Source of the DNA: Crocinitomix sp. | GTDB lineage: Bacteria > Bacteroidota > Bacteroidia > Flavobacteriales_D > Crocinitomicaceae | Length of the DNA: 34,373 bases | Assembly (NCBI GenBank): GCA_015662905.1 | Contig: DQTE01000153.1 | Span: 1-34,373 of the forward strand | Direction: 5' to 3' | Shown: piece by piece, positions 1 through 34,373 of the stretch | Numbering within the stretch: position 1 is the stretch's first letter | Layout: the number at the start of each line of letters is the position of its first letter | Translations under genes and position numbers: made by a program | The notes under the pieces: model-generated | What the model was told of the DNA's origin: nothing | What the model saw: the letters and a program-made list of their open reading frames with translations, nothing else | Database searches by the model: none

Positions 1-33
1 ACTCGAATAAATTCGGTTTATCCACAAACAAAC

Positions 34-61
34 AAAACCCAACACTAACGTGTTGGGTTTT
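34..61 (-). terminator. intrinsic terminator downstream of tRNA-Arg
   Basis: A perfect 12-bp stem (34-45 with 50-61) closes a 4-nt loop, TAAC. It is T-rich on both sides, so it could act in both directions. It lies 10 bp past the 3' end of the minus-strand tRNA and probably ends that transcript. Confidence 0.85.
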
Positions 62-71
62 TCATTCTTAG

Positions 72-145
72 TGACTCCGGCAGGATTCAAACCTGCAACC
101 GCCTGAGCCGTAATCAGGTATTCTATTCAGTTGAACTACGGAGCC
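72..145 (-). tRNA. tRNA-Arg (anticodon ACG)
   Basis: Read on the minus strand this folds as a complete cloverleaf: acceptor stem GGCTCCG/CGGAGTC with one G-U pair, anticodon stem CCTGA/TCAGG around the loop TTACGGC, and T stem GCAGG/CCTGC around TTTGAAT. The anticodon ACG reads CGN arginine codons after A34 is deaminated to inosine. CCA is not encoded, so it must be added enzymatically. A -7 promoter box lies just upstream and a strong terminator just downstream, so it is probably transcribed on its own. Confidence 0.95.
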
Positions 146-155
146 GTAATGCGTG

Positions 156-163
156 CAAAAATA
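156..163 (-). promoter_or_regulatory. -7 promoter box of tRNA-Arg
   Basis: TATTTTTG matches the Bacteroidota -7 consensus TAnnTTTG and sits 10 bp before the first tRNA base. The expected -33 region falls inside the dispersed repeat at 171-196. Confidence 0.6.
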
Positions 164-170
164 AACAATT

Positions 171-196
171 CTTTTTATTAACCTGCGGATTTAAGG
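171..196 (-). repeat. dispersed intergenic repeat, copy 1 (26 bp)
   Basis: On the minus strand this reads CCTTAAATCCGCA followed by GGTTAATAAAAAG. It matches 15692-15717 (plus strand) at 24 of 26 positions. Its first 13 bp are identical to 12386-12398. It lies between the methyltransferase stop and the tRNA. Confidence 0.6.
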
Positions 197-210
197 ATAA
201 AAAATAAATA

Positions 211-780
211 TTATCTATTTCCACAATAAATAAAAGCAGGAGGTAAGTTTAGTGGTACAAAGCTAATTTGTAATTTTCCGAATCGTTTTTCTATCATTTT
301 TTTAGCGTTTAATGAATATTGATACTGAACAAAAACTCCATCTTTAGACAATGTTTTATGTGTAGCATCTAATATTTTTTCTTTAACTTTACTAGGGATA
401 ATAGCTAACGGTAAAGACGATAGTATTGCATCCGCATTTTTAAAGCCATATTCGTTTAATCTTTCTTCAATTTGGTCTGCACTTTCGTGTAGTAAAACAA
501 GGCGTGGATCTGGATATTTTTCTAACAAGTATTTATAAAAATCTTCATTCAACTCAAATACAAATATTTTTGCTGTAGATTTAGCTCTTTTTAAAATTTC
601 TTTTGTAAACACTCCTGTACCTGGTCCTAACTCAACAATAATATCTGCCTTATCAAAATCAATTTTATCACACATTTTTTTAACCAAATACCTTGAACTT
701 GGCGCAAATGCTCCTACTTGATTCCGTTCTTTAATATAGGTTTTAAAAAACTTTTTCTTAGTTTTAGTACGCTTTGTCAT
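211..780 (-). CDS. class I SAM-dependent methyltransferase, phospholipid N-methyltransferase-like
   Basis: The 189-aa protein has the SAM-binding motif ELGPGTG (residues 50-56), an acidic motif II around FELNED (75-80) and SSLPL (121-125) where rRNA adenine methylases carry an N-P-P-Y type motif. The N-terminal GAFAPSSRYL segment (23-32) and SSLPL resemble the bacterial phospholipid N-methyltransferase group (COG3963) more than KsgA. A likely role is methyl transfer to an amino headgroup lipid, but the substrate is inferred and a small-molecule or RNA target is possible. There is no signal peptide or membrane segment; the first 10 residues are very basic. Its ATG overlaps the stop of the upstream dihydroorotase-like gene in TAATG, so the two are probably translationally coupled. 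Confidence 0.75.
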   Translation of the reverse strand: MTKRTKTKKKFFKTYIKERNQVGAFAPSSRYLVKKMCDKIDFDKADIIVELGPGTGVFTKEILKRAKSTAKIFVFELNEDFYKYLLEKYPDPRLVLLHESADQIEERLNEYGFKNADAILSSLPLAIIPSKVKEKILDATHKTLSKDGVFVQYQYSLNAKKMIEKRFGKLQISFVPLNLPPAFIYCGNR

Positions 781-2039
781 TATTCAAATATAGATAAAAA
801 ACCTTTATTTACAAGTCCAACAGCTTTTCCTGTTAATTTTTTGTTCAAAAAAGGAGTGTTTTTAGATTTGGATGCTATTTTATCTTGAGTTAAGGTCCAA
901 GTTTTGTTTGGAATAAATAAAGTTAAATTGGCTTTAGCATTTAAGGTAATTCCCTCTGTCATCACATTAAAAATTTCTCTTGGTTTTTTTGAGATGAGAT
1001 TAATTTTTTGTTCAAGAGAAAACTCTTCAACAGAATTTAATACTGAAAACAAGGTTTGTGTACCAATTATTCCAAATTCAGCGTTTCCAAATTCTATATC
1101 TTTACTTTCAACGTCTTCTGGTGTATGGTCAGAGCATACAAAATCAATAGTACCATCTTTTACCCCATTAACTAAAGCTTGTTTGTCTTTTTCGGTTCTT
1201 AAAGGTGGTAATACTTTGTAATTGGTGTCAAAATCTAATACTTCTTTATCTGTAAAAATTAATTGGTGTACATATACGTCTGCAGTAACTTTAATTCCTT
1301 TTGCTTTAGCTTTTCTTACCAGTTCTACAGATTGTTTACAAGATAGTCCCGTAAAATGAATTGGACTTTCTGTATACTCTGCCAATGTCAAGTCTCTTTC
1401 AACTACAATGTATTCTGAAATTGACGGCATAGCTTTTAATCCTGTTAATACACTCACTTTACTTTCATTGACCTGTCCTTTCCCAAAAATTGATTTATCG
1501 TAAGGAAAAGAAATAATTTTTCCGTTAAAGTTTTTGGCGTATAACAATGCTCTGTACATTATTCCTGCACTTACCATTTTGTGATTATCAGTAAAAGCAA
1601 TGGCGCCTGCACTTTTCATATCAAAATACTCTGATATATTTTTACCCTCTAAATTTTCTGTTAAAGTACCAAAAGGATGAACAGTTACTGGCGAAAACTG
1701 TGCTTTGTTTATCAAATAATTAATTTGAGATTTATTGGTGATTTTAGGTTGAGTGTCAGGTGTAGTTGCTACTGCTGTAAATCCTCCTAATTCGGCAGAT
1801 TTTAATCCGGATAAAACATCTTCTTTTATTTCATTGCCAGGGTCTGAAAAATTTACTTTGGCATCAAACCAACCAACGGAAACGTGTAAATTATCAAATT
1901 CTACAACCTGATCAGCGGTGGTGTCTATATGGTTATCAATTTGTGTAATAATTTCATTTTCTATTAAAATATCTTTTGTTTTTTGATGAAATTTAGAGTC
2001 TGAATCTATTACTTTACACGCTTTTAATAAAATTTTCAT
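780..2039 (-). CDS. pyrC-like: dihydroorotase-like protein lacking most metal ligands
   Basis: The 419-aa protein aligns along its length with class I dihydroorotases, the amidohydrolases that close carbamoyl-aspartate to dihydroorotate in pyrimidine synthesis. The start at 2039 (MKILLKA) is preferred because an upstream in-frame TTG at 2060 lies inside the -7 box at 2058-2065. The normal HxH zinc motif is replaced by K61-V-N63 (in WFDAKVNFSDPG). The later ligand histidines also appear lost: the usual HxxHVS region reads HFTGLS. Two aspartates remain, in FTDNH (D151) and in SDHTPED. It could be a flavobacterial variant annotated as dihydroorotase, or a non-catalytic partner like the inactive homologues that support aspartate transcarbamoylase. 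Family membership is secure; activity is doubtful. Confidence 0.8.
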   Translation of the reverse strand: MKILLKACKVIDSDSKFHQKTKDILIENEIITQIDNHIDTTADQVVEFDNLHVSVGWFDAKVNFSDPGNEIKEDVLSGLKSAELGGFTAVATTPDTQPKITNKSQINYLINKAQFSPVTVHPFGTLTENLEGKNISEYFDMKSAGAIAFTDNHKMVSAGIMYRALLYAKNFNGKIISFPYDKSIFGKGQVNESKVSVLTGLKAMPSISEYIVVERDLTLAEYTESPIHFTGLSCKQSVELVRKAKAKGIKVTADVYVHQLIFTDKEVLDFDTNYKVLPPLRTEKDKQALVNGVKDGTIDFVCSDHTPEDVESKDIEFGNAEFGIIGTQTLFSVLNSVEEFSLEQKINLISKKPREIFNVMTEGITLNAKANLTLFIPNKTWTLTQDKIASKSKNTPFLNKKLTGKAVGLVNKGFLSIFE

Positions 2040-2057
2040 TTTAAGTAATTTGGGGAA

Positions 2058-2065
2058 CAAATGTA
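2058..2065 (-). promoter_or_regulatory. -7 promoter box of dihydroorotase-like gene
   Basis: TACATTTG on the minus strand lies 18 bp before the ATG at 2039. It overlaps the alternative upstream TTG start and so argues against it. Confidence 0.55.
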
Positions 2066-2139
2066 ATAAAAAACGTGACTTTTGTGTAAATAAATTGTTT
2101 TTTTATTTTTTGAACAAATCGCTCAGTAAACCTAAAAAA

Positions 2140-4176
2140 TTATCTCCAAAATCTTAAAAGAAGTGTTTCAACTGCTAAAAATAATAGAGCTAACCACAAT
2201 AATACTCTCCAATACTCTTTAGCTTTAATCGTTGCTACTTCTATTTGACCTTTTGCGTTTATGCTTAATGATTGGGTATGGTTCCAATTGATATTTTCAA
2301 AATTAGATAAAATGTCCTTTGGTTGCATAACCTTTGTTTTTGACTCTGCCCTTGAGTAGTTAAAAGCTATATCGTCATTAAAATCTATACTATTGGTTAG
2401 GGTGTAAAAACCAGCTTGTTTAATTTGGTGTTCTATTTGGTCAAACACTAGCTCCCTACTAATTGTCACATTAACAAGCATTGGTATTAAATCTACTTTC
2501 CTTTTTTTGTTAATCAAATGAATTTGTTGTTTTTCGTCCACAGATTGATGTAAGGCATAGGTATCTGATTCTCCTAATATAAAGTACATTTTTTTTTCTA
2601 ACGTGGACGTTTCTGCCATTCTTAAAAAAGTTACGCCAAACAGAGCATGGTTTTGAAAGTTTGTCCAGTCAGACAACAATGGAGAAGTTTGAAAAAATAT
2701 ACGTCCGTTTTTCTTTTTTGCGTAATACAAAAATGGTTCTGTTGAGTTGTAATTAAAAACCGAAATAAAATTGTGGGTTGAAGTTATGTTTAAATTGTAT
2801 GTTTTAAAAATTTTTGCATATTTATAATTTTTAGGTGTTGTTTCAAACACACCATAAAAAAGAGGATCTTCACTATTAAAATAATTCAAGTCGGCATTGG
2901 GGCTAAAAGAGGTTATTAAATTTGGCAACTTGTGTAAGTTTAAAAAATTGTTCCATGCGTTTTTATCGGCTCTATCTCCGGGTATTAAACAAACTGTAGA
3001 ACCGTTTTTTAAAGATTCTGTCAATTTATCTTTAACCCCTGAAGGTAATTGATTGCAGTTTTGTAGTATAATTAATTGCTTGTTTATAAAATCTTCTTGT
3101 TTTACCTGATTTATATCTACCGATTTATAGTTATAAAAATTAGACAAACTATATAATTGTTCAATGTTTTTAGATTGTTCTCCTTCTTTTATCAACAAAA
3201 TGTTAATATGGTCATTAATACGGTAAGTAAAATAAAAATCATCATCAAAAAATAACTGATTGGTTTCTATATGTAGTTTCCCTTTTTTTAACCCTGCCTT
3301 GGTGTTGGTAAAAGCAATAGATGCAATATTGTACGAATTTGGTGGTACATTAATTTTTTTCCAACCTTTTTCTTGCGAATTAATAGAGAGGGTAATTGGC
3401 AAATCACTTACTTCTTTTTGCGTTAAATTAACCACCCTAAAAAATACTTCTATGGGTGAGTTTATTCTTTGGACAGGTGATTCAAACCAAACGGAATCTA
3501 TGTAGATATTTCCTTTAATTTCAGCTTTAGGTTGATAGTAAAATAGAGGTATTTCATCTTTATTAAATTTTTCTAATTTTGAGGTTGACTTTTGAAAATC
3601 TGAGAATAAAAAAACACGTTTATTAACCTTATCTTTTGTTTTATTTAAAATATCGGCTTGTAAATTTAACACTGTTGACAATTGATTACTTACCGGTGAT
3701 AAATCGATTTCTTTTATACGATCAATAATTTCAGATTTAGTATAAAACCGTTGGTCTTTTGCCAAAAGTTCGGTTGTCAGCAAGTTTATTTTTTCATTTT
3801 CGTCAAAAGATTTTACCAAGTCAATGGCTTTGTTTTTCACTTCATTTAACAAATCACCGTCTTGCCCTTGGGCTTGCATACTAAAAGAATTATCAATGTA
3901 AATTGAGGTGATGTTTTCTGTATTTTTCTGACCAGTTAGGGGAATAAAAGGTTGAGCAAAAGCCAATACCAAACAAATTACAATAAACAATCTACTTAAT
4001 AAAACCAACAACTCTTTTAACCTATTGCCTGACTTGGAATCTTCAACAATTTCGGTTAAAAAACTAACTTTTGAAAAAAAAACAGTTTTGTACTTTCTAA
4101 AATTGAACAAATGGATAATGATTGGAACAATCAACAAAAGTAAAGCCCATAAAAAATTCGGATATACAAAACTCAT
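2140..4176 (-). CDS. BatA-domain membrane protein with von Willebrand-like segment
   Basis: The start at 4176 (MSFVYPNFLW) gives 678 aa, the standard beginning of Bacteroidota BatA-type proteins; an in-frame upstream ATG overlaps promoter sequence. Two N-terminal membrane segments (about 6-25 and 56-76) flank the conserved RKYKTVFFSKVSFL stretch. A degenerate MIDAS-like motif, D95-N-S97-F-S99, follows. A long extracytoplasmic region (about 80-650) and a last membrane helix (about 655-672) complete it. The family is linked to aerotolerance and envelope stress loci in Bacteroides, but the function of these lone long copies is not settled. The dihydroorotase-like gene follows 100 bp downstream with its own promoter box. 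Confidence 0.85.
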   Translation of the reverse strand: MSFVYPNFLWALLLLIVPIIIHLFNFRKYKTVFFSKVSFLTEIVEDSKSGNRLKELLVLLSRLFIVICLVLAFAQPFIPLTGQKNTENITSIYIDNSFSMQAQGQDGDLLNEVKNKAIDLVKSFDENEKINLLTTELLAKDQRFYTKSEIIDRIKEIDLSPVSNQLSTVLNLQADILNKTKDKVNKRVFLFSDFQKSTSKLEKFNKDEIPLFYYQPKAEIKGNIYIDSVWFESPVQRINSPIEVFFRVVNLTQKEVSDLPITLSINSQEKGWKKINVPPNSYNIASIAFTNTKAGLKKGKLHIETNQLFFDDDFYFTYRINDHINILLIKEGEQSKNIEQLYSLSNFYNYKSVDINQVKQEDFINKQLIILQNCNQLPSGVKDKLTESLKNGSTVCLIPGDRADKNAWNNFLNLHKLPNLITSFSPNADLNYFNSEDPLFYGVFETTPKNYKYAKIFKTYNLNITSTHNFISVFNYNSTEPFLYYAKKKNGRIFFQTSPLLSDWTNFQNHALFGVTFLRMAETSTLEKKMYFILGESDTYALHQSVDEKQQIHLINKKRKVDLIPMLVNVTISRELVFDQIEHQIKQAGFYTLTNSIDFNDDIAFNYSRAESKTKVMQPKDILSNFENINWNHTQSLSINAKGQIEVATIKAKEYWRVLLWLALLFLAVETLLLRFWR

Positions 4177-4180
4177 AGTG

Positions 4181-4196
4181 CAAATATGCAAAAATA
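4181..4196 (-). promoter_or_regulatory. double -7 box region of the BatA-type gene
   Basis: Two boxes overlap in tandem. TATTTTTG (4189-4196) matches TAnnTTTG fully. CATATTTG (4181-4188) matches except for its first base and ends exactly 4 nt before the ATG, in the context TTTGCACTATG. Confidence 0.5.
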
Positions 4197-4288
4197 CTTT
4201 TTAAGTAATGCAAAAGTTGTTACGAATTGTTAACGATTAGGCTACTCAATAGTTATTTGTTAATAATTAAATAGATTCATTTTAGTTT

Positions 4289-4296
4289 TAAATTTG
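4289..4296 (+). promoter_or_regulatory. -7 promoter box of the symporter gene
   Basis: TAAATTTG matches the Bacteroidota consensus and lies 34 bp before the ATG at 4331. Confidence 0.55.
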
Positions 4297-4330
4297 TTTT
4301 TAAGCTATTTTTCGGAAAAATTTTTAATAG

Positions 4331-6160
4331 ATGACGTCAATTGATTGGATAATTTTTATTGTATATTTAATAGCTGTGTTTGCTGTTGGAATTTGGGTTT
4401 CAAAAAAATCAAGTGAAGGCATAGACTCTTATTTTGTAGCTAACCGTTCGTTACCTTGGTGGTGGATAGGCATTTCTATTATTGCAACTACTTTTGCTGC
4501 AGATACTCCCTTAGCTATTACAGGAATCACTGCCAAATCGGGTATAGCTGGAAACTGGTTATGGTGGAGTTGGGCAGCAACCTATATTACCGTTTCTGTT
4601 TTTTTTGCTAAACGTTGGCGTCAGTCTAATGTACTAACTGATGTTGAATTTATAGAGCTAAGGTATTCTGGAAAAGAAGCTTCATTTTTAAGAGGGTTTA
4701 AAGCTTTTTTTTATGGCATAATACTTAATGTTTTTATTTTAGGTTGGGTAATTGTAGCTGCCGTAAAAATAGCAAATGCTTTTATTAAATGGGAAGATTT
4801 ATTAGGTACAGATGTATTTTTAAAACTGCAATCTTTTTACCCTAAAATTTTATGGTTTAAAGCCGATTTTAACGCTACGCTTACTATTTTAGTTTTACTT
4901 ATTATTGTAATGATATACAGTTCACTTGGGGGAATAAGAGGTGTGATTTTAACTGACTTATTTCAATTTGCCATAGCAATGATAATTTCAATCATTTTTG
5001 GATACTACGCCGTACAAGAAGTTGGAGGTTTGGCCGAAATACAAACTAAATTAGTAGATATTTACGGAACGAGTAAAGCCCGTCATTTAACTGAATTTAT
5101 TCCCTCCTTTGACAACCCATTAATTCCCTTTCAAATTTTTTTAATTTATGTCGTCATTCAATGGTGGGTGCGTTATGATTCTGACGGGTCGGGTTATATC
5201 GCTCAAAGAATCAACACTGCTAAATCGCCAAAAGACGCACAAAAAGGGTCGTTTTTATTTTCAATATTATTTATTGTGTTAAGAACTTGGCCTTGGATAA
5301 TGGTAGCTTTGGTTTCTCTTATTTTGTTTCCGTTAGAATATGACAAAACAGGTCAGATTATCGGCGACAGAGAAGCACATTACCCTCTATTAATGACTAT
5401 GGTTTTACCCGTAGGTTTGGTTGGTTTAGCTTTTACCTCATTAATGGCTGCTTTTATGAGTACGGTTGACACCCATTTAAACTGGGGTGCGTCTTATTTG
5501 ACTAACGATATTTATAGGCGTTTTATAAATCCTGACGCACAACAAAAACAATTGATAAAATTTAGCAGAATTACGGTTATAATTATTACGTTTTTGGCAG
5601 TCATTGTTGCCTCTCAAATAAATTCCATTGGTAATGCTTGGGTATTTTTTATCAATGCAGCATCAGGCTTAGGTATTGCGCAACTCATCAGATGGTTTTG
5701 GTGGAGAGCAAATGCGTGGACAGAAATTGCAGCAATGATTGCAGCACTAATTGGCACCGCCCTCTACCCTATTTTATTTAGTGATTTTTCCAACACTCCT
5801 CATTTTGCTACTTATGCTCTTGTTGGTATTACATTTTTTAGCCTATTTACATCAGTTATTGTTACACTTTTAACGCCTGAGGTTGATGAATCTAAAATTC
5901 AAAACTTCATTAAGCAATGTCATCCTATTGGTATATGGAAAGGAACAGGATATAGCAAAGACGCCTTTAAAGGCTTTACTACCTCATTTTTAATGTGGAT
6001 TTTAGGTTTAACAGCAAGTTTTACAGGCTTATTTTCTATCGGATACTTTTTAATGTTAAACCCCATTTTAGGTATCACAAACACCATTGTATCTATACTC
6101 TCCTTCTATATCTTAAATCAAATGATAAAAAAAGAAAATCAAAGGGAGTTAAAAAAATAA
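4331..6160 (+). CDS. sodium:solute symporter family (SSS) transporter
   Basis: The 609-aa protein is hydrophobic throughout, with about 13-15 predicted membrane helices, the layout of Na+/solute symporters of the SSS family (relatives of PutP, SGLT and the pantothenate carrier). The N-terminal helix followed by SSEGIDSYFVANRSLPWWW is the typical family start, with the conserved FAADTPLAITG segment at about residue 55. The substrate cannot be read from the sequence: sugars, amino acids and carboxylates are all possible. It is transcribed alone, divergent from the BatA-type gene. A hairpin overlaps its stop codon. Confidence 0.9.
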   Translation: MTSIDWIIFIVYLIAVFAVGIWVSKKSSEGIDSYFVANRSLPWWWIGISIIATTFAADTPLAITGITAKSGIAGNWLWWSWAATYITVSVFFAKRWRQSNVLTDVEFIELRYSGKEASFLRGFKAFFYGIILNVFILGWVIVAAVKIANAFIKWEDLLGTDVFLKLQSFYPKILWFKADFNATLTILVLLIIVMIYSSLGGIRGVILTDLFQFAIAMIISIIFGYYAVQEVGGLAEIQTKLVDIYGTSKARHLTEFIPSFDNPLIPFQIFLIYVVIQWWVRYDSDGSGYIAQRINTAKSPKDAQKGSFLFSILFIVLRTWPWIMVALVSLILFPLEYDKTGQIIGDREAHYPLLMTMVLPVGLVGLAFTSLMAAFMSTVDTHLNWGASYLTNDIYRRFINPDAQQKQLIKFSRITVIIITFLAVIVASQINSIGNAWVFFINAASGLGIAQLIRWFWWRANAWTEIAAMIAALIGTALYPILFSDFSNTPHFATYALVGITFFSLFTSVIVTLLTPEVDESKIQNFIKQCHPIGIWKGTGYSKDAFKGFTTSFLMWILGLTASFTGLFSIGYFLMLNPILGITNTIVSILSFYILNQMIKKENQRELKK

Positions 6161-6185
6161 TGAGTTTCGTAGGTTTAAAACTCAT
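6160..6185 (+). terminator. hairpin directly after the symporter stop codon
   Basis: ATGAGTTT (6160-6167) pairs perfectly with AAACTCAT (6178-6185) across a 10-nt loop, starting on the last base of the stop codon. There is no clear U-run after it, so it may be a weak terminator or a 3'-end stabilising structure. Confidence 0.35.
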
Positions 6186-6321
6186 AGCTATACGCTTTAT
6201 AAAAATGACAAGAACTCAAACGATATAAGACAACAACTAAAGGGTTAAAAGTTATTGGAATGTCAATTCTCTTTGTTGTGATTGAGATATAGATGATGTT
6301 TCAACACCTTACAAACCAATT

Positions 6322-6329
6322 TAATTTTG
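6322..6329 (+). promoter_or_regulatory. -7-like box before the small ORF
   Basis: TAATTTTG matches TAnnTTTG and lies 8 bp before the ATG at 6338. It is the main reason to take that small ORF seriously. Confidence 0.35.
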
Positions 6330-6337
6330 TCGTAAAT

Positions 6338-6475
6338 ATGGAAAATAAGTACTTACAAATTATTGAAAAACAAAAGGGAACCATGACTTGTAAAATTTTA
6401 ATAAAAGGTAATTTAGCACCATTAAAAAAATATGAATCATTTAAGGAAAGAATTAAAAACTACCAACAACCGTAA
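6338..6475 (+). CDS. possible 45-aa small protein, unknown function
   Basis: The ATG at 6338 opens a 45-codon frame coding a basic peptide (MENKYLQIIEKQ to YQQP) without a membrane segment or signal peptide. Support is limited: a -7 box 8 bp upstream and lysine-rich codon use similar to its neighbours. The same frame extends upstream to an ATG at 6293, but that start would lie before the promoter box. I do not recognise a family, and it may be chance in AT-rich DNA. Confidence 0.25.
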   Translation: MENKYLQIIEKQKGTMTCKILIKGNLAPLKKYESFKERIKNYQQP

Positions 6476-6624
6476 TCCTTACGCAAAAAGCTATAAAAAA
6501 CGTTAATCAATAAATAAGTTTAGTTGATTAATCGCAAATAGTTATAGATATACAATTCAAAATAAAAAATTATTCCAAAAGCAAAAGAATAAACCATAAA
6601 CTGCGGTTAATCTCAATTTATTTT

Positions 6625-6632
6625 TAAATTTG
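6625..6632 (+). promoter_or_regulatory. -7 promoter box of icd
   Basis: TAAATTTG matches the consensus and is 71 bp before the ATG at 6704, leaving a leader of roughly 65 nt with hairpin potential. Confidence 0.55.
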
Positions 6633-6645
6633 TTGTTGATATTTA

Positions 6646-6670
6646 ACACTAAAGACAAACTAGTGTCTTT
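6646..6670 (+). promoter_or_regulatory. alternative hairpins in the icd leader
   Basis: ACACTA (6646-6651) can pair with TAGTGT (6661-6666), while AAAGACA (6651-6657) can pair with TGTCTTT (6664-6670). The two hairpins share bases and exclude each other, and T-rich sequence follows. It could be a regulatory switch, but the stems are short. Confidence 0.25.
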
Positions 6671-6697
6671 TTGAATTACTTTAATAAATAAAATTAA

Positions 6698-8926
<2,229 letters not shown>

Positions 8927-8953
8927 GATTTAATTTTATAATAACTTTTAGCG

Positions 8954-8983
8954 CCCTTTAACTATTTGACTATAGTTGAAGGG
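8954..8983 (+). terminator. putative terminator after icd
   Basis: CCCTTTAACTAT (8954-8965) pairs with ATAGTTGAAGGG (8972-8983), with one G-U pair and a 6-nt loop. TATATTTT follows on the plus strand. The stem can also form on the minus strand, so it may separate icd from the convergent peptidase gene. Confidence 0.65.
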
Positions 8984-9048
8984 TATATTTTGCAAAAAAA
9001 ATCCTTATGCAAATCATAGTTTAATGGATGCTTTTATCTTTTAAGACC

Positions 9049-9080
9049 TCTAAAATATATCAACTATTTCGTATTTTAGA
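9049..9080 (-). terminator. AT-rich inverted repeat just past the M28 peptidase gene
   Basis: TCTAAAATA (9049-9057) and TATTTTAGA (9072-9080) form a perfect 9-bp stem with a 14-nt loop, 4 bp beyond the peptidase stop. No strong U-run follows, so termination is only a possibility. Confidence 0.3.
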
Positions 9081-9083
9081 CCT

Positions 9084-9953
9084 TTAAATTAGTTTTAAGA
9101 TGGAATGGTAAACTGCATTTACTACTGCCGACATTTTGTTAAGATTTAAAGTGTCAATTGTATCTGTTTTTTTATGATAATTTGGATTTCTTAAATAAGA
9201 GGTATCTGTTACCATACAGGCTGAATACTTAAATTTCCAATAGTTAAAATGGTCTGACAATGCAACAAAATCTACCTGTTTAGGGGCTTTATAATAATGG
9301 TGTTTAATATAAGGATTTGCATTCATTAGCTGTGCAAATTGATTTACAAACTTACCAGCTTTAACTTTAGTTGCCGTGGCAATATAATCTCCTACATTAC
9401 CATACTTTTTTTTCATTGATTCTAAAGGATAAGTTTGGCTATCTTTTTTATCAGAAAAATATCCTATCATTTCAAGCGCCACCATTCCATATACATTAAC
9501 CTTATTGTCGTGTAACATTTTAGCGTGTACATAACTCCCCATTAAATCTGTGCCAAAATAAGGTGGTTCTTCTAAACAATAAGCTACTAAATCTATTCTA
9601 TAAGGGTAATTTGAAAAGTCAGTTTGTTGAAATAGTCTTGCTAATTCTATTAATCCTGCTATACCACTTGCGTTATCATCAGCCCCAGGTAATCTATCGC
9701 AAACGTCAAAGTGTGCGCCAATAACAATTAGCTTTGCGCTAGGTTTACCAAAAGAACAAATCACATTATTAAATGTAGTTTGACCAGCTAAGTAAGGTTG
9801 ATATTGGGTTTGATTTGAGTATTTTTTAAATTCAGAATAAATATAATCCGCAACTTTTTGTAGCGTTTCAAAATTTCTAAAAAAACGTGGTTTATCGGTA
9901 TTTACTAAAGCGCTTAAGTGTTGTAATAATTTATTTTGGTTGCAACTAGGCAT
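9084..9953 (-). CDS. M28-family zinc aminopeptidase-like protein
   Basis: The 289-aa protein carries the M28 co-catalytic zinc layout: H81-F-D83, the D92-D93 pair in GADDNASG, the E128-E129 pair, E161 and H235 in SDHFNYW. Such enzymes remove N-terminal residues from peptides or, in the glutaminyl cyclase branch, modify them. Most bacterial relatives are exported, but this one has no signal peptide. The ATG at 9953 is the only possible start because an in-frame TAA lies three codons upstream. The start overlaps the end of lgt by 8 bp, so the two are cotranscribed and probably translationally coupled. Confidence 0.85.
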   Translation of the reverse strand: MPSCNQNKLLQHLSALVNTDKPRFFRNFETLQKVADYIYSEFKKYSNQTQYQPYLAGQTTFNNVICSFGKPSAKLIVIGAHFDVCDRLPGADDNASGIAGLIELARLFQQTDFSNYPYRIDLVAYCLEEPPYFGTDLMGSYVHAKMLHDNKVNVYGMVALEMIGYFSDKKDSQTYPLESMKKKYGNVGDYIATATKVKAGKFVNQFAQLMNANPYIKHHYYKAPKQVDFVALSDHFNYWKFKYSACMVTDTSYLRNPNYHKKTDTIDTLNLNKMSAVVNAVYHSILKLI

Positions 9954-10851
9954 TTTTGTTTACCTTTAAAGATTTTATATGCCTTAAAATCAAATATAAC
10001 CCTATTAAAACTAAAGGGATACTTAAATACTGTCCCATATTAAACATTCCTAAATTACTATCTGTTCCTCCTTGTTCTATTTTAAGATATTCTATAAAAA
10101 ATCTTGCTCCGAAAATAGTCACAAAGAATGTCCCTACTAAAAATCCTAATAAATTTTTAGCGTTAGTTTTCCAGTATAAAAGCATCATTAAAATAAAAAT
10201 TATAAAATATGCTACGGCTTCTATCAATTGGGTAGGATACCTCACGGGTACAGAAACTAAAACATCTGCAAAGGCAGGGTTATTAACAATAGCATCATAA
10301 GCATCATTTACACTTGATTTACCTGTTTGCTCTACCGCCCAATTGACAGGTATGTCGTGTCTTATAAATTTAAACCCAATACTTGACGTTGTTTCTTTTC
10401 CAACAATTTCAGAATTAAACAAATTACCTAACCTAATTAACCCTCCAGCAAAAGACGTTGGTACAGCTATCCTATCAACTATCCATAGGATAGATTTTTT
10501 AGTTACTTTTTTACTCAAAATATAGGCCGCTATAATAATTCCTATTGCTCCACCATGACTGGCTAAGCCTCCTTGCCAAATATAAAGTATTTCAATCGGA
10601 TTTTGAGAATAATAACCCCAATCATAAAAAAGACAATGCCCTATTCTTGCACCTAAAATACCACCAATTAAAACATACATAAATGTTTTGTCTGCCCACT
10701 CCATTGGAACTTTTTCGTGTTTAAACATACGTTCCAATATTTTTAAACCTATGAGGTAACCAAGTAGCCACATTAAACCATACCAGCGTGGCACGTCATA
10801 AGATGGTATAACAGATGGATTAAAATTCCATGTAATGTAAAGTAAATTCAA
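9946..10851 (-). CDS. lgt: prolipoprotein diacylglyceryl transferase
   Basis: The 301-aa polytopic inner-membrane protein moves the diacylglyceryl group from phosphatidylglycerol to the lipobox cysteine of prolipoproteins, the first step of lipoprotein maturation. Landmarks are RWYGLMW (22-28), GARIGHCLFYDW (67-78), QGGLASHGG (93-101) with H99 at the place of the essential E. coli histidine, and GGLIRLGNLFNSE (136-148), the Lgt signature. About seven helices fit the family. The start is TTG at 10851, giving MNLLYITWNF, a typical Bacteroidota N-terminus; no ATG is suitably placed. Several genes in this window (16882, 29447, 33238) encode proteins with lipobox signals that would be its substrates. 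Confidence 0.96.
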   Translation of the reverse strand: MNLLYITWNFNPSVIPSYDVPRWYGLMWLLGYLIGLKILERMFKHEKVPMEWADKTFMYVLIGGILGARIGHCLFYDWGYYSQNPIEILYIWQGGLASHGGAIGIIIAAYILSKKVTKKSILWIVDRIAVPTSFAGGLIRLGNLFNSEIVGKETTSSIGFKFIRHDIPVNWAVEQTGKSSVNDAYDAIVNNPAFADVLVSVPVRYPTQLIEAVAYFIIFILMMLLYWKTNAKNLLGFLVGTFFVTIFGARFFIEYLKIEQGGTDSNLGMFNMGQYLSIPLVLIGLYLILRHIKSLKVNKNA

Positions 10852-10874
10852 TTTGTTTAGATTTGGTTGAATAG

Positions 10875-10882
10875 CAAATTTA
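10875..10882 (-). promoter_or_regulatory. -7 promoter box of lgt
   Basis: TAAATTTG on the minus strand, 23 bp before the TTG start of lgt. Confidence 0.55.
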
Positions 10883-10953
10883 ATACTATTTACATATATT
10901 GCTTGTAAACGAGTAATATTTTTTGTTAAAACCTTAAATTTGGTAGTGTTTTC

Positions 10954-10972
10954 AAGTTAATTATACTAACTT
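10954..10972. promoter_or_regulatory. candidate TetR operator (palindrome)
   Basis: AAGTTA (10954-10959) and TAACTT (10967-10972) are perfect 6-bp inverted arms around a 7-nt spacer. The palindrome ends 4 bp before the regulator's -7 box, in the -33 to -7 spacer, where binding would block transcription. Confidence 0.45.
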
Positions 10973-10976
10973 TTAT

Positions 10977-10984
10977 TATTTTTG
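10977..10984 (+). promoter_or_regulatory. -7 promoter box of the TetR gene
   Basis: TATTTTTG matches the consensus, 20 bp before the ATG at 11005. A second match, TAAATTTG, lies further upstream at 10935-10942. Confidence 0.5.
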
Positions 10985-11004
10985 TACTCTATTTATAGAA
11001 TTAT

Positions 11005-11586
11005 ATGGAACTTTCAAAAAGACAACTACAAATTATAGATGCTGCTGGTAAATTATTATCTGAGGGCGGAATTCAAAATTTGACTATAAAAAAACTTGCT
11101 TTTGAAATGGGGTTTTCTGAAGCTGCCTTGTACAGACACTTTAAAAGTAAAGACGAAATTATTTATGCAATGCTTACTTATCTGGCTCAAGATATGGATG
11201 AAAGAATTTCTACTTTAATTAACAATAATGATTCTGCAACAGAAAAAATTTATACTTTATTTGAAAACCAGTTTAAATTTTTTAAAAAACATAAGCATTA
11301 TTTGTCTGTTGTGTTTTCTGATGGATTATGGGAACAAAGTGAAAATATTCACATTGCTGTAAAAAAAATCATGTCAACCAAACACAAACACTTAAAACTG
11401 ATTATTGAAGAAGGAATTAAAAACAAAGAACTTACAGCAAAACTTTCTTCTGAGTCGCTAATTCACATACTTATGGGCACTTTTAGGTTACATGTGCTAA
11501 AATGGAGAATATCAGGTTATAAATTTGACTTGGTTACATCTGGAAACCAACTCGTACAGGATTATGTTAAATTAATTAAAGTTTAG
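11005..11586 (+). CDS. TetR/AcrR-family transcriptional regulator
   Basis: The 193-aa protein has the TetR-type helix-turn-helix at about residues 24-50, including TIKKLAFEMGFSEAALYRHF, followed by a helical ligand-binding and dimerisation region with no recognisable effector signature. It is divergent from lgt and convergent with thiG, only 3 bp away. A palindrome in its promoter (10954-10972) suggests it represses itself. Nothing in the neighbourhood is an obvious efflux or fatty-acid target, so the regulon is unknown. Confidence 0.9.
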   Translation: MELSKRQLQIIDAAGKLLSEGGIQNLTIKKLAFEMGFSEAALYRHFKSKDEIIYAMLTYLAQDMDERISTLINNNDSATEKIYTLFENQFKFFKKHKHYLSVVFSDGLWEQSENIHIAVKKIMSTKHKHLKLIIEEGIKNKELTAKLSSESLIHILMGTFRLHVLKWRISGYKFDLVTSGNQLVQDYVKLIKV

Positions 11587-11589
11587 AGT

Positions 11590-12357
11590 TTACCCTAAAA
11601 AATCAGTTAACGGGCTGCTTGCTTGTGCTTGATTTGAAACGGCTCCTAATTTTGACTCATAAGCAATTCTTCCTGCTTGTACAGCCATTTTGAAAGCTTT
11701 TGCCATTTCTACGGGGTTATCTGAAACAGCTATGGCTGTATTAACTAAAACTGCATCTGCACCTAATTCCATAGCATAAGCGGCATGTGATGGTGCGCCA
11801 ATTCCTGCATCTACTATTACTGGCACTTTTGCTTGTTCAATAATTATTTCTAAAAAATCAACAGTTTTTATACCTTTATTACTACCTATTGGTGACCCTA
11901 ATGGCATTACGGCGTGAGTTCCTACCTCTTCTAATCTTTTGCATAATACAGGGTCGGCGTGTATGTAGGGTAAAACTATAAAGCCTTTTTTAACAAGTTC
12001 TTCAGTAGCTTTTAACGTTTCAACAGGGTCAGGCATTAAGTATTTTGGGTCAGGATGGATTTCTAATTTAATAAAATTGGTTTCCAAAGCTTCTCTTGCT
12101 AATTCGGCTGCTAAAATTGCTTCTTTTGCGGTTCTAACACCACTGGTATTAGGCAACAAATTAAATTGAGGATGGTTTAAATGAATTAAAATATCATCTT
12201 TGCTGTTATTCACATCAACACGTTTTAGAGCCATTGTTACTAACTCAGACCCTGACACCAATAACGCCTCTTCCATTTCTTTTGAAGACTTAAATTTTCC
12301 CGTACCTGTAAATAAGCGTGAAGTGAATGTTTTATTCCCTATAACTAATGTTGACAT
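11590..12357 (-). CDS. thiG: thiazole synthase
   Basis: ThiG joins 1-deoxy-xylulose 5-phosphate, dehydroglycine and ThiS thiocarboxylate to make the thiazole phosphate of thiamine. The 255-aa protein (start [11 protein letters not shown] at 12357) has the TIM-barrel landmarks [32 protein letters not shown] with the Schiff-base lysine at K97, [26 protein letters not shown] and [12 protein letters not shown]. Its usual partners thiS, thiH or thiO, and thiF are not in the window. It lies 52 bp after thiE and has a separate -7 box, so it may be transcribed both from upstream and on its own. Confidence 0.95.
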
Positions 12358-12369
12358 ATTTTTTTGATG

Positions 12370-12377
12370 CAAAATTA
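12370..12377 (-). promoter_or_regulatory. -7-like box before thiG
   Basis: TAATTTTG on the minus strand, 12 bp before the thiG ATG. The dispersed repeat at 12386-12398 lies just upstream. Confidence 0.35.
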
Positions 12378-12385
12378 GTAATATA

Positions 12386-12398
12386 CCTTAAATCCGCA
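12386..12398 (+). repeat. dispersed intergenic repeat, copy 2
   Basis: CCTTAAATCCGCA is identical over 13 bp to the core of copy 1 (184-196, minus strand). It lies in the thiE-thiG gap. Confidence 0.5.
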
Positions 12399-12409
12399 AA
12401 TATCTTCTA

Positions 12410-13087
12410 CTATTCATTGATTTTTTGATTTTCGCTTAACATTTGTTTTAAAATGGTAACAATTTCGGATTTATTTGAGGCGTTATAAATAAGTGATGAC
12501 AAGGCAACACCATAAATACCTGTTTGGTTTACTAGTTGATTTATATCTTCAATCCTTAACCCTCCTATGGCAATGATAGGGATATTAAAACTTAAAATAT
12601 TCCAACCGTAAGGTTTAATTTTTGGAATGATATTTTGGTACCCTTTTAAACCTAGTATGGGACTTAAATTTTGCTTAGTTTTAGTGTCTCTAAACGGCCC
12701 TAAACCTATATAATTTGCACCAAAAAGCTCTACATTTTTAGCATCTGCTAGGGTATTTGCTGTACCTCCAATTATTTTATGTTGCCCTAAAATAGTTCTT
12801 GCCTCTATTATTGGGGTATCGGTTAAACCTAAATGAACCCCTTGCGCATTTACCTTTTGGACAATTTCAATGTTATCATTGATAATTAAAGTAGCGTTAT
12901 ATTTTTTGGTTAGTGTTTTAACTTTTCGGGCTACGGATAAAAAATCTATATTTTCATTTTTAACCCTAAGTTGTATCCAATCAATACCTGCTTGCAATAC
13001 TTGCTCTACTTCTTCTAAAATGCTGTATTCAGTTTTTGATTGTGTGATGTATTGAATTTTACTTATATAATGAGGTGATTTTTTCAT
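12410..13087 (-). CDS. thiE: thiamine-phosphate synthase
   Basis: ThiE couples hydroxymethylpyrimidine diphosphate to thiazole phosphate to give thiamine phosphate. The 225-aa protein shows QLRVK (39-43), IINDN (68-72), GVHLG (83-87), GLGPFRDTKTK (128-138; the pyrophosphate loop, usually GPxFxTxTK) and IAIGG in the last third. The usual Gln after VHLG is Leu88 here, a modest departure from most ThiE proteins, so a TenI-like relative cannot be fully excluded. Its ATG overlaps the thiD stop as ATGA, which implies coupled translation. Confidence 0.87.
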   Translation of the reverse strand: MKKSPHYISKIQYITQSKTEYSILEEVEQVLQAGIDWIQLRVKNENIDFLSVARKVKTLTKKYNATLIINDNIEIVQKVNAQGVHLGLTDTPIIEARTILGQHKIIGGTANTLADAKNVELFGANYIGLGPFRDTKTKQNLSPILGLKGYQNIIPKIKPYGWNILSFNIPIIAIGGLRIEDINQLVNQTGIYGVALSSLIYNASNKSEIVTILKQMLSENQKINE

Positions 13088-13848
13088 AGTTTGTGTGTTC
13101 CTAATAATGTTTTGTTTGATGACAAATAATTTTCTGTATATCGTTTAGATTTAAGTACACTTTTATGTAGATTATAACCTTTTGACAAATTTGCAGTTAA
13201 GGCTGATGAAAAAACACATCCACTACCGTGCTTAGGGGTAATGGGTTTAACGGTTGGTTTGGGGTTATAGTTTTTTTGTTTTAATAGTTGGTTTTGTATT
13301 TCAAATAAATAATCTTTTCCAACATTATTTTGGTTGTGTCCGCCCTTTAAGTAAACTTTAGTGTATTGCGCCAATATTTTAGCACCTTCAATGCTGTCAT
13401 CTGTGTTGGCTAGCTGTTTAATCTCAGTCCAATTAGGGGTGATTAAGTAAATTTTTTTAAGTATGTCTGTTAATCCATTATTTTTAATTTTAAAATCAAA
13501 TCCTGTTGAAGTTTTTAAAATGGTATCCCAAATAATTTTAGTTTTAGGGTGATAGGACAAACATAACTCCACCGTTTTGTTAAGTGATTCAATGTTTTTA
13601 ATTAATCCTATTTTAATGTAGTTAAAATTATATATTTTTAATAGGGTTTCTATTTGTTGTAACATTAAATTTTCATCTACCCAATTCACAGATAAAAAAT
13701 GATTTTCTGTTTGGATGGTATTTGCAGTTTGCACTGCCATTCCTAGGCATTTAAAATGTTCAAAGGTTTTAATATCTGCCAACAGCCCTGCTCCTCCGCT
13801 TGGGTCAAATCCGGCAATAGATAGCGTATATATTAATGATTTTGACAT
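13084..13848 (-). CDS. thiD: hydroxymethylpyrimidine (phosphate) kinase
   Basis: ThiD phosphorylates hydroxymethylpyrimidine twice to provide the pyrimidine half of thiamine. The 254-aa ribokinase-fold protein starts with the family signature SIAGFDPSGGAGLLADIKTF (10-29) and ends with the anion-hole region HGSGC (207-211; usually HGTGC). Because thiC is absent from the window, the enzyme may serve either de novo synthesis or salvage. It has its own -7 box ending 4 nt before the ATG, inside the 37-bp gap after the arsS-like gene. Confidence 0.93.
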   Translation of the reverse strand: MSKSLIYTLSIAGFDPSGGAGLLADIKTFEHFKCLGMAVQTANTIQTENHFLSVNWVDENLMLQQIETLLKIYNFNYIKIGLIKNIESLNKTVELCLSYHPKTKIIWDTILKTSTGFDFKIKNNGLTDILKKIYLITPNWTEIKQLANTDDSIEGAKILAQYTKVYLKGGHNQNNVGKDYLFEIQNQLLKQKNYNPKPTVKPITPKHGSGCVFSSALTANLSKGYNLHKSVLKSKRYTENYLSSNKTLLGTHKL

Positions 13849-13852
13849 AGTG

Positions 13853-13860
13853 CAAAGGTA
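13853..13860 (-). promoter_or_regulatory. -7 box 4 nt before the thiD start
   Basis: TACCTTTG followed by CACT and then ATG, on the minus strand. The context is almost identical to that of the metal permease at 24056-24070 and predicts a leaderless or nearly leaderless transcript. Confidence 0.5.
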
Positions 13861-13885
13861 ATGATTTCCACTATACAGAATACAT

Positions 13886-14908
13886 TTATGTTAATGCTCC
13901 TTGGCAAGATGAACCTTCACCCGCTGTACATCCAAAACAATGTTGTGAGGTTACTATGGTTCTATTTAACAGTACTTGATTATCAAAGTCCATAATGTTT
14001 TTGATGTTTGAAGCAAATGGCAATTTTAATATTTGATTGAAATCACAGTCATACAAATTACCATTGTAATCAACAGATAAAGTATTTTTGCACATTACGT
14101 TTTGAGCTGCGTTAGGGTTAAAACTATTTGCCAATAACTCTATATAGGTTTGAAGTTTGTTTTGCGTTAATAAATCCTCTAAAAACCTGCTTATTGGCAA
14201 ATTTGTTATGGTGTATAATTCATTAAATTCTATATCAAATTGTCGTTTTAACTCCTTTTTATAATCATTTTGTAAAGCTTGCTGGTTACCTGCTACAGAT
14301 GCACCACCAGGATTATAAACCAAGTGTAGTTTTAAATCATCAGACTTACCGTAACCTAAATTATTTAAAATTTTTAAGGCTTTTATGGATTTTTGAAAAG
14401 TACCATCTCCTCTCTGTGCATCTACATTTTGCTCTGTATAGCACGGCAGTGATGACACTATGGTTACCTTGTGATTTTTTAAAAATTCAGGATAGGATTT
14501 AAACTTACCCTCTACCAAAATGGTTAAATTAGAACGTACTAGAATTTCTACATTTCTTTGACTTAACGCTTTAATTAACCATGTAAAATGTGGATTCATT
14601 TCGGGGGCACCACCCGTTAAATCAACGGTGTGAATACTATCTGTTGAATCAATGACCTCTAAACATTTTTCAAGTACATTTTTGGCAGTAACTTCTTTAC
14701 GCCTTGGTGATGCATCTACATGACAATGATTGCATTCCATATTACATAAATAGCCTAAATTAATTTGTAGAATTTCTAATTTTGTTGGTTTTAAAGGGTA
14801 TTGTTTTGCTGTCTTTAAATAGTTAGAGAACAAAAAATCTTTACCCAAATTATTTAAAATCTCATTTTGAGTGTTTATTGAAAGTTTTTTAGTTACTGTC
14901 TTATCCAT
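13886..14908 (-). CDS. arsS: ArsS-family radical SAM protein (arsenosugar biosynthesis type)
   Basis: The 340-aa protein has the radical SAM cluster motif C55-NME-C59-NH-C62, a SAM-binding DLTGGAPEMNP segment at about 135-145, a C-terminal DUF3641-like domain with C-x-NTLSVDYNGNLYDC, and the ending HCFGCTAGEGSSC (323-335), typical of ArsS. ArsS is named for adding a deoxyadenosyl group to dimethylarsenite in arsenosugar synthesis. No arsM methyltransferase or arsenosugar glycosyltransferase is present here, so the arsenic role is only by family. It overlaps the DUF547 gene by 8 bp and precedes thiD by 37 bp. Confidence 0.9.
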   Translation of the reverse strand: MDKTVTKKLSINTQNEILNNLGKDFLFSNYLKTAKQYPLKPTKLEILQINLGYLCNMECNHCHVDASPRRKEVTAKNVLEKCLEVIDSTDSIHTVDLTGGAPEMNPHFTWLIKALSQRNVEILVRSNLTILVEGKFKSYPEFLKNHKVTIVSSLPCYTEQNVDAQRGDGTFQKSIKALKILNNLGYGKSDDLKLHLVYNPGGASVAGNQQALQNDYKKELKRQFDIEFNELYTITNLPISRFLEDLLTQNKLQTYIELLANSFNPNAAQNVMCKNTLSVDYNGNLYDCDFNQILKLPFASNIKNIMDFDNQVLLNRTIVTSQHCFGCTAGEGSSCQGALT

Positions 14909-15614
14909 TTAATGCCCAACTATAAGGTAAATATTCTATTTTTGCTTTCGGACTGATTTGAACTTTTGAGTATTTATTGATAAAATCAATTACACCTGTT
15001 TTTTCAGTTTTAAAATCTACAGCATACCACTCAAATATTTTAGAAATTTGAATTTTCTTTTCTCTTATGATATTTTTAGTTGAATTATTAATAAAATTTT
15101 TAGTTTGTGTGGTTAAATCTTTGTTTAACGTTTCAGCTTTATATGCTCTGTTAAGTAGCTTTGGGCAAGATACTGCACCGCAATTAATTGCAAAATGAAT
15201 ACGTGGGTCACCGTATCCTCTTAAAATGTCCTCAACCATTGTTAGTGTCAATTTTTTATTTCCTAGTTCTACTAATTTTAAGTGCCATATATCTTTTCCA
15301 CTATAACTAACATCTTTAGGTGACTTAACTGGGTATTTTGAGATGATAAATTGAACTGTATATGCATTATACATATTGATATAATATGCCATTTTTTCAT
15401 TTTTGGTCCAATCTGTACCTGGTGTGTGTGCTTTTAATTCTTTTAAATAGGCAGACACTGTGTTTTTATTGATTTTAAAGTTTTTATAATCCACTCTTCC
15501 TGCTGAGGTAACGTATTGCTTTAATAGTTCATCCCATAATGAGTGGTCTGCCCTTGGTGAGGCATAATTAATTGATAACGTTAGGATAAATAGTAATGAT
15601 AATATAGTTTTCAT
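14901..15614 (-). CDS. exported DUF547-domain protein
   Basis: The 237-aa protein has a signal peptide (about 1-18, MKTILSLLFILTLSINYAS), so it is probably periplasmic. The rest is a DUF547 domain with the landmarks MAYYINMYNAYT (75-86), IHFAINCGAVSCPKL (139-153, with H140, C145 and C150) and FEWYAVDF near the end. The conserved Cys and His suggest a hydrolase- or transferase-like site, but I know of no firm reaction. DUF547 genes are often found beside arsS, and here the two reading frames overlap by 8 bp, which implies linked function. Confidence 0.85.
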   Translation of the reverse strand: MKTILSLLFILTLSINYASPRADHSLWDELLKQYVTSAGRVDYKNFKINKNTVSAYLKELKAHTPGTDWTKNEKMAYYINMYNAYTVQFIISKYPVKSPKDVSYSGKDIWHLKLVELGNKKLTLTMVEDILRGYGDPRIHFAINCGAVSCPKLLNRAYKAETLNKDLTTQTKNFINNSTKNIIREKKIQISKIFEWYAVDFKTEKTGVIDFINKYSKVQISPKAKIEYLPYSWALNG

Positions 15615-15691
15615 ACTTAAAAATTTCAGTTAGTGTTTAAAGTTATTGTTTTTTTTCAATATATAACAAATATCAAACCATTTTTAGGTAA

Positions 15692-15717
15692 TCTTAAATC
15701 CGCAAGTTAATAAAAAG
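15692..15717 (+). repeat. dispersed intergenic repeat, copy 3 (26 bp)
   Basis: TCTTAAATCCGCA followed by AGTTAATAAAAAG matches copy 1 (171-196, minus strand) at 24 of 26 positions. It is also the left arm of an inverted pair with copy 4. Confidence 0.6.
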
Positions 15718-15775
15718 TCTTAAAATATTTATTATTTTTAACTTCACTAAAATAAGTGAAAATATTTACATGACA

Positions 15776-15806
15776 AAACCCCTGTAGTAATTATATACAA
15801 GGGTTT
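15776..15806 (-). terminator. putative terminator after fabG
   Basis: AAACCC pairs with GGGTTT, extended by TGTA/TACA after a C-A mismatch (15776-15786 with 15796-15806). T-rich sequence flanks it on both strands. It lies 40 bp beyond the fabG stop. Confidence 0.5.
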
Positions 15807-15830
15807 GTTTTGTTTTTTATAAAAAAGTTT

Positions 15831-15843
15831 TGCGGAATTAAGG
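15831..15843 (-). repeat. dispersed intergenic repeat, copy 4
   Basis: On the minus strand CCTTAATTCCGCA matches the 13-bp core of copies 1 and 2 with one mismatch. It ends 2 bp from the fabG stop codon. Confidence 0.5.
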
Positions 15844-15845
15844 TA

Positions 15846-16592
15846 TTACATTAACATGCCACCACAAACGTTAAGGATTTGACCGGTTACATAAGCAGAC
15901 ATGTCTGAAGCTAAAAATACTGTAGCGTTAGCCACATCTTTTGGTGTTCCTCCTCTTTTTAAAGGTATTGAATCTCTCCATCCTTGAACTACCTTTTCAT
16001 CTAAGGCGTCAGTCATTTCAGTTTCAATAAAACCAGGGGCAATGGCGTTACATCTAATATTTCTAGAGCCTAGTTCTTGCGCTATTGATTTTGTAAATCC
16101 AATCATTCCTGCTTTTGAGGCTGCATAGTTTGCTTGACCTGCGTTTCCTGATACGCCAACCACTGAACTCATATTGATAATAGAACCTATTCTTGCTTTA
16201 AGCATTGGTCTTAAAACGGCTTTAGTTAAGTTAAAAGCTGACTTTAGGTTTGTATTTATTACTTCATCCCATTGCTCTTCTGACATTCTCATTAGTAAAT
16301 TGTCACGTGTAATACCAGCATTGTTAACCAATATATCTATTTTACCAAATTCTTTCATTACGGCATCAGCTAATTCTTGAGCAGATTGAAAATCTGCGGC
16401 ATTTGATTTAAACCCTTTTATGGTGCCTCCATTGGCAGATAGTTCTGTTTCTAATGCTTTTGCCTTTTCATCTGATGATAGGTAAGTAAAGGCAACTGAT
16501 GCCCCTTGTTCAATAAATGTTTTAGCTATTTCTTTACCAATACCTCTTGAGGCTCCAGTAATGATAGCAACTTTTCCGTCTAATAAACCCAT
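15846..16592 (-). CDS. fabG: 3-oxoacyl-[acyl-carrier-protein] reductase
   Basis: The 248-aa short-chain dehydrogenase reduces 3-oxoacyl-ACP with NADPH in fatty-acid elongation. Landmarks are the cofactor loop TGASRGIG (12-19), NNAG (90-93), N115, the catalytic serine in NMSSVVG (140-146) and Y156-AAS-K160. The ending YVTGQILNVCGGMLM is close to the usual FabG terminus. The length and all catalytic residues are normal. It is transcribed alone, with no other fatty-acid gene in the window. Other short-chain dehydrogenases look similar, but the full FabG motif set is present. Confidence 0.94.
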   Translation of the reverse strand: MGLLDGKVAIITGASRGIGKEIAKTFIEQGASVAFTYLSSDEKAKALETELSANGGTIKGFKSNAADFQSAQELADAVMKEFGKIDILVNNAGITRDNLLMRMSEEQWDEVINTNLKSAFNLTKAVLRPMLKARIGSIINMSSVVGVSGNAGQANYAASKAGMIGFTKSIAQELGSRNIRCNAIAPGFIETEMTDALDEKVVQGWRDSIPLKRGGTPKDVANATVFLASDMSAYVTGQILNVCGGMLM

Positions 16593-16814
16593 ATTGTTTG
16601 TATTTTTTATTGGTTGTAAATATAGATACTTTTTAAAAATAATTGTTTAACTTTTTTTAAAAAACTTTGGAAGTTTTGATGCGAGTAAGGTGTCAGAAGT
16701 TCTCTTTAAGACTATAATTTTTTTGTCCAACTGAAATAATTTGTGCATTTGCGCTTTAGACTTTTTTTGCATTTTTTTGCAAATTGTAACTAAACTGATA
16801 AATGTCAGGTAAAA

Positions 16815-16822
16815 TAAATTTG
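16815..16822 (+). promoter_or_regulatory. -7 promoter box of the 146-aa lipoprotein gene
   Basis: TAAATTTG lies 59 bp before the ATG at 16882. ACTCGCAT follows at 16823-16830, the inverse of ATGCGAGT at 16679-16686. A purine-rich stretch (GAGAGAGAGG) about 6 nt before the ATG is unusually Shine-Dalgarno-like for this window. Confidence 0.5.
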
Positions 16823-16881
16823 ACTCGCATTGAATTATGTCGTAAATTTACACAAACACTAAAAAAGAGAGAGAGGTATGT

Positions 16882-17322
16882 ATGTTGAAGAATTTTGCAA
16901 TTTTAATTATAATAACGGCATTTAGTTTATCGTTTAATGCTTGTACAAAGGTCGAGAAACAGGCACCAAACAATTTCATTAAAAAATCGGAATGGAAAGT
17001 TACGTCATTGATAATAGGAAATGATGTTATACCGTCAAACCCAATTTGGGACATAGGCACAGATGAATCGGGGAAGGCTATTTGGAATCATGCGGGTGGA
17101 ACACATGCGAGTTTTTATTGGTCTTTTTCAAATAATTACAATACGTTTGAGTTTTATGTTGATGCAAATGACCCTGCTAATAAAATAAATCAAGCCTACA
17201 AGCAATGTGAAAATTTATCAGGTAAATATAGAGTAATTACCAACAAAAAAAATCTGTTTGAGCTTGAATCAAATGAAACTTATGGATATGTTGGACCAAG
17301 AGTTTATATTAAAATAGAGTAA
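16882..17322 (+). CDS. small predicted lipoprotein, unknown function
   Basis: The 146-aa protein begins with a signal sequence and a cysteine at position 21 (LSFNAC), a weak but plausible lipobox; removal would leave a lipid-anchored protein of about 125 residues. The mature part is rich in Trp, Tyr and Phe with alternating polar stretches (for example SEWKVTSLIIG and ASFYWSFSNNYNTFEFYV), suggesting a small beta-barrel like the lipocalin-type lipoproteins common in Bacteroidota. I do not recognise a named family. Its 3' end is 6 bp from the convergent SirB1-type gene. Confidence 0.75.
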   Translation: MLKNFAILIIITAFSLSFNACTKVEKQAPNNFIKKSEWKVTSLIIGNDVIPSNPIWDIGTDESGKAIWNHAGGTHASFYWSFSNNYNTFEFYVDANDPANKINQAYKQCENLSGKYRVITNKKNLFELESNETYGYVGPRVYIKIE

Positions 17323-17328
17323 GCAAAA

Positions 17329-18216
17329 TTATAGGATTAGCTCTAAATCTTTAATATCCTTAACCTTGTCTGTTTGCCCAACTTTAAGATAGGCATAGGC
17401 TAAGTTTTTTAACATTCTTTTTAGAATTTCAGTATTTGAACAGGGCTCTATATAATTGGCTTTTAAAGGTAAATTTAGACTTCTTAAATACCCTTCAATT
17501 TCGTTATGGTTAAATATTCTACCTTTTGAGAAAGGATTAATGTAAAACAACACGTTTCTATCAGTAGAGGCGTCAAGCATTTTAAGGGTACGATTTTCGT
17601 CTAAATATCCTAGCACAAACTGATTAGGTAAATTTACCCCATAAATAGGTATTTTTAAGCGTTGCGCAATGATTGAGTAAATGATAGATAAACTTAAAGG
17701 GTTTCCTTTTTTTTGTTTTAAAACAGTGTTAATGTATGAATTTTTAGGTGAATGGAAGTTGGTTTTGTTAGGTTTAAATCCAACAATATCGAATAACACA
17801 TGATTAAAAATTTTTACAATTTCAAAGGCTGTATTATCCTCATTTATTTCAAGCCAAACCTTTTGTTTAATCAATTCAATTTCTTCTTCAATTTCAGTTT
17901 GGTCAATGTTTGGGTATTGTAATTTATTGATGATAATAGCCCCCTTCAATAAATCTCTAGTTGATGATTCTTTCCAGTTTTTTAAATCAGTTTTTAAATC
18001 TTCAAGTTGAATTTCTCTTAAAATGTCATTTAACCTTTCTTGGTGATAATCGTTGTCAACCACCTTAACCCAAGTTTGTTCAATACGTGGTAATACCTCT
18101 TTTCCATAGCTTATCAATTTTTCTTTTACTTGATGATATACTATAGGGTCAGGGTCTTCAACTAATTTAATTAGTGCATTTATTTCCTGAGAATTTATGT
18201 GATGATTGTTTTTCAC
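17329..18216 (-). CDS. SirB1-type transglutaminase-like protein
   Basis: The 295-aa protein resembles the SirB1/transglutaminase-core-2 family: an N-terminal HEAT-like helical part (about 9-110), then NSYINTVLKQKKGNPLSLSIIY, PNQFVLGY and the C-terminal region found in family members. The usual catalytic cysteine is absent, as in SirB1 proteins generally, and the family's conserved histidine (PGHF) is glutamine here (PNQF), so enzymatic activity is unlikely. The start is GTG at 18216, placed 4 nt after a -7 box. The biological role of this family is not established. Confidence 0.75.
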   Translation of the reverse strand: MKNNHHINSQEINALIKLVEDPDPIVYHQVKEKLISYGKEVLPRIEQTWVKVVDNDYHQERLNDILREIQLEDLKTDLKNWKESSTRDLLKGAIIINKLQYPNIDQTEIEEEIELIKQKVWLEINEDNTAFEIVKIFNHVLFDIVGFKPNKTNFHSPKNSYINTVLKQKKGNPLSLSIIYSIIAQRLKIPIYGVNLPNQFVLGYLDENRTLKMLDASTDRNVLFYINPFSKGRIFNHNEIEGYLRSLNLPLKANYIEPCSNTEILKRMLKNLAYAYLKVGQTDKVKDIKDLELIL

Positions 18217-18220
18217 AATA

Positions 18221-18228
18221 CAAATATA
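18221..18228 (-). promoter_or_regulatory. -7 box 4 nt before the SirB1-type start
   Basis: TATATTTG on the minus strand is followed by TATT and then the GTG start. It has the same 4-nt spacing as thiD, the permease and the BatA-type gene. Confidence 0.5.
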
Positions 18229-18297
18229 GGGCTCAAATTATTTGTAAAAACGCCTAATTAAAAATGTTATACACTATGATTTGTGTATTTCACAAGT

Positions 18298-20682
18298 TTA
18301 AAAATAGATTTTGTATTGCCCTATGGGTAAAAATCCCGTTTGATAGGTTGTTGTTATGGCTTTTTTATTTTGGTCGTATTGTTGTAAAAACACATTTTGA
18401 TGATTTGTAAAGTTTTGAAGCATTATTGCCCATTCTTGGGTTATTTTTTTGCCTACAGATTTAAAAGATATTCTTAAATCTCCTTTGGTATAATCAGGAT
18501 ATTTTAATTCAAAAGCCCTGCTGTAATCTCTAATTTCTTTATTGGCGGTTATACTTTCATCAATTAAAATAGGGGTATATCTGTTACCGCCATTTTTGGT
18601 AAATTTTAAGTCAAAAGTAAAGGAGTTTTGATGTTTTTTACCTTGTTTTAATTTTAATTCGTACCCTACCAAAGCATTAAAGGTGTAATTGCCATTAAAA
18701 GCAGTGTTATATTCATTTCCGTTGGCGGCAGTATAAAAAGATTGATAGAGAGATGACGAAATTAAAAAGTAAAACCCCTTATCTAAAAACTTTTCTACTG
18801 TTAAGTCTAGTCCGTAATTGTTGCCTTTACCGTTACTGGTTAAATAAGCAGGGAAAGATTCAGTAAAACCAGCACCAAAATTAGCTAATGAATATACACT
18901 TGTAGTGTCTTTACTTACAGGAACAGAAAATAAGTATTGGTAATAGGCTTCAGCTTTAAAAGAAATACCATAAGCAAAATTGTGTTTATAGCCAAAAACA
19001 AGATGATGAGATTTATAAAAATCTAAGCTTTCGGCGGGTCTTAAGGTTGTAACAATGCCGTCAATAGTATCTATCACCTCTCTGTAATATAATTCCATAG
19101 GTAACATTTGACTGTGTAATCCATATCCTAGGCTTATCTGGTCTTTTACTGTAAAATTCCAAGCCATACCTACCCTTGGTTCTAAAGCATTTTGCCCCTT
19201 TAAAGTTAAATATTGATAGTGTAAACCAACGTTAAATGTTAAAGTTGGACTAGCTTTATATTGGTATTGAGCAAAGGGCTGTAATAATGTAGTTTGACCT
19301 TTAAAATCTCTTAATGATATAAAATCATTTATGGGATAACCGCCAATGCTTCCAACCCAAGCTGAATCGTGTAAGCTTAAAAAATAAATATCAGTTTGTA
19401 TTCCTGTTTTTAGTAAATGTTTGGCAGAAAATTTTTGATTATAATACATTCTGTTGGTTAATTTGTTAATGGTAGATTCATTAAAGTAGGTTAAAAATGG
19501 GTTTTCAAAATTAGCATCAACGGTATCATTTTTTATATAATTATAGCCTATCTGATAAGCGGTTGATATGTTAACAAAAGCCTTTTTTCCTATACGCTGT
19601 TTATGATTGATGCCTACAACACCAACATTTGATTTAAAATAGGTGTTACTATTGTCTACGCTATACAAATCTGTAGTATCTACCTTTTCGGCCAATAATT
19701 CTATATAGCTGATTCCACCTACTCCAAAAATAGAAGTAACTCCTCTTTTGTTTGGAAAATTGAATTTAAAACTCAAATCTTGATATTTAGGCACAGCACT
19801 TGTGCCAATATTGAATCCCATTTTCTGAAACAAAATTAAGTCGTTGTAGCGGTAATTGATAAGGTAAGATGATTTTAATTTTTTTGAAATAGGGCCTTCA
19901 GCCATCAATTCGGCGCCGTTAAAGCCAAATTGGAACATAAACTCGTGTTTTTCATTATTGCCTGTTCTCATGTGTAAATCAAATACAGCCGCAGTAGCAT
20001 TTCCGTATTCGGCAGGAAAAGCTGATGTCATAAAATCTGAATTAGATAAAACGTTATTGTTAAGCATACTTACTGGTCCTCCTGTAGTACCAAATCTTGC
20101 AAAATGATTAGGGTTTGGAATATCTATTCCCTCCAATCTATATAATACTCCTGTAGGCGAATTACCCCTTACAATAATATCATTTCTTGCGTCATTACCT
20201 CCTTGTACCCCAGCATAATTTTGAGCCATTCTTGACACATCATTTAAGCTACCCGCATACCGTTTAGATTCTTCTATGGAAAAAGAACGAGAACTAACTG
20301 TTGTCATATTATTTTGGGTTTCGCCCTTCCTCTTGCTTGTTACCACTACTTCTTTCATCATTTTAACAGATTCTTCCATATTGATGTTAAGTACAACCTC
20401 TTTAGAGTTAATATCTATGTTTCTCATTACCACAGGTTCATAACCTAAGTAAGTGATAATAATAGTTTGTTTTCCAACGGGCACATTTTCTATCCTAAAC
20501 TCTCCACTTACATTGGTTATAGTAGCAAGAGCGGGGTCGCTATGTTCAATAGCAATCTTTACGCCAATCAAAGGCTCGTAAGTTTCCTTATCCCTAACTG
20601 TTCCTCTAATTGTTTGTGTCAAACTTTGTGAGAAGCCCATAGATAAGTTTAAACAACAAAAAAATATAATAAAAAATCTCAT
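18298..20682 (-). CDS. TonB-dependent receptor with N-terminal carboxypeptidase-regulatory domain
   Basis: The 794-aa outer-membrane protein has a signal peptide (about 1-18), a CarboxypepD_reg-like domain (about 24-110, starting QTIRGTVRDKETYEPLIGVKI), a plug domain starting after EVVVTSKRKG (about 112), and a long beta-barrel with alternating aromatic strands to the end. Such proteins import large or scarce ligands (siderophores, vitamins, glycans, metals) using TonB energy. No SusD partner, substrate-binding lipoprotein or Fur-like context is adjacent, so the ligand is unknown. It is a single-gene unit. Confidence 0.93.
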   Translation of the reverse strand: MRFFIIFFCCLNLSMGFSQSLTQTIRGTVRDKETYEPLIGVKIAIEHSDPALATITNVSGEFRIENVPVGKQTIIITYLGYEPVVMRNIDINSKEVVLNINMEESVKMMKEVVVTSKRKGETQNNMTTVSSRSFSIEESKRYAGSLNDVSRMAQNYAGVQGGNDARNDIIVRGNSPTGVLYRLEGIDIPNPNHFARFGTTGGPVSMLNNNVLSNSDFMTSAFPAEYGNATAAVFDLHMRTGNNEKHEFMFQFGFNGAELMAEGPISKKLKSSYLINYRYNDLILFQKMGFNIGTSAVPKYQDLSFKFNFPNKRGVTSIFGVGGISYIELLAEKVDTTDLYSVDNSNTYFKSNVGVVGINHKQRIGKKAFVNISTAYQIGYNYIKNDTVDANFENPFLTYFNESTINKLTNRMYYNQKFSAKHLLKTGIQTDIYFLSLHDSAWVGSIGGYPINDFISLRDFKGQTTLLQPFAQYQYKASPTLTFNVGLHYQYLTLKGQNALEPRVGMAWNFTVKDQISLGYGLHSQMLPMELYYREVIDTIDGIVTTLRPAESLDFYKSHHLVFGYKHNFAYGISFKAEAYYQYLFSVPVSKDTTSVYSLANFGAGFTESFPAYLTSNGKGNNYGLDLTVEKFLDKGFYFLISSSLYQSFYTAANGNEYNTAFNGNYTFNALVGYELKLKQGKKHQNSFTFDLKFTKNGGNRYTPILIDESITANKEIRDYSRAFELKYPDYTKGDLRISFKSVGKKITQEWAIMLQNFTNHQNVFLQQYDQNKKAITTTYQTGFLPIGQYKIYF

Positions 20683-20724
20683 GATTATTTTTTTATACTG
20701 ACAACTAACTATAAGTTAAAGCAA

Positions 20725-20732
20725 CAAATATA
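20725..20732 (-). promoter_or_regulatory. -7 promoter box of the TonB-dependent receptor gene
   Basis: TATATTTG on the minus strand, 42 bp before the ATG at 20682. Confidence 0.5.
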
Positions 20733-20884
20733 AGTATTTTTTAAGTTCTTTTAAAAAGTACTATTTTGTTACCACTAATGTACTATATTTTTTGTTTTGT
20801 TTACATTTAAACTTGTGAAATATTTATTCAGATTTTCCACAATTATGATGTGTCTTTGTTTGGTGACTTTTCCTTTTTTTTAGT

Positions 20885-20896
20885 CATATTAATATG
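20885..20896. promoter_or_regulatory. 12-bp perfect palindrome, possible operator
   Basis: CATATTAATATG is self-complementary and lies between two divergent promoters. In AT-rich DNA it could arise by chance. Confidence 0.25.
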
Positions 20897-20969
20897 CCTA
20901 AAAGTTACATTTATTCATTGAACTTGCGAGATAAAAAATAATATATGTTAAATAACTCACTATTTTTAC

Positions 20970-20977
20970 TAAATTTG
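20970..20977 (+). promoter_or_regulatory. -7 promoter box of gpsA, decides its start
   Basis: TAAATTTG lies 15 bp before the ATG at 20993 and inside the open frame that starts at 20945, so translation should begin at 20993. Confidence 0.55.
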
Positions 20978-20992
20978 TTATCCCAAAATTAT

Positions 20993-21994
20993 ATGAAAAA
21001 TCAATATAAAATAGCAATTATAGGTGGAGGAAGCTGGGCAACAGCGCTTGCTAAAATCCTAACGAATGAAAAAGGTTCACGCTTAAATTGGTGGATGTAT
21101 AATGAAGCCTCTGTAGCTCATTTAATAAAGTACAGACACAATCCAAAATATTTACAATCGGTTGAGTTTGATTTAGATAAAATTAACGTAAGTACTAATT
21201 TAATTGAAATTATAGAGCAATCAGATATTTTAATTATTGCAACCCCCTCAGCTTATTTATATAATGTTTTTAAAGATTTTCCAAAGCATGTTATAAAAGA
21301 CAAAATTGTTTTTTCTGCGGTTAAAGGAATTATCCCTCAAACTAATCAAATTCCGGGTCAGTTTTTTCAAACTCAAATGGGAGTTGATGAGGATAATATT
21401 GGAATTATTTGCGGTCCTTGTCATGCTGAGGAGGTTGCCTTAGAACGATTGTCTTATTTAACAGTAGCTTGTCAAGATGAGGGAATGGCAGACTACATGG
21501 CGAATAAATTAGCTTGTAGATATATTAAAACAACAGTGTCAGACGATATTTTTGGTACAGAGTATTCTGCTGTACTGAAAAATGTATATGCCATAGCGAG
21601 TGGAATTTGTGCAGGGTTAGGGCATGGGGACAATTTTCAAGCGGTTTTAATATCTAATGCCATACAGGAAATTGAAAATTTTATAGATGAAGTTAATCCT
21701 ATTCATAGAGATGTTAATTCGTCAGCTTACTTAGGCGACTTATTAGTAACTGCTTATTCTAAATTTTCAAGAAATAGGACTTTTGGTTATATGGTAGGTA
21801 AAGGATATTCGGTAAAAATAGCTCAAATGGAAATGGATATGATTGCTGAAGGGTATTTTGCAACAAAATGTTTAATGGAAATTAAGAAAGATTATGATGT
21901 TGAAATGCCTATTCTTGAAGCAGTGAATAACGTTATTTATGAAAAAATTGCACCATTTATAGAAATTAAAATTTTGTCGGACAAGTTAAGCTAA
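20993..21994 (+). CDS. gpsA: NAD(P)H-dependent glycerol-3-phosphate dehydrogenase
   Basis: GpsA reduces dihydroxyacetone phosphate to sn-glycerol 3-phosphate for phospholipid synthesis. The 333-aa protein starts MKNQYKIAIIGGGSWATALA, with the GGGSWATA nucleotide loop directly after the start. It also has CGPCHAEEV (family: GP[ST][FH]AxEV), the catalytic lysine K196 in VLKNVYAIASG, GLGHGDN and SRNRTFGYMVGKG. An in-frame ATG at 20945 would add 16 hydrophobic residues, but its codons overlap the promoter. The 3' end overlaps the convergent GNAT gene by 4 bp. Confidence 0.95.
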   Translation: MKNQYKIAIIGGGSWATALAKILTNEKGSRLNWWMYNEASVAHLIKYRHNPKYLQSVEFDLDKINVSTNLIEIIEQSDILIIATPSAYLYNVFKDFPKHVIKDKIVFSAVKGIIPQTNQIPGQFFQTQMGVDEDNIGIICGPCHAEEVALERLSYLTVACQDEGMADYMANKLACRYIKTTVSDDIFGTEYSAVLKNVYAIASGICAGLGHGDNFQAVLISNAIQEIENFIDEVNPIHRDVNSSAYLGDLLVTAYSKFSRNRTFGYMVGKGYSVKIAQMEMDMIAEGYFATKCLMEIKKDYDVEMPILEAVNNVIYEKIAPFIEIKILSDKLS

Positions 21995-22506
21995 AATCTT
22001 TTTAAATAAAACCCTTCATCAAACCATTGATTGTTGTAGAAATGCCATTTGGGTTTTGTGCATATTTTTTTATATCCCAAAGTGGTAAATAGTTTAATAG
22101 AATAGGTATTATCCTCCAAAATATTACAAAATATTTTATTGATATTTAAAATAAGTTTACAGTATTCTTCTGTCAGTAGAATAGCTTGTTTGGCATACCC
22201 TTTATTTCTGTGTGGTTCATCAATCAATATTCCTATACCTACACGTTTGTGTAAAGGTTCAAAATTAAATAAATCAACATTGCCAATTACTTTATTGTTA
22301 TCTGTTAAACATATAATTAGTCTTAACTGTTCATGTTCATATATGTCTTGATTAGAATTGACAAAATCAAAAATTTGCTCATCAGTAAACGGATGTGTAG
22401 TTGAGGATACTTTCCAATTGCCTGGGTTGTTTTCCCATTGCTTTATTAGGTTAAAGTCATCAGGTGTAATTGTTCTCAAATAAATATGTTTACCTCTATA
22501 AATCAT
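21991..22506 (-). CDS. GNAT-family N-acetyltransferase (RimL/SpeG-like)
   Basis: The 171-aa protein has the RimJ/RimL-type layout: an opening IYLRTITPDDFNLIKQWENN, the V/I-GNVDLFNF strand, and the acetyl-CoA loop HRNKGYAKQAI. It then ends in the family's usual NTYSIKLFTTLGYKK. It acetylates an amine on a protein, polyamine or small molecule; the acceptor cannot be read. The ATG at 22506 is preferred over a GTG three codons upstream. Either start overlaps the end of dapF, so the two are cotranscribed. Confidence 0.85.
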   Translation of the reverse strand: MIYRGKHIYLRTITPDDFNLIKQWENNPGNWKVSSTTHPFTDEQIFDFVNSNQDIYEHEQLRLIICLTDNNKVIGNVDLFNFEPLHKRVGIGILIDEPHRNKGYAKQAILLTEEYCKLILNINKIFCNILEDNTYSIKLFTTLGYKKICTKPKWHFYNNQWFDEGFYLKRF

Positions 22507-23275
22507 AACTTCCACTAAATACGAATTCGGCAGGGCCTATAAGCCAAATATCTGTAAAACTGCCATCAGCTTGTTGTTTAAAACTAACACTTAGTTTTCC
22601 TCCAACGGCATCTACATTCACTGTATTGTTTGTTAATTTTTTTAATTTAGCATAACTCAATGCACAAGCAGTTACTCCTGTGCCACACGCTAGCGTTTCA
22701 TTTTCTACACCTCTTTCATAAGTTCTAATTTTTAAGTGATTGTTATTGATAATTTCAACAGCATTAACATTTGTACCTTCTTTTTTGTAAGTATCAGAGT
22801 AGCGAATTTTTTTTCCAAAGTTAATAATGTTTAAGTCGTCAATACTGTTATAGTATTTGATATAATGAGGAGAGCCTGTATGTATAAAGTAATCATTTCC
22901 TAACTGTTGAGTAGTAGAAACATTTTTCATTTCAATTTTAACTAAATTATCAATTAACTCAGCTTTATGAATCCCATCAATGGCTTTGAATGTAACCTGT
23001 TGTTGAGTGAATATCTCAATAAAATGGGCAAACTTTACAGCACATCTGCTTCCATTACCGCAAAAACTTCTACTGCCGTCAGGATTTAGAAAGTCCATTA
23101 AAAAGTCAGCAGTATCATCATTTTCAATAAAAATTAAACCGTCAGAACCAACCCCAAAACGTCTTTTGCAGATATCAATTGCAAATTGAATTTTATCTCC
23201 TTTAAATACGTGTTGACGATTATCTATAAGTATAAAATCGTTACCTGCACCGTGGTATTTGTAGAATTTAATCAT
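22496..23275 (-). CDS. dapF: diaminopimelate epimerase
   Basis: DapF converts LL- to meso-diaminopimelate for lysine and peptidoglycan. The 259-aa protein begins FYKYHGAGNDFILID. It carries the two active-site cysteines as C72 in FCGNGSRC and C197 in LACGTGVTAC, plus NPDGS and the conserved YERGVENETLACG stretch. The length is close to the usual 265-280. It sits in a three-gene leftward unit, overlapping the upstream unknown by 8 bp and the downstream acetyltransferase by 11 bp. Confidence 0.96.
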   Translation of the reverse strand: MIKFYKYHGAGNDFILIDNRQHVFKGDKIQFAIDICKRRFGVGSDGLIFIENDDTADFLMDFLNPDGSRSFCGNGSRCAVKFAHFIEIFTQQQVTFKAIDGIHKAELIDNLVKIEMKNVSTTQQLGNDYFIHTGSPHYIKYYNSIDDLNIINFGKKIRYSDTYKKEGTNVNAVEIINNNHLKIRTYERGVENETLACGTGVTACALSYAKLKKLTNNTVNVDAVGGKLSVSFKQQADGSFTDIWLIGPAEFVFSGSYDL

Positions 23276-23969
23276 TAAAAATTATTGATTTGTTAACAGA
23301 AATAAATTTTTTAAATTCCAAAGTTTCTTCTATTTGATAATAGACTTGTTCAAAATTTAAAAAATAAGTATCATTTTTAGCATAAAGTTGATAGTTAAAG
23401 TGAGGGTTTAAACCAAATACTATTAATTTTGCTTTTGACATTTTGTATCCGGTATAATTAAGAGGCGACTCCCAAAACTCTACAATCATCCTTTTATTAA
23501 CAATAGATTTTACGTTAATCATTTGATTGATTAAGCTATCAGATGTTGAAGTTTTTTGACTACTTAAATACTGTATTTCTAATACTTTTGTACTTATTTT
23601 TCTATCAGATTTAATATTAAGCGATTCTTCAGTTTTATCAATATTGACTGTGTCAAATTGTTGGGTAGAATCTTTGTCTTTTAAAATGTACTCCGCTACA
23701 GTAGTGTCAAGTGTAATAATGGTTGTGGTATCAGTAACTGTTGAATCAGTATGCAAAGTGTCTGTTATAATTTTATGTTTTTTAGTTTGATGTTTATGAG
23801 GTTCTTTTACAACAATGGTATCGCGAATATAATACGTGGTGTTTGTTTTTGAAGTTTTGAAGCTTTTAACTTCTTCTTGTTTTGTGTCATTTTTTTTTGA
23901 GTTTATTCCTATCAAATAACCAAAGGCTAATCCTATAATTAGAAAAACAGCAGGAATAAAGTACTTCAT
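23268..23969 (-). CDS. membrane-anchored protein of unknown function before dapF
   Basis: The 233-aa protein has one N-terminal hydrophobic segment (about 4-23, FIPAVFLIIGLAFGYLIGI) and then a Thr/Lys/Asp-rich stretch (about 25-125) with runs such as TDTTTIITLDTT. A more structured C-terminal part follows (about 130-233, ending in FKKFISVNKSIIFND). The layout suggests a signal anchor, a flexible extracytoplasmic linker and a small domain. I do not recognise the family. It is first in the dapF unit with a -7 box 36 bp upstream, so it may relate to the cell wall, but that is inference from position only. Confidence 0.7.
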   Translation of the reverse strand: MKYFIPAVFLIIGLAFGYLIGINSKKNDTKQEEVKSFKTSKTNTTYYIRDTIVVKEPHKHQTKKHKIITDTLHTDSTVTDTTTIITLDTTVAEYILKDKDSTQQFDTVNIDKTEESLNIKSDRKISTKVLEIQYLSSQKTSTSDSLINQMINVKSIVNKRMIVEFWESPLNYTGYKMSKAKLIVFGLNPHFNYQLYAKNDTYFLNFEQVYYQIEETLEFKKFISVNKSIIFND

Positions 23970-24005
23970 TTTTGTAGATAATTTTAAATCACACAGTTAA
24001 AAGTG

Positions 24006-24013
24006 CAAAACTA
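24006..24013 (-). promoter_or_regulatory. -7 promoter box of the dapF unit
   Basis: TAGTTTTG on the minus strand, 36 bp before the ATG at 23969, divergent from the permease promoter. Confidence 0.5.
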
Positions 24014-24055
24014 TGTAAATATAATAAATATCACACACTTTAATTCAATAATAAT

Positions 24056-24063
24056 TACCTTTG
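24056..24063 (+). promoter_or_regulatory. -7 box 4 nt before the permease start
   Basis: TACCTTTG followed by CACC and ATG. It differs from the thiD site at a single base over 15 and predicts a leaderless mRNA. Confidence 0.5.
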
Positions 24064-24067
24064 CACC

Positions 24068-25327
24068 ATGGATGTAATACAAGAAGTTTTATTAGCCATT
24101 TGGAATATGTTTTTAGAAATGTCTCCCTACTTGTTGTTAGGGTTTGCGTTTGCAGGGATATTACACGTATTAATTCCCAAAAGCGTAGTCACAAAACAAA
24201 TAGGCAAAAAAGGTTTTTTGTCGGTGGTAAAAGCCACTCTTCTTGGAGTCCCTTTGCCTTTGTGTTCTTGTGGCGTTATTCCAACAGGCGTTTCTTTTTA
24301 TCATAATGGGGCAAGTAAAGGGGCAACCAACGCTTTTTTAATATCAACCCCTCAAACAGGTATTGACTCCATTTTGGTAACTTCTTCATTAATGAATTGG
24401 CCGTGGGCAATTTTTAGACCCATTATAGCTTTAATAACAGGTGTGTTTGGTGGGCTTTTAACCGATAGAATGGATGATAATACTGAGTTTAAAGTTGTTG
24501 AAGAATGTACAGATTGTGAAGGAGATTCTTGCTCTGTACCTAAAAAAAAGCATTGGTTAGTAGAAATAATTAACTATGCTTTTGTTGAGTTTTTAGGAGA
24601 TATTTCAAGACAATTAGTGGTAGGTATTTTAATTGCAGTAGCCATTACATTACTAGTGCCACCAACCGTATTTTCTGAGTACTTAACCAATCCTGTTTTA
24701 AACATGCTATTAATATTAGTAGCTTCAATCCCCTTGTATGTTTGCGCAACAGGTTCAGTACCTATAGGTGCATCATTACTTGCTTTAGGCGTTTCACCAG
24801 GTGCGGTGTTGGTGTTTTTAATGGCAGGACCAGCAACCAATGCGGCTACCATCACTGTATTATGGAAGTCTCTTGGTAAAAATGCCACTTTGGCTTATTT
24901 AATTTCAATTATATTGGGCGCTTTAACTTTTGGTTTATTCATTGATTATGTATTACCTAAAGAGTGGTTTATTTTAAGTCAAACACAAATTGCCGAACAT
25001 GTTCACCATAGTAGTAACTCTTGGATAGCAATAATAAGCGCCATTATATTAATCGGTCTAATTATTTATGTTGAAATAAAAAAGATAAAATCAAAAATTA
25101 ACAGTTTAAAACCAACAAAAATTATGGAAAACAATGTAATTTATAAAGTAGATGGAATGACCTGCAATCATTGTAAAAACTCAGTAGAAACCAATCTAAA
25201 AAAAATACCAAATGTAACAGATGCAGTTGTAGATTTAACTAATAAAACTGTTACGGTAAAAGGTTCAGTAAGTAAAGAAGATGTAAAAAACTTAGTGAAT
25301 AGCTTGGGTTATACATTTGTGGAGTAA
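24068..25327 (+). CDS. SO_0444-type Cu/Zn efflux permease fused to an HMA domain
   Basis: The 419-aa protein has a YraQ/ArsP-like permease (two halves of about four helices, 1-340) with the metal-site motif PLCSCG (C66, C68) and GPATNAATI in the second half. A cytoplasmic-type loop contains C147-TD-C150-EGDS-C155. A heavy-metal-associated domain (about 354-419) has MTCNHC (C366, C369). The architecture matches the SO_0444 family linked to copper/zinc efflux. The HMA would deliver or sense soft metals and the Cys loop may add a binding site; specificity is not readable. It is a single gene with a promoter giving almost no 5' leader. Confidence 0.9.
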   Translation: MDVIQEVLLAIWNMFLEMSPYLLLGFAFAGILHVLIPKSVVTKQIGKKGFLSVVKATLLGVPLPLCSCGVIPTGVSFYHNGASKGATNAFLISTPQTGIDSILVTSSLMNWPWAIFRPIIALITGVFGGLLTDRMDDNTEFKVVEECTDCEGDSCSVPKKKHWLVEIINYAFVEFLGDISRQLVVGILIAVAITLLVPPTVFSEYLTNPVLNMLLILVASIPLYVCATGSVPIGASLLALGVSPGAVLVFLMAGPATNAATITVLWKSLGKNATLAYLISIILGALTFGLFIDYVLPKEWFILSQTQIAEHVHHSSNSWIAIISAIILIGLIIYVEIKKIKSKINSLKPTKIMENNVIYKVDGMTCNHCKNSVETNLKKIPNVTDAVVDLTNKTVTVKGSVSKEDVKNLVNSLGYTFVE

Positions 25328-25384
25328 TTACACTTTTTTATAGCCTTTAAACTACACAAGCAAAAACAGGTTGGTCAAAATTAT

Positions 25385-25531
25385 TTGGAAAAAAAAGAAG
25401 AAGAAATTGATGAAAACAAAATTGATGAAATGGAGTATATGGACCATAACAAAAAGAATCGTTTTGTAAACATTAAGATTATGGGAAACATAGATGATTA
25501 CAAAGTTACTTTAGAAAAAAAAACAATCTAA
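25385..25531 (+). pseudogene. ORF fragment without a good start codon
   Basis: In the permease frame, past its stop, 67 codons stay open to a TAA at 25529-25531. The frame encodes a charged peptide (LEKKEEEIDENKIDEMEYMD, then NKKNRFVNIKIMGNIDDY). The first usable starts are TTG at 25385 or ATG at about 25430. The composition looks protein-like, and the piece may be a decayed gene end, a micro-protein or chance. I recognise no family. Confidence 0.2.
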
Positions 25532-25540
25532 ATGAATAGC

Positions 25541-25568
25541 GGTATTGTAAACAACTTAGTTTAATACC
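25541..25568. terminator. putative bidirectional terminator hairpin
   Basis: GGTAT and TAAAC pair with GTTTA and ATACC (25541-25552 with 25559-25568) around a 6-nt loop, with a 2-nt bulge. T-rich tracts occur on both sides (within 15 nt). It lies between the rightward permease region and the leftward sorting-domain gene. Confidence 0.4.
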
Positions 25569-25577
25569 TCAAATCAA

Positions 25578-26159
25578 TTACTTTTTTTTGACTACCTTCT
25601 TTATAAAAGTTTGTTCACCAATTCTTAAATGAAACAGGTAAACACCATTTGGAAAAGTCATAAGCGAAATACCTTTAATGTTGTTTGTTTGTTTGATAAG
25701 TAAATTACCTTTTAAATCATAAACTTTCAACGACACAACTTTGTGTTTTGATGATATATTTACATGAGCAGTTGTGGGATTCGGATAAATACTAACGCCA
25801 TGTTCATCTGATGAGTTTTCTGACAACAATAACGTTTGATTTTTTACTAACTGCAAACTATGAGACGTACCATTTTTTAGTAAATGTACTATGTACACTC
25901 CATTAGGTAAGGTGTCTGCATTAAAGCTAACCGTTACACTTCCAGACAAAACAAAACCATTAAAATATTGTTTCAACAAATTCCCATAACTATCATAAAC
26001 TCTTAAACTAATGGTGTCGTTTATCAAACTACGTACAGTAATGTCTGTTGAAACAACAAAAGGATTTTCTGATGCACTCATTACCTCACCAAAAGTTTGT
26101 GCTTTGCTGACAACATGTATAAAACACAAGTTCAACAATATCATTAATTTTATCCTCAT
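25578..26159 (-). CDS. secreted protein made of two T9SS sorting-domain-like repeats
   Basis: The 193-aa protein has a signal peptide (about 1-20), then two related units. Unit 1 (about 32-106) contains NPFVVSTDI, LRVYDSYGNLLK and LPNGVYIVHL. Unit 2 (about 127-190) contains YPNPTT, LKVYDLKGNLLI and FPNGVYLFHL, then FIKKVVKKK. Unit 2 is a typical type A C-terminal sorting domain for export by the type IX system. Unit 1 has the same strand order, and no cargo domain lies before it. It may be a minimal surface protein or a stub of a larger adhesin. It follows the TonB-C-like gene by 10 bp, so the two are cotranscribed. Confidence 0.85.
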   Translation of the reverse strand: MRIKLMILLNLCFIHVVSKAQTFGEVMSASENPFVVSTDITVRSLINDTISLRVYDSYGNLLKQYFNGFVLSGSVTVSFNADTLPNGVYIVHLLKNGTSHSLQLVKNQTLLLSENSSDEHGVSIYPNPTTAHVNISSKHKVVSLKVYDLKGNLLIKQTNNIKGISLMTFPNGVYLFHLRIGEQTFIKKVVKKK

Positions 26160-26169
26160 ACAAAACTAC

Positions 26170-26511
26170 TTATTTGTTATCTCCCTTGTAAACCTTAATT
26201 ACAACTTCACCTCTATGAAATTGAGGAAACTGATACCCCGCTTCAAACTTTAACCTTTTTACCATATTTTTTGCCTGCATCATGGTTGGTGTACTAACAA
26301 TATTAGATTTTGCCTGATTTAACTTGCAAGAGGTTACATTTCCCTTTTCATCTACAACAATATCAAACACAAATTGTCCGTTATAATTACCCTCAAAAGC
26401 GTAATCAATTTGCTTAACTACCTTGCGTTTATCTGTAGCAATATCACCATAAATTTGAGAAAAAGACAAATTAGCTATCAGTAAGAAAAATATTATATAT
26501 GTAAATCTCAT
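26170..26511 (-). CDS. small secreted TonB C-terminal-like protein
   Basis: The 113-aa protein has a signal peptide (about 1-19, ending NLSFSQ) and then a single domain resembling the TonB C-terminal fold: FVFDIVVDEKGNVTSCKLNQ, then a helix with QAKNMVKRLKFEAG and a last strand EVVIKVYKG. There is no membrane anchor or proline-rich linker, so it cannot act as a normal energy transducer; it would be a free periplasmic or exported domain. It is the first gene of a pair with the sorting-domain protein. Confidence 0.7.
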   Translation of the reverse strand: MRFTYIIFFLLIANLSFSQIYGDIATDKRKVVKQIDYAFEGNYNGQFVFDIVVDEKGNVTSCKLNQAKSNIVSTPTMMQAKNMVKRLKFEAGYQFPQFHRGEVVIKVYKGDNK

Positions 26512-26535
26512 TTTATTTTAATTTAAGATATATGT

Positions 26536-26543
26536 CAAAGATA
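26536..26543 (-). promoter_or_regulatory. -7 promoter box of the secreted pair
   Basis: TATCTTTG on the minus strand, 24 bp before the ATG at 26511. Confidence 0.5.
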
Positions 26544-26643
26544 TATAAAATAACTCAAAAAAATAAATCAAACAATTTTAAAATAAAAAACAAAGTGTTA
26601 ATAACTCTCTATTATAAATCAACAAATTATAGGTACAACTTAC

Positions 26644-26651
26644 TATATTTG
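26644..26651 (+). promoter_or_regulatory. -7 promoter box of parC
   Basis: TATATTTG, 21 bp before the ATG at 26673. Confidence 0.5.
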
Positions 26652-26672
26652 CTTGTATTAGAATTTTAAACC

Positions 26673-29402
26673 ATGGCAGAAGAAACAAATAATGATGATG
26701 AATTGAATGAAAACCATTTAGAAAATGACGCTACAGATAAAAATGGTGATGATGAAACAAATGTCATCACTTTATCTGACATGTATCAAGAATGGTTTTT
26801 AGACTATGCTTCTTATGTAATATTAGAAAGGGCTGTACCTGCTTTGTTAGATGGTTTTAAGCCCGTTCAAAGGCGTATTATGCACTCAATGAAAGAGATG
26901 GATGATGGTCGCTACAACAAAGTGGCAAACATCATTGGTAACACTATGAAATACCATCCTCACGGTGATGCCTCAATAGGTGATGCTATGGTTCAAATGG
27001 GACAAAAAGAACTATTAATTGACATGCAAGGTAACTGGGGAAATACCTTAACGGGAGATTCTGCCGCTGCCCCGCGTTACATTGAAGCGAGATTATCTAA
27101 ATTTGCCAAGCATGTTGTTTTTAATGCTAAAACAACCGAATGGGTAGATTCTTATGATGGAAGAAACAAAGAACCTATTCTTTTACCTGTAAAATTCCCT
27201 CTACTTTTAGCACAAGGTGCTGAGGGTATCGCCGTTGGAATGGCTTGTAAAGTTATGCCTCATAATTTTATCGAATTAATAGATGCTTCTATAGATGTTC
27301 TTAAGGGTAAACGAACCAATATTCTCCCCGATTTTGCCAACGGAGGAATGGCTGATTTCTCAAACTATAATGAAGGAAAAAGAGGGGGGAAAATAAGAGT
27401 AAGAGCCAAAATAAAAAAAGAAGATACAAAAACATTAGTTATCCACGAAATACCTTTCGGTACAACTACCACATCATTAATTGACTCAATTTTAAAAGCG
27501 AATGATAAAGGGAAAATTAGAATTAAAAAAATTGAAGACAACACTGCTGCTAACGTTGAAATAAGAATATATCTTGCCACAGGTGTATCTCCTGATAAAA
27601 CCATTGATGCGCTTTACGCTTTTACCAATTGCGAAATGTCAATATCGCCTAATACTTCTGTAATATGGAACGATAAACCTCATTTTTTAAGCGTTAACGA
27701 AATTCTAAAAACATCTACAAATAATACAGTTAGCTTACTTAAAAAAGAACTTGAAATTCGTAAAAATGAATTATTTGAACTTTGGCACAATGCATCTTTA
27801 GAAAAGATTTTTATTGAAAATAAAATGTACATTGAGTTAGATGGTATAACCTATGAAGATGCCATTCCTTTAATTCATAAACTCCTAAAACCATTTACCA
27901 AAAACCTTAAACGTCCCGTAACTGATGATGATGTAAAACGACTGCTCGAAATAAAAATGCGTAGAATAACCAAGCATGACGCAGAAAAAGCAGATACTTA
28001 TATTTTATCTTTAGAAGACGAACTGAAACAAGTACAATATCATTTAGACCATCTTATTGAATACGCCATTGACTATTTTAAAGACTTAAAAAAGAAATTC
28101 TCAGAAGATAAAGAGCGTAAAACTGAAATTAAAATTTTTGACACCATATCTGCCAAAAAAGTTATAGTTGCCAACAAAAAACTCTATGTCAATAAAAAAG
28201 AAGGCTTTATTGGTTGGAGTTTACGTAAAGATGAATTTGTAGCCGATTGTTCTGATATAGATGATGTAATCTTATTTTTTGCCTCTGGAAAAATGATGGT
28301 TACACGTATAGCCGATAAAAAATTTGTAGGTAAAGACATTATTCACTGTGCTATTTGGAAAAAGGGTGATGTCAGAACCATCTATCATCTAATTTATAGA
28401 GATGGAAAAACAGGACCTACTATGATGAAACGTTTTTCTGTTAAATCTATTACTCGTGATAAAGAATACGATATTACCAAAGGCACAAAAGGGTCTAAAA
28501 TTTATTACTTTTCTGTACACCCTAATGGTGAACGCGAAATTGTTACTGTTTATCTAAAACCAAGACCTCACTTAAAACGTGTTAAATTTGAAATAGATTT
28601 TGGTGCATTATTAATTAAAGGTAGAGGTGTAGCCGGAAATAGAGTTACAAAAGAAATTGTACAAAAAGTTGTACAAAAAGAAGTAGGCGAATCCACCTTG
28701 GCTGCCCGTAAAATTTGGTTTGATAAAGTAGTTGGAAGACTAAATGTTGACGAAAGAGGTGAATTTTTAGGTTCGTTTAAAGGTGATGATAAAATTTTAA
28801 CCCTCTATCAAGATGGCTCATACCGCTTAACAAATTTTGACATAGCTAACCATTTTGATGATGATTTAATTCACATTGAAAAATGGCATCCAAATCATCC
28901 TATTTCTGTCGTTTATTATGATGGAAATAAAGAAAAACATTTTGTAAAACGATTTCTGATAGACACTAAATCTGATAAAAAAGTGAAATTTATTACCGAA
29001 CACGAAAAATCATCTTTAGATGTGGTTTCTACAGCTTACCAACCTATTGCTAAAATTATTTACAATAAACGATTAAAAGAAACCAAAAACCTACCTGACA
29101 AAGAAGTAAACTTAAAGGATTTTATTGACATAAAAGGAATGAAATCTATAGGAAATAAATTGACGAAATTAGCAGTTAAAGAAGTCATTTTAACACACTC
29201 AATTAAAGGTGAAGAACCTTGGCCTGATGAAATACAACCTTACTCACCAAAAGATGACAATGCTTCAAAACCTGACATTAAAGATAATGACCTAAAAACA
29301 GAAGAAGGTCCAATAGAAATGGAATGGGAAATAAAACCCAAAAAAACAAATCCTATTAAAGACGTAAATGATGATAACCAACCTAAACTGTTTGATATTT
29401 AA
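26673..29402 (+). CDS. parC: DNA topoisomerase IV subunit A
   Basis: The 909-aa protein is the breakage-rejoining subunit that, with ParE, unlinks daughter chromosomes. It has an acidic N-terminal extension (about 1-32), the winged-helix region with KPVQRRIMHSM (63-73), HPHGDASIGDAMVQMG (95-110) and the active-site tyrosine Y136 preceded by R135 in APRYIEARL. A tower and coiled-coil region follows, then a repeat-rich C-terminal DNA-wrapping domain (about 500-830) and a charged tail. No GyrA-box is obvious, which favours ParC over GyrA. At the position of the quinolone-contact serine it has A100. parE is not in the window. Confidence 0.93.
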   Translation: MAEETNNDDELNENHLENDATDKNGDDETNVITLSDMYQEWFLDYASYVILERAVPALLDGFKPVQRRIMHSMKEMDDGRYNKVANIIGNTMKYHPHGDASIGDAMVQMGQKELLIDMQGNWGNTLTGDSAAAPRYIEARLSKFAKHVVFNAKTTEWVDSYDGRNKEPILLPVKFPLLLAQGAEGIAVGMACKVMPHNFIELIDASIDVLKGKRTNILPDFANGGMADFSNYNEGKRGGKIRVRAKIKKEDTKTLVIHEIPFGTTTTSLIDSILKANDKGKIRIKKIEDNTAANVEIRIYLATGVSPDKTIDALYAFTNCEMSISPNTSVIWNDKPHFLSVNEILKTSTNNTVSLLKKELEIRKNELFELWHNASLEKIFIENKMYIELDGITYEDAIPLIHKLLKPFTKNLKRPVTDDDVKRLLEIKMRRITKHDAEKADTYILSLEDELKQVQYHLDHLIEYAIDYFKDLKKKFSEDKERKTEIKIFDTISAKKVIVANKKLYVNKKEGFIGWSLRKDEFVADCSDIDDVILFFASGKMMVTRIADKKFVGKDIIHCAIWKKGDVRTIYHLIYRDGKTGPTMMKRFSVKSITRDKEYDITKGTKGSKIYYFSVHPNGEREIVTVYLKPRPHLKRVKFEIDFGALLIKGRGVAGNRVTKEIVQKVVQKEVGESTLAARKIWFDKVVGRLNVDERGEFLGSFKGDDKILTLYQDGSYRLTNFDIANHFDDDLIHIEKWHPNHPISVVYYDGNKEKHFVKRFLIDTKSDKKVKFITEHEKSSLDVVSTAYQPIAKIIYNKRLKETKNLPDKEVNLKDFIDIKGMKSIGNKLTKLAVKEVILTHSIKGEEPWPDEIQPYSPKDDNASKPDIKDNDLKTEEGPIEMEWEIKPKKTNPIKDVNDDNQPKLFDI

Positions 29403-29411
29403 AATTGGAAT

Positions 29412-29419
29412 TATATTTG
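29412..29419 (+). promoter_or_regulatory. -33/-7 promoter of the lipoprotein-thioesterase pair
   Basis: TATATTTG, 27 bp before the ATG at 29447. TTTG at 29391-29394, 17 bp upstream inside the end of parC, fits the -33 element, the best spaced pair in the window. Confidence 0.55.
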
Positions 29420-29446
29420 CTTAACTTTAATTAAAAACAAAATATT

Positions 29447-30187
29447 ATGAAATATTACCTTATTACGCTTGTTATATTTACTTCTTTAATCTCTTGTAAA
29501 ATGTTTAAAAAAAACAAATCTGTTGAGCAAAATAAAATTGAAATTTTATGGGAGAAAAACCTAGGAATGATTGGTGGTTACGAATCTATTTATCTATCAA
29601 AAGATTCTTGTATGTATTATTTCAGACAAAAAGGTAATGATGCCTTTATTAAATTTAACATAGAACAACTAAAATTATTAGACTTATACAACACATTTAT
29701 AGAACATAAATTCTCCCTAATAAAAAGTACCAAACAAGAAGTTTACGACAGAGGCGGAACTAAAATAACATTAACTGTAAATGATGTGCCTCAAACCGTT
29801 AATAATTCAGGAATGTATTTTATAAAACCAGAATATAAAACTAACTATAAAGCCATTGAGGATAAAATAAAAGAAGTAGCTTTTGAAATTATCAATCAAC
29901 ATAAAAAAAATGTTGAAATTAAACTTAGCGATGAGTTGGTAAACTCTAAATACATCCTTTACCTCTATGTGAATAACAAAGAAGTTTATAGCGAATTAAA
30001 TGGCATTTCTTTTTCACCAATTAAAATGAAACTATTTGACACCTACAATACTTTTAAAATTACACTAATGGAAAAGGGTTCTACATATAACACCATTAAA
30101 GGCAATTATGAAGTTACAGTTGATAAACTCCCAACAGATAATCAAATTATTTTAACCATAGATAATAATACTTTAAAGGTCAAATGA
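29447..30187 (+). CDS. predicted lipoprotein, unknown function
   Basis: The 246-aa protein starts with a signal sequence and a good lipobox (LISC, C17), so it should be lipid-anchored after processing by Lgt. The mature part has no motif I recognise. It mixes beta-rich stretches (GGYESIYLSKDSCMYYF; KYILYLYVNNKEVYSELNG) with helices. The last third, with YNTFKITLMEKG and YEVTVDKLP, looks like a small beta-sandwich. The stop overlaps the thioesterase start by 4 bp, so translation is probably coupled. Confidence 0.75.
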   Translation: MKYYLITLVIFTSLISCKMFKKNKSVEQNKIEILWEKNLGMIGGYESIYLSKDSCMYYFRQKGNDAFIKFNIEQLKLLDLYNTFIEHKFSLIKSTKQEVYDRGGTKITLTVNDVPQTVNNSGMYFIKPEYKTNYKAIEDKIKEVAFEIINQHKKNVEIKLSDELVNSKYILYLYVNNKEVYSELNGISFSPIKMKLFDTYNTFKITLMEKGSTYNTIKGNYEVTVDKLPTDNQIILTIDNNTLKVK

Positions 30188-30729
30188 TGGAAGGTAAAAC
30201 GGTAGAATTTTCAAAAACAACCATCACCGAATTAATGATACCTTCATTTGCAAATTTTGGTGGCAAAGTTCACGGTGGTATTTTACTTTCCTTAATGGAT
30301 AAAGTAGCCTATGTTACTGCTAGTAAACATTCAGGTAGTTATTGTGTAACAGTTTCGGTAGATGGTGTTGAATTTAAAGAACCTGTAGAAGTAGGAGATT
30401 TAATTTCTCTAAAAGCTTCTGTAAATTATGTAGGAAATTCTTCTATGATAATTGGTATCAGGGTCACCTCATTAAAACCTAAAACTGGTGTAGAAAAACA
30501 TACAAACTCTTGCTATTTTACTATGGTGGCTAAAGATGAAAATGGAAAACCAACCAATGTACCTCCTTTAATTTTAGAAAAAAATATAGAAATACGTAGA
30601 TTTTATGATGCTAAAAAATTACGCCAATTCCGATTTGAAATAAAAGAACTACTTAATAAAGAGGTCAAAGACATTACCTTTGAACAAATGAAAAAAGAAT
30701 TAAAAGAAAACCGTTGCCTGATAATGTAG
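30184..30729 (+). CDS. hotdog-fold acyl-CoA thioesterase (YciA/BACH type)
   Basis: The 181-aa protein has the single-hotdog layout of acyl-CoA thioesterases: FANFGGKVHGGILLSLMDK (22-40), with N24 and the catalytic-type D39 at the places used by YciA-like enzymes. VSVDGVEFKEPVEVGDLI and a beta-rich second half follow, then a C-terminal lysine-rich helical tail (about 140-181). It would hydrolyse acyl-CoA to free acid and CoA; chain length is unknown. The ATG at 30184 overlaps the lipoprotein stop; a second ATG at 30187 is equally usable. Confidence 0.87.
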   Translation: MMEGKTVEFSKTTITELMIPSFANFGGKVHGGILLSLMDKVAYVTASKHSGSYCVTVSVDGVEFKEPVEVGDLISLKASVNYVGNSSMIIGIRVTSLKPKTGVEKHTNSCYFTMVAKDENGKPTNVPPLILEKNIEIRRFYDAKKLRQFRFEIKELLNKEVKDITFEQMKKELKENRCLIM

Positions 30730-30749
30730 CTTCTTTTTATATTTTAAAT

Positions 30750-30757
30750 TAAATTTG
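30750..30757 (+). promoter_or_regulatory. -7 promoter box of pheT
   Basis: TAAATTTG, 27 bp before the ATG at 30785. Confidence 0.55.
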
Positions 30758-30784
30758 TACCCTTAATAAAGATTATAACCACAA

Positions 30785-33235
30785 ATGAAAATATCATACA
30801 ACTGGCTTAAGAACTATATTCAACCTGCCGATTATATCAATGAAATATCTCCTGAAAAAATTTCTGAAATATTAACCGATACTGGTTTAGAAGTTGAGGG
30901 TTTAGAAAAAGTAGAAACCATAAAAGGGGGATTAAATGGTGTAGTTATAGGAAAAGTTTTAACAAAAGAAAAACACCCTAACGCCGATAAGTTAAGTGTA
31001 ACAACTGTTGATATAGGTAAAAATGAACCTTTGCAAATTGTTTGTGGTGCGCCTAATGTAGAGGCAGGACAAAAAGTAATAGTAGTAACTGTTGGTGCTA
31101 CTTTATACCCTAATCCTGATGAACCTTTTAAAATTAAAAAATCTAAAATTAGAGGCGTTGAATCTAACGGAATGATTTGCGCCGAAGACGAATTAGGCCT
31201 AGGCAATTCCCACGACGGCATTATGGTATTACCTCAAAATGCTAAAATTGGAACACCTGCTAAAACGTACTTTAAAATTGAAGACGACTACCTGATAGAA
31301 ATAGGCTTAACCCCAAATCGCTCTGATGCGCTTGGGCATATTGGTGTAGCACGCGATATTAAGGCGTACTTGAATTTTCACAAAAAAGCTAATATTAAGC
31401 TATTGCCACCTAAAGTTAAAGTCATCAATTTTAATGGAAATTTTAAAATTAACGTTGAAAATTTTGATGACTGTCCAAGATACGCTGCTGCTATTCTTAA
31501 AAACATTACCATTAACCCCTCACCCGACTGGTTACAAAACAAACTTAGAATTATAGGGCTAACACCTATCAATAATGTGGTTGATATTACCAATTATGTA
31601 ATGCACGAAACAGGCAATCCTTTACACGCCTTTGATTTAAGAGCTGTAGGTAAGGAATTAAATGTACGCCGTGCAAAATCAGGTGAAAAACTAACAACCT
31701 TAGATGGTGTTGAACGCAAATTACATCCTGATGATTTAATGATATGCAATGCCAATCAACCTATGTGTATTGCTGGGGTGTTTGGTGGCGAAAAATCTGG
31801 GGTGCAAAATGACACCACCGACATTTTACTTGAGGCGGCTTACTTTAATCCAGTAGTGGTGCGTAAAACAGCTAAAAGACACGCCCTTAATACAGATTCT
31901 TCTTTTAGATTTGAAAGAGGTACAGACCCAAATCAAGTCGTGTATGCTATGCAACGTGCTATTGATTTATTAATTGAACTAACAGGCTGTGAGTTAGTAG
32001 AAGCACAAGACAACTACCCTACCCCTATAAAAAAACATACCATTGACTTTTCATTTGACAAATGCCGTCAACTAATTGGAAACAATATTTCAGATAAAGA
32101 CGTTAAATTTATTTTAAACGAATTAGATATTGAAGTAGAAACCATTAATCAAAATCATAAGCTAAAAATTCCAACGTATAGAGTAGATGTTACTCGTCAA
32201 GCTGATGTTGTTGAAGAAGTGCTACGTATATATGGTTACAATAACGTTCCTAATCCACAAAAACTTAATACATCTATCTCATACCAAAGCAAACCTAACC
32301 CCGATAAAATTTACAATATCACAGCTAATTTATTAACAAACAATGGGTATTTTGAAATAATGAATAATTCTTTAACCTCTTCAAAACACATAGAAAAAGC
32401 CAATAGTAAAATTTTAAACCCTCAACACAGCATTACGCTCTTAAACCCTTTAAGCAACGAGTTAGACATTATGCGTCAAACATTACTGTTTGGCGGTTTG
32501 CAATCTATTGCTCACAATCAAAACAGACAGCACCCGAATTTAAAATTATACGAATTTGGTAAAGAATACTTTAAATTTAAAGATGAAAATGGCAAAAATA
32601 AATATGTAGAAACGCAAAAGCTAAATATATGGCTAACCGGTCAAAAAGAAACCGAAAATTGGGCGGCCACAAAAAACAAAACGTCTTTTTATAGCATTAA
32701 AGGAATTACAGAAGCTATTTTTACCAAATTAGGCATCAACAAAAATATTCAAATTTTAAATTTAACCTCAGACCTTTTTGAAGATGGTTATCAAATTAAA
32801 ATTGCTAAAAAAACTGTAGCAGAAATTGGGTGGGTAAAATCAAATTTATTAAAAATGTTTAAAGTTAAAAATCAAGTGTTTTACGCCGATTTGAATTGGG
32901 ATAACATGATAGATTTAACTGTAATGAACAAAATTAAATTTACCGAACTTCCTAAAACACAATTTGTACGTAGAGATTACTCTTTATTGTTAGATGACAG
33001 CATTACTTTTTCACAAATTCAAGACATAGCACGTAAAGCCGATAGAAAAATTCTAAAAGAAGTAGGTTTGTTTGACGTTTACGAAGGAAAAAATTTAGAA
33101 AAAGGAAAAAAATCTTATGCAGTTAATTTTGTTTTTCAAGACCATAACAAAACATTGCAAGACAAAACTGTAGATAAAATTATGGACAAAATAAGACAAG
33201 GACTTGAAAAAGAACTTGGCGCTCAATTAAGGTAA
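30785..33235 (+). CDS. pheT: phenylalanine-tRNA ligase beta subunit
   Basis: PheT pairs with PheS to charge tRNA-Phe. The 816-aa protein has the expected domains in order: N-terminal MKISYNWLKNYI, a tRNA-binding EMAP-like domain (about 42-150, with KHPNADKLSVTTVDIG and CGAPNVEAGQKV), and the B3/B4 editing domain (about 210-385, with NNVVDITNYVMHE, HAFD and ERGTDP). The B5 domain (about 400-470), the catalytic-like core and the C-terminal FDX-ACB domain (about 722-816, starting KTQFVRRDYSLL) follow. The length is normal. pheS is not adjacent. A lipoprotein gene starts 2 bp after the stop. Confidence 0.97.
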   Translation: MKISYNWLKNYIQPADYINEISPEKISEILTDTGLEVEGLEKVETIKGGLNGVVIGKVLTKEKHPNADKLSVTTVDIGKNEPLQIVCGAPNVEAGQKVIVVTVGATLYPNPDEPFKIKKSKIRGVESNGMICAEDELGLGNSHDGIMVLPQNAKIGTPAKTYFKIEDDYLIEIGLTPNRSDALGHIGVARDIKAYLNFHKKANIKLLPPKVKVINFNGNFKINVENFDDCPRYAAAILKNITINPSPDWLQNKLRIIGLTPINNVVDITNYVMHETGNPLHAFDLRAVGKELNVRRAKSGEKLTTLDGVERKLHPDDLMICNANQPMCIAGVFGGEKSGVQNDTTDILLEAAYFNPVVVRKTAKRHALNTDSSFRFERGTDPNQVVYAMQRAIDLLIELTGCELVEAQDNYPTPIKKHTIDFSFDKCRQLIGNNISDKDVKFILNELDIEVETINQNHKLKIPTYRVDVTRQADVVEEVLRIYGYNNVPNPQKLNTSISYQSKPNPDKIYNITANLLTNNGYFEIMNNSLTSSKHIEKANSKILNPQHSITLLNPLSNELDIMRQTLLFGGLQSIAHNQNRQHPNLKLYEFGKEYFKFKDENGKNKYVETQKLNIWLTGQKETENWAATKNKTSFYSIKGITEAIFTKLGINKNIQILNLTSDLFEDGYQIKIAKKTVAEIGWVKSNLLKMFKVKNQVFYADLNWDNMIDLTVMNKIKFTELPKTQFVRRDYSLLLDDSITFSQIQDIARKADRKILKEVGLFDVYEGKNLEKGKKSYAVNFVFQDHNKTLQDKTVDKIMDKIRQGLEKELGAQLR

Positions 33236-33237
33236 TT

Positions 33238-33897
33238 ATGAAACTATTGGAGATAAGCTTTATCTTTTTACTCACAATAAGTGGGTGTGTGCAAGAAGCA
33301 AATCAAAACAATCAATTAGGTGGCGTTGTTGATGAGGAAGAAGAATATAACGAATTAATGGCTGAAGATACCACAGCTAATCAATCCCAATCAGAAAATA
33401 CCGCTTTAGAAATGTACACCGATAAATACATTGATTTATTACATCAAAACAATTTAGAGGGATTAGCCGAGTATTTTCATCCTACAAAAGGCGCTTATTT
33501 TTTACCTTACGCCCATTTTGACACTTCAACTGTTATAAATTTAAAAAAAACAGAGTTTATTCAAACCCTAAATGCAAATAAAATTTTTACTTGGGGTGTT
33601 TATGACGGAAGTGGAGAACCAATTACACTTGACATTACCAACTATTTTAAACAATTTGTTTACAACATAGATTTTAAAAACCTTACCACCTCAAAACATA
33701 TCAACGCTCAGTTAGTTTCAAGTAATTCATTAAACAATATTGGGGATATTTTACCCAAAGCAAAACACATTGAATACCATTACAAAGGCTCAAAACAATA
33801 TGATGGCTTAGATTGGTCTTCACTTATTTTTTATGTAGAAGAGTATAATGGTCAATATTATATTGTAGCCCTTGTCCACAACCAATGGACAATTTAA
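33238..33897 (+). CDS. predicted lipoprotein, cotranscribed with pheT
   Basis: The 219-aa protein has a signal sequence ending in ISGC (C17), a lipobox. A very acidic low-complexity linker follows (about 30-45, VVDEEEEYNELMAED), then a compact region of about 160 residues with NNLEGLAEYFHPTKGAYFLPYAHFD and the ending YYIVALVHNQWTI. This looks like a cone-shaped NTF2-like or SnoaL-like fold, but that is a guess from pattern only. The name of the family is unknown to me. The 2-bp gap after pheT makes cotranscription nearly certain. Confidence 0.75.
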   Translation: MKLLEISFIFLLTISGCVQEANQNNQLGGVVDEEEEYNELMAEDTTANQSQSENTALEMYTDKYIDLLHQNNLEGLAEYFHPTKGAYFLPYAHFDTSTVINLKKTEFIQTLNANKIFTWGVYDGSGEPITLDITNYFKQFVYNIDFKNLTTSKHINAQLVSSNSLNNIGDILPKAKHIEYHYKGSKQYDGLDWSSLIFYVEEYNGQYYIVALVHNQWTI

Positions 33898-34085
33898 TTG
33901 TTCTCAGCACCATTCATTTTTGAAATTATCAGTATCTACCCTATAATTTTTATCCCTTTTCAACCGTTCAATTTTACCTAAACATTAACACCAATCCTAA
34001 TTTTGATTTTTAAATATAATTTTAGGTCTAATAGACAAAATGGTTGAAATACTATAAGGCGCTTTCAAAACCAACATATTTAATC

Positions 34086-34138
34086 ATACCAAATAAAATT
34101 CAAATGACCCAATAAATCATTTGTAAACTACTTGGTAT
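34086..34138. repeat. nested symmetric inverted repeat
   Basis: ATACCAA (34086-34092) pairs with TTGGTAT (34132-34138). Inside them CAAATGA (34101-34107) pairs with TCATTTG (34117-34123). The spacers are 8 nt on each side and the central loop is 9 nt, so the whole is one hairpin with a symmetric internal loop. It has no U-tail. Confidence 0.5.
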
Positions 34139-34301
34139 TAAAAGGAACTGACTGTGTACAATGGCTTTAACATGTAAAATCAATTGTAAAATTTATATGC
34201 AACTTTTCTGCTTTTTACTTCACCTGACTTCGCACATTTTTTAAGTTAATACGTAGATATACAGTGTGTTGATTTTTTGTCAAGGCACTACATTTATATT
34301 G

Positions 34302-34373
34302 TTATATTATTTCGTAAGGCGTTGTAATATGCTTTATATCATAAAGTTTAAGGATTTTATATGCATTTTCTTG
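34302..34373 (-). CDS. possible 3' end of a leftward gene cut by the window edge
   Basis: On the minus strand 23 sense codons from the window edge end in a TAA at 34302-34304. The peptide (QENAYKILKLYDIKHITTPY...) looks protein-like, but 23 open codons in AT-rich DNA can occur by chance and no family can be assigned. Confidence 0.25.
   Translation of the reverse strand, partial: QENAYKILKLYDIKHITTPYEII

What the first reader, a model, noticed from the sequence alone, without database searches (positions are those of the whole stretch)
25578..26159. Secreted protein composed only of two sorting-domain-like repeats
After the signal peptide the 193-aa protein contains two units with the same pattern (NP..., VYD-x(2-3)-GNLL, PNGVY-x-x-HL) and no cargo domain. 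A type IX sorting domain normally follows a large functional domain and is cut off. A double, cargo-free copy could be a surface plug, a decoy for the secretion or sortase machinery, or the remnant of a bigger gene.
Basis: partly seen in the sequence, partly recalled or inferred. Interest (0 to 1): 0.5.

Follow-up and report, generated by a model that had tools for sequence, protein, structure and literature searches.

The report
Small secreted protein with two sorting-type domains
This small bacterial gene makes an exported protein built from two domains of the kind normally used as a removable export tag; the same two-domain design, without any other cargo domain, recurs in scattered related bacteria, and the front domain has probably become the cargo itself.

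Summary
The 193-aa protein is a signal-peptide-like start plus two T9SS type A CTD units, each over the TIGR04183 cut-off alone. Both match solved T9SS CTDs in the AlphaFold2 model. Their likeness is not chance (0 of 1000 shuffles in each of two tests).
It is not a local accident. I collected 27 full-length double-unit genes from 23 genomes, 191-205 aa, with no other domain family matched. Close pairs show dN/dS 0.13-0.24 in both units where computable. Distribution is patchy, without a fixed neighbour.
The units differ in kind. Unit 2 scores like ordinary cargo CTDs of this genome. Unit 1 belongs to another CTD subtype, terminal in other proteins, better conserved here than unit 2 and carrying D48-T49, rarer in those terminal tails.
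Best reading: a T9SS substrate whose cargo is itself a converted sorting domain. Unit 2 directs export and is probably removed; unit 1 (about 10 kDa) is the surface or released product. Export and function are untested. "Remnant" is not supported; "plug" and "decoy" are neither supported nor excluded.

The parts
25578..26159 (-). double-CTD gene, 193 aa
   Evidence: ORF; PF18962 and TIGR04183 with two stretches each
26097..26159 (-). signal peptide, residues 1-21 (hydrophobic run then SKAQ; judged by eye, no predictor run)
   Evidence: sequence; low pLDDT 1-24; hydrophobic N-termini in the 27 members, by eye
25833..26090 (-). unit 1, residues 24-109: CTD-fold domain of the 'PNPF' subtype, inferred cargo
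   Evidence: TIGR04183 31.1 bits alone; model matches T9SS CTDs of PorU (Z 9.7), mirolase (Z 9.5), NucA (Z 9.0); D48-T49 and K106 conserved in the family
25851..25853 (-). Q103 codon: in unit 1, the place of the nearly invariant C-terminal lysine of type A CTDs
   Evidence: K in 17 of 27 members, Q in the window
25803..25832 (-). linker, residues 110-119, inferred site of PorU cleavage
   Evidence: pLDDT below 50 at 110-117; from here to the C-terminus is 74-84 residues, within the 67-88 given for PorU-processed P. gingivalis CTDs (PMC11285876 passage)
25581..25802 (-). unit 2, residues 120-193: ordinary type A CTD, the inferred sorting signal
   Evidence: TIGR04183 51.2 bits alone; model matches RemZ CTD Z 9.8, rmsd 1.7 A over 70, and RemA CTD Z 9.3
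25596..25598 (-). K188 codon: pairs with a lysine of solved CTDs, inferred equivalent of RemZ Lys1110
   Evidence: pairs with a lysine in 8glj_D and in NucA 8glk_D; RemZ 1110 by offset from the end of the structural alignment, model 192 to RemZ 1114; lysine role from PMC10994853 passages
26170..26511 (-). upstream neighbour, 113-aa secreted-looking protein with TonB_C-like matches below cut-off, ending 10 bp before the double-CTD gene; probable operon

Best explanation
A small type IX secretion system (T9SS) substrate whose cargo is a converted sorting domain. Steps: (1) the signal peptide takes the protein into the periplasm (inferred from sequence); (2) unit 2, a normal type A CTD with its C-terminal lysine, is recognised by the SprA-PorV translocon and carries the protein across the outer membrane (inferred from family, fold and lysine); (3) PorU, present in the genome, cuts in the disordered linker (inferred); (4) unit 1, about 90 residues of beta-sandwich, stays on the surface linked to LPS or is released, and acts there as a small binding or structural module (inferred; ligand unknown). 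Shown here: the two-domain anatomy, both folds as models, recurrence of the design, purifying selection in relatives, and the difference in kind between the units.
For: Unit 2 is like ordinary cargo tails: 39 cargo CTDs read from 37 loci of this genome score a median 50.0 bits against the unit 2 profile and 22.3 against the unit 1 profile; in jackknife, unit 2 of the 27 members scores 38.9-71.9. Unit 1 has its own identity: in 26 of 27 members it scores better by the unit 1 profile (sequences of 50% identity or more left out), unit 2 in 27 of 27 by the unit 2 profile. Unit 1 is the better conserved unit (mean unweighted column entropy 2.05 against 2.29 bits) and has marks rarer in 35 unit-1-like terminal CTDs: D48 25 of 27 against 9 of 35, T49 22 of 27 against 5 of 35, D82 18 of 27 against 3 of 35 (the 35 include one broken family copy, L148, and many were fetched because they resemble the family). 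The window keeps the lysine in unit 2 (K188) and not in unit 1 (Q103). dN/dS 0.13-0.24 in both units of close pairs where computable. PorU above cut-off in 22 of 23 genomes with the gene. Models and matches.
Against: Family-wide the lysine loss is not specific to unit 1: K in 17 of 27 against 19 of 27 in unit 2. Terminal tails of other proteins score up to 77.5 bits by the unit 1 profile, as high as the window's own unit 1 in jackknife (70.8), and members range from 30.9 to 109.3, so unit 1 may still bind T9SS parts as those tails should. Export, cleavage and anchoring were not tested. No function or ligand for unit 1. The window copy has no close relative, so selection on it was not measured. 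By Foldseek alone, generic Ig-fold chains rank above the best CTD (8glk_D, rank 23, E 7e-4), and pTM is 0.50, so the arrangement of the two units is not reliable.
Confidence: 0.58

Rival explanations
1. Both CTDs are kept and the protein sits on PorV as a T9SS accessory: a plug, a bridge between two shuttle proteins, or a surface sensor like PorA, whose CTD is reported as not removed.
For: Both units match solved CTDs; PorA, PorU and PorZ are T9SS parts with unprocessed CTDs (PMC11285876 passages); results suggest that PorV can bind PorA's CTD, and PorA affects PorXY-SigP signalling (PMC7712824 abstract and one section); unit 1 is well conserved, K106 in 26 of 27. A CTD tolerates a C-terminal His-tag extension (PMC11285876 one section).
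Against: The gene is patchy (1 of 10 and 1 of 5 genomes in two genera) and multi-copy in three genomes of the class draw, unlike a machine part. The window's unit 1 lacks the usual lysine. Unit 1 is no closer to PorU CTDs than ordinary cargo tails are (median 9.5 against 9.6 bits).
Confidence: 0.17
2. Unit 1 is only a spacer: a folded domain that unit 2 needs next to it for export, as the IgSF domain precedes the CTD in RgpB; the protein has little function of its own.
For: RgpB has an Ig-like domain, a 9-residue disordered linker and the CTD in tandem, and the authors suggest a spacer or insulator role for the IgSF domain (PMC4804311 passages); [quoted passage not shown]
Against: A mere spacer should not be better conserved than the signal, nor keep D48-T49 across the family.
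Confidence: 0.1
3. It helps export or anchor the protein of the neighbouring gene, supplying a CTD in trans.
For: A same-strand frame ends 30 bp or less upstream in 10 of 27 members, window included; 7 of these 10 neighbours pass a crude hydrophobic test for a signal peptide; G1015 has two such pairs in a row.
Against: 16 of 27 lack such a neighbour (for one more, L145, none was seen before the contig end); the neighbours differ, and in four of the ten the neighbour has its own CTD (L129, L130 by Pfam; L134 by profile; L135 by eye). No control set of gaps was computed.
Confidence: 0.07
4. A decaying remnant of a larger T9SS protein.
For: Patchy presence; one broken copy seen (L148).
Against: 27 of 27 members are of nearly the same length, dN/dS 0.13-0.24 in relatives, and no cargo-bearing version was seen in what was examined.
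Confidence: 0.03

Closest known systems
T9SS type A sorting domain (TIGR04183 / PF18962)
   Same: Both units match it; CTD fold, NP start, G-x-Y, C-terminal lysine region
   Different: Normally one copy behind a cargo domain; here two, of two subtypes, and nothing else
IgSF-CTD tandem of gingipain RgpB (PMC4804311, passages seen)
   Same: Ig-like sandwich, disordered linker, CTD
   Different: No catalytic domain; the front domain here is itself recognised by the CTD model
PorA of Porphyromonas gingivalis (PMC7712824, abstract and one section seen)
   Same: Small exported protein with an N-terminal domain and a type A CTD
   Different: PorA's N-domain is reported as similar to the FimH mannose-binding domain; unit 1 is CTD-like; no direct comparison with PorA was made
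Terminal 'YPNPFNPSTTI'-like CTD subtype of cargo proteins in other classes of the phylum
   Same: Closest sequences to unit 1 seen outside the family
   Different: There it ends the protein; here it is internal and carries D48-T49

Membership tests
T9SS type A CTD, unit 2 | score over the curated TIGR04183 cut-off (23 bits) | tested here: met
   51.2 bits alone
T9SS type A CTD, unit 2 | seven-stranded beta-sandwich like solved CTDs | tested here: met
   seven strands 123-191; RemZ CTD Z 9.8, rmsd 1.7 A, 70 aligned
T9SS type A CTD, unit 2 | C-terminal position and conserved lysine | tested here: met
   ends the protein; K188 pairs with a lysine in two solved CTDs
T9SS type A CTD, unit 2 | directs export through the T9SS | not testable with these tools
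   needs an experiment; PorU is in the genome
T9SS type A CTD, unit 1 | score over the curated TIGR04183 cut-off | tested here: met
   31.1 bits alone
T9SS type A CTD, unit 1 | CTD fold | tested here: met
   PorU CTD Z 9.7 (2.4 A, 83), mirolase CTD Z 9.5 (2.4 A, 77), NucA CTD Z 9.0 (2.4 A, 75); alpha-2-macroglobulin-family domains score as high or higher (up to Z 11.1 for unit 1 alone, 1.9 A, 85), so the fold alone is not specific. Seven strands in the model of L103; five longer strand elements in the window's model
T9SS type A CTD, unit 1 | C-terminal position and conserved lysine | tested here: not met
   internal; Q103 in the window (K in 17 of 27 members). So unit 1 is filed as a relative of the domain, not as a working signal
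PorU-type CTD, unit 1 | closer to PorU CTDs than ordinary cargo CTDs are | tested here: not met
   median 9.5 against 9.6 bits by a profile of seven PorU CTDs
RgpB-like protease | catalytic domain before the Ig-like domain and CTD | tested here: not met
   193 aa, no such domain matched
PorA | FimH-like N-terminal domain | tested here: inconclusive
   FimH not among the listed rows; PorA itself not compared

The most novel reading that the evidence does not exclude
A secretion signal turned effector: a CTD domain that lost its terminal role and was kept as a surface ligand of the T9SS itself, for instance occupying or reporting on PorV or the attachment complex, in a patchy gene family that tunes what Bacteroidia display.
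Probability: 0.15. Interest if true: 0.7.

Novelty: new variant of a known kind. Interest (0 to 1): 0.42.

Why it matters
Each unit is a known domain type, but a conserved family made only of two sorting-type domains did not come up in keyword searches of the open-licence PubMed Central library (listings, not full reading). If unit 1 is the mature product, a sorting tag has become cargo, and the protein is a minimal natural substrate (one folded domain plus one tag) for studying T9SS recognition, cleavage and anchoring. If both units bind PorV, it is a built-in probe of the shuttle.

Tried and rejected
PorU lead: unit 1 of several members matches the CTD part of the PorU model (e.g. L103 E 1.3e-8), but a profile of seven PorU CTDs scores unit 1 no better than ordinary cargo tails. 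Dropped.

Fresh internal duplication: rejected by the jackknife. The extra likeness of the window's two units (shared GNLL, PNGVY) may be convergence or recombination; not resolved.

Conserved partner gene: none seen; neighbours differ. Virus or plasmid carriage: one viral scan gave no relative; among plasmids 3 records matched, none over 80% of the query.

Cargo-bearing tandem: two large proteins matched most of the profile (G420, G752); on reading they have another region plus one CTD. In loci held one further frame had two hits, a weak partial one plus a CTD (L088).

Limits. Neighbour gaps were not compared with a control set. No signal peptide predictor was run. Whole-genome searches scored only some candidates per genome (8; 37), so genome counts are lower bounds, and the printed lists were cut. 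Start codons of members were set by me; three ranges begin one codon before or at a non-ATG start (L104, L107, L132). PorA's FimH-like fold was not among listed rows. A search for papers on Brumimicrobium and type IX secretion gave none. On re-checking I found that the 8glj chain need not be RemZ; the lysine equivalence now rests.

Full report
What is there. The ORF at 25578-26159 on the minus strand encodes 193 aa: a signal-peptide-like start, unit 1 (24-109), a short linker and unit 2 (120-193). Pfam PF18962 and NCBIfam TIGR04183, the T9SS type A sorting domain, match in two stretches each. Each unit alone passes the TIGR04183 cut-off of 23 bits: 31.1 and 51.2. The units align at 34% identity over 67 columns, and in 1000 shuffles of each unit no score reaches the observed cross-scores.

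Structure. The AlphaFold2 model from six family members has mean pLDDT 76 and pTM 0.50, with most of unit 1 and much of unit 2 above 80 and residues 110-117 below 50. With VIA-align 2, unit 2 (121-192) matches the CTD of RemZ in the T9SS translocon (Z 9.8, rmsd 1.7 A, 70 aligned) and RemA (Z 9.3, 1.9 A, 71). Unit 1 matches CTDs of PorU (Z 9.7, 2.4 A, 83), mirolase (Z 9.5, 2.4 A, 77) and NucA (Z 9.0, 2.4 A, 75). Domains of the alpha-2-macroglobulin family match unit 1 as well or better (up to Z 11.1, 1.9 A, 85), and in Foldseek generic Ig-fold chains rank above the best CTD. The fold alone is thus a common sandwich; the sequence ties it to the CTD family. A model of a second member, L103, shows seven strands in unit 1; its unit 2 matches NucA's CTD (Z 10.7, 1.9 A, 71) and its unit 1 PorU's CTD (Z 10.1, 2.8 A, 87), with alpha-2-macroglobulin-family rows again as high.

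The family. A search of 39 relatives with the protein gave two further full-length matches in short frames among those listed. A profile search of the order found such matches in 4 of 399 genomes, the window included. The named-genome collection gave 13 loci, 5 of them full-length: four MAGs and Brumimicrobium glaciale. A class search gave 11 of 395 genomes with 15 copies, all in open frames of 194-230 aa. In the order of G1095 (87 genomes), 10 full-length copies lie in 9 genomes, two of these genomes already known. In a draw of 395 genomes over the phylum only the window matched as a short two-unit protein. In two genera, 1 of 10 and 1 of 5 genomes carry it. I collected 27 full-length genes from 23 genomes, 191-205 aa long. 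TIGR04183 gives two stretches in the window and in 23 of the other 26; in L133:1465-2061, L136 and L146 only unit 2 passes. PorU is over its cut-off in 22 of the 23 genomes; in the other, an 81% complete assembly, only partial matches were seen.

Two different units. Profiles built without near relatives tell the units apart: unit 1 scores better by the unit 1 profile in 26 of 27, unit 2 by the unit 2 profile in 27 of 27. The pair is therefore older than the spread of the family. Thirty-nine cargo CTDs read from 37 loci of this genome score a median of 50.0 bits by the unit 2 profile and 22.3 by the unit 1 profile. Of 127 cargo CTD proteins in the loci held, 20 prefer the unit 1 profile. In other classes of the phylum unit-1-like domains end large proteins and score up to 77.5 bits by the unit 1 profile, so unit 1 shares descent with what look like real sorting tails. 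Here it is internal, better conserved than unit 2 (entropy 2.05 against 2.29), and marked by D48 (25 of 27; 9 of 35 in terminal tails), T49 (22; 5) and D82 (18; 3) (the 35 include one broken family copy). In unit 1 the site of the nearly invariant CTD lysine is Q103 in the window and K in 17 of 27 (15 of 27 if aligned through the profile); in unit 2 it is K188, K in 19 of 27; in own cargo tails K in 29 of 39. K188 pairs with a lysine in the solved CTDs 8glj_D and 8glk_D and, by the end of the structural alignment, with RemZ residue 1110.

Selection. For seven close pairs not including the window, dN/dS is 0.13-0.22 in unit 1 (six pairs) and 0.13-0.24 in unit 2 (five pairs); the other values are saturated, and several dS values are near or above 1. 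The signal peptide ranges from 0.04 to 0.96.

Surroundings. In the window a 113-aa secreted-looking protein gene ends 10 bp upstream. Ten of 27 members have a same-strand frame ending within 30 bp upstream, 16 do not, and for one none was seen before the contig end. The neighbours differ, and four of the ten carry their own CTD (L129, L130, L134, L135). No gene is shared by the neighbourhoods read.

Mechanism. From papers: substrates with type A CTDs are carried by PorV, and a nearly invariant C-terminal lysine contacts it (PMC10994853, passages); PorU-processed P. gingivalis CTDs span 67-88 residues (PMC11285876, passages); a His-tag extension of a CTD is tolerated while replacing its last residues is not (same paper, one section); motifs D and E matter most (PMC10202324, one section). 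Unit 2 fits a processed CTD in size, place and lysine. The most economical reading is export through unit 2, cleavage in the linker, and unit 1 as product. All three steps are inferred.

Verdict. A recurrent, selected architecture, made of known domain types in a new arrangement. The function of unit 1 is open.

Noticed in passing
window 25340-25531 (+): Open frame of 63 codons without a clear start, between the permease gene and the double-CTD gene; looks like the 3' end of a lost gene.
   Followed up: no
L133 and L137 (G1015): Two tandem pairs, each a 134-137 aa secreted-looking protein without a Pfam match followed within 11 bp by a double-CTD gene.
   Followed up: partly
L130 802-1491 and L131/L134: The CTD of the gene just upstream in L130 looks very like unit 2 of L131 and L134, suggesting exchange of CTD segments between genes (by eye).
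   Followed up: no
L103 6786-10576: A double-CTD gene lies beside genes that look like a regulator, a methylase and a restriction enzyme (by eye).
   Followed up: no
L148 (G967): A broken copy: unit 1 and unit 2 lie in different frames.
   Followed up: partly
own genome (G000), 70 PF18962 matches, 66 over cut-off: The genome encodes many T9SS substrates; only the window gene came up as a full-length double-unit match.
   Followed up: yes
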